This document shows positions 1 through 64,000 of a DNA stretch of 64,000 bases, piece by piece; the first letter of the stretch is position 1, and every line of letters begins with the position of its first letter. The stretch comes from Pseudonocardia sediminis (GTDB lineage: Bacteria; Actinomycetota; Actinomycetes; Mycobacteriales; Pseudonocardiaceae). The notes below the pieces were generated by a model. The model made no database searches and was not told the origin of the DNA. It saw only the letters and a list, made by a program, of their open reading frames with translations. The DNA is taken from NCBI RefSeq assembly GCF_004217185.1, contig NZ_SHKL01000001.1, forward strand, positions 619,001 through 683,000, given 5' to 3'. The position numbers and the translations under genes were made by a program.

Positions 1-1
1 G

Positions 2-325
2 AACGCCGGGTACGAGGGCGTCGACGTCGTGAAGCAGGTCCGCGACCTCACCGTCGACGAGGGCTTCGACGCCCTCGAGGGCCGGTTCGGCAACATGCTC
101 GAGATGGGGATCATCGACCCGCTCCGGGTCGTGCGCTCCGCGCTGCAGAACGGCGCCTCGGTGGCGGGTCTGATCCTGACCACCAACTCGCTGGTGGCCG
201 AGGAGGTCACGCCCTGGAACAAGGCGCTGATGACCGAGTACGGCCCGCTGGACGAGGGCATCCCGCAGCCCAGCCCGGACTCGAGCACCCCGCAGTCGAT
301 GGGCCTCGGGCCGTCGATGGGGTAG
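2..325 (+). CDS. GroEL-like chaperonin, C-terminal part (MimG/PrmG-type), 5' end outside window
   Basis: The visible 107 residues are the end of a 60-kDa chaperonin: the stretch [20 protein letters not shown] followed by [20 protein letters not shown] matches the GroEL equatorial-domain C-terminus. The tail is not the Gly-Gly-Met repeat or His-rich tail of ordinary actinobacterial GroEL; it reads [20 protein letters not shown] and then a Ser/Pro-rich end finishing LGPSMG. From memory this tail type belongs to the GroEL-like proteins (MimG/PrmG) encoded with propane/phenol-type soluble diiron monooxygenases, whose hydroxylase they help fold. The reading frame is open to the left edge, so the start lies upstream. 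A strong hairpin follows. The assignment to this subgroup is inference; chaperonin identity is secure. Confidence 0.8.
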
Positions 326-353
326 ATGTCCTGGTAGGACTGATCGGTCAGAC

Positions 354-391
354 CGTGCACCCCGCCCGCCACCGGCGTGGCGGGGTGCACG
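354..391 (+). terminator. Intrinsic terminator after the chaperonin gene
   Basis: Perfect 13-bp stem (354-366 pairing with 379-391, arm CGTGCACCCCGCC) with a 12-base loop that can itself form a small CGCC/GGCG extension. There is no T-run, as is usual in high-GC actinobacteria. It separates the chaperonin from the amidohydrolase-like gene that starts 23 bases later. Confidence 0.75.
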
Positions 392-413
392 TCCGAGGAG
401 GTACGGAGGAGAC

Positions 414-1571
414 GTGGTGTACGTCGGGGACGGAGAGCAGTACCTCGTCGTCGACGCGCAGGTGCACGCCTGGGACGGCCGCCCCCACAACCAGGCCGGG
501 CCGGCCGGGGAGCAGTTCCTGGCCGACCTGCACCACCGGCACCGGACCCTGGACCACTCGCCGCGCCCGCTGTCGGTGGACGCGTTCGACCAGGTGACCG
601 ACCGGTCCCTGCACGCCGACGTCCTCGACGCCGGGGTCGACCGGGCCGTGCTGCAGCCGGCCGGGTTCTCGGACCTGTTCGTGCTCGGTCTCGCCCCGCT
701 CGCCTGGCACGCGGAGCTGGCTCAGGAGTGGCCCGGACGGTTCGTGCTCAGTGGTGAGCTGGACCCGGGCGGGGACCGTTCGAAGGTGCGCGGGGTGGCC
801 GCCCAGGTGCGGCGGGACGGGCTGCGCGGGCTGACCATCGTCCCGGCCCGGCGGCCGGAGGCCCGCACCCCGCTGGGGGCGGCGTGGCTGCGGCGCGTCC
901 TGTCCCGGGCCGAGCAGGCCGGGGCCGGCGTGGTGCACGTCGGCGTCGGGCCGCTGGCCCACCCGGTTCCGGGCGCTCCGGACTGGGCGTTCGCCGGCGT
1001 CGTCGAGCAGGGGACGTCGTTGCCGCGGCCGCGCTGGCCGAGCTGGGCGGAACCGGTGCGTGCCGGGTCCGCACTCCCGGTCCGGGCGCGCAACAGCGGT
1101 CCGCTGCCGGCCGGGGGCTACGACGCGACCGAGCTCAGCGAGCTCGCCGCCGCGCTGCCGCGGGTGCGGTTCGTGCTCGGCGCGGGGTCGTTGCCGACCG
1201 CGGTGCTCTGCCGGATGGCGCGCCTGCCCAACGTCCACGTGCTGCTCACCGAGCTGCTGGTCGCGATGCGCCGGGCCCCGCTGGCGGCCGGCGCGGCCCT
1301 GGGCGACCTGCTCGCCGCGTTCGGCCCGGACCGCCTGATGTTCGGCAGCGGGTACCCGCTCGTGCGCCCGGGCCGTCTCGTGCGCGAGCTCGCGACCTTC
1401 CGCTATCCCGACCAGCTCCGCGGGCGGTACCCCGAGCTCGACACCGACGTCCGTCGTGCGGTGCTCGGCGGCACCGCCGCGCGCGTCTACGGGCTGCCCA
1501 CCGCCGGCGTCGCGGCGTCCGGTGCGGCGGTGGGTCGAACCGTGACCAGCCAGTCCTCGCCAACGAGGTGA
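414..1571 (+). CDS. Amidohydrolase-2-family (TIM-barrel) protein with altered metal ligands
   Basis: 385 residues. The N-terminus YLVVDAQVHAW sits where amidohydrolase-2 enzymes carry their first metal motif, and DRLMFGSGYPLVRPG near residue 335 corresponds to the family's FGSDYP strand. Both sites deviate: the first His of DxHxH is Gln16 (His18 is kept), and the usual Asp of GSDYP is Gly. It may bind metal differently or be a non-catalytic paralogue. GGAGGA at 405-410 is 3 bases from GTG 414 and 6 from GTG 417, so the second GTG is the better-spaced start. Amidohydrolase genes also occur beside propane-type monooxygenase/chaperonin operons, which fits its upstream neighbour. Substrate unknown. 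Confidence 0.75.
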   Translation: MVYVGDGEQYLVVDAQVHAWDGRPHNQAGPAGEQFLADLHHRHRTLDHSPRPLSVDAFDQVTDRSLHADVLDAGVDRAVLQPAGFSDLFVLGLAPLAWHAELAQEWPGRFVLSGELDPGGDRSKVRGVAAQVRRDGLRGLTIVPARRPEARTPLGAAWLRRVLSRAEQAGAGVVHVGVGPLAHPVPGAPDWAFAGVVEQGTSLPRPRWPSWAEPVRAGSALPVRARNSGPLPAGGYDATELSELAAALPRVRFVLGAGSLPTAVLCRMARLPNVHVLLTELLVAMRRAPLAAGAALGDLLAAFGPDRLMFGSGYPLVRPGRLVRELATFRYPDQLRGRYPELDTDVRRAVLGGTAARVYGLPTAGVAASGAAVGRTVTSQSSPTR

Positions 1572-1582
1572 GCCTTCCCTAA
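1564..1582 (+). promoter_or_regulatory. Candidate iron box (DtxR/IdeR/DmdR type)
   Basis: CGAGGTGAGCCTTCCCTAA agrees with the actinobacterial iron-box consensus TTAGGTTAGGCTAACCTAA (S allowed at the centre) at about 14 of 19 positions, including AGGT-AGCCT and CCTAA. It overlaps the stop codon of the preceding gene and lies about 40 bases before a siderophore-binding lipoprotein, where an iron-dependent repressor site is expected. Not tested against a scoring matrix. Confidence 0.6.
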
Positions 1583-1620
1583 CATCATCCCGAACAAGAT
1601 CGGGAAAGGGATGATCACTG

Positions 1621-2631
1621 GTGGAACGGTTCACACGACGTCAGGTGCTGCTCGGGTCGCTCGCGGCAGGCGGTGTGCTGCTGACCGGATGCGGGGGTGG
1701 TGACGAGACGTCCGGCGGGGCCGCCGCCGGCGCCGGCTTCCCCGCGACGATCGAGCACAAGTTCGGGACGACGACGATCGAGCGCGCGCCCACGCGGGTC
1801 GTGACGGTCGGCTACCAGGAGCACGACTTCGTCCTCGCCCTCGGCGTCGCACCGGTCGGTGTCCGCTACTGGTACGGCCCGGAGAACGAGGTCGTCTACC
1901 CCTGGGCGAAGCAGGCGGCGCAGGCGGTGAACGCGAACCCGGCGATCCTGAACATGGACACGATCGATCCGGAGAAGGTCGCCGCGCTGCGTCCCGACCT
2001 GATCCTGGGCACCTACTCCGACCTCACCCAGGAGTCCTACGCCCTGCTGTCGAAGATCGCCCCGACCGTCGGCATCCCGAAGGGCTTCAACGACTACGGC
2101 CTGCCCTGGCAGGACGCGACGCGCACGATCGGGACCGCGCTGGGCCGCTCCGACCGGGCCGAGCAGCTGATCACCGACCTGGACGCGAGGTTCGCCGCGG
2201 TCAGGGACGCGAACCCGCAGTTCGCGGGGAAGACCGTCGCGGTGGCCACGTACGGGGCGAACCAGCTGAGCGTCTTCGCCTCCCAGGACCCGCGCTCGCG
2301 GTTCTTCACCAGCCTCGGCTTCGTCGTGCCGCCGCGCTACGACGAGCTGTCGGGCACCAGCTTCTACGCCGAGCTCAGCTTCGAGAGGGCCACCGAACTC
2401 GACCAGGACCTGCTGGTCTGGGACCAGATCTCCTTCACCCCCGGCGGGAGGGCGACGATCGCCGCGAACCCGCTCGTGCAACGGCTGAACGCGACCCGGG
2501 CCGGGCACACCGTCTACATCGAGGGCGCCACGGAGCTGGCGTTCGCCTGGAACAGCGTGCTGAGCCTCCCGAGCGCGCTGGACGGGATCGTCCCGCAGCT
2601 GGAGAAGGCCTACCCGAAGACCGGGGGCTGA
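1621..2631 (+). CDS. Iron-siderophore ABC transporter substrate-binding lipoprotein
   Basis: 336 residues. The N-terminus has a twin-arginine start (R6-R7-Q-V-L-L), a hydrophobic stretch and a lipobox LLTG-Cys24, so it is an exported lipoprotein. The body follows the FecB/FepB (periplasmic-binding type III) pattern: APTRVVTVGYQEHDFVLALG near residues 57-76, the region NMDTIDPEKVAALRPDLILG, a helix linker, and a C-terminal lobe ending in SALDGIVPQLEKAYP. Members bind ferric siderophores outside the membrane and pass them to a FecCD permease; no permease or ATPase is adjacent, so it must share one elsewhere. AAAGGG at 1605-1610 precedes GTG 1621. A candidate iron box lies upstream. Confidence 0.88.
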   Translation: MERFTRRQVLLGSLAAGGVLLTGCGGGDETSGGAAAGAGFPATIEHKFGTTTIERAPTRVVTVGYQEHDFVLALGVAPVGVRYWYGPENEVVYPWAKQAAQAVNANPAILNMDTIDPEKVAALRPDLILGTYSDLTQESYALLSKIAPTVGIPKGFNDYGLPWQDATRTIGTALGRSDRAEQLITDLDARFAAVRDANPQFAGKTVAVATYGANQLSVFASQDPRSRFFTSLGFVVPPRYDELSGTSFYAELSFERATELDQDLLVWDQISFTPGGRATIAANPLVQRLNATRAGHTVYIEGATELAFAWNSVLSLPSALDGIVPQLEKAYPKTGG

Positions 2632-2678
2632 CCGCCCGCTTCGTATCGTGGACGGGTGCGGGGCGGCGGGGACGGGCG

Positions 2679-3812
2679 GTGAGGGGGCGGCCGTTCCGGT
2701 TTCTGCTGCTCGCCACCGCGCTCGGCTTCGGCGGCTACGCGCTGCTGCTCCCGGTCGTCCCGCTGTGGGTCTCGCGCGGCGGGGCCGGTGAGTTCGGCGC
2801 GGGGCTGAGCACCGGGGTGCTGATGGCCGTCACGGTGGCCACCCAGCTCGGGGTGCCGGCGCTGTTGCGCCGGGTCGGGCACCGGGTGGTCCTGTGCTCG
2901 GGGATGGTGCTGCTCGGCGCGCCCGCACCGTTGCTGGCCCTGTCCGCGGACCTCGGCCCGGTGCTGGCGGTCTCGGTGGTGCGCGGGGTCGGGTTCGGGC
3001 TGCTCACCGTCGCCGGGAGCGCGCTGGTCGCCGAGCTCGTCGACCCGTCGGAGCACGGGCGGGCCTCGGCCTGGTTCGGCTACGCGGTGGGGCTGCCGCA
3101 GCTGGTCTTCCTGCCGGCGGGGGTGGCCGTCGCGGACGTCCTCGGGTTCGCCGGGGTCTTCGTCGCGGCCGGTGTCGGGCCGGTGTCGGCGGCGGTCGTC
3201 GTGCTGTTCGTGCGCGGGCCGGGGACCGGCCGGGCGCCCGCCCGGGTCGCCCGCCCGTCCGTCCCGGGCAGGACTCTTTCCGCCGCGCCGGTGCTGGCGA
3301 TGCTCGCCTGCTCCACCGCGCAGGGCGGGATCATCACGTTCGGGCCGCTGCTGGCCCCCGGTGCGACGGTCGCGGTGCCGCTGGCGCTGTTCCTCACCGC
3401 ACTGGGCGCGCTGGCCGGACGCGGGGTGGCCGGGGAGATCACCGACCGGCGCGGGCGGGCCGGTGCGCTGCTGCCGGTCGGGACGGTGCTCGCCGCGGCC
3501 GGGATGGCGCTGGTCGTGCTCTCCGGCGGCGGGAGCGTGCTGCTCGTGGCGGGTGCGACCGTCGTCGGGACGGGGTTCGGACTGGTGCAGAACGACGCCA
3601 TGGTCGCCCTGTTCGCCGCGGCCGGACCGCAGCGCTACGGCACCGCCAGCGCAGCCTGGAACGTCGCCTACGACGCCGGCACCGGGCTCGGGGCGAGCGG
3701 CCTCGGCGCGATCGCCGAGCCGTTCGGCTTCGCCGCCGCCTTCGGCGTCTCGGCGGTGTTCCTGCTCGTCCTCACACCGGTGGTCCGGCGGCGTTCAGGC
3801 GATCCCGGGTGA
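2679..3812 (+). CDS. MFS transporter
   Basis: 377 residues, about 12 hydrophobic segments, N-terminus RPFRFLLLATALGFGGYALLLPVVPLWVSRGG and the MFS loop-type pattern after helix 2 (LLRRVGHRVVLCSGMVLLG). It starts at GTG 2679, 47 bases after the siderophore-binding protein and on the same strand, so both may be under the iron box; siderophore export or uptake is possible but the sequence does not show a substrate. Its last 18 bases overlap the end of the convergent vapC gene. Confidence 0.8.
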   Translation: MRGRPFRFLLLATALGFGGYALLLPVVPLWVSRGGAGEFGAGLSTGVLMAVTVATQLGVPALLRRVGHRVVLCSGMVLLGAPAPLLALSADLGPVLAVSVVRGVGFGLLTVAGSALVAELVDPSEHGRASAWFGYAVGLPQLVFLPAGVAVADVLGFAGVFVAAGVGPVSAAVVVLFVRGPGTGRAPARVARPSVPGRTLSAAPVLAMLACSTAQGGIITFGPLLAPGATVAVPLALFLTALGALAGRGVAGEITDRRGRAGALLPVGTVLAAAGMALVVLSGGGSVLLVAGATVVGTGFGLVQNDAMVALFAAAGPQRYGTASAAWNVAYDAGTGLGASGLGAIAEPFGFAAAFGVSAVFLLVLTPVVRRRSGDPG

Positions 3813-4190
3813 GACGACGGTGCGGATCCCCTGCGCCGTCGCCGCGTCGGCGAGACGCGTGTCGTAGGTGACGAACTCCTGAAGGTCCGTGCCCAGCAGG
3901 AGGGCGGTCGCCAGATGAATCGCGTCGAGGGAGCGCAACGTCCGGGCCGGTAGCCTGCTCGCCGACTCGACGACCGCATCGCCGATCGCGACCAGCGTGA
4001 GTCGCGAGAGGAGCAGATCCACCCGGGGGATCGTCGTGGGATCACTGCGTGCAGCACCTCGTCGCGCCTCCACGGCGAGCAGTGCGCTCGACCCGACATC
4101 GGTGCGGTGGCCGACCCGGTCGAGGAGCTCGACCGAGCCCTCCTCCTCCCACACCAGTTTCAGGAACGCCGAGGTGTCGAGATAGATCAC
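3795..4190 (-). CDS. vapC: VapC-type PIN-domain toxin
   Basis: 131 residues, normal length for VapC ribonucleases. It begins MIYLDTSAFLKLVWEEEGS, giving the first PIN acidic residue (Asp5), and has VEARR with the second (Glu), then LRSLDAIHLATAL with the third (Asp), and YDTRLADAATAQG with the last. PIN toxins cleave RNA with Mg2+ and are neutralised by the paired antitoxin, whose gene is immediately upstream and overlaps this one by 4 bases. The gene end overlaps the end of the convergent MFS gene. Confidence 0.9.
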   Translation of the reverse strand: MIYLDTSAFLKLVWEEEGSVELLDRVGHRTDVGSSALLAVEARRGAARSDPTTIPRVDLLLSRLTLVAIGDAVVESASRLPARTLRSLDAIHLATALLLGTDLQEFVTYDTRLADAATAQGIRTVVSPGIA

Positions 4191-4528
4191 CAGCGTTCCT
4201 CGTCGCGCATCTCGCGGAGGGTGTCGGACAACGACGGGGCCCCGTCCGGGCGCGGCGGGACCGGCCCCAGGTCCGTCAGCTTCCCGGCTCCACGGCGCAG
4301 CTGCCCCGCAGCCTCCAGCCGGTCCAGGACCGAGTCGGGCTCCTCGGCCGGAACGAGGTAGGCGACGAGCTTGCCGCGGTCGGTCACCGGTACCCGCTTG
4401 CCCGCCTTGGCCAGCGCGACGTACCGCGAGGCGTGCTGGCGCAGCTCGCGGATCCCGATGCGCTCTTCGTGCTCGGCAGGCTCCACGAACGACAATGTAG
4501 CACTTGATGTGCTACTCAGGGCCGGCAT
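4187..4528 (-). CDS. vapB: VapB antitoxin (Phd/YefM type)
   Basis: The core EERIGIRELRQHASRYVALA followed by GKRVPVTDRGKLVAYLVP is the Phd/YefM DNA-binding fold, and the C-terminal part with SDTLREMRDEERW would wrap the toxin. The longest frame starts at ATG 4528 (113 residues), but its first codons contain a perfect 19-bp inverted repeat that looks like an operator, so translation probably starts downstream; GTG 4486 gives 99 residues beginning MEPAEHEERIGIREL. Antitoxin precedes toxin with a 4-base overlap, the standard arrangement for coupled expression and autoregulation. Confidence 0.85.
   Translation of the reverse strand: MPALSSTSSATLSFVEPAEHEERIGIRELRQHASRYVALAKAGKRVPVTDRGKLVAYLVPAEEPDSVLDRLEAAGQLRRGAGKLTDLGPVPPRPDGAPSLSDTLREMRDEERW
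4497..4515. promoter_or_regulatory. Perfect inverted repeat, probable VapBC operator
   Basis: GTAGCAC-TTGAT-GTGCTAC: 7-bp arms around a 5-bp centre, in a locally AT-richer stretch just before the conserved part of vapB. Phd/VapB complexes repress their own promoters by binding short palindromes like this one. Its position argues against the ATG at 4528 as the true vapB start. Confidence 0.65.
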
Positions 4529-4550
4529 CGGTCGGTGCCGGGGAACGCGA

Positions 4551-4584
4551 CGGGCCCGGCACCGCGCGTGCGGTACCGGGCCCG
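4551..4584 (-). terminator. Hairpin terminator after the MBL-fold gene
   Basis: 14-base arms 4551-4564 (CGGGCCCGGCACCG) and 4571-4584 (CGGTACCGGGCCCG) pair except for one C/A mismatch, with a 6-base loop. It lies 17 bases beyond the stop of the leftward mycothiol module and also separates it from vapB. Confidence 0.65.
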
Positions 4585-4600
4585 GGTGGAGCGTGAGCGG

Positions 4601-5230
4601 CTACGAGCCGTTCTTGATCCACTCCTCGAGGTGCGGGGACTCGTCGCCGATCTTCGTCGAGTCGCCGTGCCCGGTGCGCACCTGGGTGTCGCCGGGCAGC
4701 GTGAGCAGCGTGGTGCGGATCGACTCGATGATCGTGTCGAACGACGAGTACGAGCGCCCGGTCGCGCCGGGGCCGCCCTGGAACAGGGTGTCGCCGGAGA
4801 ACACGACCTTCAGCTCCGGCGAGTACAGGCAGGACGATCCGGGCGAGTGGCCCGGCGTCTGCAGCACCCGCAGGTCGACGCCGCCGGCGGAGAGGACGTC
4901 ACCGTCGTGCAGCTCGGCGTCGGGCTGACGGTCCGGCCAGGTCATGTCCCAGAGGACCTTCTCGGCCGGGTTCAGCCAGATCGGCGCGGAGAAGCGGTCC
5001 GCCAGCGCCGGGGCCTGGTTGACGTGGTCGTCGTGCGCGTGCGTGCAGACGATCGCCTTCACCGTGCGGTCTCCGACCGCCTGGGCGATCGCGTCCGCGT
5101 CGTGCGCGGCGTCGATCACGAAGACCTCGGAGTCGTTGCCGACGATCCAGACGTTGTTGTCGACGTCGAAGCTGCCGCCGTCGAGGTTGAACGTCCCGGA
5201 CGTGGTGACGTGGTCGATGGGACCGGCCAT
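4601..5230 (-). CDS. MBL-fold hydrolase paired with S-(hydroxymethyl)mycothiol dehydrogenase
   Basis: 209 residues. Metallo-beta-lactamase motif THAHDDHVN near residue 70, further ligands at GHSPGSSC and FSGDTLF, and GHGDSTKIG near the C-terminus. It resembles glyoxalase-II-like enzymes and is the usual partner of mycothiol-dependent formaldehyde dehydrogenase in Actinobacteria, where hydrolysis of S-formylmycothiol is the presumed role. The start ATG 5230 shares one base with the dehydrogenase stop (TGATG), so the two are translationally coupled. Role inferred from context; fold is clear. Confidence 0.85.
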   Translation of the reverse strand: MAGPIDHVTTSGTFNLDGGSFDVDNNVWIVGNDSEVFVIDAAHDADAIAQAVGDRTVKAIVCTHAHDDHVNQAPALADRFSAPIWLNPAEKVLWDMTWPDRQPDAELHDGDVLSAGGVDLRVLQTPGHSPGSSCLYSPELKVVFSGDTLFQGGPGATGRSYSSFDTIIESIRTTLLTLPGDTQVRTGHGDSTKIGDESPHLEEWIKNGS

Positions 5231-6318
5231 CAGAAGATCACCACCGAACGCAGGACCTCGCCCTTGTGCATCTTGTCGAATGCTGCTTCGACGCCGTCCA
5301 ATGTGGTCTCCTCTGTGACGAACTTGTCGAGCGGGAACGTGCCCTGCAGGTACAGGTCGACGTACATCGGGAAGTCGCGGCTGGGCAGGCAGTCGCCGTA
5401 CCAGGCCGACTTCAGTGCGCCGCCGCGTCCGAAGTAGTCGATCAGCGGGATCTCCGGGGACATCATGTCCGGGTAGGGCACGCCGACCAGGACGACGGTG
5501 CCGGCCAGGTCGCGGGCGTAGAACGCCTGCTTGTAGGTCTCCGGGTGGCCCACGGCGTCGATGACGACGTCGGCGCCGTTGCCGTCGGTGTAGCTGCGGA
5601 TCGCCTCGACGGTGTCCTCCTCCTTGGGGTTCACCGTGTGGTTGGCGCCGAACTCCTGGGCCCACTCGAGCTTCTTCGGGTCGGTGTCCACCGCGATGAT
5701 CGTGGTGGCGCCGGCCAGCTTCGCCCCGGCGATGGCCGCGTCGCCGACGCCGCCGCAACCGATCACGGCGATCGAGTCGCCGCGTCCGACCTGGCCGGTG
5801 TTCACCGCGGCACCCAGCCCGGCCATCACGCCGCAGCCGAGCAGCCCGGCCACCTTGGCGGGGGCCTCCGGGTTGACCTTGGTGCACTGCCCGGCCGCGA
5901 CCAGGGTCTTCTCGACGAACGCGCCGATGCCCAGGGCGGGCGAGAGCTCGGTGCCGTCCTCCAGGGTCATCGGCTGCTTCGCGTTGTGGGTGTCGAAGCA
6001 GTACTGGGGCTTGCCCTTCTTGCAGGCCCGGCAGACGCCGCAGACGGCCCGCCAGTTGAGGACGACGTAGTCGCCCACCTCGAGATCGACGACGCCCTCG
6101 CCGATCGACTCGACGCGACCTGCGGCCTCGTGTCCGAGCAGGAACGGGAACTCGTCGTTGATCCCGCCCTCCCGGTAGGAGAGGTCGGTGTGACAGACCC
6201 CGCAGGCCTCGATCTTCACCACGGCCTCACCGGGCCCGGGGTCCGGGATCACGATCGTCTCGACCGTGACGGGTGCGCCCTTCGACTTCGCGACGACGCC
6301 GCGTACGTGCTGTGCCAT
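5230..6318 (-). CDS. mscR: S-(hydroxymethyl)mycothiol dehydrogenase
   Basis: 362 residues, zinc-dependent medium-chain alcohol dehydrogenase. Catalytic zinc region [13 protein letters not shown] and [12 protein letters not shown]; structural-zinc cluster [18 protein letters not shown]-binding Rossmann motif [18 protein letters not shown]. The sequence follows the mycothiol-dependent formaldehyde dehydrogenase group closely ([15 protein letters not shown] start, [20 protein letters not shown] end). It oxidises S-hydroxymethylmycothiol, formed spontaneously from formaldehyde and mycothiol, with NAD+, and is first gene of a two-gene operon with the MBL hydrolase. Presence of this enzyme implies a mycothiol-producing actinobacterium. 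Confidence 0.92.
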
Positions 6319-6439
6319 GTCCTCATGCTCCGCTCGTCGTGACCGGGATATGTGCGCTTATGGCGACTGTGACATGTGTTGCCCACGGTGACAGTCCCGG
6401 TTCGGTTCCACCAGGTCGATCGTCCCAGAGCCGGTCGCC

Positions 6440-6489
6440 GACCGGTTCACGCCCTGCCCCGAGTGCGCGGTCAGGGCGGCGAACCGGTC
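6440..6489. repeat. Long stem-loop in the mscR / DUF3224 intergenic region
   Basis: Outer arms GACCGGTTC (6440-6448) and GAACCGGTC (6481-6489) are perfect, and inner arms CGCCCTG (6450-6456) and CAGGGCG (6472-6478) continue the stem to about 16 bp over a 15-base loop. It lies between two divergent genes, so it is not an ordinary terminator. It may be an intergenic palindromic repeat or a structured leader of the rightward gene. Confidence 0.45.
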
Positions 6490-6556
6490 ATCGATGTGGC
6501 CTCGCGCGTCGCGAAAGTTCAAGCGCGCCCCGGCCGGGGTCGGCCATCCTCCCGTC

Positions 6557-6970
6557 ATGACAGACACGACGCTCCTCACCGGCGGGTTCACGCTGCCGAC
6601 ATGGGACGAGGACCCCTACGCCGAGATCCCCGCCGACGGTGGCGCCGAGCGCTACGTGCGGGTGCGCAACACCAAGGAGTTCACCGGCGGCCTGACCGGG
6701 ACGGGCGTCGCGGACCTGCTGCAGGTGCTGCTGCCCTCCGGTGCCGCGGCCTACGTCGGGATCGAGCGGGTGGAGGCCACCGTGGACGGTCGCCGTGGCA
6801 CGTTCGTCCTCATGCACGCGGCGGCGGGGGACAGCACCGGCGGCTCGATGAGCGTCACGGTCGTGCCCGGATCCGGCACCGGCGACCTCGACGGACTGCG
6901 CGGTGAGATGCAGATCGACCGGTCCCCGGAGGGCGTGCACACCTACACGTTCGATGTCGTCCTGCCCTGA
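6557..6970 (+). CDS. DUF3224 family protein
   Basis: 137 residues from ATG 6557. The order GFTLPTWDEDPYAE, RNTKEFTGGLTGTGVADLL, AAAYVGIERVEATVDGRRGTFVLMH and VVPGSGTGDLDGLRGE is the DUF3224 pattern (small beta-barrel, allene-oxide-cyclase-like fold). No enzymatic activity is established for the family. The frame is open further upstream to 6494 but those codons do not resemble the family. It ends 22 bases before the fumarylacetoacetase gene and is probably cotranscribed with it. Confidence 0.8.
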   Translation: MTDTTLLTGGFTLPTWDEDPYAEIPADGGAERYVRVRNTKEFTGGLTGTGVADLLQVLLPSGAAAYVGIERVEATVDGRRGTFVLMHAAAGDSTGGSMSVTVVPGSGTGDLDGLRGEMQIDRSPEGVHTYTFDVVLP

Positions 6971-6992
6971 GGGTGGTCGGTACGGTGCGGGC

Positions 6993-8156
6993 ATGTCGCC
7001 GGACACCTCGCCCCCGATGGGGGTCGCGCTCGGAGCCGTGGCCGGTGCGGGACGGCCCGGGCACTCCCGGATCGCCGCGCCGGTCGATGACGGGGTCCTC
7101 GACGTCGGGTCGCTCGCGACCGCGCAGCGCGGACCGCACCCGGAGCTGCTCACCGCCCCGAACCTGGACGCCCTGCTGGCCGCCGGGCGCCCGGTCTGGC
7201 GCGAGGTGTGGGAGTGGCTCACCGGGTGGCTGGCCGACCCGGAGCGGCTCGCCCCCTACCGGCTGCCCGCCGAGGGACTGACGCCGGTGCTGCCGTTCTC
7301 GGTGGCCGACTACGTCGACTTCTACGCCTGCGAGCAGCACGCGCGGAACGCCGGGCTGATCTTCCGGCCGGACTCCGAGCCGCTCGCGCCGAACTGGAAG
7401 CACCTGCCCGTCGGCTACCACGGGCGGGCCGGGACGGTGCGGGTCAGCGGGACCCCGGTCGTGCGCCCGTCCGGGCAGCGCGGCCGTGGCGACCACGGCC
7501 CGACCCGCACCCTCGACGTCGAGGCCGAGCTGGGTCTCGTCCTCGGCGACACGGTGCCGGGCCCGGTCGGGATGGACACCGCGCTGGACCACGTGTTCGG
7601 CGTGGTGCTGCTCAACGACTGGTCCGCCCGCGACATCCAGGGCTGGGAGACCCGCCCGCTCGGCCCGCACCTGGGCAAGTCGTTCGCGACGTCGATCTCG
7701 GCGTGGGTGACCCCGCTCGACGAGCTGGCCGGGGCCTGGACCGACCCTCCCGCCCGCGACCCGGAACCGCTGCCGTACCTGAGCGGCGCCGCCGACCGCG
7801 GGCTCGACGTGGAGCTGGGCGTGCACCTGGCCGGCGACCACGTGTCCACCCCGCCCGCCCGCGACCTCTACTGGACGCCCGCGCAGCTCGTCACGCACCT
7901 GACCTCCAACGGCGCGGGACTGCGCGCCGGGGATCTGCTCGGCTCCGGCACGATCTCCGGCCCGGCCCGGGAGCAGTTCGGCTCGTTGCTGGAGCTGTCC
8001 TGGGGCGGGTCGGAGCCGATCCACCTCTCCGGCGGAGCGACCCGGACCTACCTGTCCGACGGCGACGAGGTCGTGTTCACCGCGACCGCCCCGCGCGCCG
8101 ACGGCACCCGCTTCTCCCTCGGTGAGGTCCGGGGGAGGGTGACCCCTACTCCTTGA
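6993..8156 (+). CDS. fahA: Fumarylacetoacetase
   Basis: 387 residues. The N-terminal domain and the catalytic domain both follow bacterial FahA: LPVGYHGRAGTVRVSGTPV, the metal-binding acidic cluster DVEAELGLVLGD, and FGVVLLNDWSARDIQGWE followed by GPHLGKSFATSISAWVTPLD. It cleaves fumarylacetoacetate to fumarate and acetoacetate, last step of tyrosine/homogentisate breakdown. No hmgA or hpd is next to it. ATG 6993 is chosen because conservation begins at PMGVALGAV; the open frame extends to 6903 in unconserved codons. The last 11 bases overlap the convergent thioesterase gene. Confidence 0.92.
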   Translation: MSPDTSPPMGVALGAVAGAGRPGHSRIAAPVDDGVLDVGSLATAQRGPHPELLTAPNLDALLAAGRPVWREVWEWLTGWLADPERLAPYRLPAEGLTPVLPFSVADYVDFYACEQHARNAGLIFRPDSEPLAPNWKHLPVGYHGRAGTVRVSGTPVVRPSGQRGRGDHGPTRTLDVEAELGLVLGDTVPGPVGMDTALDHVFGVVLLNDWSARDIQGWETRPLGPHLGKSFATSISAWVTPLDELAGAWTDPPARDPEPLPYLSGAADRGLDVELGVHLAGDHVSTPPARDLYWTPAQLVTHLTSNGAGLRAGDLLGSGTISGPAREQFGSLLELSWGGSEPIHLSGGATRTYLSDGDEVVFTATAPRADGTRFSLGEVRGRVTPTP

Positions 8157-8598
8157 ACGGCAGGAGCGGCCTCGGCTCACCGAGGGCGTTCCGGATGAGC
8201 TGCGGGATCTCCTGCTTGCCGGAGCCGTCGACGGCGATCACGACGTAGACGGTGCGGGCGTCGCAGGTGACCTCGCGGCCGTTCTCCCCCTCGACCCGGA
8301 CCTGGAAGTCCAGTGCGAAGCTGGTGCGGCCGATCGTCGCCGTGGACACCGCGACGACGGTGTCGTCGCCCCAGCCGACGCCGCCGCGCCAGTCCAGTTC
8401 GGAGTGCACGAGCTGCACGTCGTAGCCGGCGTCGAGCATCGTCCGGTAGGACAGCTCGCGGTGCTCCAGGAACTCGGTCATCGCCTCGTCGAACCACGCG
8501 AGGTACCAGGCGTTGAACACGACGCCCTGGGCGTCGACCTCGTGGTAGCGCACGCGGACCGGGAACTCGAACGCGCCGTCGGCGGAGGGCTGGGCCAT
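8146..8598 (-). CDS. Acyl-CoA thioesterase, 4HBT/YbgC hotdog family
   Basis: 150 residues, a single hotdog domain. The signature VRVRYHEVDAQGVVFNAWYLAWFDEA near residues 14-39 contains the catalytic Asp of the 4-hydroxybenzoyl-CoA thioesterase/YbgC group (Y-x-E-[TV]-D-x-x-G-V-V). Acyl specificity cannot be read from sequence. It is followed, 24 bases away and upstream on its strand, by the MerR gene, and may be expressed with it. Confidence 0.85.
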   Translation of the reverse strand: MAQPSADGAFEFPVRVRYHEVDAQGVVFNAWYLAWFDEAMTEFLEHRELSYRTMLDAGYDVQLVHSELDWRGGVGWGDDTVVAVSTATIGRTSFALDFQVRVEGENGREVTCDARTVYVVIAVDGSGKQEIPQLIRNALGEPRPLLPFKE

Positions 8599-8622
8599 CG
8601 GGCGAGGATAGGGCGGAACGGC

Positions 8623-9369
8623 TCAGGACGCCGGATCACCGCGGTGGGCGACCCGGTCGCGGATGCTCCGGTTCACCGCCCGTCCGAACGCGGTGACGAC
8701 GCCGTGCACGGTGACCGGCTTGAGCCGGGCCATCACCGCGGCGATCTTCTGCCGCTCGTGCGCCGGTCGTCCGCGGTCGCGGTACGGCTGCAGTATCTCG
8801 TCCTGGAACAGCGTCATCAGGTCCTCGGCGAGCGCCGTGGTGTGCCGTTCGATGATGTCGGACGCGCGGCTCCACACCTCCGGCGAGAGCCCGGCGTCGA
8901 GCGTGTCGAGGCCGCTGGCCAGCGCCGTGGGGCCGTGCAGGCGGTACCGGTCGCCGTCGAGCGCGGTCAGGGAGCCGAGCGCCTCCAGCGCGCGGACGCC
9001 GTCGTCGTCCAGGGTGCGGCCGGCGCGGCGGTGCAGGCCGGCGCGGTCGACGTCGTCGGGTGCCTCGGGCGCCCACGGGGTGAGCAGCGCGAGCTGCAGG
9101 GACAGCTCCTCCGGGCCCGCCTCGTGCGGGACGCGCTCCAGCTGCCGCTCGATCGCGGCCAGGGTGAACCCCAGCGCGGAGAGCTCGCCGATCAGCTCGA
9201 GTCGAGCGCGGTGGGTGGTGTCGTAGAGACCGGTCCGGCCGCGCATCCGCGGCGCCGGGAGCAGACCCTTCCCGGCGTAGAAGCGGATCGTGCGGACCGA
9301 GACGCCGGTGCGCTCGGCGAGCTGGTCGACCGTCAGGAGGTCCCCGTCGGGGGTGGTCGGCGCAGCCAT
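8623..9369 (-). CDS. MerR family transcriptional regulator
   Basis: 248 residues. The N-terminal winged helix-turn-helix reads LLTVDQLAERTGVSVRTIRFYAGKGLLP, followed by the wing LYDTTHRARLELIGELSALGFTLAAIERQL. The remaining 160 residues are helical and lack the Cys ligands of metal-sensing MerR proteins, so the effector is more likely organic, possibly an acyl-CoA. The same dyad occurs upstream of this gene (9402-9418) and inside the 19-bp spacer of the fadAB promoter (10748-10764), making it the obvious candidate regulator of beta-oxidation here. Confidence 0.88.
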   Translation of the reverse strand: MAAPTTPDGDLLTVDQLAERTGVSVRTIRFYAGKGLLPAPRMRGRTGLYDTTHRARLELIGELSALGFTLAAIERQLERVPHEAGPEELSLQLALLTPWAPEAPDDVDRAGLHRRAGRTLDDDGVRALEALGSLTALDGDRYRLHGPTALASGLDTLDAGLSPEVWSRASDIIERHTTALAEDLMTLFQDEILQPYRDRGRPAHERQKIAAVMARLKPVTVHGVVTAFGRAVNRSIRDRVAHRGDPAS

Positions 9370-9384
9370 GGCCGGAAGGCTACG

Positions 9385-9798
9385 TCATTCGGCGGCCCAT
9401 ATGACAGTGTCGCTGTAATATGCGTCGCGGTCCCGGTCGAGACCCCGGGAGCGCTCCGCCGGGGCGAACACCACCACGATCGACAGGTCCTCGGTGACCT
9501 CGGTGAAGTGGTGGACCTCGCGGGCGGGGAGATGCACGACGGATCCGGGCCCGATCTCGTACTCGGTGCTGATCCTCGTTCCGTCTGCGCCGGCCTCGGC
9601 CGTCTCGGAGACCAGCTTGGCCCGCCCGCGCACCACGACGTAGATCTCGTCCTCGGTGTGCGGCTCCTGCCCGTCCTTGCCGCCGACCGGGATGCAGTAC
9701 GTCCCGACCGACAGGTCCGCGGTACGCAGGTGCTCGCGGTACTGGTTCGGTTCCCCCTCGGGAACGGCGAAGTGCCCGGCGGCCCGCAGGATCTGCAC
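9385..9798 (-). CDS. Cupin-domain protein
   Basis: 137 residues from GTG 9798. The single cupin has motif 1 as EPHTEDEIYVVVRGRAKL and motif 2 as GPGSVVHLPAREVHHFTEV, keeping the usual His/Glu/His metal-ligand pattern. The frame is open to 9894, but that would run into the divergent hydrolase gene, and similarity begins at ILRAAGHFAVPEGEPNQY, so the internal GTG is preferred. Function unknown; cupins of this form are often small-molecule binding or dioxygenase-like. Its stop is 15 bases before the merR start on the same strand, so a shared transcript is possible. Confidence 0.75.
   Translation of the reverse strand: MQILRAAGHFAVPEGEPNQYREHLRTADLSVGTYCIPVGGKDGQEPHTEDEIYVVVRGRAKLVSETAEAGADGTRISTEYEIGPGSVVHLPAREVHHFTEVTEDLSIVVVFAPAERSRGLDRDRDAYYSDTVIWAAE
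9402..9418. promoter_or_regulatory. Candidate MerR operator upstream of merR
   Basis: TGACAG-TGTCG-CTGTAA, a near-palindrome 33 bases upstream of the merR start and inside the last codons of the cupin gene. It matches the dyad in the fadA promoter (TGACAG-TGCTG-CTGTTA) at 14 of 17 positions, with flanking AT-rich bases also similar. Probable autoregulatory site. Confidence 0.6.
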
Positions 9799-9851
9799 GA
9801 CGGCGAGAGTACTGCGTCCGGCCCGGCGGGCCAGCTCCTCGACGGGCCAGG

Positions 9852-10667
9852 ATGAGGTCCATGGGAACGGTGATGACGAGCGACCACGTGGCACTGCACG
9901 TCGACGACGAGGGGTCCGGTCCGGCCGTCGTCCTCGTCGCGGGGTTCGGCGCGCCGTCGACGAGCTGGGTGTTCCAGGTGGACGCCCTGACCGCCGCCGG
10001 GTACCGGACGGTGTGCGTGGACCGGCGCTCGCACGGGCAGTCCGAGTCGCCGGCGTTCGGGCAGCGGATGGCCCGTCACGGCAAGGACCTGCACGACGTG
10101 CTCGTCGCGCTGGACCTGCGCGACGCCGTCCTGGTCGGCGGCTCGATGGGCGCGAGCACGATCTGGGCCCACACCGACCTGTTCGGCACCGACGGCGTCC
10201 GCGGCATCGTCAGCGTCGACCAGACCCCCAGGATGCTCAACGGCCCGGACTGGCCGCACGGCTACTACGGGTTCGACGACACCAACGCCGGAACGTTCTT
10301 CGCCGACGGGGTGCCGCCGACGGGCCGGGGCCTGCCGATGGAGCGGGCGGCCGCGTCCATGGGGCGTCTCGCGGAGCGCCTCGGACCGCAGGCGACCGCG
10401 TTCCGGGCGCCGGCTCCGGAGACCGTGCCCCTGCTGCGCGACCACGCCCAGCAGGACTGGCGCGACGTCGTCGCCCGCACGGAGGTGCCCGTCCTCATGA
10501 CGGCCGGGCGCGAGAGCCAGCTCTGGCCGTGCGAGCACGCCGCGGCCGCCGTCCACGGCCACCCGCAGGGCCGCGCCGTCGTCCTGGAGGACTGCGGGCA
10601 CGCGGCGAACATCGACCGGCCCGACGAGTTCAACGCGGCGATGGTGGAGTTCCTCGCCGACCTGTGA
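9852..10667 (+). CDS. Alpha/beta hydrolase
   Basis: Up to 271 residues. Oxyanion region VVLVAGFGAPSTSW, nucleophile elbow GGSMGAS (Ser near residue 98), acid within MTAGRESQLWP, and the catalytic His in EDCGHAANIDRPDEF, all in order for the fold. In-frame ATGs at 9852, 9861 and 9873 compete; MTSDHVALHVDDEG from 9873 may be the natural N-terminus. Divergent from the cupin gene with an intergenic space of about 50 bases. Substrate cannot be inferred. Confidence 0.8.
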   Translation: MRSMGTVMTSDHVALHVDDEGSGPAVVLVAGFGAPSTSWVFQVDALTAAGYRTVCVDRRSHGQSESPAFGQRMARHGKDLHDVLVALDLRDAVLVGGSMGASTIWAHTDLFGTDGVRGIVSVDQTPRMLNGPDWPHGYYGFDDTNAGTFFADGVPPTGRGLPMERAAASMGRLAERLGPQATAFRAPAPETVPLLRDHAQQDWRDVVARTEVPVLMTAGRESQLWPCEHAAAAVHGHPQGRAVVLEDCGHAANIDRPDEFNAAMVEFLADL

Positions 10668-10737
10668 GCCGCCGGCCGGGGAGATCGTCGCCGCCACCGC
10701 CGATCGTGTGTCCCGTCACCCCACGGACGGCCGGTCC

Positions 10738-10768
10738 TTGACCTATGTGACAGTGCTGCTGTTATAAA
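10738..10768 (+). promoter_or_regulatory. MerR-type promoter of the fadAB operon
   Basis: A -35 hexamer TTGACC (10738-10743) and a -10 hexamer TATAAA (10763-10768) are separated by 19 bp instead of 17. The spacer holds the dyad TGACAG-TGCTG-CTGTTA (10748-10764). A long spacer with a centred dyad is the hallmark of promoters activated by MerR proteins, which untwist the DNA to realign the two hexamers. The transcript would start about 65 bases before fadA. Confidence 0.7.
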
Positions 10769-10840
10769 GAACCTCGAGGCGTAGCAACGGTCGCGCGTGC
10801 CTGCGGGCCGTATCCACGCAGGAGCAGACGAGAGGTTCGC

Positions 10841-12064
<1,224 letters not shown>

Positions 12065-12090
12065 ATCCCCCGGAAGGACTGAGTACCACA

Positions 12091-14265
12091 GTGAGTGAGC
12101 AGAAGGCCGTCCGCTGGGAGAAGGGCTCCGACGGCATCGCGATCGTCACCCTCGACGACCCCGGCCGCAGCGCCAACACCATGAACGACCGCTACAAGGA
12201 GGCGATGGGCGAGGTCGTCGACGCGCTCGTCGCCGCCAAGGACGACATCTCCGGCGTCATCATCACCTCGGCGAAGAAGACGTTCTTCGCCGGCGGCGAC
12301 CTGACGTCGCTGTCCTCGGCCGGGCCGGACGACGCGCCCGCCGTGTTCGAGAACGTCACCGAGGTCAAGGCCCAGCTGCGCAAGCTGGAGACGCTGGGCA
12401 AGCCCGTCGTCGCGGCCATGAACGGCACCGCGCTCGGCGGCGGCCTGGAGATCGGCCTGGCCTGTCACCACCGGATCGGGCTCGACGCCAAGGGCGTCAT
12501 CTACGGCCTGCCCGAGGTCACCCTGGGCCTGCTGCCCGGTGGCGGCGGCGTCACCCGCATCACCCGCATGCTGGGCATCGCCAACGGCTTCATGAACGTC
12601 CTCGCGCAGGGCCAGCGGCACAAGCCGGAGAAGGCCGTCGAGCTGGGGATCGTCGACGAGCTCGCCTCCACCCCGGAGGAGATGCTCGAGAAGGCGAAGG
12701 CCTGGATCGCGGCCAACCCGGAGGCGTCGCAGCCCTGGGACCAGCCGAAGTACAAGATCCCCGGCGGAACGCCGTCGAACCCGTCGCTGGCCTCGATCCT
12801 GCCCGCGTTCCCGGCGAACCTGCGCAAGCAGCTCAAGGGCGCGCCGATGCCGGCCCCGCGCAACATCCTCGCCGCGGCCGTCGAGGGGTCCCAGGTGGAC
12901 TTCGACACCGCGCTGCGCATCGAGGGCCGCTACTTCGCCGAGCTCGTCTGCGGCCAGGTCTCGAAGAACATGACCAAGGCGTTCTTCTTCGACCTGCAGG
13001 CGATCAACGGCGGCAAGTCCCGCCCGGACGGCCACGACAAGTGGGCGCCCACCAAGGTCGCGGTGCTCGGCGCCGGGATGATGGGCGCGGGCATCGCCTA
13101 CGTCTGCGCGCTGTCCGGCTGGGACGTCGTGCTCAAGGACGTCTCGCAGGAGGCCGCCGACAAGGGGAAGGCCTACTCCGAGAACCTGGTCGCCAAGGGC
13201 GTCAAGCGCGGCAAGACCACGCAGGAGAAGGGTGACGCCCTGCTCGGGCGGATCACCGCGACGGCGGACTACGCCGACCTCGCCGGCTGCGACGTCGTGA
13301 TCGAGGCCGTGTTCGAGTCGGTCAAGCTCAAGCAGGAGGTGTTCGCGGAGGCGGCCAAGGTCGTCAACTCCGACGCCCTGCTGTGCTCGAACACCTCGAC
13401 GCTGCCGATCACCGAGCTCGCGAAGGGCGTCGACCGCCCGGACGACTTCATCGGCCTGCACTTCTTCTCGCCGGTGGACAAGATGCCGCTGGTCGAGATC
13501 ATCCGCGGTGAGCGCACGAACGACGCGGCCCTGGCCAAGGCGTTCGACCTCACCCTGGGGATCAAGAAGACCCCGATCGTCGTCAACGACAGCCGCGGCT
13601 TCTTCACCAGCCGCGTCATCGGCACCTTCATCAACGAGGGCGTCGCGATGCTGGCCGAGGGCATCGACCCGCAGACGATCGAGCAGGCGTCCTCGCAGGC
13701 CGGCTACCCGGCCCCGGTGCTGCAGCTGATGGACGAGCTCACGCTCACGCTGCCGCGCAAGATCCGCGAGGAGTCGAAGGCGGCGACCGAGGCGGCCGGC
13801 GGCACCTGGGCCGGACACCCCTCGGACGCGGTCATCGACCGGCTCGTCGACGAGTTCGACCGCAAGGGCAAGAGCACCGGCGGCGGGTTCTACGAGTACG
13901 CCGACGGCAAGCGCACCCGCCTGTGGCCGGGCCTGCGCACCGAGTTCGGCGCGACCAACCACGACGTGGACCTGCACGAGCTCTCCGAGCGGATGCTGTT
14001 CGTGGAGTCGCTCGAGACCGTCAAGTGCGTCGACGAGGGCGTGCTGACGACGGTGCCGGACGCCAACATCGGCTCGATCTTCGGCATCGGCTTCCCGGCC
14101 TGGACCGGCGGGGTGCTGCAGTTCATCGAGGGCTACCCCGGTGGACCGGCGGGCTTCGTCGCCCGCGCCGACGAGTTCGCCAAGAAGTACGGCGACCGCT
14201 TCGCCGTCCCGGACAGCCTGCGTACGCGGGCCGCCCAGGGCGAGTCGGCCACCGCCGCGGCCTGA
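12091..14265 (+). CDS. fadB: 3-hydroxyacyl-CoA dehydrogenase / enoyl-CoA hydratase, FadB type
   Basis: 724 residues. The N-terminal crotonase domain (about 1-190) has KPVVAAMNGTALGGGLEIGLACHHRI and GLPEVTLGLLPGGGGVTR with the oxyanion-hole and acidic residues; the central NAD-binding domain begins at VAVLGAGMMGAGIAYVCA (near residue 325) and contains IGLHFFSPVDKMPLVEII; the C-terminal dimerisation domains follow. It hydrates enoyl-CoA and oxidises the 3-hydroxy product, feeding FadA. GGAAGGA at 12072-12078 supports GTG 12091. A strong terminator lies 21 bases after the stop. Confidence 0.93.
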   Translation: MSEQKAVRWEKGSDGIAIVTLDDPGRSANTMNDRYKEAMGEVVDALVAAKDDISGVIITSAKKTFFAGGDLTSLSSAGPDDAPAVFENVTEVKAQLRKLETLGKPVVAAMNGTALGGGLEIGLACHHRIGLDAKGVIYGLPEVTLGLLPGGGGVTRITRMLGIANGFMNVLAQGQRHKPEKAVELGIVDELASTPEEMLEKAKAWIAANPEASQPWDQPKYKIPGGTPSNPSLASILPAFPANLRKQLKGAPMPAPRNILAAAVEGSQVDFDTALRIEGRYFAELVCGQVSKNMTKAFFFDLQAINGGKSRPDGHDKWAPTKVAVLGAGMMGAGIAYVCALSGWDVVLKDVSQEAADKGKAYSENLVAKGVKRGKTTQEKGDALLGRITATADYADLAGCDVVIEAVFESVKLKQEVFAEAAKVVNSDALLCSNTSTLPITELAKGVDRPDDFIGLHFFSPVDKMPLVEIIRGERTNDAALAKAFDLTLGIKKTPIVVNDSRGFFTSRVIGTFINEGVAMLAEGIDPQTIEQASSQAGYPAPVLQLMDELTLTLPRKIREESKAATEAAGGTWAGHPSDAVIDRLVDEFDRKGKSTGGGFYEYADGKRTRLWPGLRTEFGATNHDVDLHELSERMLFVESLETVKCVDEGVLTTVPDANIGSIFGIGFPAWTGGVLQFIEGYPGGPAGFVARADEFAKKYGDRFAVPDSLRTRAAQGESATAAA

Positions 14266-14286
14266 CCCTCTCCGCACGCACGATCC

Positions 14287-14320
14287 CGACACCCCCGCCG
14301 GAGCCCCGGCGGGGGTGTCG
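14287..14320 (+). terminator. Intrinsic terminator of the fadAB operon
   Basis: Perfect 15-bp stem (14287-14301 with 14306-14320, arm CGACACCCCCGCCGG) around a 4-base loop. One of the strongest hairpins in the window, directly after fadB. Confidence 0.85.
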
Positions 14321-14407
14321 TGTGTCCGACGAGCGGCACTGTCGTCGCATAGGTTGCGACGAGGGTGCCGATCGTCGGCACCGCGCGCGAGCGAGGAGGA
14401 CGTGGAC

Positions 14408-14701
14408 GTGATCCGCAACGTGGTGGTCGGACGGCTGAAGGACGGCGTCGACCCGTCGGAGATCGAGCCGGGTCTGCAGGCGTTGCGCGACCTGCGCGTC
14501 GACGGCGTCGAGCTGCGGCTGGTGGCCGGGCTGGACCTGGGCCTGCGCGAGGGCAACGCGCACTACGTGATCACCGTCGACCTCGACGACGAGCAGGCCT
14601 ACAAGGTCTACGACGCCGACGCCGAGCACAACCGGATCCGCGCCGAGCTGTTCGCGCCGTTCAGCGAGAAGATCGAGCGCATCCAGTTCCGCCCGTCCTG
14701 A
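14408..14701 (+). CDS. Dabb-family (stress-responsive alpha/beta barrel) protein
   Basis: 97 residues from GTG 14408, which is 7 bases after the strong GAGGAGGA ribosome-binding site; GTG 14402 is too close to it. The sequence MIRNVVVGRLKDGVDPSEIE, then GLDLGLREGNAHYVITVDLDDEQAYKVYDADAEH, and the end FSEKIERIQF follow the dimeric ferredoxin-like Dabb domain. Biochemical role is not established for most members. Stands alone between the fadAB terminator and the DedA gene. Confidence 0.8.
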   Translation: MIRNVVVGRLKDGVDPSEIEPGLQALRDLRVDGVELRLVAGLDLGLREGNAHYVITVDLDDEQAYKVYDADAEHNRIRAELFAPFSEKIERIQFRPS

Positions 14702-14844
14702 CTCAGCGTGTCGGCGCCGGGACACGCCGGTCGGCCGGACTGCTCGGCGTGTCGGACGCGTGACCTGCGACGGGACGAGTTCCCGATCGTGATCCATCCC
14801 GCAGATTCGGACGATCCGGGCGTCACTGCCCGCGTCCGGGCACC

Positions 14845-15474
14845 ATGGATGCCGTGACGGAGTGGGTGTTCGCGGTCGTGGACCGTCTCGGCGCGGCCGG
14901 GATCGGGCTGCTGATCTTCCTGGAGAACGTGGTCCCGCCCATCCCGTCCGAGGTGATCCTGCCCCTGGGCGGCTTCCGGGCGCAGGTCGGCGTGATGAAC
15001 CCGATCGCCGTCTGGGCCGCCGCCACGATCGGCGCGGTGGCCGGCGCGCTGGTGCTCTACGCGCTCGGCGCCTGGCTCGGCTACGAACGCGTGCACCGCC
15101 TGGCCGGGCACCGCTGGTTCCTGCTCTCCAGCCAGAAGGACCTCGACCGCGGCCGCGCGCTGTTCGACCGGCACGGCGGACCGATCGTCCTGTTCGGACG
15201 TTGCGTCCCGCTGGTGCGCAGCCTGGTGTCCATCCCAGCCGGGATCTCCGGCATGCCGCTGGTGCGGTTCACCGCGCTCAGCGCGCTCGGGAGTGCGGTG
15301 TGGAACGCGTTGTTCGTGGGGCTCGGCTGGTTCCTCGGGGACCGCTGGGAGGTGATCGAGCAGTACATGGGCCCGATCAGCACCGCCGTCCTCGTGGTGG
15401 CCGTGGTCGCGATCGGCTGGCTCGTCGTGCGTCGCGTGCGCAGCCGCAACGCCGCGGCCGACAGCCGCGCCTGA
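14845..15474 (+). CDS. DedA-family membrane protein
   Basis: 209 residues with about five hydrophobic segments. The DedA signature is present: FLENVVPPIPSEVILPLGGF near the N-terminus and FGRCVPLVRSLVSIPAGISGMP in the middle, including the conserved Arg residues, then GSAVWNALFVGLGWFLG. DedA proteins act in envelope lipid homeostasis, probably as undecaprenyl-phosphate or phospholipid translocases. Distinct from the TVP38-type relative at 59064-59705. Transcribed alone or with the following ABC pair. Confidence 0.88.
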   Translation: MDAVTEWVFAVVDRLGAAGIGLLIFLENVVPPIPSEVILPLGGFRAQVGVMNPIAVWAAATIGAVAGALVLYALGAWLGYERVHRLAGHRWFLLSSQKDLDRGRALFDRHGGPIVLFGRCVPLVRSLVSIPAGISGMPLVRFTALSALGSAVWNALFVGLGWFLGDRWEVIEQYMGPISTAVLVVAVVAIGWLVVRRVRSRNAAADSRA

Positions 15475-15610
15475 CATCCGACGCAGAGCGTACGAATCCG
15501 GTCACCCTGCGCTTACCTGCTGATCCTTTGTTCGACCAGCCGATCTCCACGCCCGCGCGGTGTGGCAGCCTGATCTTCACGGAGAACGGGCCGGCGGGAG
15601 GAGACGGGCG

Positions 15611-16426
15611 ATGCGCCTCGTCGACGTCGGCAAGTCCTACCGTCCCGGCAGCCCGGTCCTCACCGGGGTCGACCTGGTCCTGGAGCCGGGTGTCCCGTCC
15701 GTCCTGCACGGACCCAACGGCAGCGGCAAGTCCACCCTGCTGCGGATCGCGGCCGGCTGCGAGACGCCGACCACCGGCCGGGTCGACGGGCGTCCGGACG
15801 TCGTCGGGTATCTGCCGGACCGCTTCCCGGCGCTGCTGCGCCTGCCCGCCCGCCGCTACCTGCGCCACCTCGCCGCGATCCGCGGGGTCCCGGCCGACGA
15901 CGCGGCGGCGACCGCCGAGGAGGTGCTGGCCGAGCTCGGCTTCACCGGCGCCGACGACGAGCCGATGGCCGCGCTGTCGAAGGGCAACACCCAGAAGGTC
16001 GGCCTGGCGCAGGCGTTGAGCTGCGGTGCCGGCCTGCTCGTGCTGGACGAGCCGTGGTCCGGCCTGGACGCCGACGCGATCGCCGCGCTGGACGACCGGC
16101 TCGCGGATGTCCGTGTCCGGATGCTGCTCACCGACCACACCGGTACCGCCGAGACGCTGCCCGGGGCGCAGGTCCGCCGGCTCGGCCCGGACGGCCGCCT
16201 CGACCGCGGACCGGGACCGACGGCGTCGCGGGTCCGGGTGCGTGTCGAGGTGCGGTGCCCGGGCGACCCGCGCGCGGTCCTCGACCGGCTGCCCCCGGCG
16301 CGGGTGGAGGAGATGGCGCCGGGACGGCTGGTGGTCCTGCTCGCGTCCCGGCACAGCGACGCCTGGCTGGCCGCCGCGCTGGCCGCGGGCTGCTCGGTCC
16401 ACGACGTCGTCCGGGAGCAGGCGTGA
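15611..16426 (+). CDS. ABC transporter ATP-binding protein
   Basis: 271 residues from ATG 15611. Walker A GPNGSGKST near residue 40, signature-like ALSKGNTQKVGLAQAL (S-K-G-N in place of the usual LSGGQ), Walker B GLLVLDEPWSGLD. The signature resembles that of drug/lantibiotic-type exporters. The C-terminal 80 residues are an extra domain with RVRVRVEVRCPGDPRAVLDRLP. Ends in a 4-base overlap (GTGA) with the membrane-protein gene. Substrate unknown. Confidence 0.85.
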   Translation: MRLVDVGKSYRPGSPVLTGVDLVLEPGVPSVLHGPNGSGKSTLLRIAAGCETPTTGRVDGRPDVVGYLPDRFPALLRLPARRYLRHLAAIRGVPADDAAATAEEVLAELGFTGADDEPMAALSKGNTQKVGLAQALSCGAGLLVLDEPWSGLDADAIAALDDRLADVRVRMLLTDHTGTAETLPGAQVRRLGPDGRLDRGPGPTASRVRVRVEVRCPGDPRAVLDRLPPARVEEMAPGRLVVLLASRHSDAWLAAALAAGCSVHDVVREQA

Positions 16427-17166
16427 ACCGGGCGCGCGCCGCGGCGGCGGTGGCCGTGGCGCGGATGCTCGGGGAGGACATCGCACGGTCGCAGCGGTTC
16501 CTGGTCCCGGCGCTGCTGTTCGGCGTCGCGCTCGCCGTCCTGTTCGGCGGGGACCCGGGCCCGCTCCCGGAGCCGTGGGCGGCGTCGGCGCTGCTGCTCT
16601 ACCCGGTCGGGGCGTGGCTGACCCACTCGCTGGCCGGGACCGAGGACGACGTCGCGCGCACGGTCACGGTGACCGCGGCCGGGGGCGGGGGACCGGTCGT
16701 CGCCGGGGTCGCGCTGGCCGGAGCGGCCGGGGTCGTCGCGCTGTCGGTGCTGGCAGTGCTGTGGGGACTGGTCGCGGCGTTCGCCACGGCCACTCCCGGG
16801 CTCCTGCTCGACGGGCTGTTCGGTCACCTGGCCTGCGGGCTGAGCGGGGTCGCGGTGGGCCTTCTCTGCGCCCGCCCGGTGATCCGGAGCCTGGGCTGGG
16901 GGCTGCTGACCGGGCTGGTGTTCGTCGTCGTCACCGGTACCCGGTCGTGGCTGCCGCCGGTCGGGACCGCCGTCGCCGCGCTGGGGTCGGGGCGCGGCGG
17001 CATCGGGGTGTTCGGCGACGTCCTGCTGGCGGTCGTCCTGGTGGTGGTCGCGTGCGCGCTGGTGGTGCGCTGCGAGCAGGGCTGGCCCGACGAGTGGCGC
17101 GACCGGCTCGCGCCGGTGCGCCGCCGGCTCCCGCGGGCGATCCGGGACCGGTTCGGGCCGGAGTAG
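16423..17166 (+). CDS. Membrane subunit of the adjacent ABC system
   Basis: 247 residues, mostly hydrophobic, about six membrane segments (for example PALLFGVALAVLFG, WAASALLLYPVGAWL, GVALAGAAGVVALSVLAVLWGL, and FGDVLLAVVLVVVACALVV). No recognisable permease motif; membership in an ABC transporter rests on the 4-base overlap with the ATPase gene. The cytoplasmic tail is basic (RLAPVRRRLPRAIRDRFGPE). Confidence 0.7.
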   Translation: MNRARAAAAVAVARMLGEDIARSQRFLVPALLFGVALAVLFGGDPGPLPEPWAASALLLYPVGAWLTHSLAGTEDDVARTVTVTAAGGGGPVVAGVALAGAAGVVALSVLAVLWGLVAAFATATPGLLLDGLFGHLACGLSGVAVGLLCARPVIRSLGWGLLTGLVFVVVTGTRSWLPPVGTAVAALGSGRGGIGVFGDVLLAVVLVVVACALVVRCEQGWPDEWRDRLAPVRRRLPRAIRDRFGPE

Positions 17167-17172
17167 CGCGCC

Positions 17173-17877
17173 CTACGAGCGCAGCCCGACGTAGCGGCCG
17201 AGCTCGGCGGCGGCCCGGGCGAACAGGGCGTCCCGCTCGTAGAGCACGTTCTCGAACTGGCCGAACAGCTCGAACGTGACGTGCCCGAACAGCGCGGTCC
17301 ACGCCGTCACCCCGCGCAGCAGGGCGTCGTCCGGCAGGTCCACCCCCAGCGCGTCGCGGGCCCGGGTGACGTCGGCGTCGAGCGGGGCGGGGACGGGGTC
17401 GGTGGTGGACTCCAGACGTCCGGCGGCGTGCGCCGCGGCCAGGATCGAGACCAGCGTCGTCACCGTCCGCTCGGCGGAGGGCACGGTGTCCTGCGGTGCG
17501 CTGTAGCCGGGCACCGGCGAGCCGTAGATCAGCGCGTACTCGTGCGGGTGCGCCAGGGCCCAGGTCCGGATCGCCGTCGCGACGGCCAGCCAGCGGGCGG
17601 GGAAGTCGTCACTCGGCGCCGCGGCGTCGGCGGCCTGCACGGCGTCGCCGAGCGCGTCGTAGCCCTCGGTGATCAGCGCGGTGAGCAGGTCGTCGCGGGT
17701 GGGGAAGTAGCGGTGCAGCGCCGAGGAGACCATCCCCAGCTCGCGGGAGACCGCGCGCAGCGACAGGCCGGCGGCACCGACCTCGGCGAGCTGGCGCCGG
17801 GCGGCGTCGACGATCTCGCGGGTCAGCTCGGCGCGGGCCCGGGCGCGGGCGGTCCGTGGTGCGTTCACGCCGGACAC
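17173..17877 (-). CDS. TetR/AcrR family transcriptional regulator
   Basis: 234 residues. The HTH REIVDAARRQLAEVGAAGLSLRAVSRELGMVSSALHRYFPTRDDLL is a standard TetR DNA-binding domain near residues 20-65; the C-terminal ligand domain has RTWALAHPHEYALIYGSPVPGY, as in the group with the TetR_C_13/WHG-like domain. Alternative GTG start at 17868. Divergent from a membrane-protein gene; the 112-base gap holds three evenly spaced copies of a short dyad, the likely binding sites. Confidence 0.9.
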   Translation of the reverse strand: MSGVNAPRTARARARAELTREIVDAARRQLAEVGAAGLSLRAVSRELGMVSSALHRYFPTRDDLLTALITEGYDALGDAVQAADAAAPSDDFPARWLAVATAIRTWALAHPHEYALIYGSPVPGYSAPQDTVPSAERTVTTLVSILAAAHAAGRLESTTDPVPAPLDADVTRARDALGVDLPDDALLRGVTAWTALFGHVTFELFGQFENVLYERDALFARAAAELGRYVGLRS

Positions 17878-17880
17878 TCT

Positions 17881-17958
17881 AGAGCATCATTTCGAGAAGA
17901 GAGCAACGCTCTTGCTGTCGGAGCAATGCTCTCCCGGGGAGAGCATTGCTCCGACAGC
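17881..17958. promoter_or_regulatory. Triple TetR-type operator array with 45-bp perfect palindrome
   Basis: Three copies of AGAGC-NNN-GCTCT start at 17900 (AAC centre), 17920 (AAT) and 17940 (ATT), exactly 20 bp apart; a fourth half-site AGAGC is at 17881. Copies two and three sit inside a perfect 45-base palindrome, 17914-17958, whose 22-base arms meet at a single central G (17936). The array fills the space between the tetR gene and the divergent membrane-protein gene, so it probably controls both. Confidence 0.75.
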
Positions 17959-17988
17959 GGAGCGCAAGTCGAGATCGGGGTGGGTCGG

Positions 17989-18651
17989 ATGGGTACGACG
18001 ACGACGGCGGCCGGGGCCGTCACCGGGGCGCGGGTGGGGTGGGGCGCGGGGGCACTCGCCGTCGCCGGGGTGGCGCTGGCCGTCTACCCGGCGCTGCGGC
18101 CCTACCCGGACTCCGCCGCGGGCTGGGCCTCGCCCGCCTGGACGGCGGCGCACCTGCTCGCCGTCGCGGGGTTCGTGCTGCTGGTGGCCGGTACCGGGGC
18201 GGTCTGGGCCTCGGTGCGTGACACCCGCGCCGAACGCACCGGGTTCGCCGCGCTGGTCGTGACCGGTGGCGGGGTGGGGCTGACGCTGCCCTACTACGGC
18301 GCCGAGGTGTTCGGGCTGCACGTGATCGGGCAGTGGTCGCTCCGGCGCCGCGACCCCGGCCTGCTCGCGATGGCCGACGACCTGCACTACGCCCTGCCGG
18401 CGGTGCTGACGTTCGCGGCCGGGTTGCTCGGGATCGGCGCCGGCGCGGTGCTGACGGCGGTCGCGCTGGCCCGCAGCGGCCGGTTCGCGTTCTGGGCCGG
18501 GGTGCCGCTCGCGGTCGGCCTCGCGCTCTACGTCCCGCAGTTCTTCGGCCCGCCGTGGCTGCGCATCGCCCACGGGCTCCTGGTTTTCCTCGGGTGCCTG
18601 GGGGTATGGCGCGCGCTCGCGGCCGCGCGGCCGCACACTGGACGACGGTGA
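17989..18651 (+). CDS. Membrane protein, probable target of the divergent TetR regulator
   Basis: 220 residues, about six hydrophobic segments: AGALAVAGVALAVYPALRP, AHLLAVAGFVLLVAGTGAVW, FAALVVTGGGVGLTLPYYGA, AVLTFAAGLLGIGAGAVLTA, FWAGVPLAVGLALYVPQFF and a last one near ARIAHGLLVFLGC. I recognise no family-defining motif. ATG 17989 follows the operator array by 30 bases; the frame is open upstream through the tetR region, but those codons are antisense to tetR. Confidence 0.75.
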   Translation: MGTTTTAAGAVTGARVGWGAGALAVAGVALAVYPALRPYPDSAAGWASPAWTAAHLLAVAGFVLLVAGTGAVWASVRDTRAERTGFAALVVTGGGVGLTLPYYGAEVFGLHVIGQWSLRRRDPGLLAMADDLHYALPAVLTFAAGLLGIGAGAVLTAVALARSGRFAFWAGVPLAVGLALYVPQFFGPPWLRIAHGLLVFLGCLGVWRALAAARPHTGRR

Positions 18652-18680
18652 CCGGAAACGAGGGCCCGACCTGGGTCCGC

Positions 18681-18709
18681 TTGACTTCTACGAGAAGTAG
18701 AAGGATATT
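18681..18709 (+). promoter_or_regulatory. Operator-covered promoter upstream of the lone qcrB
   Basis: -35 TTGACT (18681-18686) and -10 GATATT (18704-18709) with a 17-bp spacer. The spacer and the end of the -35 box hold a perfect dyad, CTTCTAC-GAGAA-GTAGAAG (18685-18703). A protein bound here would block RNA polymerase, so this cytochrome b is probably repressed under some condition. The regulator is not identifiable in the window. Confidence 0.65.
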
Positions 18710-18772
18710 TCGGTCAGCAGGTCGCGAACTCCGGGTTCGTGGTCTGCTCGTCGGAGCGCGAGGGGGCACATC

Positions 18773-20449
18773 ATGAGCCCGGCAACTGCATCAGCATCGT
18801 CACCGTCACTCGAGGCGCGCGCGGGAGCCGCCGCCGACCAGCTCGACCAGCGCTACCACCCGGCCGCGGGAATGCGGAAGCAGTTCAACAAGGTCTTCCC
18901 GACGCACTGGTCGTTCATGCTCGGTGAGGTCGCGCTGTACAGCTTCATCATCCTGCTGGCGACGGGCACGTTCCTGGCGCTGTTCTACGACCCGTCGATG
19001 GCCGAGGTCGTCTACAACGGGCCCTACGACAACCTGCGCGGCGTCACCGTCTCGCGGGCCTACGAGTCCACCCTGCAGATCTCGTTCGAGTACCGGGGCG
19101 GGCTGTTCCTGCGGCAGGTCCACCACTGGTCCGCGCTGCTGTTCCTGGCCGCGATGTTCGTGCACATGTTCCGCACGTACTTCACCGGCGCCTTCCGCAA
19201 GCCGCGTGAGGCGAACTGGGTCATCGGCGTCGTGCTGATCCTCGTCGGCACGTTCGAGGGCTTCACCGGCTATTCGCTGCCCGACGACCTGCTCTCCGGC
19301 ACGGGCCTGCGGATCGCCTCGGGCATCACGCTCTCCGTCCCGGTCGCCGGCACCTGGGTCCACTGGGCCCTGTTCGGCGGCGAGTTCCCCGGCACCGAGA
19401 TCATCCCGCGGCTCTACATCATCCACGTGCTGATCTTCCCGGGGATCCTGCTCGCGCTGATCGCCGTGCACGTGGGCCTGGTCTGGTACCAGAAGCACAC
19501 CCAGTTCCCCGGTCCGGGGCGCAAGGAGGACAACGTCGTCGGGGTGCGGATCCTGCCGATGTTCGCCGCCAAGGGCGGCGCGTTCTTCGCCGTCACGCTG
19601 GGCGTCACGATGATCATGGGCGGCCTGCTGCAGATCAACCCGATCTGGAACATGGGCCCCTACGACGCCGCGCACATCTCGGCGGGCTCGCAGCCGGACT
19701 TCTACATGATGTGGTCCGACGGCATGGCGCGGATCTTCCCGCCGTGGGAGTTCTACCTGTTCGGCGAGTACACGATCCCGTCGGTGTTCCTGCCGACCGC
19801 GGCGTTCCTGCCGGTCCTGTTCGTGATCGCCGGTGCCTACCCGTACATCGAGCGACGGTTCACCGGCGACGACGCGCTGCACAACCTGCTGCAGCGTCCC
19901 CGCGACGTGCCGGTCCGCACCTCGCTGGGCGCGATGGGTATCGCGTTCTACCTGGTGCTGGTGGCGTCGAGCTTCAACGACTGGATCGCCTACTACGGCA
20001 AGCTGTCGCTGAACGCGACCACGTGGGCGGGCCGGATCCTGCTGCTCGCCGTGCCGCCGATCGTCTACTGGCTGAGCTACCGGGCCTGCCTGAGCCTGCA
20101 GAAGTCCGACCGTGACGTGCTCTCGCACGGCATCGAGACCGGCATCATCCGCAGGCTGCCGAACGGCGAGTTCATCGAGGTCCACCAGCCGCTGGCCGGG
20201 CTGGACTCGCACGGTCACCCGCGCGAGCTGGAGTACCAGGGCGCCCCGGTGCCCAAGCGGATGAACCAGCTGGGGTCGGCGGGGTCGCCGGTGTCCGGAT
20301 CGCTGCTCAAGCCGGACCCGAGCGACGAGACCGTCCGCCTCGGCCGCGCCCGGCAGGAGGAGCACGAGCGCGAGCTCGAGGCGCGCACCGAGCGTCGCGA
20401 GCTGGCCGGACGGCCGGACGCCGGTCGTCCGCAGGACCCGACCGAGTAA
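18773..20449 (+). CDS. qcrB: Cytochrome bc1 complex cytochrome b subunit, stand-alone copy
   Basis: 558 residues, typical length for actinobacterial QcrB with its long C-terminal extension. Heme-ligand histidines are in the segments [24 protein letters not shown] and [24 protein letters not shown]; the Qo-site motif is PDFY ([15 protein letters not shown]), as in mycobacteria. In Actinobacteria qcrB normally follows qcrC and qcrA in one operon; neither is here, so this is probably a second, conditionally expressed cytochrome b. It has its own operator-bearing promoter and its own terminator. Confidence 0.93.
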
Positions 20450-20468
20450 CTGCTCGCGCCGTACGACC

Positions 20469-20498
20469 AGGCCCCGCCGGCTCCTGCCGGCGGGGCCT
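20469..20498 (+). terminator. Intrinsic terminator after qcrB
   Basis: Perfect 12-bp stem AGGCCCCGCCGG (20469-20480) with its complement at 20487-20498, loop CTCCTG, followed by TCGTCGTCTGTT. About 20 bases beyond the stop. Confidence 0.85.
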
Positions 20499-20672
20499 TC
20501 GTCGTCTGTTCCGCAGCGGCCGGGCCCGCGCTGGCATCGGCGTACAGGCGCGCGGAGCGCCTCCGGTCCGCGGGAAGGGCTCAGTCCATCCGGTCACCAC
20601 CGCAGGAGCAGTTCCGGCCCACCTCTTTCCGGCCCGAGAACGCGGACATCGGGCGTGCGGAAGGAGGTCGCG

Positions 20673-21345
20673 ATGCCGACCGGACACCTACCCGAGAACC
20701 CCGACCTGAACGCCCTGCGCAAGCAGGCCCGACGTCTGGAGCGGGCCGTCCGCGCCGGCGATCCGGTGGGCGCTCCAACACGACCAACACGAGCGGGTCG
20801 CTCTGCTCCTCGCCCACGGCGTCGACGTCGACACCCCGTTCGACGACGGCCGCGCGCCGATCGCGGTGGCCGCGCTGCAGGGCGCGACCGAGGTGGTCGG
20901 GATGCTGCGCGCCGCCGGTGCCGCCCCGCCGGAGCTGGACCCGTCCGAGGAGTTCGTCGCCGCGGTCATGCGCGGTGACGAGGCGGCGGCGCGCGCGTCG
21001 ACGGCGGGGGAGCGGGTCCGCCGTGACCGTCCCGGGCTCGTGGTGTGGGCGGCCGGGCAGGGCCGGGTGGAGGCGGTGCGCCTGTTGCTCGACCTGGGGT
21101 TCGCCATCGACGCGCTCGGTCGCGCCGACGTACCGGTCGAGGGGGCGTCGGAGACGGCCCTGCGCGCCGCGGTGTCGGCCGACGTCCCGGATCTGGTGCG
21201 GCTGTTGCTCGACCGCGGTGCGGACGCCGGTGTCCGCGACAAGCGGTTCGAGGCCACCCCCGCCGACTGCGCGGCGCATCTGGGACGGCCGGAGATCGCG
21301 GCGCTCCTGGAGGGGTGGCCGGGCCGACGATCGCCGGAGCTGTAG
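20673..21345 (+). pseudogene. Ankyrin-repeat protein, frameshifted and internally deleted
   Basis: A well-formed start (GGAAGGAGG, ATG 20673) opens a frame encoding MPTGHLPENPDLNALRKQAR and ERAVRAGD, the usual N-terminus of a family of long ankyrin proteins. Near 20760 the coding sense moves to the next frame, which continues RWALQHDQHERVALLLAHGV with further ankyrin repeats (VVWAAGQGRVEAVRLLLDLG, ALRAAVSADVPDLVRLLLDR) to the stop at 21345. Relatives carry considerably more sequence between the N-terminus and these repeats, so a deletion with loss of frame is likely. The second part can be read from ATG 20866 (159 residues) but has no ribosome-binding site of its own. Confidence 0.75.
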
Positions 21346-21393
21346 TGCCGGCGAGAAGAACTCGGATTCGCGATCGCTAACAGTTTCTGTTCT

Positions 21394-21416
21394 TCGATCA
21401 GATGTTCGAATAGAAT
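21394..21416 (+). promoter_or_regulatory. LexA (SOS) box with -10 element
   Basis: TCGATC-AGAT-GTTCGA (21394-21409) differs from the actinobacterial LexA consensus TCGAAC-N4-GTTCGA at one position. A -10 hexamer TAGAAT follows at 21411-21416, so LexA would sit between -35 and -10. The -10 is 8 bases before ATG 21424, which suggests a leaderless transcript. Several mycobacterial 13E12-repeat genes are known to be DNA-damage inducible through such boxes. Confidence 0.65.
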
Positions 21417-21423
21417 GGTTGGC

Positions 21424-22719
21424 ATGACCGCGGTCGCCGACTTCTCCGTTCCGGGCACTCGCCCGGAACCCGTCGCGCCCACATTCGAGCTCGTCGATCT
21501 GACGCTCCTGCGGCTCCTCGACGAATCCGACCCCGATCCACTGCTCGGGTCACGCCCGGAGGTCGAGCTCGTCGACCGGATCGCGCAGCTGGAATCGCTG
21601 CAACATCGGGTCGCGGCGTTGCAGTCGGCGGCGATCCATGCGTTCGCCCGTCGTCATGTGGCCTCGCGGGTCGATGCCGGGGTGGTGGACCCGGAGAGGC
21701 TCGAACGCAGTGTCGCCGGGCAGATCGCCCTCGCGTGCCGGGTCTCGCCGATCGAGGGCGGGAAGCGGATGCGGATGGCGCGGGACCTGCGCAACGGGCA
21801 CGACCACGTCCTCGCCTTGTTCACCGCAGGGGAGATCAGCGCCTACAAGACGGCGACGATCACCGCGGCCACGAGTGGTCTCGACGCGGACGAGCGGGCG
21901 GAGGTCGACCGGCGCATTGCCGCGCACGACATCGTCCACATGGGCGTGGGGCGGATCCGGACCCTGGCACAGGCGATCGCCGCCGAGGTGGCGCCGGAGA
22001 AGTTCACGGCGCGCAGTCGCGCCGCTCGTCAGGAGCGGCGTGTCTCGCTGCGCCCGGCGCCGGACGGGATGACCGACCTGATCGCGCACCTTCCGTTGGA
22101 ACAGGGCGTGGCCTGCTACGCCGCGCTGGCGAAGGCGGTCAACGAGGCCGCGGTCAGCCCGGAGCCGGTGACCCGTGGGCGGGGACAGATCATGGCCGAC
22201 ACGCTGGTCGAGCGCGTCACGGGACAGGCCACCGCGCCCGACGTCGCCGTCGAGGTCCAGGTCGTGGTCCCAGTCGAGGCGCTGATCGACCCCGACTCCC
22301 CGCTCCCCGCGCACATCCCCGGTCACGGCCCGGTCCCGCTCGACGTCCTCGCCACCAGTTCCGGCCGTAAGACTTTGCGCCGGCTGCTGACCCGGGCGGG
22401 CATCGTGATCGGCGGCGACTCCCGGCAACGCCTGTTCACCGGAGTGCTCGCCGAATGGATCCGAGCCCGCGACGGGTATCGGTGCAGCGAGCCCTACTGC
22501 GATGCCCCGATCCGACATATCGACCATATCCATAGATCTGCAGACGATGGGCAGACGGAGTTCGACAACGGCAGAGGTGTCTGCGAGTTCCACAACCACC
22601 TCCGCGAGACATCCGGATGGAAAGTCGAGAAGAGCCCTGACGGCGTCAGGACGACGACACCGACCGGACACACGTACACGGCACCCGCGTGGCGCGTGCC
22701 CGGCTACGGCGACACATGA
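21424..22719 (+). CDS. DUF222 / HNH endonuclease-signature protein (13E12 repeat family)
   Basis: 431 residues from ATG 21424 (434 from ATG 21415, which lies inside the -10 box). DUF222 covers about residues 35-330 (ELVDRIAQLESLQHRVAALQ to LATSSGRKTLRRLLTRAG); the C-terminal HNH motif is CSEPYCDAPIRHIDHI, then DNGRGVCEFHNHLRE, with zinc-type Cys pairs. The family is highly multicopy in Actinobacteria; nuclease activity is inferred. SOS control is suggested by the LexA box directly upstream. Confidence 0.9.
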   Translation: MTAVADFSVPGTRPEPVAPTFELVDLTLLRLLDESDPDPLLGSRPEVELVDRIAQLESLQHRVAALQSAAIHAFARRHVASRVDAGVVDPERLERSVAGQIALACRVSPIEGGKRMRMARDLRNGHDHVLALFTAGEISAYKTATITAATSGLDADERAEVDRRIAAHDIVHMGVGRIRTLAQAIAAEVAPEKFTARSRAARQERRVSLRPAPDGMTDLIAHLPLEQGVACYAALAKAVNEAAVSPEPVTRGRGQIMADTLVERVTGQATAPDVAVEVQVVVPVEALIDPDSPLPAHIPGHGPVPLDVLATSSGRKTLRRLLTRAGIVIGGDSRQRLFTGVLAEWIRARDGYRCSEPYCDAPIRHIDHIHRSADDGQTEFDNGRGVCEFHNHLRETSGWKVEKSPDGVRTTTPTGHTYTAPAWRVPGYGDT

Positions 22720-22808
22720 CGATCAGGCACGCGCTCTCGAGAAGCGCGACCCACAGCTGCCGGCCGTGTCCGAAACGGCACCGTCGGTACCCGACACGAA
22801 GGCCGAGC

Positions 22809-23522
22809 TCAGGCCGCGGGCAGTTCGAGGCCCAGCCGGTCCTGGAGTTCGCGCATGCCGGTGGCGGTGACCACGACCGAGCGTCGGTCCCGGCCGCGGG
22901 TGACCCACGACCGTTCGAACATGGTCGTGCACAGCGCCGCGCCGACCCGGCCGGCGAGATGGTGGCGTCGTTCGGTCCAGTCCAGGCAGCTGCGCAGCAG
23001 CGGGCGGCGGGAGGGGCCGTCGAGCGGATCGCCGGTGAGGTCGGCGAGGAAACGGCGTCCGTCGGCGGTCAGGGCGAGGCCGTCCTCGGTGTTGACCATG
23101 CCCCGTTCGACCAGCGCGTCGTGCAGGCCGACGCCGAGCGTCCCGGCGAAGTGGTCATAGCAGGTGCGGGCGGCGGCGAGGCGTCCGGCGGCCCGGACCG
23201 CGCGCAGGCCGTCCGGCCGGGAGGGCTCCGCGCCCGAGGCCTCGGCCAGGGACTCGATCAGCCCGGCGGCGCGGGCGTCGGCCAGGCGCAGGTAGCGGTG
23301 CCGGCCCTGCTTCTCCGTCGCCAGCAGGCCGGACGCGACCAGGCGGTCCAGGTGCTCGCTGGCCGTCGACGGCGCGACACCGGCGTGCCGGGCCAGCTCG
23401 CCGGCGGTCCAGGCCCTGCCGTCGATCAGGGCCAGGCAGAACGCGGCCCGTGTGCGGTCGGCCAGCAGCCCCGCGAGCTCGGCCAGTGACTCCGGAGCGA
23501 CCGGCCCGACGGACGGGGTCAC
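22809..23522 (-). CDS. ArsR-type winged-helix transcriptional regulator
   Basis: 237 residues from GTG 23522. The HTH region is ALIDGRAWTAGELARHAGVAPSTASEHLDRLVASGLLATEKQGRHRYLRLAD, an ArsR-like arrangement; the remainder (about residues 90-237) contains LTADGRRFLADLTGD and the Cys-Leu-Asp-Trp-Thr-Glu-Arg segment common in larger ArsR-family regulators of actinobacteria. The GTG overlaps the EamA stop by 4 bases, so the two are one operon and the transporter is its likely target. Ligand unknown. Confidence 0.82.
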   Translation of the reverse strand: MTPSVGPVAPESLAELAGLLADRTRAAFCLALIDGRAWTAGELARHAGVAPSTASEHLDRLVASGLLATEKQGRHRYLRLADARAAGLIESLAEASGAEPSRPDGLRAVRAAGRLAAARTCYDHFAGTLGVGLHDALVERGMVNTEDGLALTADGRRFLADLTGDPLDGPSRRPLLRSCLDWTERRHHLAGRVGAALCTTMFERSWVTRGRDRRSVVVTATGMRELQDRLGLELPAA

Positions 23523-24520
23523 GACCGGCGCTCCGGGGAGTGCGGGCCGGGCACCGTCACGTCCGGCCCGCCGCCGGTCCGTCCACGCCCCCGCTGCGGA
23601 GCGGGATCCGGGTGTGCGACGTCCGGTCCGGCCGGGGACGCGGTGGCCGGTCGGCTGCGCCACCGCGACAGCGCCACCCCGGTCAGCGCGCACACCCCGC
23701 CCAGCAGCGCGAGCGCCGGCGGCAGCTCCCCGAGCAGCGGCCAGGCCATCAGGACGGTCAGGGTCGGGACCAGGTACGTCGTGATCCCCAGGCGTCCGGC
23801 GTCCATCCGGGACAGGGCGTAGGCCCACGTCCCGAACGCGAGCGCGGTCGGGATCAGCCCGAGATAGACCATCCCGGCGACGGCCGGGGCGGGGGCGGAG
23901 CCGAGCGCGTCGACGAGACCGCCGGCCCACGGCAGGCAGGCCACCGCGCCGATCACGCACGCGATCTGGGTGACCTGCAGCGCCGGGAGCCGTCGCAGGA
24001 CCGGCTTCTGGGTGAGTACCCCGATCGTCCAGGTCACCGCGGCCAGGACGCACAGTGCCGCGCCGGTGAGGTCGAAGCGCGAGCCGGCGCCGGCCGTCGA
24101 GAACCCGATCAGGACCGCGCCGGCGAACCCGATCCCCGCCCCGAGGAGCAGCGGCTTCGGGAACCCCTCACCGAGCAGCGCACCGGCGGAGAGCGCGATC
24201 AGGATCGGGCCGATGTTGACCAGCATGGCCGCGGTCCCGGCGTCGAGCTGGGCCTCCGCGGCGTTGAGGGCGACGTTGTAGACGCCGAACCAGCTCACCC
24301 CGCAGACCGCCAGCAGCAGCCACTCGCGCCGCGTCGGGCGGACCCACGCCCGCCGGGGCAGCACCGCGACGGTCAGGGCGAGCCCGCCGACCAGCAGCCG
24401 TCCCAGCGCCAGTGGCCCGGCCCCGAACACCGGCCCCACCGCGCGGATCGCGACGAACGCCGAGGCCCACGCCGTCACCGTCACCCCGGCGGCGAGAGCC
24501 ACCCGCAGTCCTGTCGTCAT
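23519..24520 (-). CDS. EamA-family (DMT) transporter
   Basis: 333 residues from ATG 24520. Ten hydrophobic segments in two EamA repeats: VTAWASAFVAIRAVGPVFGA at the start and the second repeat from ALCVLAAVTWTIGVLTQKPVL; helix-end motif GLIPTALAFGTWAYALSRMDAG and YLVPTLTVLMAWPLLGE are characteristic. The 60-residue C-terminus is Pro/Gly-rich and probably disordered. Metabolite efflux is the usual role. First gene of a two-gene operon with the regulator. Confidence 0.87.
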   Translation of the reverse strand: MTTGLRVALAAGVTVTAWASAFVAIRAVGPVFGAGPLALGRLLVGGLALTVAVLPRRAWVRPTRREWLLLAVCGVSWFGVYNVALNAAEAQLDAGTAAMLVNIGPILIALSAGALLGEGFPKPLLLGAGIGFAGAVLIGFSTAGAGSRFDLTGAALCVLAAVTWTIGVLTQKPVLRRLPALQVTQIACVIGAVACLPWAGGLVDALGSAPAPAVAGMVYLGLIPTALAFGTWAYALSRMDAGRLGITTYLVPTLTVLMAWPLLGELPPALALLGGVCALTGVALSRWRSRPATASPAGPDVAHPDPAPQRGRGRTGGGPDVTVPGPHSPERRS

Positions 24521-24569
24521 GGCCGCGACGGTAGGCCCGCGACCGTTCGGCGGGCACCGAAATACCGGC

Positions 24570-25061
24570 TCAGGAGTAGCGGGGCGCCAGCGCCGGGTAG
24601 TAGTCATCCCAGTCCGGGAACTCCGCGCCGGCCAGGCTCGCGCCGAACCGGTCGAGATACCAGTGCCAGCCCGGCCCGGCGTCGGACGAGGGGAGTCCCG
24701 GCGGCAGCGTCTGGTGGAAGTGCAGGACGGTGCCGCCGGAGGGACCGGCCTCCAGCGTCACGACGATCTCCCAGGGGACGTCGGCCCCGATCGCGACCTC
24801 CAGCCGGTGGGGAGGGACGCAGTCCACGATCCGCGCCGGTTCCGGCGGGCCACCGGAGTCCTCGGCACTGGTCATCGTGATCGCCACGGTGCCGCCGGGG
24901 CGGGCGTCGCCGGTGAACGAGCCGTACCAGCGGGCCAGCCGGTCGGACTCGGTCAGGGCGGGCCAGACCTGCTCCGGCGGGTCCGGGAACTCGCGGCGGA
25001 ACCGGAGGGTGGCGCGGCCGTCGGGCTCGCGCGTGACCTCGCCGTCGGGTGTCGTGATCAC
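24570..25061 (-). CDS. SRPBCC (AHSA1-type) protein, second in arsR operon
   Basis: 163 residues from GTG 25061. AHSA1/START-like pattern: RFRREFPDPPEQVWPALTES near residue 20, RLARWYGSFTGDARPGGTV, and WHWYLDRFGASLAGAEF at the end. Such proteins bind hydrophobic ligands or act as small enzymes; the family is poorly defined. GTG overlaps the stop of the preceding SRPBCC gene (GTGA), so the two are coupled. Confidence 0.82.
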   Translation of the reverse strand: MITTPDGEVTREPDGRATLRFRREFPDPPEQVWPALTESDRLARWYGSFTGDARPGGTVAITMTSAEDSGGPPEPARIVDCVPPHRLEVAIGADVPWEIVVTLEAGPSGGTVLHFHQTLPPGLPSSDAGPGWHWYLDRFGASLAGAEFPDWDDYYPALAPRYS

Positions 25062-25669
25062 GGGAGCGCGGTGAACTGGGCGGTGGCGACCACGAGCGCG
25101 TCCTGGGTCTGCTCCTCGGTGGCCATCCCGGACTCCCGCAGCGTCGCCTCCCAGGCCTGGACCACGCCCTGGTTGTAGGACAGGACCTCCGGGGAGTTCT
25201 GGAACTCCGCCGGGTCGCCGAGGTCGGTCCCGCGCAGGTGTAGCCCGAGGGCGAGGAACGCGTCGTCCCAGCCGGGGCCGACGTACAGGGCGCCGCCCGA
25301 GTCGGGCACCAGCGTGGCCGCCACGGAGTGGTCCAGTGTCAGCACGGTCGAGTCCGCGTCGGGGGCCGCCAGCTCGACGGTCACCACGCTCTCCGGTCCG
25401 CCCCAGGTGAGCACCAGCGTCGACGGCCGGTCGCACCGCAGGATCTCGCCGTCGGCGTTGCCCTCGGTGGCGAACCTCCCGCCCACCTCCAGATCGCCGC
25501 TGACGGGGAGGAACCAGCGGGCGAGCCGCTCCGGGTCGGTGAGGGCGTCCCAGACGTCCTCGACTCCGGCGGAGTAGGTCCGCTCGAGCCGTACGGCGAC
25601 CTGGTCGCCCCGCTCTCCCGCGTGCACGCGGCGGCGCACCTCGTCCAGCTCGGCGATGATGTCGATCAT
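25058..25669 (-). CDS. SRPBCC (AHSA1-type) protein, first after arsR
   Basis: 203 residues. VRLERTYSAGVEDVWDALTDPERLARWFLPVSGDLEVGGRF is the canonical AHSA1 opening, followed by LVLTWGGPESVVTVEL and a helical C-terminus with WDDAFLALGLHLRG. The start ATG overlaps the ArsR stop by 4 bases. ArsR-plus-SRPBCC operons are widespread in actinobacteria and may answer membrane-active compounds, but no ligand can be named. Confidence 0.85.
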   Translation of the reverse strand: MIDIIAELDEVRRRVHAGERGDQVAVRLERTYSAGVEDVWDALTDPERLARWFLPVSGDLEVGGRFATEGNADGEILRCDRPSTLVLTWGGPESVVTVELAAPDADSTVLTLDHSVAATLVPDSGGALYVGPGWDDAFLALGLHLRGTDLGDPAEFQNSPEVLSYNQGVVQAWEATLRESGMATEEQTQDALVVATAQFTALP

Positions 25670-26019
25670 TTCCGGTCTCCCCTCGGTGACGTGCCGGGTG
25701 CGTTCCGGCGGCCCCGGGCGAGCTCCGTGCCGAGCGCGTCGAGGCGCTGCGACCAGAACCCGCGCAGGCCCGCGAGCCAGTCCTCGGCGACGGCCGGCCC
25801 GCTCGGGTCGACGGCGTAGATGCGCCGCGTCCCCTCCGGTCGGACGGTGGCGAAGCCGTTGTCGCGCAGTACTTTCAGATGCTGCGAGACGGCCGGCTGA
25901 GAGATCCCGAACTCGTCCGAGATCACGCCGACGACGTCGCCCGAGCTCCGCTCGCCGGTGGCCAGCAGCTCCAGGATCCGCCGCCGTACCGGGTCGCCGA
26001 GGACGTCGAACGCGTGCAC
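25666..26019 (-). CDS. ArsR family transcriptional regulator
   Basis: 117 residues. MHAFDVLGDPVRRRILELLATGERSSGDVV leads into the recognition helix EFGISQPAVSQHLKVLRDNGFATVRPEGTRRIYAVD. No Cys metal-binding motif, so it belongs to the non-metal ArsR proteins found with SRPBCC genes, two of which follow with 4-base overlaps. An AT-rich stretch with palindromes lies directly upstream and is probably its operator. Confidence 0.9.
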   Translation of the reverse strand: MHAFDVLGDPVRRRILELLATGERSSGDVVGVISDEFGISQPAVSQHLKVLRDNGFATVRPEGTRRIYAVDPSGPAVAEDWLAGLRGFWSQRLDALGTELARGRRNAPGTSPRGDRK

Positions 26020-26027
26020 CTTCCTAT

Positions 26028-26116
26028 CTTAAGAAACAACTTATATAAGTCAATAACGATAGATGAAGGGACTTGACAGGGGGGTTCCTTGGTTCCATGG
26101 TTAGTTACATGAGTAA
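26028..26116. promoter_or_regulatory. Divergent control region between the arsR and gntR operons
   Basis: Strikingly AT-rich for this genome. It contains CTTAAG (26028-26033), the perfect palindrome ACTTATATAAGT (26039-26050), next to arsR, a good -35 hexamer TTGACA (26073-26078) facing the gntR operon, and the dyad TTAC-ATGA-GTAA (26105-26116) near gntR, with GGTTCC/GAACC repeats around it. The left palindromes probably serve ArsR, the right dyad the GntR protein. Confidence 0.6.
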
Positions 26117-26152
26117 TGAACCAACAGACTGGGACCGGGCGAGGCGGTCGCC

Positions 26153-26515
26153 ATGAAGGACGACGGGCGCCCGCTCTTCCTCCAGATCGCCGAGCAGATC
26201 TCGACCTCGGTCGTCGACGGGACCTATCCCGAGGAGTCGCAGGTGCCCTCGACCAACGAGCTGGCCGCTTTCCATCGCATCAACCCCGCCACCGCAGCCA
26301 AGGGCGTGAACCAGCTGGTGGCCGACGGGGTGCTCTACAAGAGACGGGGGATCGGGATGTTCGTGGCGGAGGGGGCACGGACCCGGCTGCTGGAGAGCCG
26401 CCGGGAGGAGTTCGGCCGGCAGTACATCGCTCCGCTGGTCACCGAGGCCGGGAAGCTCGGCATCGACCCGGAGCAGCTCAAGAAGATGATCGACGTCTGG
26501 GGGGACGAGGAATGA
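26153..26515 (+). CDS. GntR family regulator, YtrA subfamily
   Basis: 120 residues, the short YtrA form: GntR winged helix PLFLQIAEQISTSVVDGTYPEESQVPSTNELAAFHRINPATAAKGVNQLVADGVLYKRRGIGMFV, then only about 45 helical residues for dimerisation. YtrA regulators usually repress an ABC transporter operon that they head, and that is the arrangement here: the ATPase gene overlaps the end by 4 bases. A dyad at 26105-26116 is the likely operator. Confidence 0.9.
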   Translation: MKDDGRPLFLQIAEQISTSVVDGTYPEESQVPSTNELAAFHRINPATAAKGVNQLVADGVLYKRRGIGMFVAEGARTRLLESRREEFGRQYIAPLVTEAGKLGIDPEQLKKMIDVWGDEE

Positions 26516-27462
26516 CCGAGGGAAGCGCAGGCGCAACGAGCACCGACGCAGTCGTCGAGATGCGTGGCGTCACCAAGCGCTACGGGAGCTTCACCGCGCT
26601 GGACGACGTGAGCGTCGCGCTGCGGGAGAACACGATCCACGGGCTGCTCGGCCGCAACGGCGCCGGCAAGACCACGATGATGCAGCTGCTGACCGCGCAG
26701 AACTTCGCGACGTCCGGGGAGATCTCGGTCTTCGGCGAGGAGCCTTACGAGAACGCCGGCGTGCTGAGCCGTACCTGCTTCATCCGGGAGGCGCTGAAGT
26801 ACCCGGACAACTTCCGCCCGCACCACGCGATGGCGGCCGCCGCGATGGTCTACCCGAACTGGGACGCCGCGTTCGCCGACTCGCTGATGGAGGAGTTCGC
26901 CGTCCCGCGCAAGCGGGCGATCAAGAAGCTCTCCCGGGGTCAGCTCTCCGCGGTCGGCGTGATCATCGGTCTGGCCTCGCGCGCCCCGCTGACGTTCTTC
27001 GACGAGCCCTACCTCGGCCTCGACGCCGTCGCCCGGCAGATGTTCTACGACCGGCTGCTCGCCGACTACGCCGAGCACCCGCGCACGGTCGTGCTGTCCA
27101 CGCACCTGATCGACGAGGTGTCGGACCTGATCGAGCACGTCGTCCTGATCGACCAGGGCCGCATCCTGATCGACGAGGACGCCGAGGTGCTGCGCGGCCG
27201 GGCGGTCACGGTGACCGGGCCCGCGCAGGCCGTCGAGTCGTTCGCGGCCGGGCACACCGAGCTGCACCGCGAGCGGCTGGGCGGGTTCCTGCGGGTCACC
27301 CTGTCCGGCGTCGCGCCCGAACCCGGGCTCAGCGCGCAGGGGATCGAGTTCGAGCCGGTCTCGCTGCAGCAGCTCGTCGTCCGGACCACCCAGCACAACG
27401 TCGGCGGGGCCGACGCCGACCTGGCCGTCGCCGGGTCCACGAACCGGAAGGTGCTGTCATGA
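26512..27462 (+). CDS. ABC transporter ATP-binding protein (YtrB-like)
   Basis: 316 residues from ATG 26512. Walker A GRNGAGKTT near residue 55, signature KKLSRGQLSAVGVIIGLA (S-R-G-Q in place of SGGQ), Walker B PLTFFDEPYLGLD, H-loop VLSTHLIDEVSDL. The C-terminal 90 residues are a separate domain with the RAVTVTGPAQAVESFAAGHTE region. 4-base overlaps on both sides place it in gntR-ATPase-permease. Such systems often respond to cell-wall or membrane stress; substrate unknown. Confidence 0.9.
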   Translation: MTEGSAGATSTDAVVEMRGVTKRYGSFTALDDVSVALRENTIHGLLGRNGAGKTTMMQLLTAQNFATSGEISVFGEEPYENAGVLSRTCFIREALKYPDNFRPHHAMAAAAMVYPNWDAAFADSLMEEFAVPRKRAIKKLSRGQLSAVGVIIGLASRAPLTFFDEPYLGLDAVARQMFYDRLLADYAEHPRTVVLSTHLIDEVSDLIEHVVLIDQGRILIDEDAEVLRGRAVTVTGPAQAVESFAAGHTELHRERLGGFLRVTLSGVAPEPGLSAQGIEFEPVSLQQLVVRTTQHNVGGADADLAVAGSTNRKVLS

Positions 27463-28163
27463 ACAACCGTGTGGTGACCGCGGCCCGGCTCAACGTCGTG
27501 GACGCGAAGGTGCGGCTGGGGATGCCGTGGCTGGTGGTCGGGGCCGCGTTCCTGATCAACCTGCTGATCTTCGTCCTGGTCCGGTCCAACGTCGGCGAGA
27601 CCGGGCCCGAGTACACCGGGGCTCTCGCGGCGCTCTACATCTCGATGGCCGCGGCCTACATCCAGACCATGACCCAGACGTTCCCGTTCGCGCTCAGCCT
27701 CGGGCTCACCCGCCGGCACTTCTATCTCGGCGTGTCCCTGGTCGTGGTGATGGAGTCGCTGATGCACGGGGTGCTGCTGACGGTCGCGCTCGCGATCGAG
27801 CGGGCGACCGGTGGCTGGGGGATGGACCTGAACTTCTTCGGGGTCCCGTTCCTGGTGCAGAGCAACCCGGTGCTGCAGGTCGTGGTCTACACCGTGCCGC
27901 TGCTGGCCCTGGGGTTCCTGGGCCTGCTGGCCGGGACCGTGTTCCGCCGGTGGGGGCAGATCGGGGTGTACACCGCCGCGATCGGCTCGACGCTGGTCCT
28001 GGGGGGACTGGCCGTGCTGATCACCTGGCAGCAGTGGTGGGGCTCGGTCGGCGAGTTCTTCTCCGCGACGCCGGACCTGGCCCTGGTCGGGGTCTATCCG
28101 CTGGTGCTGGTCGTGCTCGCCGCCGCCGGCGGGTTCCTGATGGTGCGGCGCGCGACGCCGTAG
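27459..28163 (+). CDS. ABC transporter membrane subunit of the gntR operon
   Basis: 234 residues with six hydrophobic segments, among them MPWLVVGAAFLINLLIFVLV, PLLALGFLGLLAGTVFRRWG and LVGVYPLVLVVLAAAGGFLM. The motif TFPFALSLGLTRRHFYLGV between helices 2 and 3 is typical of this permease type. ATG overlaps the ATPase stop by 4 bases. Third and last gene of the operon, followed by a terminator. Confidence 0.82.
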   Translation: MNNRVVTAARLNVVDAKVRLGMPWLVVGAAFLINLLIFVLVRSNVGETGPEYTGALAALYISMAAAYIQTMTQTFPFALSLGLTRRHFYLGVSLVVVMESLMHGVLLTVALAIERATGGWGMDLNFFGVPFLVQSNPVLQVVVYTVPLLALGFLGLLAGTVFRRWGQIGVYTAAIGSTLVLGGLAVLITWQQWWGSVGEFFSATPDLALVGVYPLVLVVLAAAGGFLMVRRATP

Positions 28164-28178
28164 GAGCCCCGCGCGACC

Positions 28179-28213
28179 AGGACCCGGCCTCCGACGGGGG
28201 GTGGCCGGGTCCT
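28179..28213. terminator. Bidirectional terminator between convergent operons
   Basis: Perfect 11-bp stem AGGACCCGGCC (28179-28189) with GGCCGGGTCCT (28203-28213) and a 13-base G-rich loop, between the gntR operon (rightward) and the TIGR03943/permease pair (leftward). Confidence 0.75.
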
Positions 28214-28223
28214 TGTCGCGTTC

Positions 28224-28922
28224 CTAGCTCTCGTACGGGTCGGACGGCGCCGGGACCGGTGTGACCTCGGAGACCGTGAGGTCCGGGACGTAGCGGTCGG
28301 CGGCGTTGCCGGTCCCGGGGACGACCGTCCCCCGGACCCGCAGCCAGCGCTCCCCGGAGTCGGGGACCTGCTCCTCGGTGCCGCGCAGGCGCAGCATCGA
28401 CGGGCGGGCGTCGGCGGCGCAGCAGCTGATCCGCATCCGGGCCAGGACGGTGTCGCCGTGCCGCCTCGCGAGGAACCCGGTGACGACGACCTCGCGCCCG
28501 GCGACCGAGCGCTGCTCGTCCCAGACGGCGCGGTCGACCGTCTCGCCGAGTCCGAGGGCGAGCGTCCCGCCGGGGAGCGGCGGGTAGAGGTCGCCGCTGC
28601 GGACGGTGCCCCCGCTCGTCCGGTTCACCGCGTCGGCGCCGAGTGCGGGTGGTGCGACGAGCGCGATCACCAGCACCGGCAGGAGCAGCAGCCACGGGGC
28701 GTGCGAGCGGTCGTGGTCGTGGTCGCCGTGCCCGGTCGGTGTGCGCCCGAGGAAGTCCCGCACCCCGCCGGCGACGGCCAATCCGACGGCCACCACCCCG
28801 GCCGCGATCAGCAGCCAGCGGTGTCCCGGACGGACGTAGCGCAGCACCGTGTCGTCGGCGCAGACGCGCAGCAGCACCGCGCCGAGCAGCAGGAGCAGGG
28901 CGTGCTGGGTGTCGCGCCTCAT
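28224..28922 (-). CDS. TIGR03943 / YcgQ-type membrane protein (permease accessory subunit)
   Basis: 232 residues. Two N-terminal hydrophobic segments (HALLLLLGAVLLRVCADD, WLLIAAGVVAVGLAVAGGV), a His/Asp-rich loop (GHGDHDHDRSH), another membrane segment, then the soluble domain with REVVVTGFLARRHGDTVLARMRISCCAADARP, whose Cys-Cys pair is characteristic of the family. These proteins accompany the permease encoded directly upstream; its ATG overlaps the permease stop by 4 bases. Transport role of the pair is not established; the His/Asp-rich loop suggests a metal. Confidence 0.87.
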   Translation of the reverse strand: MRRDTQHALLLLLGAVLLRVCADDTVLRYVRPGHRWLLIAAGVVAVGLAVAGGVRDFLGRTPTGHGDHDHDRSHAPWLLLLPVLVIALVAPPALGADAVNRTSGGTVRSGDLYPPLPGGTLALGLGETVDRAVWDEQRSVAGREVVVTGFLARRHGDTVLARMRISCCAADARPSMLRLRGTEEQVPDSGERWLRVRGTVVPGTGNAADRYVPDLTVSEVTPVPAPSDPYES

Positions 28923-29908
28923 CGGACGCCGCCGAACACCAGCAGGCTGGCGCCGACCGCGGCCGCCACGGCGACGACGAACGTCACCGGCGCGAACCGG
29001 ACCGCGAACGCCCGCCCGAACGTCCCGGCCTGCAGCGCGACCAGCTTCAGGTCGACGGCAGGTCCGACGACGAGGAACACCAGCCGGGGCAGCAGCGGGA
29101 GCATCGACAGCGAGGACGCGACGAACGCGTCGGCCTCGCTGCACAACGACAGCACGACGGCCAGCACCGCCATCGCCGCGATCCCCAGAAGGATCCGCCC
29201 GGCCAGCGCGTCGAGCCACTCCGGCGGCACCAGCACCCGCATCGTTGCCGCGGCCAGCGCACCGACGACGAGGAACGCCCCGGCCGCGACGAGGTCCGCC
29301 CGCGCCGTCTCGGCCACCACGGCCCAGCGGCCGCGTCCGATCCCATCCACCGTGGGGGCGAGCCGCCGGGTGATCCACTCGGACCGCCCGGCCCGCTGCC
29401 AGAGCCATCCCATCGCGCAGGCGGTGACGATCGAGCCGAGGAACCGCGCCCCGACCATCTCCGGCGCGTCCGGGAACGCCGTCGCCGTCGCGACCAGCAC
29501 CACCGGGTTCACCGCGGGCGCGGCGAGCAGGAACGTCAACGCCGCCGCCTCGGGCGCACCCTGTCCGATCAGCCGCCGCGCCACCGGTACCGACGCGCAC
29601 TCGCAGCCCGGCAGCACCATCGCGGCGGCACCGGCGACCGGCACCGCGGCCGCGGTCCGGGCCGGCAGCACTCTGCGCAGCACCACCGGCGAGACAAACC
29701 CGGCGATCAGCCCGGACAGCAGCACCCCGAGCACCAGGAAGGGCAACGCCTGCAGGCAGACGGCCACGAACACCGTCGCGGCCGTGCGCAGGGCGGGCGC
29801 GTCGAAGGCGTCGGTGATCAGTGGGCGGGCCAGGACGGCGGCCAGCAGCACGGCGCAGAACACGTGCAGGGAGGTGACCCGCGGACGGGGCCGGACGACG
29901 GTCGTCAC
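28919..29908 (-). CDS. Permease, DUF318 / YraQ-YcgR family
   Basis: 329 residues from GTG 29908. Eight or so membrane segments in two halves; the family motifs are AMVLPGCECASVPVARRLIGQG with two conserved Cys, AAPAVNPVVLVATATAFPD, and the second-half counterpart LSLCSEADAFVASSL. This permease family pairs with TIGR03943 proteins, as here. The reading frame continues upstream through the 8-bp tandem repeat, but those codons are artefacts of the repeat, so the GTG after the repeat is used. Confidence 0.88.
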   Translation of the reverse strand: MTTVVRPRPRVTSLHVFCAVLLAAVLARPLITDAFDAPALRTAATVFVAVCLQALPFLVLGVLLSGLIAGFVSPVVLRRVLPARTAAAVPVAGAAAMVLPGCECASVPVARRLIGQGAPEAAALTFLLAAPAVNPVVLVATATAFPDAPEMVGARFLGSIVTACAMGWLWQRAGRSEWITRRLAPTVDGIGRGRWAVVAETARADLVAAGAFLVVGALAAATMRVLVPPEWLDALAGRILLGIAAMAVLAVVLSLCSEADAFVASSLSMLPLLPRLVFLVVGPAVDLKLVALQAGTFGRAFAVRFAPVTFVVAVAAAVGASLLVFGGVR

Positions 29909-29976
29909 GGCCGGGATCCTGGCATCGACCGCCCCGGCTCCACGGCCCGGTCGGCGGAACGGTTCCCGATCGTGTT

Positions 29977-30054
29977 CCCGACGGCCCGACGGCCCGACGG
30001 CCCGACGGCCCGACGGCCCGACGGCCCGACGGCCCGACGGCCCGACGGCCCGAC
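29977..30054. repeat. Tandem repeat of 8-bp unit CCCGACGG
   Basis: Nine exact consecutive copies of CCCGACGG (29977-30048) plus a partial tenth ending CCCGAC (30049-30054). The unit length is not a multiple of 3, so it is not a coding repeat. It lies in the leader of the leftward permease gene and is a good candidate for copy-number variation by slippage. Confidence 0.95.
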
Positions 30055-30076
30055 GCCCGATTCGTGATCGACACCT

Positions 30077-30168
30077 GTGGTCATGTCCGGGCCACACGCG
30101 GCCCGGACATGACCACGGAGATCGATCACTGCGGTCAACCCCGGACCGCCGGTGGTCCGGGGTCGACC
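30077..30168. repeat. Two adjacent REP-like palindromes
   Basis: First palindrome: perfect 17-bp stem GTGGTCATGTCCGGGCC (30077-30093) with its complement at 30100-30116, loop ACACGC. Second: 15-bp stem GGTCAACCCCGGACC (30133-30147) with GGTCCGGGGTCGACC (30154-30168), one mismatch, loop GCCGGT. Both have 6-base loops and are flanked by GATCGA-CAC / GATCGATCAC sequences at similar distance, so they are two units of one repeat type. The rest of the gap 29909-30375, to about 30346, is GC-rich with no gene that I can support. Confidence 0.8.
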
Positions 30169-30346
30169 ATGACGATCGATCACCTGGCGACGTTCTCGCC
30201 GCCCCCGCGCGTTCCGTCTTTCCCGGCGCGCCCGTCTTCGCGTCGCGCGCGCGGCCGCGAGCGCGTCACGACGGCGAGCGCGCGGCACGGGGAGCGGCAC
30301 GGCCCGCGCCACCGGCTCGCGATGCGGGCGGACGTGCGGGCTGCGG

Positions 30347-30378
30347 TGAGACGGGACGGGACCTGGCGTCCCGTCTCA
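30347..30378 (-). terminator. Hairpin terminator at the end of the kinase gene
   Basis: Perfect 12-bp stem TGAGACGGGACG (30347-30358) with CGTCCCGTCTCA (30367-30378), loop of 8. It includes the stop codon of the leftward kinase gene. Confidence 0.65.
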
Positions 30379-30996
30379 GATCGGCACGGCGGTGTTGTCG
30401 AGCACCACGTCGGCGCGCTCGGGGGAGTGCTCCGTCGCGGCGAGGGCCCGCTCCTGCTCCGACCAGCGGGCCCGGAACGGGGCGTACCCGGCCCAGTCCT
30501 CGCGCGCGTGCAGGCGTCGTTCCCGCTGCTCGGCGGAGGTGTCGACCCAGACGGACAGGCTCGTCACCGGCGTCAGGACCCGGGCTCCGGCACCGCAGCC
30601 CTCCAGGACGACGGCTGGCGCCGGGTCCAGGGAGCGCCACGGGCCGGGGGCGTCACGGTCCCAGTCCCAGGTGCACCACCGCAGCGTCGAGCCGCCGGCG
30701 AGCGGGTCCCCGATCCACCGCCGGGCGAGTGCAGGGGACACGGCGAGACCGTCCCATCCGGGGTAGATCTCCTCGAGCGTGAGCAACGGGGCGTCGAGGA
30801 CCTGGGCCAGCCGTGCGGCCAGCGTCGACTTCCCGGCCCCGGAGAACCCGTCCACGGTGACGAGCCGGTTCCCGGCCGGTCCGCCCTCCGCGGCCTGGAC
30901 GAGGCGAGCGAGCTCCACGGCCCACCCGCCGCCGTCCACGACCCGGAGCCTCCGCTGGGACCGACCCTCACCACCGGGCCGACCGTGAACCGTCAC
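30376..30996 (-). CDS. P-loop kinase-like protein (uridine kinase/AAA type)
   Basis: 206 residues. Walker A VDGFSGAGKSTLAARLAQVL near residue 48, then LLTLEEIYPGWDGL with the acidic substrate-side residues of nucleoside/uridine-kinase-like enzymes, a phosphoryl-site segment AVVLEGCGAGARVL, and the lid with Arg pairs RERRLHAREDW. Bacterial relatives are annotated as uridine kinase or ATP-binding proteins without tested substrates. The N-terminal 30 residues are weakly conserved, and a GTG start near VVDGGGWAVELARL is possible. Confidence 0.78.
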   Translation of the reverse strand: MTVHGRPGGEGRSQRRLRVVDGGGWAVELARLVQAAEGGPAGNRLVTVDGFSGAGKSTLAARLAQVLDAPLLTLEEIYPGWDGLAVSPALARRWIGDPLAGGSTLRWCTWDWDRDAPGPWRSLDPAPAVVLEGCGAGARVLTPVTSLSVWVDTSAEQRERRLHAREDWAGYAPFRARWSEQERALAATEHSPERADVVLDNTAVPI

Positions 30997-31027
30997 GCGG
31001 CGCTCGTCCTGGTTCGCGACCCCCGCG

Positions 31028-32032
31028 TCAGGGCCTGACGACGATCTTGACGTGCGCCGCGGCGGGGTCCGGGGACAGGGCGTCGGCGACGTGGTCGAGG
31101 TCGACGTGCGCGGTGACCAGACGGTCGAGGTCCACCGCCCCGGACGCGGCGAGCTGTACCGCCGTCGGCCAGGTCTCGGCGTAGCGGAACGTCCCGGTCA
31201 GCGTGATCTCACGGGACTGCAGCGACGACACCGGCAGCGTCATCTCGTCGGCGCCCATCCCGACCAGCACCACCGTGCCCCCGGCCCGGACGGCGCCGAT
31301 CCCGGCGGTCACCGCGGGCGGCGCGCCGGAGCAGTCGACGAACACGTCGACGTCCACTCCGCGGGCGGCCGGGTCGCCGTCCCGCGGGTCGAGGACGTCG
31401 GTCGCGCCGTTGTCCAGGGCGGTCGCCCGGCGCCCGGCGTCGAGGTCGGTGACGACGACCTGCGCGGCCCCCTGCACCCGTGCCACCTGCGCGACCAGTA
31501 GCCCGATCGGCCCGGCACCGGCGACGAGCACCCGGGAGCCGAGCCCGGTACCGGCCTTGCGGTTCGCCCAGATCGCGACCGAGAGCGGTTCCAGCAGCGC
31601 CGCGGCGTCGTCGGAGACGGAGTCCGGGACGGGGTGGGCGAAGTCGTCGGCGATCGTCACGTACTCGCTGAACGCGCCGTCGAAGGGCGGGGTGGCGAAG
31701 AACGCGATGTCCGGGCAGAGGTTGTACTCGCCGCGGTGGCAGTACCGGCAGCGACGGCACGGCACACCCGGCTCGATCGACACCCGCTGCCCGATCCGGG
31801 AGGCGTCGACCCCGGTCCCGACGGCGACGATCCGCCCGGACGGCTCGTGCCCGAGGACCAGCGGCTCACGCACGACGAACCGCCCGATCCGTCCGTGGGT
31901 GAAGTAGTGCACGTCCGACCCGCAGGTCCCGACCGCACCGACGCGGACCAGCACCTCGCGGGGCGCGGGCCGGGGGACCGCGCGCTGCTGCACCTCCAGC
32001 TCACCGGCGGCGCGCAGCACACTGCACCGCAT
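31028..32032 (-). CDS. Zinc-dependent alcohol/polyol dehydrogenase (sorbitol dehydrogenase-like)
   Basis: 334 residues from ATG 32032; GTG 32065 would add 11. Catalytic zinc motifs CGSDVHYFTHGRIG and GHEPSGRIVAVG, structural zinc Cys cluster CRRCRYCHRGEYNLC, NAD(P)-binding VLVAGAGPIGLLVAQVARVQGA. The HYF-x-H-GRIG start and LLEPLSVAIWANRK are typical of the sorbitol/xylitol/L-idonate group, so a polyol is the likely substrate. It stands alone, with no sugar transporter adjacent. Confidence 0.88.
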   Translation of the reverse strand: MRCSVLRAAGELEVQQRAVPRPAPREVLVRVGAVGTCGSDVHYFTHGRIGRFVVREPLVLGHEPSGRIVAVGTGVDASRIGQRVSIEPGVPCRRCRYCHRGEYNLCPDIAFFATPPFDGAFSEYVTIADDFAHPVPDSVSDDAAALLEPLSVAIWANRKAGTGLGSRVLVAGAGPIGLLVAQVARVQGAAQVVVTDLDAGRRATALDNGATDVLDPRDGDPAARGVDVDVFVDCSGAPPAVTAGIGAVRAGGTVVLVGMGADEMTLPVSSLQSREITLTGTFRYAETWPTAVQLAASGAVDLDRLVTAHVDLDHVADALSPDPAAAHVKIVVRP

Positions 32033-32131
32033 CGACTCCGGGATCTCTCCGACCGCAGCACTCACCCGGGCGACAGTGCCATCCCGGAATCCCCGTCGCC
32101 AGGGCCCCGTTGCCGGAGCCATCGTGCCTCG

Positions 32132-32605
32132 GTGGCCCCGGACGTCGCCCTCGCCGATCTCGACGAGTCCGCCCTGCCCGATCTGCTCGCCGCGGCCGTC
32201 GACGGCGCGGAGCCGGCCGAGGTGATGGCGCCCCTGCCCGGCGAGGAGGACTGGACCGCGGCGCAGCGCGCGGAGTTCCGGGCCTTCCACCGCCGGCGCT
32301 CGCTGGACACGGAGACGCCGGTCGAGCGCACGTTCGTCGTGCTCGTCGACGGGCGGGCGGCGGGAGCGGCCCGGCTGGAGCCCGTCGACGGCGGCGTCGA
32401 GATGGGGATCTGGCTGGTCCGGCAGTGGCGGGGCCGGGGGATCGGCGCGCAGGTGGTGCACCTGCTGGGCGCGCGGGCGGGTGGCCGCGCGCTGGTCGCG
32501 GAGACGACGGGCGGCAACTCCGCCGCGGTCGGGCTGCTGCGGACCCTCGGCGCCGACCTGAGCACGGACGGCGACGACGTGCACGCCCGCCTGCCGCCGC
32601 GGTGA
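32132..32605 (+). CDS. GNAT family N-acetyltransferase
   Basis: 157 residues from GTG 32132, the start least well supported. The acetyl-CoA pyrophosphate loop is QWRGRGIGAQVVHLL near residue 100, preceded by GVEMGIWLV and followed by VAETTGGNSAAVGLLRTLGA, the standard GNAT order. Substrate cannot be told. Divergent from the dehydrogenase gene. Confidence 0.8.
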   Translation: MAPDVALADLDESALPDLLAAAVDGAEPAEVMAPLPGEEDWTAAQRAEFRAFHRRRSLDTETPVERTFVVLVDGRAAGAARLEPVDGGVEMGIWLVRQWRGRGIGAQVVHLLGARAGGRALVAETTGGNSAAVGLLRTLGADLSTDGDDVHARLPPR

Positions 32606-32747
32606 CCGCCGACCGGGGAAGAGGGGCACGCCCGGACGGCGGCAGGTGAGGCGCCGCACCCGGCCGAGGTGATTGACTACGCATCGGCCGACGCCGGCGC
32701 TCCCCGCACGGCTTCCGGCGGCCGTCACCAGGACGAGAAGGGCGCCG

Positions 32748-33185
32748 ATGGGCTCGGGCATCGAACGGCCGGCGGTCACCGGCTTCCACCACGTCTCGGC
32801 CATCGTGTCCGACGTGGAGACCAGCGCGACCTGGTACCAGCGGGTGCTCGGCCTGCAGCGGCTGCCGGTGACGTTCCCGCACCACGGCGACGACTCCGGC
32901 GACGGCAAGGCGGCGCTGCTGCTCGACACCGCGACCGGGGTGATGATCGAGCTGCACCACGACGTGACCGGGAGCGCGCCGGACCGCGCCCGCAACGCGC
33001 TGGACCACCTCGCGTTCGGCGTCGCGGACCGCGCCACGCTGGACGGCTGGGCGGCCTGGCTGGACACGCTCGGTGTCGCCCATGACGGCGTCACCGACCG
33101 CACCGAGCCGACGACCTACGCGACGCTGGAGTTCTCCGACCCGGACGGCATCGCCCTGGAGTTCATCCACTTCCCGACCGTCTGA
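32748..33185 (+). CDS. VOC (glyoxalase/dioxygenase superfamily) protein
   Basis: 145 residues from ATG 32748. First beta-alpha-beta unit VTGFHHVSAIVSDVETSATWYQRVLGLQRL with His metal ligand, middle MIELHHDV, second unit NALDHLAFGVADRATLDGWAAWLDTLG, and the end FSDPDGIALEFIHFP with the terminal Glu ligand. All three expected ligand positions (two His, one Glu) are present, so it may be a metal enzyme, but the reaction is unknown. Confidence 0.85.
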   Translation: MGSGIERPAVTGFHHVSAIVSDVETSATWYQRVLGLQRLPVTFPHHGDDSGDGKAALLLDTATGVMIELHHDVTGSAPDRARNALDHLAFGVADRATLDGWAAWLDTLGVAHDGVTDRTEPTTYATLEFSDPDGIALEFIHFPTV

Positions 33186-33343
33186 CCGGCTGCGACGGGG
33201 CTCCGACCGGCGCACGGACCGAATTGCCGCGCGATGACCGGCGTGCAACGGTGAATCACAGGCACGACCAGGCGACTCCACCCCGGACCACGGTGGCGTA
33301 CCCGCTCAGGGAACGACGACCAGCAGACCGGGAGTGACCGCGC

Positions 33344-34210
33344 GTGAGTACGACCGAACAATCCGAGACCGGACGCCCCGACGCCGATCGGCCCGACACG
33401 TTCCAGCGCAGCCTCGCCCACTGGGCCGAGGAGGGCCGGGCCGGGATGGAGTCCTTCTACGCGCTGGCGTCGGAGGACTACCGGCAGATGGTGGCCGCCC
33501 GCAACTGGGCCGCCGACCTGCGCCGGGTCGCGCGTGACGGCCGGGTCCGCGCCCTCGACGTGGCGTGCGGTAGTGGCAAGTTCCCCGCCGAGCTGATGCG
33601 CCGCGGGCTGGACGACGCCCTGGCCGGGACGACCGTCGAGGTCGATCTCCTGGACCCGTCGGCGTTCTCGATCTCCGAGGCCCGCTCGGTGCTCGGCCCG
33701 CCGTTCGTCGCCGCCGCCGAGCACGAGGTCCGGCTGCAGGACCTCGACCCCTCCCACGGTGACTACGACGTCGCCTGGGCGACCCACGCCCTCTACGCGA
33801 TCCCGCCCGCCGAGCTCGACGCCGGCGTCGCCCGGATGGTCGAGGCGGTGCGTCCCGGTGGGTTCGGTGCGGTCGTGCAGGCCACGACGACGTCGCACTA
33901 CCTGCGGTTCGCCGAGCTGTTCCGCGCCGCGTACTCCCCGACGAGCACGCCGTTCACCAGCGCCGAGCAGGTCGCCGAGTCGCTGGTGGCGGCCGGTGTC
34001 ACGCCGTCGGTGGGGATGCTGCGCTACACCGTGTCCAGCCCGAGCCGCGACGTCGTCGAGGGCTTCCTGCAGCGGTGCGCGTTCGACGACTCGGTCTCGC
34101 TGGAGACGATGGAGTCCGACGGCCCGCTGGGCGAGTACCTGGCCGGCTGCCGCGAACCCGGGGGCTACCGCTTCACCCAGGACGTCCACGTCCTGACCTG
34201 GGAGGCCTGA
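33344..34210 (+). CDS. Class I SAM-dependent methyltransferase
   Basis: 288 residues from GTG 33344. SAM-binding motif I is VRALDVACGSGKFPAELMRRG near residue 70, motif II VDLLDPSAFSI, motif III region YDVAWATHALYAIPPAEL, and RMVEAVRPGGFGAVVQATTT. The ending GYRFTQDVHVLTWEA resembles Methyltransf_11/25-type small-molecule methylases. It is followed after 2 bases by a phytanoyl-CoA-dioxygenase-like gene, so the two may tailor the same compound. Acceptor unknown. Confidence 0.82.
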   Translation: MSTTEQSETGRPDADRPDTFQRSLAHWAEEGRAGMESFYALASEDYRQMVAARNWAADLRRVARDGRVRALDVACGSGKFPAELMRRGLDDALAGTTVEVDLLDPSAFSISEARSVLGPPFVAAAEHEVRLQDLDPSHGDYDVAWATHALYAIPPAELDAGVARMVEAVRPGGFGAVVQATTTSHYLRFAELFRAAYSPTSTPFTSAEQVAESLVAAGVTPSVGMLRYTVSSPSRDVVEGFLQRCAFDDSVSLETMESDGPLGEYLAGCREPGGYRFTQDVHVLTWEA

Positions 34211-34212
34211 GC

Positions 34213-35193
34213 GTGCGGACCTCCCCGCCGAACCCGTACCTGTCCGATGCGACCGGAGCGGGCCCGGCCGAGGACGTCGGCACCGCCTGGGACGGCGACA
34301 ACTCCGGGTGGTGGGACTGGTACATGTCGCTGGCCGACTCCGGGCCCGACACCTCCCCGCTCGTCGAACCGGAGGCGCACGACCCCGGCCCGCTGCCCAC
34401 CGACGACGAGGTCGTCGCCGAGCTGGGGCGGGCCTACCCGGTGACGGACGAGATGATCGACGCGTTCGCGCAGGACGGCTTCGTCCGGCTGCCCGGCGTG
34501 CTCTCGCCCGGAGCGGCCGAGGTGCTGCGACGGCGGCTGGCCCGCCTGCTCGGCGAGGGTGGCGAGGGAGAGGGGCTGCGCAGCCGGGAGATGATGTGGC
34601 GGGAGGACCCGCTGGTGTGCGCCGCGGTGCTGTCCCCGCGGGTCGGCGGGATCTGCTCGGACCTGCTCGGTGCCCGTGACCTGCGGCTCTACCACGACAG
34701 CGCGCTGTGCAAGGAGCCCGGGACCGGCCGCACGCCGTGGCACTACGACGCCCACCACTTCCCACTGGACTCGACCGACGTGATCTCCACCTGGATGCCG
34801 CTGCAGCCGGTGCCGTCCGCGATGGGCCCGTTGACGTTCGCCCGCGGCATGCAGGCCTACAAGCTGGTCGCCGACGTGGCGTTCGACAAGCACGGCACGT
34901 CCTACGACCGCCGGGTCGCCGAGACGTTCCGCGACGCCGGGGTGGAGGTCGTCGAGGAGCCGTTCGCGGCCGGCGACGTCAGCTTCCACTCGACGCTGTG
35001 CTTCCACACCGCCGGCGCGAACCGCACCACGCGGCAGCGCATGGTGCTCGGCTCGACCTACTACGCCGACGGCGCGTCGATCATCGACCACCCGACGATG
35101 GTCAGCGGCGACTGGCGGCTGTTCGTCCCGGACACCTCCCCGGGCGAGCGCGCGGCGAGCGAGAACAACCCGGTACTGGCTCCGCCGGTGTAG
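34213..35193 (+). CDS. Phytanoyl-CoA dioxygenase (PhyH) family oxygenase
   Basis: 326 residues from GTG 34213. Domain begins near residue 80 at TDEMIDAFAQDGFVRLPGVLSP. Iron ligands: TPWHYDAHHFPLD supplies His and Asp of the HxD motif, and STLCFHTAGANRTTRQRMVLG supplies the distal His and the 2-oxoglutarate-binding Arg. The N-terminal 75 residues (WWDWYMSLADSG and an acidic stretch) are extra and unlike most PhyH proteins. Two bases separate it from the methyltransferase. Non-heme Fe(II)/2-oxoglutarate hydroxylation is expected; substrate unknown. Confidence 0.87.
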   Translation: MRTSPPNPYLSDATGAGPAEDVGTAWDGDNSGWWDWYMSLADSGPDTSPLVEPEAHDPGPLPTDDEVVAELGRAYPVTDEMIDAFAQDGFVRLPGVLSPGAAEVLRRRLARLLGEGGEGEGLRSREMMWREDPLVCAAVLSPRVGGICSDLLGARDLRLYHDSALCKEPGTGRTPWHYDAHHFPLDSTDVISTWMPLQPVPSAMGPLTFARGMQAYKLVADVAFDKHGTSYDRRVAETFRDAGVEVVEEPFAAGDVSFHSTLCFHTAGANRTTRQRMVLGSTYYADGASIIDHPTMVSGDWRLFVPDTSPGERAASENNPVLAPPV

Positions 35194-35201
35194 GGCTGGG
35201 T

Positions 35202-35897
35202 TCAGCGCGCGTTGTGGAAGATGACGCCGAGGACGTTGCGCTCGCCGGTGTGCACCTCGCTCACCCCGTGGCGCATCTGCACCCGGTGGTACCCACGCGA
35301 GCCCTTGCGCGGGCGCTGCCGGACCGGGAACACGACCGCCTGGCCCTGCTGCGGGCGCAGCACCATCGGACGGGACTGCATGCGCGGCCGTTGCTCGACG
35401 AACACGCTCTCGCCGCCGGTGAAATCGTCGTCCGGGCGGCCCAGCATGACCAGGAACTGCAGCGGGAAGACCAGGTCGCCGTAGACGTCCTGGTGCAGGC
35501 AGTTGAAGCCGGTCGGGCCGTAGCGCAGCACCAGCGGGGTCGGCTTGTGCTGGCCCGCGTCGGCGCACTCGGCCAGGAACTCGTCGAGCGTGTCCGGGAA
35601 CGTGCGCTCGCCGAGGATCTCCGCCCAGCCGTTCGCGACCCGCGCCAGGTGCGGGTAGACCTGCTCGCGCAACGTCTGGACCAGCGGCGGGAGCGGGTCG
35701 GCGAAGTAGCGGTAGCTGCCGATGCCGTAGGAGTGCCGCGCCATCACGACGGTGTTCCGGAACCGCGCGTCGTCGTCGAACAGCGCGGTCGTCTCCGCGC
35801 ACTGCTCCGGGGTCAGGATCGGCGGGGTGATCGCCACGCCCGCGCCGTCGAGCTGCTCGCGGACGTCGGCCCAGTCCAGGTCGGGTAGGTCGGTCAT
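35202..35897 (-). CDS. 2-oxoglutarate/Fe(II)-dependent oxygenase
   Basis: 231 residues from ATG 35897. Similar to the 2OG-Fe(II) oxygenase group often found beside Ada/AlkB-type repair genes: GFNCLHQDVYGDLVFPLQFLVMLG contains the HxD iron motif, and HRVQMRHGVSEVHTGERNVLGVIFH supplies the distal His and the Arg. The GESVFVEQRPRMQSRPMVL strand is typical. It converges on the PhyH gene with an 8-base gap. Substrate unknown. Confidence 0.83.
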   Translation of the reverse strand: MTDLPDLDWADVREQLDGAGVAITPPILTPEQCAETTALFDDDARFRNTVVMARHSYGIGSYRYFADPLPPLVQTLREQVYPHLARVANGWAEILGERTFPDTLDEFLAECADAGQHKPTPLVLRYGPTGFNCLHQDVYGDLVFPLQFLVMLGRPDDDFTGGESVFVEQRPRMQSRPMVLRPQQGQAVVFPVRQRPRKGSRGYHRVQMRHGVSEVHTGERNVLGVIFHNAR

Positions 35898-35933
35898 GGT
35901 GGGTCCCAACACCGGCTCACGTCGATCGGTTGC

Positions 35934-35991
35934 GCTCCGGTGATCACCGGAGCGGTCCCGATCGTGGCCACCGGCGGCGTCGATCGGGACC
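35934..35991. repeat. Clustered intergenic palindromes before the carboxylase gene
   Basis: A perfect 20-bp palindrome GCTCCGGTGATCACCGGAGC (35934-35953) is followed at once by a perfect 11-bp stem GGTCCCGATCG (35954-35964) / CGATCGGGACC (35981-35991) with a 16-base loop. The region lies between divergent genes. It could be an operator for one of them or a member of the palindromic repeat type also seen at 30077-30168, with which it shares GATCG-rich sequence. Confidence 0.6.
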
Positions 35992-36094
35992 CGGCCGCCG
36001 ATCATCGCCGGTCGTTGACACCGGGTGCCGGTGCGACGAAGGATGCGGACCATGGCAGCGAGGGCGCCGCAGCGGCGCACAGGGTCCTGACCAG

Positions 36095-39000
36095 GTGTTC
36101 TCCCGCATCCTGATCGCCAACCGGGGCGAGATCGCCGTCCGGGTCGCCCAGACCGCCGCCGACCTCGGCATACCCACCGTCGCGGTGTTCGCCACCGACG
36201 ACGCCGACGCCCCGCACGTCGCCGCCGCGGACACCGCCGTCGCGCTGGCCGGATCCGGACCCGCCGCCTACCTCGACGTCGACGACGTCCTGCGCGCCGC
36301 CGTCGGGTCCGGCGCCGACGCCGTCCATCCCGGCTACGGGTTCCTCAGCGAGAACGCCGCGTTCGCCCGGGCCTGCGCCGAGCAGGGCGTGACGTTCGTC
36401 GGCCCGCCGCCGGAGATCCTCGACGCGTTCGGTGACAAGACCCGCGCCCGCGCACTCGCCCGCGACGCAGGCCTCCCGGTGCTCGCCGGCACCGACGGTC
36501 CGGTCGACGCCGACGGCGCCGAGGCGTTCCGCACGACCCTCCCCGGCCCGGGTGCGGTGATGCTCAAGGCGATCGCCGGCGGCGGCGGACGCGGGATGCG
36601 ACGGGTCACCGATCCGGCCGACCTGGCCGCGGCGCACGCCCGGTGCGCCTCCGAGGCCCGTGCCGCGTTCGGCGACGACCGGGTGTTCGCCGAGGAGCTG
36701 CTCCTCGGCGCCCGGCACGTCGAGGTGCAGATTGTTGGCGACGGCACCGGCGCGGTCGTCGCGCTCGGCGAGCGGGACTGCTCGGTCCAGCGACGGCACC
36801 AGAAGATCGTCGAGATCGCCCCGGCACCGGGCCTGCCCGGGTCCGTCCGCAGCGAGCTGCTGGCTGCGGCGGTGCGGCTGGGGGAGTCGGTGCGCTACGC
36901 CGGGCTCGGCACCGTCGAGTTTCTCGTCAATGGGGAGAGAATCGCGTTCCTGGAGGTCAACCCCAGGATCCAGGTCGAGCACACGATCACCGAGGAGGTC
37001 ACCGGGATCGACCTCGTGGCCACCGGGCTGCGCCTCGCGGCCGGTGCGACGGTGGCCGAGCTGGGCCCGTTCCCGAAGCCGTCGGGCTCCGCGATGCAGC
37101 TGCGGATCACCTGCGAGACGACGAACCCGGACGGGACGACCACCCCGTCGGCCGGGACCCTGACCGCCTACGCGATGCCGTCCGGTCGCGGGGTCCGGGT
37201 CGACGGCGCCGGCTACCCCGGGTACCGGACGAGCCTGCGCTACGACCCGCTGCTGGCCAAGCTGATCGTCCATGACCGCTCGGCCGACCTGCCGGCGCTC
37301 GCCGCCCGCGCGACCCGCGCCCTGGCCGGGACCCGGATCGAGGGCGTCGGGACGAACCTCGACGTGCTGGCCGGGATCGTCACGCACCCGGCGTTCGTGG
37401 CGGGGGAGCTCACCACCGACTTCCTCGACGACCACCTCGCCGAGATCCTCGCCACCACCCGCCCGCACCGCTGGGTCGATACGGCGCCGGTCGCCGCTCC
37501 CGACGGTGCGGAGCGGCCCGCACCGGACGTCCCGGAGGACGCCGCCGCGCTGCGCGCCGAGCTGCCCGGCACCGTCGTCACCGTCGAGGTGGCGCCGGGC
37601 GAGGAGGTCCGGGCCGGCGCGACGCTGCTGGTGCTCGAGGCGATGAAGATGGAGCACGTCGTCGCCGCGCCGGTCGCGGGGACCGTGCGGGCGCTCGGGG
37701 TCGCGGCGGGGGAGACCGTCGCCGCCGGGGACGTCCTCGTCGTCCTCGACCCGGCCGACGGCGCCGCCGACGACGCCGTGGCCGTCGCCGAGGTCGACCT
37801 CGACCACCTGCGTCCCGACCTCGCCGAGGTCCTCGACCGGCACGCCCGGGGCCTCGACGACCACCGCGCCGACGCCGTGGAGAAACGTCGCCGCACCGGC
37901 CTGCGTACCGCGCGGGAGAACGTCGACGACCTCTGCGACGACGGCACGTTCGTCGAGTACGGCGCCCTGGCCATCGCCGCGCAGCGCCAGCGCCGCTCCC
38001 TCGACGACCTGGTCGAGCGCACGCCCGCGGACGGGATGCTCGCCGGCACGGCGACGGTCAACGCGGGGCTGGTCGGGAGTGAGAACGCGCGCGCCGTCGT
38101 CGTCGCCTACGACTACACCGTGCTCGCCGGCACCCAGGGCTTCACCAACCACAAGAAGAAGGACCGGATCTTCGAGCTCGCGCGACGGCGACGGCTGCCG
38201 GTCGTCGTCTACGCCGAGGGCGGCGGCGGGCGCCCCGGTGACACCGACGGCAGCTGGGCCTCGATGCTGGACGTGCCGGCGTTCGAGCTGTTCGCGAAGC
38301 TCTCCGGGTCGGTGCCGCTCGTCGGGGTGGTGGCCGGGCGGTGCTTCGCCGGCAACGCCGCGCTCGCCGGGATGTGCGACGTGATCATCGCCGTCGAGGG
38401 CGCGAACCTCGGCATGGGCGGGCCCGCGATGATCGCCGGCGGCGGGCTCGGCGACGTCACCCCGGACGAGGTCGGGCCGATGTCGGTGCAGGTCGGCAAC
38501 GGCGTCGTCGACGTCCTGGTGCCCGACGAGGCCGAGGCCACCCGCGTCGCACGGGCGTACCTGAGCTACTTCCAGGGCACGGTCGAGGACTGGACCGCAC
38601 CCGACCCGCGCGCGCTGCGCCACGTCGTCCCCGAGAACCGGGTCCGCGTCTACGACATGCGCGCCGCCGTGCACGGCCTCGCCGACGACGGCTCGGTGCT
38701 GGAGCTGCGACGCGCCTTCGGCGCCGGGATGATCACCGCGCTGATCCGGGTCGAGGGCCGCCCGATGGGGCTGATCGCGAACGACCCGACGCACCTCGGC
38801 GGCGCGATCGACGCCGACTCCGCCGACAAGGCCGCCCGGTTCCTGCAGCTCTGCGACGCGTTCGGGCTCCCGGTCGTGTCGCTGTGCGACACCCCCGGCT
38901 TCATGGTCGGGCCCGAGTCCGAGGCGCGGGCGACGGTGCGGCACTTCAGCCGGATGTTCGTCGTCGGGGCGAACCTGTCGGTGCCGATCGGGCTCGTCAT

Positions 39001-39361
39001 CACCCGCAAGTGCTACGGCCTGGGCGGGCAGAGCATGTGCGGCGGGGACCTCAAGGCCGCGGCGTTCGCGGTGTCCTGGCCGACCGGCGAGCTCGGCGGG
39101 ATGGGCCTGGAGGGTGCCGTCCGGCTGGGTTATCGCAAGGAGCTCGAGGCGGTCGAGGACCCCGAGGAGCGCCAGGCGCTGTTCGACAAGCTCCTGGCCG
39201 CGGAGTACGAGAAGGGCAAGGCCCTGTCCACCGCGCAGGTCTTCGAGATCGACGACGTCATCGACCCGGCCGACACCCGTCGCTGGATCGCCTCGTCGTT
39301 CCCGCCCGCGCCGGTGGGGGCGCACGCCCCGGCCGTGCGGCCGTTCGTCGACACCTGGTGA
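36095..39361 (+). CDS. Single-chain biotin-dependent acyl-CoA carboxylase (BC-BCCP-CT fusion)
   Basis: 1088 residues. Biotin carboxylase, about 1-445: ILIANRGEIAVRVAQTAADL, ATP-grasp loop AIAGGGGRGMRRV, and EVNPRIQVEHTITEEVTGID. Biotinyl domain near residue 517: VLEAMKMEH with the biotinylated Lys. Carboxyltransferase from about 560: TARENVDDLCDDGTFVEYG, TNHKKKDRIFELA, SLCDTPGFMVGPE, with GLGGQSMCGG and RLGYRKELEA. Both half-reactions on one chain resemble the long-chain acyl-CoA carboxylase (LCC) of mycobacteria rather than the usual AccA/AccD pairs. GTG 36095 is chosen because homology begins there; no good ribosome-binding site is visible. Confidence 0.9.
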   Translation: MFSRILIANRGEIAVRVAQTAADLGIPTVAVFATDDADAPHVAAADTAVALAGSGPAAYLDVDDVLRAAVGSGADAVHPGYGFLSENAAFARACAEQGVTFVGPPPEILDAFGDKTRARALARDAGLPVLAGTDGPVDADGAEAFRTTLPGPGAVMLKAIAGGGGRGMRRVTDPADLAAAHARCASEARAAFGDDRVFAEELLLGARHVEVQIVGDGTGAVVALGERDCSVQRRHQKIVEIAPAPGLPGSVRSELLAAAVRLGESVRYAGLGTVEFLVNGERIAFLEVNPRIQVEHTITEEVTGIDLVATGLRLAAGATVAELGPFPKPSGSAMQLRITCETTNPDGTTTPSAGTLTAYAMPSGRGVRVDGAGYPGYRTSLRYDPLLAKLIVHDRSADLPALAARATRALAGTRIEGVGTNLDVLAGIVTHPAFVAGELTTDFLDDHLAEILATTRPHRWVDTAPVAAPDGAERPAPDVPEDAAALRAELPGTVVTVEVAPGEEVRAGATLLVLEAMKMEHVVAAPVAGTVRALGVAAGETVAAGDVLVVLDPADGAADDAVAVAEVDLDHLRPDLAEVLDRHARGLDDHRADAVEKRRRTGLRTARENVDDLCDDGTFVEYGALAIAAQRQRRSLDDLVERTPADGMLAGTATVNAGLVGSENARAVVVAYDYTVLAGTQGFTNHKKKDRIFELARRRRLPVVVYAEGGGGRPGDTDGSWASMLDVPAFELFAKLSGSVPLVGVVAGRCFAGNAALAGMCDVIIAVEGANLGMGGPAMIAGGGLGDVTPDEVGPMSVQVGNGVVDVLVPDEAEATRVARAYLSYFQGTVEDWTAPDPRALRHVVPENRVRVYDMRAAVHGLADDGSVLELRRAFGAGMITALIRVEGRPMGLIANDPTHLGGAIDADSADKAARFLQLCDAFGLPVVSLCDTPGFMVGPESEARATVRHFSRMFVVGANLSVPIGLVITRKCYGLGGQSMCGGDLKAAAFAVSWPTGELGGMGLEGAVRLGYRKELEAVEDPEERQALFDKLLAAEYEKGKALSTAQVFEIDDVIDPADTRRWIASSFPPAPVGAHAPAVRPFVDTW

Positions 39362-39558
39362 GTGTCGACCCCCGTCGGGCCGGCGCAACGCTGGACCGGG
39401 TCGTCCGTCGTCGCTCGACGTGACGTCTCGCGGGAGGTTGCCTCACGACGGGGTTAAACCCCACCACCAACGGTGGGCGCTCCTACCTCAGTAGTCACAT
39501 CCGTACGTAGCGTCGCTCGTGTCCCAGTGGTTCACGCGAACGAGGCGGTCGAGCGGCC

Positions 39559-40749
39559 ATGTCACGCACTGTTGCACGACGCATAGTTGTCACCGGAGTC
39601 GCGATGCTCACGACCGGGGTGATGTCACTGGCCGGGAGCGGGCCGGCGCCGGCGTATGCCGATGACGCTGCGTCGCCTCTCGCGTCCACCGCTCCGGGTG
39701 CGGCCGTCGCCCCGTTCGCTGCAGCGCCCGAGGACGACGAGCCGGTCGAGCCGACCCGCTCGCCCACGCCGCCGGCCGTCGAGCCGGCGGACCCGGAAGC
39801 GAAGATCGGCCCGATGCGCGCGGGCGACCCGCCCGTCCCCGCGCCGGTCGCCGATCCGAAGCCGGCCGCGCCCCGGTCGGGCACCCCGAAGTCGAGCACT
39901 CCGAAGCCGGTCACGCCCGAGCCCGCCGCCACCGAGCCCGCCGCCGGCGAACCCGCCGCCGAACCGGCACCCGACCAGCCCGCCGATCCGAAGCCGCCGA
40001 CCCCGCCGGCCCCGAAGCCTCCGGTCCCGCCGAAGCCGCCCGCGACGCAGACCGAGGCGGCGAAGCGCTTCGGGTGGGGTGCGCCCGGCGCGGGAAGCGA
40101 CGAGTTCAACTACACCGGCGCTCCCGACCCGGCCAGGTGGAGCCAGGCCGGTGAGTGCTGGGCCGGGCACGCCGGCAACGGCGGGCGCTGCGCCAGCAAG
40201 TCCCGTGTGGACGGTTCGAAGCTGGTGCAGACCGGCGCCGCGAACGGCGACACCGGCTGGATCGCGAGCCGGACGAACCAGAAGTACGGCCGCTGGGAGG
40301 CTCGCGTCCGCTCCGAGGCCACGGGGAGGAACAACGGCCGCCAGTACCACCCGCTGCTGATCATCTGGCCGGAGTCGGACCGGTGGCCGCAGGACGGCGA
40401 GTACGACTTCCTGGAGAACGGTGCACCCGGAGAGCCCTGCGCCGAGAGCTTCATCCACTACCCGCACAGCCCCGGCCCGACGCAGCAGATCTTCGCGAAG
40501 GAGAAGAACTGCGGCGCCCCGCTGACCGAGTGGCACAACGTCGCGTTCGAGTGGACCCCGGACCATGTGCGTGGCTTCATCGACGGCAAGCAGTGGTTCA
40601 GCTACTCCGGTGGCGCCCAGGGCGGACGCCGCGCGATCCAGGACATGCCGAGCGGGCACCTGACGATCCAGCTGGACAACTTCTTCGGCGGCAACATGCA
40701 GCCGGCGAGGTACGAGGTCGACTGGGTGCGGACCTACCCGTTGCGCTGA
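39559..40749 (+). CDS. Secreted glycoside hydrolase family 16 protein
   Basis: 396 residues. Signal peptide at 1-34 (RRIVVTGVAMLTTGVMSLAG, cleavage near AYA-DD), then a long Pro/Ala/Glu-rich linker to about residue 165, then a GH16 domain. The catalytic motif is EYDFLE: Glu281 nucleophile, Asp283, Glu286 acid/base, matching E-x-D-x-x-E. Aromatic strands YGRWEARVRSE and WHNVAFEWTPDHVRGFIDGK are typical. A beta-glucan or similar polysaccharide is the probable target, outside the cell. The proline-rich linker would span or extend from the wall. The upstream gap 39362-39558 contains nothing I can name. Confidence 0.88.
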   Translation: MSRTVARRIVVTGVAMLTTGVMSLAGSGPAPAYADDAASPLASTAPGAAVAPFAAAPEDDEPVEPTRSPTPPAVEPADPEAKIGPMRAGDPPVPAPVADPKPAAPRSGTPKSSTPKPVTPEPAATEPAAGEPAAEPAPDQPADPKPPTPPAPKPPVPPKPPATQTEAAKRFGWGAPGAGSDEFNYTGAPDPARWSQAGECWAGHAGNGGRCASKSRVDGSKLVQTGAANGDTGWIASRTNQKYGRWEARVRSEATGRNNGRQYHPLLIIWPESDRWPQDGEYDFLENGAPGEPCAESFIHYPHSPGPTQQIFAKEKNCGAPLTEWHNVAFEWTPDHVRGFIDGKQWFSYSGGAQGGRRAIQDMPSGHLTIQLDNFFGGNMQPARYEVDWVRTYPLR

Positions 40750-40916
40750 CCTGCGGTTCGTGAATGTCGATCATCACTCGATCGGGTTGCATTCCCGTCT
40801 TTTCCCGAACTTGTCGTAGTCGATCTCCTTTTTCGAGTAACTCGACCGTGCGGGTGCTCGTTGCATCGATCACAGAGCGCGATTGTCCGGCGTTGTGATC
40901 ATGTGGAGGGAATCGG

Positions 40917-41942
40917 ATGGGTGTACACGACAGGATGAGCACGGCGACGAGATCACGGGCGGGACGTGTGGCCGCCGTCGGCGCCGCGGTCCTGGTCCTG
41001 GGCGTCGGGGGCTGGTCCGCCGCCTCCGCCGCACCTGCCGTTCCGTCCCTGCCGGTGCCGATCCCGTCGTTGCCCCTCCCGGTGCCCGGGCAGACCTACG
41101 TCACCCCGACCGACCTGCACGGTTTCGCCGGGACGGACGATCGCATCGGCGGTGCGCGGGAGTTCACCGACGCGCTGGGGGCGCCTCCGCTCGGCGGCAC
41201 GGACGCTCTGAGGCTGACCACTCCGACCGGTGACGACAAGATCACGTTCTTCACGACGGAGCAGGCCGGTCCTCTGGCGAAGTTCACGTCCAGCAGCTAC
41301 TACGCCAAGCGTGACGTCTCGTCGACGGGCAATCCCGTGCAGTTCCCGTCGTTCCAGATCCCGGTGGACAAGAACGGTGCGACTCTCGAGACGGGCGATT
41401 TCTCGACCCTGACCTTCGAGCCCGTCTATCAGACCGGCGCGAATGCGAACCAGACGGCGGGAACCTGGAACAGGTACGACACCGGCGCCGGTCTGTTCTG
41501 CAGCACCCGCCAGATCGGTGGCTTCGAGGCCAACCAGACGCGGTGCGACAACAACGGGCTGAAGACGCTGGCCGAGATCATCGCGGCCAACCCCGGCATC
41601 ACCGCGCTCTCCGCCGGGATCAATCAGGGGAGCGGTAACGGCGGCCTGATCTCCGCCGTGGATCTGCTGCAGGTCGGGACGACCACCTACAACTTCGAGC
41701 GGACGGCACCCGTCACACCGCCGACGCCGGGCGAGCCGCCGAACTGCGAGCCGCCCGAGGGCGAGCACCCCGGAGAGTGGGGCCACGACGAGCACCCGAA
41801 GGGTGACCACGCGAAGGGTGACCACGGCAAGGGTGGACCCGCCGAGGGTGATCACCCCGAGGGCGACGCGCCGAAGCACGACGGGCCGAAGGGCGAGCAC
41901 CCGCACGAGGACCAGCCGAAGGGCGAGTGCGGCACCAGCTGA
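40917..41942 (+). CDS. Secreted protein with charged His/Gly/Lys/Asp-rich C-terminal tail
   Basis: 341 residues; GGAGGG at 40905-40910 supports ATG 40917. Signal peptide about 1-39 (VAAVGAAVLVLGVGGW, ASA cleavage), a Pro/Leu/Val segment, then a globular part of about 200 residues with two Cys (FCSTRQ, TRCDNN) that I do not recognise. After a Pro-rich bridge the last 65 residues are repetitive, built from HPKGD/HAKGD/HGKGG/HPEGD-like units with about ten His and many Asp/Glu/Lys. The tail could bind metal or wall polymers; its function is unknown. A strong terminator follows. Confidence 0.8.
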   Translation: MGVHDRMSTATRSRAGRVAAVGAAVLVLGVGGWSAASAAPAVPSLPVPIPSLPLPVPGQTYVTPTDLHGFAGTDDRIGGAREFTDALGAPPLGGTDALRLTTPTGDDKITFFTTEQAGPLAKFTSSSYYAKRDVSSTGNPVQFPSFQIPVDKNGATLETGDFSTLTFEPVYQTGANANQTAGTWNRYDTGAGLFCSTRQIGGFEANQTRCDNNGLKTLAEIIAANPGITALSAGINQGSGNGGLISAVDLLQVGTTTYNFERTAPVTPPTPGEPPNCEPPEGEHPGEWGHDEHPKGDHAKGDHGKGGPAEGDHPEGDAPKHDGPKGEHPHEDQPKGECGTS

Positions 41943-41951
41943 CACTCCACG

Positions 41952-42004
41952 GACGAAGCCCCGCTGTCGACGCCCGTGCCGGGTGCCGACGGCGGGGCTT
42001 CGTC
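41952..42004. terminator. Bidirectional terminator after the secreted protein
   Basis: Perfect 13-bp stem GACGAAGCCCCGC (41952-41964) with GCGGGGCTTCGTC (41992-42004). It stands between the rightward secreted-protein gene and the leftward small acidic gene and can serve both. Confidence 0.85.
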
Positions 42005-42027
42005 GTCGGGGAGGTGCCCGAACCGGA

Positions 42028-42228
42028 TCAGCCCTCGGAGCGGTCGTCGTCGTGCTCGGTGTCGACGACCTCCTCGGACATGTGGACACCGTCGGTGTCC
42101 GGGCTGACGTCCACGGCGGTGTTGCTCTGAGCGGTGGGCACGCGCCCGCTCTCCGGGTCGGCCGCGCCGGTCTCGGAGGACTCGGTGGTCTCGGTCGGGT
42201 TCGCTGCGGTCTTGTCTCCCTGGCTCAT
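42028..42228 (-). CDS. Small acidic hypothetical protein
   Basis: 66 residues from ATG 42228, rich in Asp, Glu, Ser and Thr: MSQGDKTAANPTETTESSET and the end VVDTEHDDDRSEG. No membrane segment or signal peptide; probably disordered. I do not recognise it. Support comes from composition unlike the antisense background, an end just before a bidirectional terminator, and a plausible start. Confidence 0.5.
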   Translation of the reverse strand: MSQGDKTAANPTETTESSETGAADPESGRVPTAQSNTAVDVSPDTDGVHMSEEVVDTEHDDDRSEG

Positions 42229-42469
42229 GGGCGTGGTTACCCCACCGGCGGGCATCCATGTCCCGGACCGACAACGACACACCCCGAACGAGTCACCCGC
42301 GCCGCGGGCCCGCTGGTCCCCCGCCGAGCCGGTCGCCCGAGATCGGGCGTCGCAAGCGGCGGTGCAAGTCGGCTGCATGTGGGTGGTTCCACGATCGGCG
42401 TCGTCGTCAGATCGGGTCCGGCCACGGTGGCCGGGAACCGGGGCGACCCGACCCCGAGGAGCACCCACC

Positions 42470-42853
42470 ATGCGTACCCGCACCCTGATCGTCGCCCCGC
42501 TCGCCGCGTTCGCCCTGATGGCCCCGCTCGCGGCCTGCGGCGACGCGTCGGAGGAGGTGGTCTGCGCCGTCGTCGAGTCCGACGGCGACGACTACGTCCG
42601 CGTCCCCGACGAGTCCTGCCCGCCGGCGGGCGCGCCGGCCGCGGCGTCGGGCCCGCTGTGGGTCTACGGCTCGGACCTCGACGCCGACGACGGCGGGCAC
42701 ATCTCCTCGGCGAAGGCTCACCGGACGCCGAAGCCGGGTGCCCGGACGACCGTGGCCCCGCGACCGGCGACGAGCAGCTCGAAGGCCCCCGCGACGACGT
42801 CGGCGAAGAAGACCACGACGTCCCGGTCGACGACGACGAAGCGCTCGAAGTGA
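42470..42853 (+). CDS. Small lipoprotein of unknown function
   Basis: 127 residues; GAGGA at 42456-42460 precedes ATG 42470. The signal MRTRTLIVAPLAAFALMAPL ends in lipobox LAAC (Cys23). The mature part has VVCAVVESDGDDYVRVPDESCPP, with a Cys pair likely to form a disulfide, and a Ser/Thr/Lys-rich C-terminal tail suited to a wall-spanning stalk. No family recognised. It stands 69 bases before the hydrolase gene on the same strand. Confidence 0.75.
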   Translation: MRTRTLIVAPLAAFALMAPLAACGDASEEVVCAVVESDGDDYVRVPDESCPPAGAPAAASGPLWVYGSDLDADDGGHISSAKAHRTPKPGARTTVAPRPATSSSKAPATTSAKKTTTSRSTTTKRSK

Positions 42854-42922
42854 CGGGTGACCGATGAGTTGTGCGCGGCCCGCCGGTCCACCGTGCACCA
42901 CCCGAGCGACGAGGAGACCACA

Positions 42923-43693
42923 GTGACCGCCACGACCCAGGGCGCGTACGCCGCCGTCAACGGCCTGCAGATGTACTACGAGGTGCACGGGACCGGGCGG
43001 CCGCTGGTCCTGCTGCACGGCGGGGTCCTCACGTTCGACCTCTCGTTCGCGGCGATCCTGCCCGCCCTCGCCGAGCGCCGGCAGGTGATCGGGGTGGAGT
43101 TGCAGGGCCACGGCCACACCGCCGACATCGACCGGCCGCTGCAGCTCGACCTGCTGGCCTCCGACGTGGTCGCGCTCCTGGACCACCTCGGCATCGAGCG
43201 CGCCGACGTGTTCGGTTTCAGCCTCGGCGGGCTCGTCGCGACGGAGGTCGCGGTGCGGTACCCGGAGCGGGTCGGACGTCTGGTGCTGGCGGCCGTGCAC
43301 TTCCGCCCCGACGGCTACCACCCCGAGATCCAGGACCCGGCCCAGGACTCACCGCGCCTGCCCACCGCCGACGACTTCGAGCAGATGCAGGCCGCCTACG
43401 CCGCCGTGGCCCCCGACCCGGAGGGCTTCTTCCCGTTCCTGGAGAAGGCCCAGCCGCTGGTCTCGGACTTCCGGGGGTGGTCCGACGACGAGCTGCGCTC
43501 GATCACCGGCCCGGTCCTGCTCGTCATCGGCGACACCGACTTCGTCCGGATCGAGCACGCGGCGGAGATCCACGCCCTCCTCCCGGACGCCCGCCTGGCC
43601 GTCCTGCCGGGGTGTACGCACATGGAGGTCGTGCGCCGCCCGGACCTGATGACGGTGGTGGAGCCGTTCCTCGCCCGAGGCGGGGCCGGTTGA
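42923..43693 (+). CDS. Alpha/beta hydrolase
   Basis: 256 residues from GTG 42923, placed 7 bases after GAGGAG (42910-42915); the longer frame from 42857 adds 22 unconserved residues. RPLVLLHGGVLTFDLSF holds the oxyanion loop, DVFGFSLGGLVATEVAVRYP the nucleophile elbow (G-F-S-L-G), LLVIGDTDFVR the acid, and LPGCTHMEVVRRPDL the catalytic His. Substrate unknown. Confidence 0.85.
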   Translation: MTATTQGAYAAVNGLQMYYEVHGTGRPLVLLHGGVLTFDLSFAAILPALAERRQVIGVELQGHGHTADIDRPLQLDLLASDVVALLDHLGIERADVFGFSLGGLVATEVAVRYPERVGRLVLAAVHFRPDGYHPEIQDPAQDSPRLPTADDFEQMQAAYAAVAPDPEGFFPFLEKAQPLVSDFRGWSDDELRSITGPVLLVIGDTDFVRIEHAAEIHALLPDARLAVLPGCTHMEVVRRPDLMTVVEPFLARGGAG

Positions 43694-43697
43694 CCGG

Positions 43698-43830
43698 TCA
43701 CACGTCCCGATCGGGTACGAGTGCGACGGTCGGGGACTGCTCGGGCCGGCGTGAGATCGGTGGTCAGCAGCGTCGCCCCGATCCGGCGCGCGAGAACGAC
43801 GTAGAGCGCATCCCGCGCGGCGACGTCGTT
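43698..43830 (-). pseudogene. Remnant of a PIN-domain (VapC-like) toxin gene
   Basis: Read leftward, 43830-43741 encodes ARDALYVVLARRIGATLLTT followed by DLTPAR, the C-terminal third of a VapC toxin with its last acidic residues. A one-base frame change then restores TVALVPDRDV and a TGA at 43700-43698, a normal ending for the family. The first two thirds (including the first catalytic Asp) and an antitoxin are missing, so this is a decayed gene. The surrounding gap 43694-43926 has no other feature I can support. Confidence 0.6.
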
Positions 43831-43926
43831 CCGGACCGACCAGGGTCGCCCTGGCCTCGCTCGCGTGGATCGCGTTCGCCGTCGCGACCGGGGCGGTCGG
43901 CGTCGTCTGACGCCGTGCCGGAGCTC

Positions 43927-44277
43927 CTACTCGACGGTGATCCGGCCGCCACGGCGCAGGACCCGCCCGACGGCCAGCGGCAGGAACCGGGCGTAGGCGC
44001 GGACCAGCATGTCGTAACCGGGGATGTGGCCGTGGTAGCCGAACAGGCCCCGCGGGCCCTCGACCATCACGCCGTCGGTGACGTCGTAGCGGGCACCGTG
44101 CCACGGGCAGACCAGGCAGCCGTCGGCGTCGACGTGGCCGTCGCTGAGATCGGCGAGCTGGTGACGGCAGCGCCGGCCGACGGCGAAGTCCTCACCCTCG
44201 CTGCGGCCGACCGCCCAGCCGCCGAGACGGCGGACGTCGGCGGGGGTGGTGGGGTTCTCGGAGAGCGACTCGGTCAT
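43927..44277 (-). CDS. Rieske [2Fe-2S] domain protein
   Basis: 116 residues from ATG 44277. The cluster ligands are complete: Cys37-Arg-His39 and Cys57-Pro-Trp-His60. The short single-domain form resembles Rieske ferredoxins or the N-terminal parts of oxygenases, with a C-terminal segment DMLVRAYARFLPLAVGRVLRR that could be amphipathic. An electron-transfer role is expected; partners are not visible. The gene follows the epimerase on the same strand by 47 bases. Confidence 0.85.
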   Translation of the reverse strand: MTESLSENPTTPADVRRLGGWAVGRSEGEDFAVGRRCRHQLADLSDGHVDADGCLVCPWHGARYDVTDGVMVEGPRGLFGYHGHIPGYDMLVRAYARFLPLAVGRVLRRGGRITVE

Positions 44278-44324
44278 CTCGTCCTCGGTTCGTGGTGGTG
44301 GCGGTGTCGAGAAGGGCAGGACGG

Positions 44325-45389
44325 TCAGGGCAGGGTCCGGGTGGCGATGTTGCCGCGGCGCAGCAGCGCCGAGACCTCGGCGAAAACGGTGCGCGGCCGC
44401 AGCGCGGGGCTGGAGGTGGACGCGCCGTCGGCCATGCCCTCGACGACCTGGGTGAGCGCGGCGCGGGCGTCCACCGTGGGCGCCCAGCCCAGCTCGGTGC
44501 GGGCGCGGGTGCAGTCCATCAGCGGGATCGCGAACGCCAGGTCGATCCAGCCCGGGTCGAGCGGCTGGAGCCCGGCACGCCACGCCAGGTCGGCGGCGGC
44601 CCGCAGGGCCGCCTTCGGCACGTGCACCGGGCGGGCGCCGAGGACCTCGGCGATCAGGTCCCGGGTGACGGGCGGGTCGGCGGCCAGGTTGAACGCACCG
44701 GTCGCGCGCTGGTCGAGGACGCGGGCGAACGCGTCGGCGACGTCGTCGGTGTGCACGATCGGCACGACGAGGTCCTCGTCCAGCGGCAGCACGGGGACGT
44801 GGCGCAGCAGCGCGGACGGCAGCAGCGCCGGGACCCCGTAGCGCAGCAGCGCGCTCCCGGCGTCGCGCTGCACGATCAGCCCGGGACGCATCCGCGCGAC
44901 CGCGGTGCCGTCGGGCCGGCGGCGCTCGTGGTCGTCGAGCAGGCGTTCGGCGGCGACCTTCTCGCGGCTGTAGGGCAGCGAGTCGATGCCCTCGGTGGGC
45001 CACGCCTCGGCGACCCGCTCCTGTCCGCCGGGGGAGTACGCGCCGACCGAGGACATGTGCACCAGGTGCGGGACGCCCTCGGCCTGCACGGCCTCGATCA
45101 CCGCACGGGTGCCGCCGACGCCGAGCCGGTCGAGGTAGTTCACGTCGCGCGAGGGCTGGAACCCCCAGGCCAGGTGCACGACGGCGTCCGCGCCTCGCAC
45201 GACCGGGCGCAACGCGTCGAGGACGCCCCGTCCCGCGAGGTCGAGCGAGGTCCAGCCGACGCCGGCGTAGGGCCCGGCGTCACCCGGCGGGCGGCGGCAC
45301 ACCCCGAGCAGCTCGTGCCCGTGTCCGCTCAGCCGCCGCAGCAGGGCGGTGCCGACGTTGCCGCTGGCTCCGGTGATGACGATCCGCAC
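44325..45389 (-). CDS. NAD-dependent epimerase/dehydratase family (extended SDR) protein
   Basis: 354 residues. NAD(P)-binding GASGNVGTALLRRL at the N-terminus, VVHLAWGFQPS, catalytic Ser in HMSSVGAYSPGG and the YxxxK pair as YSREK, then HTDDVADAFARVLD. Similar to nucleotide-sugar epimerase-type extended SDRs; the C-terminal 60 residues differ and no substrate can be named. Upstream of the Rieske gene and probably cotranscribed. Confidence 0.85.
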   Translation of the reverse strand: MRIVITGASGNVGTALLRRLSGHGHELLGVCRRPPGDAGPYAGVGWTSLDLAGRGVLDALRPVVRGADAVVHLAWGFQPSRDVNYLDRLGVGGTRAVIEAVQAEGVPHLVHMSSVGAYSPGGQERVAEAWPTEGIDSLPYSREKVAAERLLDDHERRRPDGTAVARMRPGLIVQRDAGSALLRYGVPALLPSALLRHVPVLPLDEDLVVPIVHTDDVADAFARVLDQRATGAFNLAADPPVTRDLIAEVLGARPVHVPKAALRAAADLAWRAGLQPLDPGWIDLAFAIPLMDCTRARTELGWAPTVDARAALTQVVEGMADGASTSSPALRPRTVFAEVSALLRRGNIATRTLP

Positions 45390-45624
45390 GGTGGGTCTCC
45401 TCCGGGCTCGATGCCGGGGGACTCCGACGGCGGCAGCATGCCCGGCGCGGGCGCGCGGAAACCCGGTCGGGAGACGCGCGCGATTTGCGCGGTTCCTCGG
45501 CGGCGGTCACGCTGTGCAGCCTCACCGCCCGTCGACGGTCCCCGTCGGTGGTCGGAGCGGGCGTCCCGGAACCCGACGCCGGCCCAGAACTGTCCTGGCC
45601 GCCGTCCGGAATCGAGGTCATGCC

Positions 45625-47154
45625 GTGCCGCATCCCCGGGCCGTGCCCGAGGTGCTCGCCTTCCTCCGCGACCTCGAGCCGTCGGTGCGGCTGGTCGCCG
45701 GGGCGGCGGGCCGTGCCGGTGCCATGGCGGGTGTCGTCGGCGGGGTGACGCTCGACAGCGGAGCGGTCCGCCCCGGCGACCTGTTCGCCGGGCTACCGGG
45801 CGGGCACTGCCACGGCGCTGCCTACGCCGGTGCGGCCGCGCGGGCGGGGGCGGGGGCGGGGGTCATGCTCAGCGACCGCGCCTCGCCCGAGCTGCCCTGC
45901 ATCGTTGTCCCCGACCCGCGACGGGTGCTGGGCCCGCTTGCGGCCTGGCTGCACGGGCACCCGTCACGGGCCCTGGCCGTGCACGGGGTGACCGGCACGA
46001 ACGGCAAGACCAGCACGACCCACCTGATCGCGGCCGGTCTCGCCGCGGCCGGACGGCGCACCGGGCTGGCCAGCACGCTCGAGGTCCGGGCCCCGGACCT
46101 GGGACGCCCCGCCGAGCGCACCACGGCCGAGGCCCCGGACCTGCAGGCCTTCCTCGCGGGGTGCCGGGCCGCGGGGGCCACCGACGTCGCGCTGGAGGTC
46201 TCCAGCCACGGGATCGCCCTGGACCGCGTCACCGGCGTCCGGTTCCGCACCGCGGTGTTCACCAACCTCAGCCCCGACCACCTCGACCTGCACGGCGACC
46301 TCGACGGCTACTACGCGGCCAAGGCCGCGCTGTTCACCCCGGAGCGCTGCGAGCTCGCGGTCGTCGGCGTCGACGACGCGTTCGGGCGGCGTCTCGCGCG
46401 GACCACCCGGTGTCCCGTGGTCACGGTGTCCGGGGAGGGCGGGGCGGCCGACTGGCGGGCCCGCGACGTCCGCGCGACCGTCACCGGCACCGCGTTCCGG
46501 CTGACCGGGCCCGGCGTCGACCGCGAGGTCTCGCTCGCCCTGCTCGGCCCGCACCAGGCGTCCAACGCCCTGGCCGCGGTCGCCGCGCTCGTCTCGACCG
46601 GCCTCGACGTCGACGACGTCCTGGCCGGGATCGGGACGTTCCCCGCCCTGCCGGGGCGCCTGGAGCGGGTCGATGCCGGGCAGCCGTACCTGGCGCTCGT
46701 CGACTTCGCGCACAACACCGGCGGGCACCGGCGCCTGCTGCCGTTCCTCCGCTCGCTCACCGCGGGCCGCCTGGTCGTGGTGATGGGGGCGACCGGGCAG
46801 CGCGATCCTGGAAAGCGGGCGGCGCTGGGCCGGTGTGTGGCCGAGCGCGCCGACGTCGTCGTGGTCACCGACGAGAGCCCCCACGGCGACGACCCGGCGA
46901 TGCTGCGACGCGCGGTGGCCGACGGCGCCCGCGCGGTCCGCGGCGCGCAGGTGGTCGAGTGCGCCGACCGGGCCGAGGCGATCGCCGTCGCGGTGGCCGA
47001 GACCGGGCCCGGTGACGTCGTGGTCGTGGTCGGACGCGGCGCCGACCAGACGCTGGTCACCGGCGGCGACGTCCGGTGGTTCGACGACCGCGTCGCCCTG
47101 CGCGCCGCGGTGCTGGACCGGGAGGACGCCGGCGATGTGCCCGCGTGCGGCTGA
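45625..47154 (+). CDS. MurE-like Mur ligase outside the dcw cluster
   Basis: 509 residues from GTG 45625, 7 bases after GAGG (45614-45617). Three Mur domains: N-terminal UDP-binding part (TLDSGAVRPGDLFAGLPG), central ATPase with P-loop VTGTNGKTSTTHLIAAGL and the carbamylated-Lys motif YYAAKAALF, and a C-terminal domain with GATGQRDPGKRAAL. The MurE amino-acid motif DNPR of diaminopimelate enzymes is replaced by DESPHGDDPA, so the amino acid added is probably not diaminopimelate. The end overlaps a MurJ-like gene by 20 bases. Possibly a secondary peptidoglycan or natural-product ligase. Confidence 0.82.
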   Translation: MPHPRAVPEVLAFLRDLEPSVRLVAGAAGRAGAMAGVVGGVTLDSGAVRPGDLFAGLPGGHCHGAAYAGAAARAGAGAGVMLSDRASPELPCIVVPDPRRVLGPLAAWLHGHPSRALAVHGVTGTNGKTSTTHLIAAGLAAAGRRTGLASTLEVRAPDLGRPAERTTAEAPDLQAFLAGCRAAGATDVALEVSSHGIALDRVTGVRFRTAVFTNLSPDHLDLHGDLDGYYAAKAALFTPERCELAVVGVDDAFGRRLARTTRCPVVTVSGEGGAADWRARDVRATVTGTAFRLTGPGVDREVSLALLGPHQASNALAAVAALVSTGLDVDDVLAGIGTFPALPGRLERVDAGQPYLALVDFAHNTGGHRRLLPFLRSLTAGRLVVVMGATGQRDPGKRAALGRCVAERADVVVVTDESPHGDDPAMLRRAVADGARAVRGAQVVECADRAEAIAVAVAETGPGDVVVVVGRGADQTLVTGGDVRWFDDRVALRAAVLDREDAGDVPACG

Positions 47155-48727
47155 CCCGGCCGACTCCACCCTGCTCCGGGCCGGAGGGTCGGTCGCGGTC
47201 GCGACCCTGGTCAGCCGCGCGACCGGATTCGTCCGGACGCTCGCGATCGTCGCGACGATCGGGCTCGGCCTGGTCAACAGCTCCTACACGGTGGCGAACA
47301 CCCTGCCCACCAGCATCTACCAGCTCCTGCTCGGCGGGGTCCTGACGTCGGTGGTGGTGCCGGTCCTGGTCCGCGCCGCACGCGAGGACGGCGACGACGG
47401 CGAGGCCTTCGCCCACCGTCTGCTGTCCGTCGCCGCGGTCGGGCTCGGGGTGGCGACGGTGCTCGCGACGGCCGCCGCGCCGTGGCTCGTCGGGCTCTAG
47501 CTGACCTCCGACGACCCGGCCGGCGCCCGTCTCGCCGTCGCGTTCGCCTACCTGCTGCTGCCCGAGATCTTCTTCTACGGGATGGGCGCGGTGTTCGGGG
47601 CGATGCTCAACGCCCGCGGTGTGTTCGGTCCGGCGGCGTGGGCGCCGGTGCTCAACAACGTCGTCGTCCTCGCCGCGCTGGGCGTGTACTGGCTCCTTCC
47701 CGCGCCGCCGTCCGGGATCAGCACCGCCCAGCTGCTGGTGCTGGGGATCGGGACGACGCTGGGCATCGTCGTGCAGGCCGCCGCGATCGTCCCGGCCCTG
47801 CGCCGCACCGGGTTCCGTTGGTGCTGGCGGTGGGGCTGGGACCGGCGGCTCACGGCGTTCGGCGGGCTGGCCGCGTGGGTCGTGGGGTACGTGCTGATCA
47901 GCCAGGTCGCGCTCGCGGTCACCAACCGGGTCGCCTCGGCCGCCGACGACGCCGCGATCGCGATCTACGCCAACGCCTGGCTGCTCATCCAGGTCCCCTA
48001 CGGCATCCTCGGGGTCTCGCTGCTCACCGTGCTGATGCCGCGGATGAGTGCCGCCGCGGCGGACGGCCGGACCGACCGGGTCGTCGCCGACCTCTCGCTC
48101 GGCAGCCGCCTGTCCGCGGTCGCCCTGCTCCCGATCAGCGCCGTGCTGACGGTGTTCGGACCCGCACTGGGCACGGCCCTGTTCTCGGTCGGCCGGTCCG
48201 GGGGAGACGGAGCCGCGCTGCTCGGCCAGACGCTCGCGGTGTCGGCGTTCGGGCTGCTGCCGCTGGCCGTGGTGATGCTGCAGCTGCGGGTGTTCTACGC
48301 CCTGGCCGACGCCCGCACCCCGACGTTCGTCATGGTCGTGATGACGGTGGTCAAGGTGCCGTTGCTGCTGGCCGTCCCGGCGGTCCTGCCGCCTGAGCGG
48401 GTCGTGCTCGGGCTCGCCGCGGTGAACGCCGCCGGGTTCGTCGTCGGGGCCGTCGTCGGCGCGGTGTGGCTGAGCGTCCGGCTCGGCCGGCTCGACACCG
48501 TCCGGGTGGTCCGGACGTCGTGGCGGACCGGCGTCGCGTCGGTCGCCGGGGCGGTGCTGGCGCTGCTCGCCATGACCGGCGCCGACCGGCTGCTCGGGAT
48601 CCCGCCCCTGGGTCAGGCGTGGCTGGACCTGCTCGCGGGGTCGGCCCTGGCCCTGGTGCTGGCAGTGCTCGGGATGCGGCTGCTGCGCGTCCACGAGCTG
48701 GACGACGTGCTCACCCGGTTCCGCTGA
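47135..48727 (+). pseudogene. MurJ/MviN-like lipid II flippase with in-frame TAG at codon 122
   Basis: One uninterrupted frame of 531 codons except for TAG at 47498-47500. Before it: TLLRAGGSVAVATLVSRATG and SSYTVANTLPTSIYQLLLGG, typical of MviN/MurJ helices 1-2. After it: LTSDDPAGARLAVAFAYLLL, FGAMLNARGVFGPAAWAPVLNN and about ten more membrane helices to the stop. Relatives have an aromatic or basic residue there, so a TAC-to-TAG change explains it. Start ATG 47135 follows GGAGGA and overlaps the Mur ligase. A decayed gene, a sequencing error or readthrough are all possible. Without readthrough, a 121-residue fragment and a second product from ATG 47582 could be made. Confidence 0.85.
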
Positions 48728-48757
48728 CGGGCCCGGTCGTGTGGGGACCGGGCCCGT
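48727..48757. terminator. Bidirectional terminator between the murJ-like gene and the small-protein trio
   Basis: Perfect 12-bp stem ACGGGCCCGGTC (48727-48738) with GACCGGGCCCGT (48746-48757), loop GTGTGGG. Ends the Mur operon from the left and the trio operon from the right. Confidence 0.85.
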
Positions 48758-48766
48758 CGTACGGGG

Positions 48767-49033
48767 TCAGAGCCGGCGGACCGGCAACGAGACCCCGCTG
48801 ATCGTGACGACCCCGCGCTCGAGGTCGAGGAACGCCGACCCGCCGACGACGGCGAGCAGCGGGATCAGGGCCTGGATGTCGCGCGGGTGGGCGATGCCCA
48901 CGACCTCCAGCGCACCGTCGTCGAGGAGGATCGAGAGCGCGAACGTGCCCGGGACGCCGTCGCCGTTGTCGCGCCAGTGCGCGTGCAGCTGCGAGACCTG
49001 CCGGACGGCGATCGCCGGTTCGGTGCCGGTCAC
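48767..49033 (-). CDS. Tandem small-protein family, third copy (most divergent)
   Basis: 88 residues. Shares with its two upstream neighbours the pattern (I/V)RQV(T/S)-x-(L/V)H-x-(N/H)W, then G-(D/E)-G-x-x-G-x-F and L(I/L)LDDGA-x-E. Here it is AVRQVSQLHAHWRDNGDGVP, then ALSILLDDGALEV. The second half, with hydrophobic IQALIPLLAVVGGSAFLDLE, differs more than in the other two. No signal peptide. GTG start is 3 bases after the stop of the second copy, so expression is coupled. Family not recognised. Confidence 0.8.
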   Translation of the reverse strand: MTGTEPAIAVRQVSQLHAHWRDNGDGVPGTFALSILLDDGALEVVGIAHPRDIQALIPLLAVVGGSAFLDLERGVVTISGVSLPVRRL

Positions 49034-49036
49034 GGG

Positions 49037-49285
49037 CTACTTCAGCCCGCGCAGCAGCAGGACCTCGCGCTGGGTGTCCCAGTAGAAGCTCTTGCCCGCC
49101 AGGAATTCGACGATCAGTACCTTGGCCGCCTCCGCCGACGGACGGATCAACGCCTCTTCCGCGCCGTCGTCGAGAATCAGCTGAAAGGAGAACTTGCCCG
49201 GCTCGCCGTCCCCCTGCTCGCTCCAGTTCGCGTGCAGATCGGTGACCTGGCGGATGCCGATCGAACTCTGTTCCGTGCTCGTCAT
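49037..49285 (-). CDS. Tandem small-protein family, second copy
   Basis: 82 residues. IGIRQVTDLHANWSEQGDGE followed by PGKFSFQLILDDGAEEALIR makes the first half nearly identical to the first copy; the second half predicts alternating helix and strand (KVLIVEFLAGKSFYWDTQRE, VLLLRGLK). GGGAGA precedes the ATG. Compact, soluble, without Cys; possibly a small beta-rich domain. No function can be assigned. Confidence 0.85.
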   Translation of the reverse strand: MTSTEQSSIGIRQVTDLHANWSEQGDGEPGKFSFQLILDDGAEEALIRPSAEAAKVLIVEFLAGKSFYWDTQREVLLLRGLK

Positions 49286-49311
49286 GAGAATCTCCCGATC
49301 GGGTTCTGTGG

Positions 49312-49581
49312 TCAGCTGCGGGCGGCGGGTGGGGTGAACTCGACGCGCCCGAAGATGAGCACGCGGTTCACGGTGTCGAAGAACACCGTGCTGGTCAGGG
49401 CCAGCAACTGCAGGACGACGAAGCTGTCGTCGGCCACCGGGCGGATGATCGCCTCCTGGGCGCCGTCGTCGAGGATCAACTGGAACGAGAACTTTCCGTC
49501 GGTCCCCTCACCCTGCGCACTCCAGTTCGAGTGCACATTGGTCACCTGACGCACGGCGAGGCCGTTCTGATCGTCCACCAT
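49312..49581 (-). CDS. Tandem small-protein family, first copy
   Basis: 89 residues; AAAGGAG about 8 bases before ATG 49581. LAVRQVTNVHSNWSAQGEGT and DGKFSFQLILDDGAQEAIIRP define the family core; then VLQLLALTSTVFFDTVNRVL and a short Pro/Ala tail. First gene of a three-gene operon made only of paralogues, 26 bases before the second copy. The strict retention of RQVT-x-x-H-x-NW and FSFQLILDDGA suggests a binding surface. I do not recognise the family. Confidence 0.85.
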   Translation of the reverse strand: MVDDQNGLAVRQVTNVHSNWSAQGEGTDGKFSFQLILDDGAQEAIIRPVADDSFVVLQLLALTSTVFFDTVNRVLIFGRVEFTPPAARS

Positions 49582-49892
49582 CGACTGGACTCCTTTGTCG
49601 GAAGAATCGCGACCGGCCCGCGACAGGGCGACGACGGGCTCGCCGGAACGCGATTCCTAGCCGATACCCCTCACGGATCCGGATATGCACCGGCGACCGC
49701 GAATTCGTCCACCGTCGCCCTCACGCGGAGGGGCGACACCGCCGCGCAGCGCGTCGTGGAGCCGGTCGAGGCGCGCCCGGTGGTCGCCGGCCAGATCGTC
49801 CGGCGAGGCGCCCGCGGGGAGCCGAGATCCCCGGGGTCGACCTGCCGATGCCGGCCGCGTTCCTCGGCCGGGTACAGGGCCTCTGCCACTTC

Positions 49893-49925
49893 GATACCAT
49901 CGGGTACTCAGTACCCTTCAGTATC
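49893..49925. promoter_or_regulatory. 33-bp dyad operator upstream of two tiny genes
   Basis: Symmetric about C49909: inner arms GGGTACT (49902-49908) and AGTACCC (49910-49916), outer arms GATAC (49893-49897) and GTATC (49921-49925), with 4-base gaps between inner and outer arms. Such a two-layer dyad suits a dimer-of-dimers regulator. It lies 58 bases before the GTG at 49984. The rest of the gap 49582-49983 shows no gene I can support. Confidence 0.65.
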
Positions 49926-49983
49926 AGTCGACCATGGAGCCGCGCCGGTGCCGGCCCGGCTTCCGGAGCACGGGGTGTGTGCA

Positions 49984-50160
49984 GTGAACGTGGGTGATGC
50001 CGCCGCGATCCACGACGTGATCGCCGCCGACGCCCTCCGGCGGACGACCGACCCGGAGGCCGAGCTCACGATCTGGTGGCGCCGCCACTGCGATCGGCGC
50101 CGGCACGAGCGGACGACCGGTCCGGGCAGCCGATCGGAGGGGACCCGCAACCATGGCTGA
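49984..50160 (+). CDS. Tiny hypothetical protein
   Basis: 58 residues from GTG 49984: MNVGDAAAIHDVIAADALRR and a basic, Arg/His-rich second half (WWRRHCDRRRHERTTG). No recognised domain; the second half could bind nucleic acid. Its stop overlaps the next gene by 8 bases. Preceded by the 33-bp dyad. Existence rests on the overlap arrangement and the regulatory site, so confidence is moderate. Confidence 0.5.
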   Translation: MNVGDAAAIHDVIAADALRRTTDPEAELTIWWRRHCDRRRHERTTGPGSRSEGTRNHG

Positions 50161-50380
50161 CGACAGATCGCCGGCGTCGGCGGAGGAGAGCGACGTCGAC
50201 TGGTTCGACCCGGCCGGGCAGCAGCTCGAGCACGCCCACCCGGCGCGTGACGAGGCACTGCCGCCCGGTAGCAACCGGGCGCGTGAGCAGGGCTGTGTCT
50301 GCTCGGTCCTGGGCAACGCCGCCTACCGGGTGGGCGCGGCGGAGCACCCGCTCATCGACCCGGAGTGCGAACGTCACTGA
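50153..50380 (+). CDS. Small Cys-containing hypothetical protein
   Basis: 75 residues from ATG 50153. N-terminal half acidic (SAEESDVDWFDPAG), C-terminal half with a CVC pair and a further Cys: REQGCVCSVLGNAAYRVGAA then EHPLIDPECERH. The three Cys plus His could form a small metal site. Not recognised. Coupled by overlap to the preceding tiny gene and convergent with the SDR gene 12 bases away. Confidence 0.55.
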   Translation: MADDRSPASAEESDVDWFDPAGQQLEHAHPARDEALPPGSNRAREQGCVCSVLGNAAYRVGAAEHPLIDPECERH

Positions 50381-50392
50381 GACCGGCGGCCC

Positions 50393-51334
50393 TCACACGT
50401 CGGAGAAGGACATCGCGGTCAGCTCCTCGGACAGGCGCCAGATGCGCCGGGCGTCGTCGGAGGACCGCAGCGGGGAGTAGAGGGTCTGCTCCGCGGGAGG
50501 ACCGCCGACGTGCCCGGGACCGCTCGGGCCGTAGAGCCGGGCGCCGCCGGCGTCGGGGGACGTCGCGGCGAGGAGGGCGGGGAAACCCGCGGTCTCGGCC
50601 GTCCCGACCAGGATGCCGTGGCGCGACAGGGCGCCGATGACCCGCCGGCCCAGGGTCTGGCGGGAGCGGCCCAGATCGCTCCGCGCGGCGAGCAGGTTCG
50701 TCGGGGCGACCCCGGGGTGGGACAGGTTGCTCGAGATGCCCCAGCCCTGCGCCCGGCTGCGCCGGTCGAGCTCGAGACCGAACAGCCCGAACGCGATCTT
50801 CGACTGGCGGTAGGCGCGCATGCCGTCGTAGGAGCGTTCCCAGTTCGGGTCGTCCCAGTGGACCGCGCCGCTGCTCGCCGCGACGCTGACCTGCGAGGTC
50901 ACCCGGGCCCGCCCGGACCGCAGCGCCGGCAGCAGGTGCGCCACCAGGGCGAAGTGCCCGAGGTGGTTCGTCCCGAACTGCAGCTCGAAACCGTCGGCGG
51001 TGCTCTGCCGGTCCGGCGGCGTCATCACACCGGCGTTGTTGACCAGGATGTGGATCGGCCGGTCCTCGCCGAGCAGCGTCTCGCCGAGTGCCGCGACCGA
51101 CCGCAGTGAGGACAGGTCGAGCTCGCGCAGCGACACGTCGGCGCCGGGAGTGTGCCGGCGGATGTGGGCGAGCGCATCCTCGCCCTTGCGCGGGTTGCGG
51201 ACGGGCAGGACCACCTCGGCCCCGGCGGCGGCGAGCCGGGTGGCGATACCGAGACCGACCCCGTCGCTCGCCCCGGTGACGACGGCGCGCCGCCCGGTGA
51301 GATCGGGGACGGTGATGGTGGGTGTGCGTGGCAC
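50393..51334 (-). CDS. Short-chain dehydrogenase/reductase (retinol-dehydrogenase-like)
   Basis: 313 residues from GTG 51334, with AGGAGG 5 bases before it. Classical SDR: cofactor motif [38 protein letters not shown], catalytic Ser in QVSVAASSG and YRQSK as the Y-x-x-x-K pair, [10 protein letters not shown]. The pattern is that of oxidoreductases acting on lipophilic alcohols. Divergent from an XRE regulator gene 172 bases away, which is probably its regulator. Confidence 0.88.
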
Positions 51335-51506
51335 GGGTCCTCCTGAGGCTTCGGTGTGCCCCCGACACTGGCCGGTCCGCGGACCGGCATCCACGGCCTC
51401 CCGATCCGTGGCTCACGGCGGGTGAAGGGGCGGATCGGCGATCCGTCGCTCGGCTGCACACCGCCGCGGTAGGAAGGAGGCGGCGTCGGGAACCGGAGGA
51501 GACAGC

Positions 51507-52370
51507 GTGATCGATCGCAGTGGTCTGGCCGAGTTCCTGCGACGACGGCGGGAGTCGATGCAGCCCGAGGACGTCGGCCTCCCGCGCGGGCGCCGCCGCC
51601 GGACCGCCGGGCTCCGCCGCGAGGAGATCGCGGCGCTCTGCCACATGTCGGCCGACTACTACGCCCGGCTCGAACGCGAACGCGGCCCGCACCCGTCGGA
51701 GCAGATGCTGGCCTCGATCGCCCAGGGCCTGCACCTCTCCCTCGACGAGCGCGACCATCTGTTCCGCCTCGCCGGACAGCACCCGCCGCTCCGCGACTCG
51801 GCGAGCGAGCACATCGGCCCCGGCCTGCTCCGCATCCTCGACCGCCTCGCCGACACCCCGGCCGAGATCGTCACCGAGCTGGGGGAGACGCTGCGGCAGA
51901 GCCCGCTGGGCGTCGCCCTGACCGGCGACACCACCGGTTACACCGGCCCGTCGCGCAGCCGCGGCTACCGGTGGTTCGCCGACCCGTCCACGCGGGAGCT
52001 CTACGCGCCGGAGGAGCACGCGTTCCTCTCCCGGCTCTACGCCTCGGGACTGCGGGGACTCGTCACGCTGCGCGGGCCCGGCTCCCGCGCGGCGCACCTG
52101 GCCGACCTCCTGCTCGACGGCAGCGCCGAGTTCCGCGCGCTGTGGGACGAGCACGAGATCGGACTGCACCCGCACGACGTCAAGCGACTCGTGCACCCCG
52201 AGGTCGGGCGGCTGGAGCTGCACTGTCAGACGCTCGTCGACCCGCAGCAGTCGCACCTGCTGTTCGTCTACACCGCCGCGCCGGGCAGCGAGACCCACGA
52301 GAAGCTGCAGCTCCTGTCCGTCATCGGGGCCCAGACCCTCGCGGCGGGGCCGGAGCCCAGATCGGGGTAG
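51507..52370 (+). CDS. XRE/helix-turn-helix regulator with MmyB-like ligand domain
   Basis: 287 residues from GTG 51507. HTH LAEFLRRRRESMQPEDVGLP then GLRREEIAALCHMSADYYARLERERGPHPSEQMLASIAQGL; the C-terminal PAS-like MmyB domain runs from about residue 100 with GYRWFADPSTRELYAPEEH and ELHCQTLVDPQQSHLLFVY. In actinobacteria such regulators typically sit divergent from an SDR or flavoenzyme gene and respond to a fatty acid or related compound. Here the SDR is on the left and an FAD enzyme on the right. Confidence 0.9.
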   Translation: MIDRSGLAEFLRRRRESMQPEDVGLPRGRRRRTAGLRREEIAALCHMSADYYARLERERGPHPSEQMLASIAQGLHLSLDERDHLFRLAGQHPPLRDSASEHIGPGLLRILDRLADTPAEIVTELGETLRQSPLGVALTGDTTGYTGPSRSRGYRWFADPSTRELYAPEEHAFLSRLYASGLRGLVTLRGPGSRAAHLADLLLDGSAEFRALWDEHEIGLHPHDVKRLVHPEVGRLELHCQTLVDPQQSHLLFVYTAAPGSETHEKLQLLSVIGAQTLAAGPEPRSG

Positions 52371-52427
52371 ACGATCACCCCCTGGGCGGGAGGGATCGGC
52401 CGGCGATCCGGCCTAGCGTCTCCGCGC

Positions 52428-53720
52428 ATGACCGACATCGACGTGGTTGTGGTGGGCGCCGGGATGGCGGGGGTGGTCGCCGCGCGTCGTCTCCGTGCGC
52501 GCGGTCTGTCCGTCGTCGTGCTGGAGTCCGACGGGCACACCGGCGGGCGGATCCGCACCGAGCGCCGGCCGGGTCTGCGCCTGGAGCACGGCGGGATCTT
52601 CCACACCCGCGGCTACCGGGCGATGGCCCGCCTGCTGCGCGAGACCGGCCTGGACGGCGACACCGTCGCCGTCCCCACCGGCTTCCACACCGGGCTGCGC
52701 CGCAAGGGCGAGTGGCACCACGTCGACTACGGCTCGGTCCCCGGCCCGCTGCGCACCTCGGCCCTGTCGGTCGGGGACAAGGCGTCCGTCCTGCGTGCCG
52801 CCGGGCCGATCCTGGCGTCGAGGCCGAAGGACCTCGGCGACCTCGTCTCGTTCGCCCGCCGCGACACCCGGGCGGTCACCGACGGGCTCACCGACACCGC
52901 AGGACGGTGGTTCACCGCCGCGCCGCACGAGTTCCTCTGGGGCGTCCCGAGCGACCGGCTCTCCGCGGCGATGCTCGCCCTGCAGCTGCACGTGTTCACC
53001 GGTGAGCTGCGCGAGATCGACGGCGGCGCGGACCGGCTGGTCACCGCGCTCGCGGACGGGCTCGACATCCGTCACGGCACGCCGGTCGAGCACGTCGAGG
53101 ACACCGGGGACGGCGTCGTGGTGCACGCACGCGGCGAGCAGATCGCCGCGCGCAGGGCGGTCCTGGCCTGCCCGGCCGACGTGACCGCCCGGATCTGGAC
53201 GCAGGCCCCGCCCGCCGTCGCCGAGCACCTGACGATCGGGTACTCCCGCATCGACTACGCCTACCTGCGCACACGCGAGGCGGTGACGCTGTCGGCCCAG
53301 GGACGTCCGGTCGGCATGGAGGTCGTGACCGACCCGGAGGTCGGCGAGTCCACGATGGGCGGCATCTACCTCGCGAACAGCTGGGCCGAGCAGGGAGGGC
53401 TCCTGCTGGTCACCGCCGCCCGGCGGGCCCGCGCCGAGTCGATCGACGACGACGAGCTGGCCGACCGCCTGCAGTCCGACGTCGAGAAGTACCACCCCGA
53501 GGTCGTCGGACAGATCACCGAACGGGTGGTGATGCGCCACCAGCCCTACACGCCCACGTTCGGGCCCGGCACGATCCGCCGTCTCGCGGCCGCCCGCGAG
53601 GTCCTTCCCGCCGGCAACGTCGACCTGGCCGGTGACCACATGACCGCGCCGTGGGTCGAGGGCGCCGTCCGCAGCGGCGAGCAGGCGGCCGGCCGCATCG
53701 CCGAGCGTCTGCGCCCCTGA
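52428..53720 (+). CDS. FAD-dependent oxidoreductase (amine oxidase/protoporphyrinogen oxidase-like)
   Basis: 430 residues. FAD-binding VVVVGAGMAGVVAARRLRARG and VVVLESDGHTGGRIRTE at the N-terminus (the GG-R-I-R-T motif of the amine-oxidase superfamily), and a C-terminal FAD motif NVDLAGDHMTAPWVEGAVRSGEQAA. The middle domain has no marker that separates desaturase, oxidase or PPOX-like use. It follows the XRE gene by 57 bases on the same strand, so joint regulation is likely. Confidence 0.85.
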   Translation: MTDIDVVVVGAGMAGVVAARRLRARGLSVVVLESDGHTGGRIRTERRPGLRLEHGGIFHTRGYRAMARLLRETGLDGDTVAVPTGFHTGLRRKGEWHHVDYGSVPGPLRTSALSVGDKASVLRAAGPILASRPKDLGDLVSFARRDTRAVTDGLTDTAGRWFTAAPHEFLWGVPSDRLSAAMLALQLHVFTGELREIDGGADRLVTALADGLDIRHGTPVEHVEDTGDGVVVHARGEQIAARRAVLACPADVTARIWTQAPPAVAEHLTIGYSRIDYAYLRTREAVTLSAQGRPVGMEVVTDPEVGESTMGGIYLANSWAEQGGLLLVTAARRARAESIDDDELADRLQSDVEKYHPEVVGQITERVVMRHQPYTPTFGPGTIRRLAAAREVLPAGNVDLAGDHMTAPWVEGAVRSGEQAAGRIAERLRP

Positions 53721-53827
53721 CCGCGATCCGGGGCCGACACCACCGGCGGGCGCTCGTCCACCACCGGCAGCCCGATCGGGGCCTCCCCGTCGGGTTCGTC
53801 CTGGTCGGACGCTTCTAGGCTGTTCGC

Positions 53828-55489
53828 GTGATCGAGTCGCAAGTTCGGGGCCGGGTGGTGGTACCGGCCATGGTGGCGGCGGGTCCCGCGCTGCTCGTCG
53901 GTGCCGGCCTGCTGCTGTTCGGCCCGGCCGGACTCGACGACTCCTACATCACCTTCGGCGTGGTGGACCGGCTGCTCGCGACCGGGGCGATCGCGAACTA
54001 CAACGGAGACCCGGTCGAGCAGTCGTCGAGCCTGCTCCACGTGCTCGTACTGGCCCTGGTCACGGTCGTGACGTCGTTGCCGGTCCCGGTCGTCGGGCTG
54101 GTCGTCGGGGTGCTGTTCGGCGCCGCGACGACGGTGCTCGCCGCCGTGCTCGCGGAGCGGATGCACCCGGGGTCGGCGGTGCCGAGCTCCCTGATCGTCG
54201 GTACCGGGGCCTATCTCGTCCACTGGTCCTTCGGCGGGCTGGAGACGTCCCTCGCCGCGTTCGTCCTGCTCCTGGCCGGTCTCGTGACGGTGCGCGCACT
54301 GGAGCGGGGCATCGATACGGGTGTGCTGGTGGCGTTCGCCGTCGTGGTGCTCGCCCAGACGCTCGTCCGCCCCGAGGCCGGGCTCGTGCTCGTCGCCGGC
54401 CTGATCGGTACGGGGGTCCTCCTGTGGCGGCGGCCGGACGCCGTCCGGCGGGTCGCGGTGCTGGTCGCCGTGGCGGCGGCCGTCGGCGTCGCGGTCGCGC
54501 TGGTCCGGTGGGGCTGGACGGGGTACCCGGTCCCGCAGCCGGTCGTGGCGAAGACCGGCGGGCCGATGCTCGAGGCGGCCCAGCGTGGGCTGACCTACGC
54601 CGACCGGTGGCTCCTGCCGCCGTTCATGCTGGTCGTCATCGCGGTGGCCGTCGTGGGCGCGTTCCTGCTGCGCGGCCGCCGTCCGGCCGTCGAACCGGTG
54701 CTGTGGGCGTTCGCTCTGGCCGGGGTGGCGGCGGCGGTGTTCTCGGGCGGGGACCTGATGATGGCCGGACGGCTGTTCGTCCCGTCCGTCGCCGTGCTCG
54801 GGCTGCTCGCCGGCGTCGGATTCACGCGGGCCGCCGAGCGGTACGGCCGCCGGGCCGGGGCCGTGCTCGCGGTGGTGCTGATCGCAGCCCAGGGGCTCGG
54901 CCTGGCGCAGACCACGCTGTACGACTCGGCGGGGCAGCCGGCCTGGGCACCCGACCTCGTCGTGCCCGGCGCGCCCGCCGGTCTCGACCCGCCGTGGGTG
55001 GAGCGCCGCAACCGGGTGCACCTGCGCGACGCCGCGTTCATCCCCGTGGTGTCCGCCGAGATCGACCGGTTGCGGGCGAAGCTCGGCCGCCCCGTGCTGG
55101 TCGGGGGAGGGCAGGCCGGGATGGTGATGCGCTACCTCGCCCTCGACGACCCCGACCGTCTCCGCTACATCGACACGAACCGTCTCGCCGGCAACGAGCT
55201 CGCCCCGTGCGACGCGTTCACGGCCCACACCCCGATCGGCGCACACCTGTCCTACCGGGACTGGATGGCCTCGCCCACCCGCTGCGGGACGCCGGAACCG
55301 GACCTGATCTTCGACCTCCGACCGGTCCGCGACGAGCTGCTCGCGACCGGTCGATACGTGCTCGTCCACGAGCAGGCCGATCCGGTGCTTCCGCCGGGAG
55401 CGAACGTGGTCACCGGTACCGAGCGCGTCACGGGGCAGTTCTTCGCCGTCCGGACCGACCTGTTCGACGGCGAGCTGCCGAACGGCTGA
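53828..55489 (+). CDS. GT-C-type membrane glycosyltransferase-like protein (AftB-like)
   Basis: 553 residues with about 9-10 membrane segments in the first 380 residues and a soluble C-terminal domain. GLDDSYITFGVVDRLLATGA carries the conserved Asp-Asp of the first extracytoplasmic loop; HWSFGGLETSLAAF and SGGDLMMAGRLFVPS match the arabinofuranosyltransferase AftB/GT-C pattern (GLET and GGD-x-M-x-GR). A polyprenyl-phosphate-linked sugar donor outside the membrane is expected. No cell-wall gene is adjacent, so the acceptor is unknown. Start GTG 53828. Confidence 0.75.
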   Translation: MIESQVRGRVVVPAMVAAGPALLVGAGLLLFGPAGLDDSYITFGVVDRLLATGAIANYNGDPVEQSSSLLHVLVLALVTVVTSLPVPVVGLVVGVLFGAATTVLAAVLAERMHPGSAVPSSLIVGTGAYLVHWSFGGLETSLAAFVLLLAGLVTVRALERGIDTGVLVAFAVVVLAQTLVRPEAGLVLVAGLIGTGVLLWRRPDAVRRVAVLVAVAAAVGVAVALVRWGWTGYPVPQPVVAKTGGPMLEAAQRGLTYADRWLLPPFMLVVIAVAVVGAFLLRGRRPAVEPVLWAFALAGVAAAVFSGGDLMMAGRLFVPSVAVLGLLAGVGFTRAAERYGRRAGAVLAVVLIAAQGLGLAQTTLYDSAGQPAWAPDLVVPGAPAGLDPPWVERRNRVHLRDAAFIPVVSAEIDRLRAKLGRPVLVGGGQAGMVMRYLALDDPDRLRYIDTNRLAGNELAPCDAFTAHTPIGAHLSYRDWMASPTRCGTPEPDLIFDLRPVRDELLATGRYVLVHEQADPVLPPGANVVTGTERVTGQFFAVRTDLFDGELPNG

Positions 55490-55610
55490 TCCGCGTCCGT
55501 CGGCCGACGACGTCCGCGACGGGGCGGGTGTCCGACCGCGCGACGTCCCGGCCGGCGGTCCATCATCGGAAGCCGGGTCGCCGGCCCGACCGTCGACATC
55601 AGGAGCGCCC

Positions 55611-57023
55611 GTGCCCTTCGCCGCCCGTGCCCGGGACCGGATTCGTGCCTGGGAGCGCCGCACCCGCCCGCGTGACCCCGAGACCGACGCGGCGCTGGCC
55701 CGGAGGTGGGCCGAGCTGCCCGTCTCCGCCCGGACCCCGGCCCAGGTGCTGGGCCGGTTCGGGACCGGCTGCGAGGGAACGCACGGCGTCTTCCCGGCGT
55801 GCGACCTGGCCTGCACCCCCTGCTACCACTCCCGGGACGCGAACCGGGTGCGTACCGACGGTGCGCACACCCGTCGCGAGGTGACCGCCCAGATGGCGCT
55901 GCTGCGGCGCCTGCGCGGGCCGCGGGCGCACGCCCAGCTGATCGGCGGTGAGGTCACGTTGCTGGCACCGGACGACCACGCCGCGGCGTTGGCGATCATG
56001 CGCGAGCACGGCCGGGAGCCGATGAGCATGAGCCACGGCGACCTCGACGACGACTACCTGCCCCGGCTGGTGCGCGGGCCGGAGGGGCGGCGCCGGCTGC
56101 GCCGGGTGTCGTTCGCCGGGCACTTCGACTCGCAGATGTTCGGTCGTCGCGGCATCCCGCGCCCGCCGGACGAGGCGTCGCTGCATCCGTACCGGCGCCG
56201 GTTCGTCGAGCGGTTCGACCGGCTGCGCCGCGAGCACGGGGTGCGCTCGTTCCTGGCGCACACGATGACCGTCACACCCGCGAACGTCGGGCAGGTCGCC
56301 GAGGTGGTGGCCGAGGTGGGACGGATGGGGTTCGGGATGCTGTCCTTCCAGCCGGCGGCCTTCGTCGGCGACGACCGCCGCTGGCGGGACGGGTACCGCG
56401 GCGAGGACGTCGGCGCGGACGCGGTCTGGGCGCAGATCGAGCGCGGCGCCGGCACGCGGCTGGACCACCGGGTCGTGCAGAACGGGGACCTGCGCTGCAA
56501 CCGCACCGCCTACGGCTTCTATCTCGGCGATCACTGGTATCCCGCCCTGGACGGCGACGATGCCCGTGACCTGGCCGTCCGCGACGCGTTCCTGACCCAC
56601 TGCGCGGGCATCGGGTTCGGCGGCACCCCGCCGGTCGTGGTCGCCGCGCGATTGCTGCGGCTGGCGCTGGGCCGGCCGTCGCTCGTGGCGGTCGCCGCCG
56701 GGTGGGCGGCGCGCGCGGTACGGCGGGCCGGCGTGCGGAACCTCCTACGGCACCGTCCACGGCCGGTGACGTTCGTGATGCACCGCTTCATGGACGCCGA
56801 CGAGGTGGCCCCGGCGTGGGAGCTGACCTCCCGTGGCGAGGTCAGCGAGGATCCTGACGTGCGCGGCGTGCAGGAACGGCTCGCGGCCTGTCACTACGCG
56901 ATGGCCCACCCGGAGAGCGGGACGCTGGTGCCCGCCTGCGTGCAGCACGCGGTCCTCGACCCCGGGGAGAACGCGCGGCTGCGGACGTTGCTGCCCCTGG
57001 TCGACGTCCGGTCGCGCCGATGA
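55611..57023 (+). CDS. Radical SAM protein of unknown function
   Basis: 470 residues from GTG 55611. The [4Fe-4S] motif is Cys64-x3-Cys68-x2-Cys71 (PACDLACTPCYH). GGEVTLLAPDDHA corresponds to the GGE SAM-contact motif. Further Cys lie in the C-terminal half (CNRTAYGFYLGD, CAGIG and CHYAMAHPESGTLVPACVQH), which could bind another cluster. It starts a two-gene unit with the flavoprotein (4-base overlap). The GGE and CX3CX2C give the fold; the reaction is unknown. Its place beside the YnjBCD-like genes suggests a related process. Confidence 0.85.
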   Translation: MPFAARARDRIRAWERRTRPRDPETDAALARRWAELPVSARTPAQVLGRFGTGCEGTHGVFPACDLACTPCYHSRDANRVRTDGAHTRREVTAQMALLRRLRGPRAHAQLIGGEVTLLAPDDHAAALAIMREHGREPMSMSHGDLDDDYLPRLVRGPEGRRRLRRVSFAGHFDSQMFGRRGIPRPPDEASLHPYRRRFVERFDRLRREHGVRSFLAHTMTVTPANVGQVAEVVAEVGRMGFGMLSFQPAAFVGDDRRWRDGYRGEDVGADAVWAQIERGAGTRLDHRVVQNGDLRCNRTAYGFYLGDHWYPALDGDDARDLAVRDAFLTHCAGIGFGGTPPVVVAARLLRLALGRPSLVAVAAGWAARAVRRAGVRNLLRHRPRPVTFVMHRFMDADEVAPAWELTSRGEVSEDPDVRGVQERLAACHYAMAHPESGTLVPACVQHAVLDPGENARLRTLLPLVDVRSRR

Positions 57024-58444
57024 GCCGGGTACCGGACCTGCTCGTCGTGGGCGGCGGCAGCGCCGGGCTGGTCGGCGCGCGGACCGCGGCCTCGTTCGGG
57101 GCCTCGGTGCTGCTGGTGGAGGCCGCACGCACCGGCGGGGACTGCCTCTGGACGGGCTGCGTGCCCAGCAAGGCCCTGCTCGCGGCCGCGTCCGCCGCCG
57201 CCGACGCCCGCGCGGCGGCCCGGCTCGGTGTGCACGTGGACGGCGTGCGGATTGACCTCGCCGCCGTCCGCGCCCACGTCGACCACGCCCGACGGACGAT
57301 CGAACCGGTCGACTCCGCCGAGTCGCTCGCGGCGGCCGGGGTCACCGTCCGCCGCGCCACGGCCCGGCTGACCGGGCCGGACACCGCGACGGTCGACGGC
57401 GAGCCGGTCCGGTTCCGCCGGGCACTGATCGCCACCGGGTCGTCCCCGCTGCTGCCGGGCATCCCCGGCCTGGCCGACGCCGACCCTCTGACCACCGACA
57501 CCGTGTGGGACGCGCTCACCGAGCTGCCGGACCGCTTGGTGGTCCTGGGCGCCGGCTCGGTGGGGTGCGAGCTGGCTCAGGCGCTGGCCCGGCTCGGGGT
57601 GGCGGTGAGCCTCGTCGAGGCCGCGCCGCGGCTGCTGCCGGGCGAGGATCCCGACGCCTCCCGGGTGCTCGCCGCCGCCCTGCGCGCCGACGGCGTCGAG
57701 GTGCACACCGGCCGCGCGGTGAGCGCGGTGGAAGGCTCCGGCGCCACGGCCCGGGTGCTGCTCGACGGCGGCGAGCGGCTCGCCGCGGGCCGGGTGCTCG
57801 CCGCGTTCGGACGCCGCCCGGACACCGCGGCGCTGGACCTCGCGTCCGCCGGGGTGGCACTAGACGAGCAGGGGTGCGTCCGCGTCGACGAGCAGCTGCG
57901 CACGACGAACCCGCGGATCTGGGCGGCCGGCGACGTCACCGCGCACCCGCGGTTCACCCACGTCGCGGGCGTGCACGGCTCCACGGCGGCGACCAACGCC
58001 GTGCTGGGCCTGCGCCGCCGTGCCGAGACGGTGGTGCCGCGGGTGACGTTCACCGCCCCGGAGGTCGCCTCCGTCGGGGCGGCGCCCGGAGCGAAGGGCA
58101 CCACCGTGCAGACCCGTGACCACGACGAGGTGGACCGCGCCGTGACCGACGGCGACACCACGGGGTTCGCCCGGCTGGTCGTCGACCGGCGCGGCCGGGT
58201 CGCCGGAGCCGTCGTGGTCGGACCCCGCGCGGGAGAGGTGCTGGCCGAGCTGACCCTCGCCGTCCGGCACGGCCTTCGCACCCGGGACCTCGCCGGGACC
58301 ATGCACCCCTACCCGACCCACGGCGACGCGCCGTGGAACGCCGCGATCGCCGACGTCCGCACGCAGCTGGGCCGAGGTCCGGTCCGGGCCGCGGTGCGGC
58401 TCGTGATGCGGGGCCGCCGGCTCTGGGTGTCCCGCCGCCGCTAA
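57020..58444 (+). CDS. Mercuric-reductase-like FAD-dependent disulfide oxidoreductase
   Basis: 474 residues. FAD motif LLVVGGGSAGLVGARTAASFG, redox-active disulfide Cys42-Cys47 in GGDCLWTGCVPSKAL, NAD(P)H motif VLGAGSVGCELAQALARLG, and AAGDVTAHPRFTHVAG. The C-terminal interface reads MHPYPTHGDAPWN, with Asp where the family usually has Glu after the catalytic His. No N-terminal metal-binding domain and no C-terminal Cys pair, so true mercury reduction is unlikely. Many bacteria fuse this protein type to TVP38/TMEM64, encoded 600 bases away here. ATG overlaps the radical SAM stop by 4 bases. Confidence 0.87.
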   Translation: MSRVPDLLVVGGGSAGLVGARTAASFGASVLLVEAARTGGDCLWTGCVPSKALLAAASAAADARAAARLGVHVDGVRIDLAAVRAHVDHARRTIEPVDSAESLAAAGVTVRRATARLTGPDTATVDGEPVRFRRALIATGSSPLLPGIPGLADADPLTTDTVWDALTELPDRLVVLGAGSVGCELAQALARLGVAVSLVEAAPRLLPGEDPDASRVLAAALRADGVEVHTGRAVSAVEGSGATARVLLDGGERLAAGRVLAAFGRRPDTAALDLASAGVALDEQGCVRVDEQLRTTNPRIWAAGDVTAHPRFTHVAGVHGSTAATNAVLGLRRRAETVVPRVTFTAPEVASVGAAPGAKGTTVQTRDHDEVDRAVTDGDTTGFARLVVDRRGRVAGAVVVGPRAGEVLAELTLAVRHGLRTRDLAGTMHPYPTHGDAPWNAAIADVRTQLGRGPVRAAVRLVMRGRRLWVSRRR

Positions 58445-58452
58445 CGCAGCCG

Positions 58453-59064
58453 CTAACGCAGGGCCCGGTGACCCGCGACCATCCGCTGCACCGCGGTGAT
58501 CCCGACCAGCACCGCCCAGACCAGCGCGATCTCGCCGGACCAGAACGGCAGCACCAGCCACAGCGCGTGCACCGCGATCGTCTCCGCGCCCTCGGTGAGT
58601 CCGCCGAGGAACGACAGCGACCGGCCGTCGTCGAGGGTGCGGCCACTGCGCTCGGCGATCGAGGAGAACGCCAGGAACGCGGTGCCGTTGACGTAGTACG
58701 CCAGCAGGACCAGCAGGAACGGCCACAGCGGGCCGCCGGAACCGATGCCCACCCCGACCACGGTGGCCCCGTAGACGGCGAAGTCCGCGGTGATGTCGAA
58801 GAAACCGCCGGCACCGGCGTCCCCCCGGCCGACCGCACGCCGGCGCCGGGCCAGCGGGCCGTCCAGGCCGTCGGCGAGCCGGGAGACCAGCCACAGCGCG
58901 AGCGACACCGCCCACCAGGCGGCCGCGGCCGTCGCGGCGCTCCCCAGCCCGAGCACCAGCCCGGCCGCGGTGATCCGGTCCGGGGTGACCCAGCTCCGGT
59001 CCACCAGACCGGCCGCGCGGGCGAGCGGGGCGTCGAGCCGCCGGCGCAGCATCGCGTCGAACAT
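58453..59064 (-). CDS. CDP-alcohol phosphatidyltransferase family protein (YnjF-like)
   Basis: 203 residues from ATG 59064. The family motif is present as ADGLDGPLARRRRAV and GGFFDITAD, i.e. D-x2-D-G-x2-A-R ... G-x3-D-x3-D with an insertion of a few residues between its halves. About five membrane segments. It transfers a phospho-alcohol from a CDP-activated donor; the acceptor is unknown. Coupled to the TVP38 gene by a TGATG junction. E. coli ynjF, at the end of the ynj cluster, is the same family. Confidence 0.85.
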   Translation of the reverse strand: MFDAMLRRRLDAPLARAAGLVDRSWVTPDRITAAGLVLGLGSAATAAAAWWAVSLALWLVSRLADGLDGPLARRRRAVGRGDAGAGGFFDITADFAVYGATVVGVGIGSGGPLWPFLLVLLAYYVNGTAFLAFSSIAERSGRTLDDGRSLSFLGGLTEGAETIAVHALWLVLPFWSGEIALVWAVLVGITAVQRMVAGHRALR

Positions 59065-59705
59065 CAGGTCCCCGCCGCCCGGCGGCGGCGCGCGACGACG
59101 AGCCCGCCGACCGAGAGCACCACCAGCCCGCCCACGCCGAGCAGGAACGGGACCGACCCCGGCGAGGCGCCGTAGGCCCCGATCGCCACGTACGCGGTGG
59201 CGCCGGGGAGGATCCCGAGCACCGTCCCGGCGGCGTAGTCGCGCAGCCGCACCGCGGTCAGCCCGCACGCGTAGTTCAGCGCGGTGAACGGCAGCAGCGG
59301 GACCAGCCGCACGCCGACCACGGCGAGCAGCCCGCGCCGTCGCAACAGCGCGTCGAGACGGCCCAGGCGTTCCCCTCCGACGTCGGCCACGGCGGCCCTG
59401 CCCATCCCGCGGGCCAGGCCGAACGCCCCCAGCGCGCCCGCCAGGGCGCCGGCGAGCGCGGCGGCCAGGCCCACCGGCAGCCCGAACAGCACACCGGCAC
59501 CGATGCTGAGGACACCGACCGGCGCCGGTACCAGGGACAGGCCCGCGTAGAGCGCCGCGAACACCAGCGGTCCGGCCCACCCGGCCCCGTCCACCCGTTC
59601 GCGGATCTGGTCGAGCGTCGGTACTCCGAGCAGCAGTACCGCCACCCCGCCGGCCGCGACGAGCACCAGCAGGAGGACCGGCCGCACCCACCGCCGTCCG
59701 CGCAC
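59064..59705 (-). CDS. TVP38/TMEM64 family membrane protein (YdjX/YdjZ-like)
   Basis: 213 residues from GTG 59705, start chosen at the beginning of the membrane-protein homology. Four to five membrane segments; family features PAPVGVLSIGAGVLFGLPVG with the G-rich helix pair, RLVPLLPFTALNYACGLTAVRLRDYAAGTVLGILPGA. These proteins belong to the same superfamily as DedA. Related genes flank YnjBCD homologues in E. coli (ydjX, ydjZ), as here. The exact transported species is unknown. Confidence 0.87.
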   Translation of the reverse strand: MRGRRWVRPVLLLVLVAAGGVAVLLLGVPTLDQIRERVDGAGWAGPLVFAALYAGLSLVPAPVGVLSIGAGVLFGLPVGLAAALAGALAGALGAFGLARGMGRAAVADVGGERLGRLDALLRRRGLLAVVGVRLVPLLPFTALNYACGLTAVRLRDYAAGTVLGILPGATAYVAIGAYGASPGSVPFLLGVGGLVVLSVGGLVVARRRRAAGT

Positions 59706-59861
59706 CCGCCCACCTGCTCCCGTCGTCGGTCCCGCTGCGAGCGGGAGTGGTCGCCCCACCGATCCGCCGGGCGTCCGTCGCGATACTGCCCGCTCCGGGG
59801 GATGCTGTGCGGACCCGACCGGATCACCTGCCCGCGCCGACCGTCTCACGGGAGACCACCT

Positions 59862-61082
59862 GTGCCGTCCCGCCGCACGTCCACGGCCCTCGCGCTGATG
59901 ATCACAGTCGTCGCGCTGGCGTCCGCCTGCGGCGCGCCGTCCCCGTCCCGGCCCCCGGACCCGGACCCCGCCGACTGGTCGGCGGTGCAGACCGCGGCGC
60001 GCGGGCAGACCCTGAACTTCTACCTCTACGGCGGCGACGACGCGGTGAACCGGTTCGTCTCCGGCTACGTCGCGCCGCGGCTGGCCGAGCAGGGCGTCAC
60101 CCTGAACGCGGTCCCGGTCGCCGACACCGCCGACGCGCTGAACAAGGTGCTCACCGAGACCCAGGCCGGCCGCGCCGAGGGCGGCGTCGACGCGATCTGG
60201 ATCAACGGCGAGAACTTCGCCACCGGCGTGCAGGCCGGGCTCTGGTACTGCGGCTACCCGGCTGCGCTGCCCAACTCCCGCGCGGTCGACCTCGCCGACC
60301 CGGAGGTCGCGACGGACTTCGGTACCCCCGTCGACGGGTGCGCGGCCGCCTGGCAGCGGGCCGACTCCGCCCTGGTCTACGACAGCGCCCGGCTCGCCCC
60401 GGCCGACGTGGCGTCGCTGACCGCACTCGAGGCGTGGGCCCGGGCGAACCCGGGCCGGTTCACCTACCCGGCGCCGCCCGACTTCACCGGTTCGATGGTG
60501 GTGCGCACGTTCCTCTACGACACCGCGGGCGGGCCGCAGGGCGTCGCGGGCGGGCCGGGCCCGGTCGCCGACCGGCTGCACGCGCGGCTCAACGCGCTCG
60601 AACCCGCGCTCTGGAGGGGTGGGCAGACCTACCCGACCAGCCAGACCGCCGTCGAGCAGCTGTTCGCGAGCGGGGAGATCTCGGCCTACTACACCTACGG
60701 CGCCGGTACGGTCGCGCAGAAGGTGACCGACGGCGTCTACCCGCCGACCACCCGCGAGGCGGTGCCCGACGTCGGCAACATCGGCAACGTCAGCAACGTC
60801 GCGATCCCGGCGAATGCCCCGCACAAGGCGGCCGCGCTCGTCCTGGCGAACCTGCTCCAGGACCCGCAGACACAGCTGCGCGCCTACACCGACGCCGGGC
60901 TCTACCCGGCGATCGACCCGGCCCGGCTCGACCCGGCCACCCGCGCCCGCTTCGCCGCGGTCGACCGCGGCCCGTCGGTGCTGGCGCCGGAGCAGCTCGG
61001 GGCGCGGACCCTGCCCGAGCTCGACGCGGGCACCGCGTCGGCCGTCGACGACGGCTGGATCGCGAACGTGCTGCAGCGGTGA
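59862..61082 (+). CDS. YnjB-like ABC transporter substrate-binding lipoprotein
   Basis: 406 residues from GTG 59862, behind GGGAGA. Lipobox ASAC (Cys23). The mature protein has the extracellular solute-binding type 1/thiamine-like fold: LNFYLYGGDDAVNRFVSGYV, VDAIWINGENFATGVQAGL, and FTYPAPPDFTGSMVVRTFLY. The segment WINGENF is a feature I associate with YnjB, the binding protein of the E. coli ynjBCD transporter. The ligand is unknown. Its stop overlaps the first permease gene (GTGA), starting a four-gene transport operon. Confidence 0.85.
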   Translation: MPSRRTSTALALMITVVALASACGAPSPSRPPDPDPADWSAVQTAARGQTLNFYLYGGDDAVNRFVSGYVAPRLAEQGVTLNAVPVADTADALNKVLTETQAGRAEGGVDAIWINGENFATGVQAGLWYCGYPAALPNSRAVDLADPEVATDFGTPVDGCAAAWQRADSALVYDSARLAPADVASLTALEAWARANPGRFTYPAPPDFTGSMVVRTFLYDTAGGPQGVAGGPGPVADRLHARLNALEPALWRGGQTYPTSQTAVEQLFASGEISAYYTYGAGTVAQKVTDGVYPPTTREAVPDVGNIGNVSNVAIPANAPHKAAALVLANLLQDPQTQLRAYTDAGLYPAIDPARLDPATRARFAAVDRGPSVLAPEQLGARTLPELDAGTASAVDDGWIANVLQR

Positions 61083-61945
61083 TCACCCGGATCCCGCGCG
61101 GCCTGCGGATCGCGCTCCTGCTCACACCCGCGCTGGCCGTCGTCGTGCTGCTGTTCGGGGGCGGGCTCCTGCAGGCGCTCGCGCAGAGCCTCGGCCACCG
61201 GCCGTTCCTGCCGCCGGCACCGCTCGGGTTCGACGCCTACCGGGAGCTCGCCGCCGACCCGGCGGTGCGCGCCTCGGTGGGGCTGACGGTGCGGGTCGGG
61301 CTGGTGTCGACCGCCGGTGCGGCCGTGCTCGGGACCGCGGCGGCGCTGCTCGTGGCGTCGCTGGGACGCACCCGGCGCGGGTTCGCGGCGTTGCTGCAGG
61401 TGACACTGCCGGTGCCGCACATCGTCGCCGCGCTGGCCGTGACGCTGCTGCTGTCGCAGAGCGGGACGGTGTCGCGGCTCGCCCACGCGGCCGGTCTGAT
61501 CGCTGAGCCGGCCGGGTTCCCGGCGCTGACCCAGGACGCGTTCGGCTGGGGGATCGTCGCGTCGTACCTGTGGAAGGAGGCGCCGTTCGTGGCCGTCGTC
61601 GTGCTGGCCGCGCTGTCGGGGCGGGTCGCGGCGCTCACCGATGCCGCCCGGGTGCTCGGCGCGAACCGGTGGCAGCGGGTCCGGCACGTGGTGCTCCCGG
61701 CCGTCGCGCCCGCGGTGGGCGCCGCGTCGGTGCTGGTGTTCGCGTTCACGGTCGGCAGCTACGAGGTGCCGTTCCTGCTCGGGCGCCCGTTCCCGGCGAC
61801 GCTGCCGGTGCTCGCCTACGAGCAGTTCCGCGACCCCGACCTGGCCGCCCGGCCGCTCGCGATGGCGCTCGCGCTGGTCACCGCGCTCCTCACCGGTGCG
61901 TGCGTGGCGGCCTACGTCGCCCTGACCCGGCGGCTGTCCCGGTGA
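61079..61945 (+). CDS. ABC transporter permease, first half of YnjC-type
   Basis: 288 residues from GTG 61079, about six membrane segments with the BPD-transport inner-membrane pattern: ARVLGANRWQRVRHVVLPAVAP is the EAA-type loop (A-x-x-x-G-A-x(5-7)-x-I/V-LP). In E. coli ynjC a single gene encodes two permease domains; here they are split. 4-base overlaps with both neighbours. Confidence 0.85.
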   Translation: MITRIPRGLRIALLLTPALAVVVLLFGGGLLQALAQSLGHRPFLPPAPLGFDAYRELAADPAVRASVGLTVRVGLVSTAGAAVLGTAAALLVASLGRTRRGFAALLQVTLPVPHIVAALAVTLLLSQSGTVSRLAHAAGLIAEPAGFPALTQDAFGWGIVASYLWKEAPFVAVVVLAALSGRVAALTDAARVLGANRWQRVRHVVLPAVAPAVGAASVLVFAFTVGSYEVPFLLGRPFPATLPVLAYEQFRDPDLAARPLAMALALVTALLTGACVAAYVALTRRLSR

Positions 61946-62742
61946 GGCGCGCCGTGGGTCCGGGGGTGCTCGTGCTGGGTCTGCTCGCCCCGTTCGTGCC
62001 GCTGCTGGCCTGGGCCGTGGCCGGCGGGTACGGCTACCCGGCGCTGCTGCCCGAGCCCTCCGCGCGCGGTGCCCGGTTGCTCGCCACCCCCGCCGTCGTC
62101 GAGGCGGCGGTGACGTCAATGCTGGTCGGGATCGTGGTCGCGGTGCTCGCCACCGCAGCCGGAACGGCGGCCGGGCGCGCGCTGGGTGGGCACCGGTTCC
62201 GCGGCCGAGGGATCGTGGCGGCGGTGCTCGTGGCGCCGGTCGTGGTGCCCGCGCTGGCCACCACGCTGGGCATCCAGGTGTTCTTCGTCCGCTACGGGCT
62301 CGCCGACACCGTCGCAGGGGTGGTGCTGGTGCAGCTGGTCCCGGCCGTGCCCTACGCGAGCCTGGTGATGGCGGCGGCGTTCGCCCGGCTCGACCCCGAC
62401 GCCGAGGACCAGGCCCGGATGCTCGGCGCCGGGCCGTGGCAGCGCACCCGGCACGTCGTGGCGCCGGCGGTGGCACCCGCGGCCGCCGTCGCGGCCCTGT
62501 TCACGTTCCTGATCTCCTGGAGCGAGTACATCCTCACGCTGCTGATCGGCGGCGGAACCGTGCGCACGCTGCCGCTGGTGCTGTTCGCGGCGATCGGATC
62601 GGGCGACCTCCCGGCCGCGGCCGCGCTGTCGCTGGCGCTGGCACTGCCGCCGTTGCTCCTGGTCGGGTTCACCGCCCGCCGTCTCGCCGGGGCCGGCCCG
62701 ATATCCCGGGACCTGGGCCCGGCCGCCATGGTGCGGCCGTGA
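61942..62742 (+). CDS. ABC transporter permease, second half of YnjC-type
   Basis: 266 residues from GTG 61942. Also six membrane segments and an EAA-type loop (ARMLGAGPWQRTRHVVAPAVAP), then FLISWSEYILTLLIGGGTVRTLPL. Pairs with the preceding permease to form the heterodimeric channel expected from a split YnjC. Overlaps the ATPase gene by 4 bases. Confidence 0.85.
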   Translation: MRRAVGPGVLVLGLLAPFVPLLAWAVAGGYGYPALLPEPSARGARLLATPAVVEAAVTSMLVGIVVAVLATAAGTAAGRALGGHRFRGRGIVAAVLVAPVVVPALATTLGIQVFFVRYGLADTVAGVVLVQLVPAVPYASLVMAAAFARLDPDAEDQARMLGAGPWQRTRHVVAPAVAPAAAVAALFTFLISWSEYILTLLIGGGTVRTLPLVLFAAIGSGDLPAAAALSLALALPPLLLVGFTARRLAGAGPISRDLGPAAMVRP

Positions 62743-63875
62743 GCGCGCCCGCGCTGGAGCTGCGCGCGCTGCGTGCCGGGTACGGCCGCGACGCCCCTGT
62801 GCTCGACGACGTCGACCTCACCGTGCCCGCCGGATCACTGACCGCCCTGCTCGGGCCGTCGGGCTGCGGCAAGTCGACCCTGCTCCGGGTGGTCGCCGGG
62901 CTGCTCGCGCCGGACGCCGGGGACGTCACGGTCGGCGGCGCGTCGGTGCTGGGCGTCCCGGCCGAGCGACGACCGGTCGGGCTGGTCTTCCAGAAGGCGT
63001 TGCTGTTCGGGCATCTGTCGGTCGGTGACAACGTCGGTTTCGGGCTGCGCATGCGCGGCGTCGCCGCGCGGGACCGGCGGCACCGGGTCCGGGAGGCCCT
63101 CGACCTGGTCGGGCTGCCCGACCTGGCCGCCCGCCGCCCCGGCGAGCTCTCCGGTGGCCAGGAACAGCGGGTCGCCCTGGCCAGGGCGCTGGTGCTGGAC
63201 CCGCAGGTGCTGCTGCTCGACGAGCCGTTCTCCCAGCTCGACGCGGACCTGCGGGTCCGGATGCGCGAGCTGGTGGCGCGGGTGCAGCGCGAGCTCGCGA
63301 TGACCACCGTGTTCGTCACCCACGACCAGCAGGAGGCGGTCGACCTCGCCGACTCGATCGCGCTGCTGCTCGACGGCCGGCTGCAGGCGCACGCCGACCC
63401 GGCCGCGTTCTACACCCGGCCGCCGTCCCTGGCCGCCGCCCGGTTCTTCGGTGTCACCAACGAGATCCCCGGCACCTTCGACGACGGCGTGTTCCGCTGC
63501 GCACTCGGATCGCTGCGGGTGGCCGCGGGGGCCTCGCCAGGTCCCGGGGTCCTGGTCGTGCGGCCCGAGTCGTTGCGGCTGGTGTCCGGCGACGCGCGGC
63601 CGGACGGGCCGGGATCTCCCGGGTCCGGCCCGTCCGCGAACCTCGTCGCCGGCTCGGTCGTCGAGACCCGGTTCCGTGGCACCCACCGGACCGTCGTCGT
63701 GCGTCTGCCCCACAGGGTCGCGCTGACCGTGACGCTGCCGCCGGACCACCCGGCCGGCCCGGGCGACACCGTCACCGTGCACCTGCCGCCCGACGCCTGC
63801 ACGGTCCTGCCCGCCGAGCACGACGGCCCGCCGGCGACCCTCGACCCCGACGAGAGCGAGCACATCCGTGCGTGA
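62739..63875 (+). CDS. ABC transporter ATP-binding protein, YnjD-type with C-terminal TOBE-like domain
   Basis: 378 residues from GTG 62739. Walker A GPSGCGKST near residue 41, Q-loop VFQKALLFGHLSV, signature LSGGQEQRVALARAL, Walker B VLLLDEPFSQLD, H-loop VFVTHDQQEA. About 150 residues follow the ATPase core and include the TOBE-like part GVLVVRPESLRLVSGD; E. coli YnjD is about 217 residues, so this regulatory tail is an addition seen in sulfate/molybdate-type ATPases. Ends in an 8-base overlap with the last gene. Confidence 0.9.
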   Translation: MSAPALELRALRAGYGRDAPVLDDVDLTVPAGSLTALLGPSGCGKSTLLRVVAGLLAPDAGDVTVGGASVLGVPAERRPVGLVFQKALLFGHLSVGDNVGFGLRMRGVAARDRRHRVREALDLVGLPDLAARRPGELSGGQEQRVALARALVLDPQVLLLDEPFSQLDADLRVRMRELVARVQRELAMTTVFVTHDQQEAVDLADSIALLLDGRLQAHADPAAFYTRPPSLAAARFFGVTNEIPGTFDDGVFRCALGSLRVAAGASPGPGVLVVRPESLRLVSGDARPDGPGSPGSGPSANLVAGSVVETRFRGTHRTVVVRLPHRVALTVTLPPDHPAGPGDTVTVHLPPDACTVLPAEHDGPPATLDPDESEHIRA

Positions 63876-64000
63876 GACCGCCACCGACCTGAGTACAACC
63901 GGGATCCGGCTGCCCGACGCCGTCACCGGCGCGGTCGTCGACCTCGGCGACCGTCGCGGTGTCGAGGTGCTGACACTGATCAGGCACCGCTTCTGACTGC
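63868..64000 (+). CDS. Redoxin-like protein, in-frame TGA at the expected active site (possible selenoprotein), 3' end outside window
   Basis: From GTG 63868, overlapping the ATPase stop by 8 bases, the frame encodes 42 residues: METATDLS-type start, then GIRLPDAVTGAVVDLGDRRG and VEVLTLIRHRF, followed by TGA (63994-63996) and CTG C. The pattern LPDAVTGAVVDLGDRRG-x-x-V-L-T-L-I-R-H-R-F matches the beta-strand before the CxxC or UxxC motif of peroxiredoxin/thioredoxin-like proteins, in which the next residue is normally the active-site Cys. A TGA there would be selenocysteine if a bacterial SECIS hairpin follows; otherwise the gene is truncated or mutated. Only 4 bases after the TGA are visible. 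Confidence 0.55.

Follow-up and report, generated by a model that had tools for sequence, protein, structure and literature searches.

The described system closest to the locus reported here is the sigma-B/F general stress regulon of Actinobacteria, in which we take mycobacterial SigF to be counted together with the Streptomyces SigB homologues. SigB-type −10 boxes keep GGG and A almost invariant; SigB homologues of osmotic stress use a less conserved GNNT, and the sporulation types use GTTT (PMC8346170). In the part of that source considered here, the protein family described below is not mentioned. We analysed a 64,000-nt stretch of Pseudonocardia sediminis DNA (NZ_SHKL01000001.1, positions 619,001 to 683,000; the whole stretch is called the window) which carries three small genes, P1, P2 and P3. 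Our joint reading, to which we give a probability of about 0.62, is that this operon encodes members of an acidic family belonging to the general stress regulon, and that it would be transcribed from a sigma-B/F-type promoter, its products taking a predicted beta fold and the trio having been acquired.

A preliminary description of the locus had reported three consecutive genes of 89, 82 and 88 residues separated by 26 and 3 bases, and all of these values agreed with the ORF coordinates (Table 1; 26 bases between P1 and P2, 3 between P2 and P3). That the genes are tandem paralogues was borne out by a search of their own genome with P2, which returned P1 at E 2.5e-20 and P3 at E 3.5e-12 and, at E up to 10, no fourth paralogue elsewhere. 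The array also coincides with a DNA repeat of 111 nt that is present three times. The motif (I/V)RQVT-x-x-H-x-NW, ascribed to all three proteins, is limited in its full form to P1 and P2, since P3 reads VRQVSQLHAHW; the P3 counterpart of FSFQLILDDGA is FALSILLDDGA. P3 was indeed the most diverged member, with a very long branch in the tree. As for the proposed terminator, a strong hairpin lies 3' of P3 (−35.8 kcal/mol, z −4.4), but it has no T run and is absent from the consensus terminator scan. The upstream gap, put at about 400 bases, was 402 bases from P1 to a divergent ORF whose start was placed by eye. The flanks offered no recognisable partner, as had been stated, and consisted of a Mur ligase, MurJ, an SDR, a MmyB-type regulator and an amine oxidase. 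The divergent ORF overlaps a second small ORF (58 and 75 aa), both without a Pfam match. Between them and the array, the palindrome GATAC-N4-GGGTAC-N3-GTACCC-N4-GTATC looks like an operator; its 15-base core occurs exactly only here in the genome and with one mismatch at one further place.

Table 1. Positions of the array and of nearby features in the window
Feature	Position	Strand	Basis
MurJ-like gene, extra copy, interrupted	46835..48727	+	
Hairpin of 13 bp, possibly a terminator, separating the array from the convergent MurJ-like gene	48726..48758	-	hairpin folding
P3, 88 aa, most diverged member, third gene	48767..49033	-	ORF list, GTG start
P2, 82-aa family member, second gene	49037..49285	-	ORF list, ATG start
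P1, 89-aa family member, first gene	49312..49581	-	ORF list, ATG start
AGGAG ribosome-binding site of P1	49590..49594	-	sequence
Candidate sigma-B/F-type promoter, GCAT-N15-GGGTAT (hexamers GCATAT-N13-GGGTAT)	49664..49688	-	sequence, consensus published in PMC8346170
Palindrome	49893..49925		
Small divergent ORF, 58 aa	49984..50160	+	
Small divergent ORF, 75 aa	50153..50380	+	

The family had been called unrecognised, and Pfam, NCBIfam, PHROGs, PADLOC and PDB sequences indeed gave no usable match. No NCBIfam or PADLOC family matched P1 to P3; in Pfam, they reached DUF5594 at 13.5 bits, under its cut-off of 27, and DUF7532 matched 3 of 34 relatives (best E 0.0026). The best E value in PHROGs was 0.028 (among P1 to P3 it was 0.33, for P2), the PDB sequence search returned 0 matches, phage records searched with P2 gave none, and 17 pattern matches in viral contigs included 0 relatives. 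Literature searches found no study of these proteins, those by four accession or locus names also being empty, and five plasmid records with relatives annotate them as 'hypothetical protein'. The calculated pI values of P1, P2 and P3 were 4.4, 4.7 and 5.4, and all 34 rows of the family alignment, the trio included, were acidic (median 4.5, range 4.1 to 6.2). Eight positions were invariant in this alignment (R11, V13, W20, G29, D38, G40, E43 and D69 in P1 numbering). The family is one of small, unnamed, acidic actinobacterial proteins of about 9 kDa.

The evidence that bears most on function was found upstream of the genes. Fifty distinct array starts were compared with other genes of the same loci as controls, after three kinds of match had been set aside: those weaker than E 1e-5, those beginning beyond model position 20 and those with fewer than 120 bases upstream (excluded, as judged by coordinates: L012, L038/L094, L076/L089, L025/L106 and L017/L099). 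GTTT-N15-17-GGGTA preceded 11 of 12 Rubrobacter single genes, among which L039 and L063 were kept with copy numbers left unsure by contig-end or broken matches, and 5 of 147 control genes; six of these controls came from the non-Rubrobacteraceae locus L105, leaving 141 otherwise with none of the five matches affected. Four of these five control matches were themselves Mn-catalase (counted twice, since L010 and L098 cover one region), DJ-1/PfpI and SRPBCC genes, and the fifth had no Pfam match. The same pattern preceded 1 of 20 Rubrobacter arrays. GNNT-N15-GGGTAY was present before 7 of 17 other single genes (14 from Actinomycetes, with L013, L035 and L036 from other classes) and absent before 10, as against 2 of 184 control genes; it also preceded 2 of the 12 Rubrobacter single genes, none of the 20 Rubrobacter arrays, and P1. 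Dinucleotide shuffles gave means of 0.04 and 0.02 for the two patterns. These counts are not independent, related loci sharing upstream sequence by descent.

The GGGTAT box had first been spotted in the window and the Streptomyces SigB form then applied to the other loci, the published consensus being consulted after that. The only held-out set is that of nine single genes fetched after the pattern was fixed. GNNT-N15-GGGTAC was found in 7 of these nine, of which eight belong to family f21 (as do 5 of the first 17) and two, L155 and L156, are nearly identical; the misses were L152, with a spacer one base longer, and L153. A matrix built only from 24 S. coelicolor SigB-type promoters published in PMC8346170 also placed the family above controls, with p values of 3.3e-8 for the 20 Rubrobacter arrays, 4.2e-6 for the 12 Rubrobacter singles and 1.1e-8 for the 17 others, which are optimistic because the sequences are related. 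In this comparison, L105 and the repeated L010 were taken out, giving 126 Rubrobacter-side controls. Scores above the controls' 95% line were reached by only 9 of the 20 arrays and 9 of the 12 single genes from Rubrobacter, and by 5 of the 17 other single genes. The matrix revealed GGGCAA or GGGCAT boxes in the arrays, and GTT[TA]NN-N13-14-GGG[CTA]A[ATC], a pattern that forces most of the box letters, matched 16 of the 21 arrays, every one of them among the 20 from Rubrobacter. Judged by their upstream sequences, many family genes are preceded by a putative sigma-B/F-type promoter, and this is what is new here.

Taken by itself, the window offers a weaker case than the family, one that may be called moderate. 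The candidate promoter sits 82 bases before the start codon of P1, and a sigma-70-type scan of positions 48000 to 50500 found no promoter. GNNT-N15-GGGTAY occurs twice in the 64 kb, once exactly before P1, and two matches are at chance level (1.09 expected, 27 of 100 shuffles reaching two). The SigB matrix prefers GTGCAT-N15-GGGTAT before P1, with the same −10 box; 5.4% of the 184 control genes score at least as high, which places it below the controls' 95% line. The sequence does not fit the pattern of the arrays given above. L015 and L020, arrays near that of the window in the tree, have no good SigB-matrix site.

The genome of R. marinus was scanned for GTTTGC-N13-15-GGGTA, which occurred at 10 sites as against 1 for the backward pattern. 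Eight of these sites lay at most 80 bases from an ORF, the other two having none within 260 bases. Of the eight ORFs, two belong to the family and two are small unknowns; the others encode a universal stress protein, a uracil-DNA glycosylase, a PNPOx-like protein and an SPW protein. Two similar-looking small proteins of R. marinus, L115:1567-1791 and L117:1194-1460 (NLISVLYHS and DLVSVLYHA), each stand behind this same stress-type promoter and have no Pfam match. A sigma factor above the curated SigBFG cut-off (TIGR02980) was present in 13 of 15 genomes tested, R. marinus included, and the window's genome has such matches at two places and hence a candidate cognate sigma factor. Two genomes with a single family gene (G576 and G731) had matches only below the cut-off, and these say little, since weaker matches also occurred in 10 of 14 control genomes, with one above the cut-off. 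From its promoters, the family most likely forms part of a sigma-B/F-type general stress response, and stress induction of the operon in the window would follow from the family pattern.

How the genes are distributed bears on whether the copies need each other. When searched with a model built from nine sequences, 27 of 396 genomes of the phylum, that of the window among them, proved to contain the family, as did 23 of the 39 genomes in the Rubrobacteraceae group to which R. indicoceani belongs. With an 18-row model, 12 of 394 genomes of the class were positive, again with the window's; in one further order, 14 of 391 were positive, five of them already among the class-level positives, and in another order, 3 of 5, all three already among them. 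A pattern-based scan of named genomes gave 21 loci, 19 of which are titled Rubrobacter or Rubrobacteraceae. In Rubrobacteraceae, the family occurs as tandem pairs, as a clear triplet in one case (G490) and also as single genes standing apart; where a pair is usual, the window has three genes. The highest identity of P2 was 57%, to a pair gene of a genome in the Rubrobacteraceae group (G290). The preliminary description had named a prevalence of single genes without co-conserved neighbours as evidence against its view of hetero-oligomers or an assembled structure; this was borne out in part, the relatives in Actinomycetes outside the window being single genes and Rubrobacteraceae having ordered arrays.

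The survey for constant neighbours found recurrent genes around Rubrobacter A+B pairs (types A, B and C being labels that we assigned from sequence), but none extending to the window. Genes read as inorganic pyrophosphatase, pterin dehydratase and SRPBCC, readings that Pfam names back for some members, recurred in 11, 9 and 14 of 28 loci, mostly at these pairs, and look like one inherited location that does not reach the window. PRC-barrel matches lay within 6 kb of at least 6 of 38 arrays against 0.75 expected; of the six, one was read as RimM and two share a neighbourhood, leaving about four independent ones (p 0.007). The PRC-barrel proteins were not relied on as partners because the category was picked once 140 and 83 Pfam families had been viewed. 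At L010/L098, L011, L091 and L095-L097, members of the family repeatedly have PRC-barrel/DUF2382 genes in their vicinity, in Rubrobacter, on an Arthrobacter plasmid and in one other genome, an observation that is suggestive and was chosen after looking.

A tree computed from 70 rows over 85 columns, with 7 short matches left out, separated the Actinomycetes-type single genes as one clade (100/99) from the Rubrobacteraceae type as the other (100/99), and P1 to P3 fell within the latter. On these data, the paralogues might be unlike subunits that are all required in a single assembled structure, as the preliminary description proposed, with stress control secondary, a reading we consider unlikely though worth weighing. 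It fits the order of the Rubrobacteraceae A+B pairs, in all 15 of which type A lies upstream, the short gene spacing in the window and the grouping of P3 with genes that stand second in Rubrobacteraceae pairs (98/80), a placement that is not secure on so long a branch and is only suggestive of an old second-type origin for P3, as opposed to local copying. Against it, the AU test did not reject a single local triplication (p 0.29), type-C genes occur singly in Rubrobacter, and each positive Actinomycetes genome apart from the window's has one match (11 of 11 at class level and 14 of 14 at order level, five genomes being common). Unlike subunits are not always encoded together, since such one-match genomes exist, and hetero-oligomers are therefore not essential to the family; in arrays they are plausible from the gene order and divergence.

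Structure prediction, proposed as a check in the preliminary description, gave an AlphaFold2 monomer model of P1 with pLDDT 85 (34-row alignment), in the order strand-strand-strand-helix-strand-strand, and a model of P3 (pLDDT 78) in the same order. Single-stranded nucleic-acid-binding OB-fold proteins of the SSB kind have this order of strands and helix, and the weak structural matches include RuvBL domain II, RPA, SSB, PrgE and RadD. The P1 model is compatible with a five-stranded barrel with a helix between strands 3 and 4, but its best VIA match was DUF2500 at Z 5.5 (rmsd 2.9, 64 aligned residues), with OB-fold proteins below, where Z 7-8 is typical for models without a clear match and values such as 5.5 are common. 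Foldseek found nothing for it at E up to 1e-3 in the PDB or a viral structure library. The P3 model was led by other folds, SIN1 PH and enolase N-terminal domains, with DUF2500 (Z 4.2) and RadD lower, and all 34 members are acidic. Nucleic-acid binding of this kind is therefore improbable. The OB-fold assignment itself was dropped, scores on the P1 model being low and not clearly repeated by the P3 model; what the models predict is a small beta structure of five strands and a single helix, OB-like at best.

The trio was probably acquired by transfer from a Rubrobacteraceae-like source, as suggested by its position in the Rubrobacteraceae-type clade, by a P1 search that matched 0 of 59 other genomes of the same genus, and by the GC contents of P1 (0.65) and P2 (0.64), which are among the lowest 2-3% of the window's 270-nt stretches, that of P3 being unremarkable. 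The adjoining MurJ-like gene is an extra copy, with a 61% identical match elsewhere in the genome (G000:C1:5473179) and a weak one; 33 of 40 same-genus genomes have only one MurJ match, the window's being counted. It is interrupted by a stop at 47498-47500, and the open frame resumes at 47582. That the genes are accessory or selfish cargo spread by horizontal transfer, as a phage, defence or toxin-antitoxin module, would accord with the absence from congeners, the low GC, the interrupted MurJ-like neighbour and the relatives on five plasmid records of Rubrobacter, Arthrobacter and Streptomyces, but it is highly improbable given the lack of usable matches in PHROGs, PADLOC, phage records and viral contigs and the chromosomal Rubrobacteraceae arrays with stress-type promoters.

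Under the joint reading of a stress-regulated operon, RNA polymerase with a sigma-B/F-type sigma factor would transcribe P1 to P3 from GCAT-N15-GGGTAT under stress, a step proposed from conservation across the family. The products are predicted to fold as the small beta structure described above. Where several copies form an array, their products probably work next to each other or in mixture, as unlike subunits, and in many actinobacteria one copy would do the job alone. The window's trio, with one gene beyond the usual pair, probably came from a Rubrobacteraceae-like source. It is rather doubtful, and offered as speculation, that the family forms an undescribed class of stress-induced acidic mini-barrels whose arrays co-assemble into hetero-oligomers that protect or scaffold macromolecules in stress. 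An unnamed family thereby gains a testable setting, the general stress response, and attention is drawn to conserved genes of small size in Rubrobacter, a genus some of whose members resist radiation (PMC4148983).

Three comparisons place the locus among known systems. OB-fold domains (RuvBL domain II, DUF2500 3q6c, RPA and SSB) share the secondary-structure order of the P1 model, but differ in the low structural scores, in not being clearly repeated by the P3 model, in the acidity of the proteins described here and in the lack of a sequence match. A pair on the plasmid NZ_CP031116.1 of Rubrobacter indicoceani, WP_119071117.1 and WP_119071119.1, is of the same family and likewise in tandem, its first gene being the best plasmid relative of P1 (50.6% identical); it has two genes where the window has three, and a Mn-catalase and a PRC/DUF2382 protein lie within 8 kb of it, which are not found beside the array of the window. 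With the actinobacterial sigma-B/F regulon, many family genes share GTTT or GNNT followed by a GGGTA or GGGCA −10 box, and their link to a sigma factor is proposed from sequence; the GCATAT-N13-GGGTAT of the window is close to GCATAA-N14-GGGTAT of SCO0566p in Table 2 of PMC8346170.
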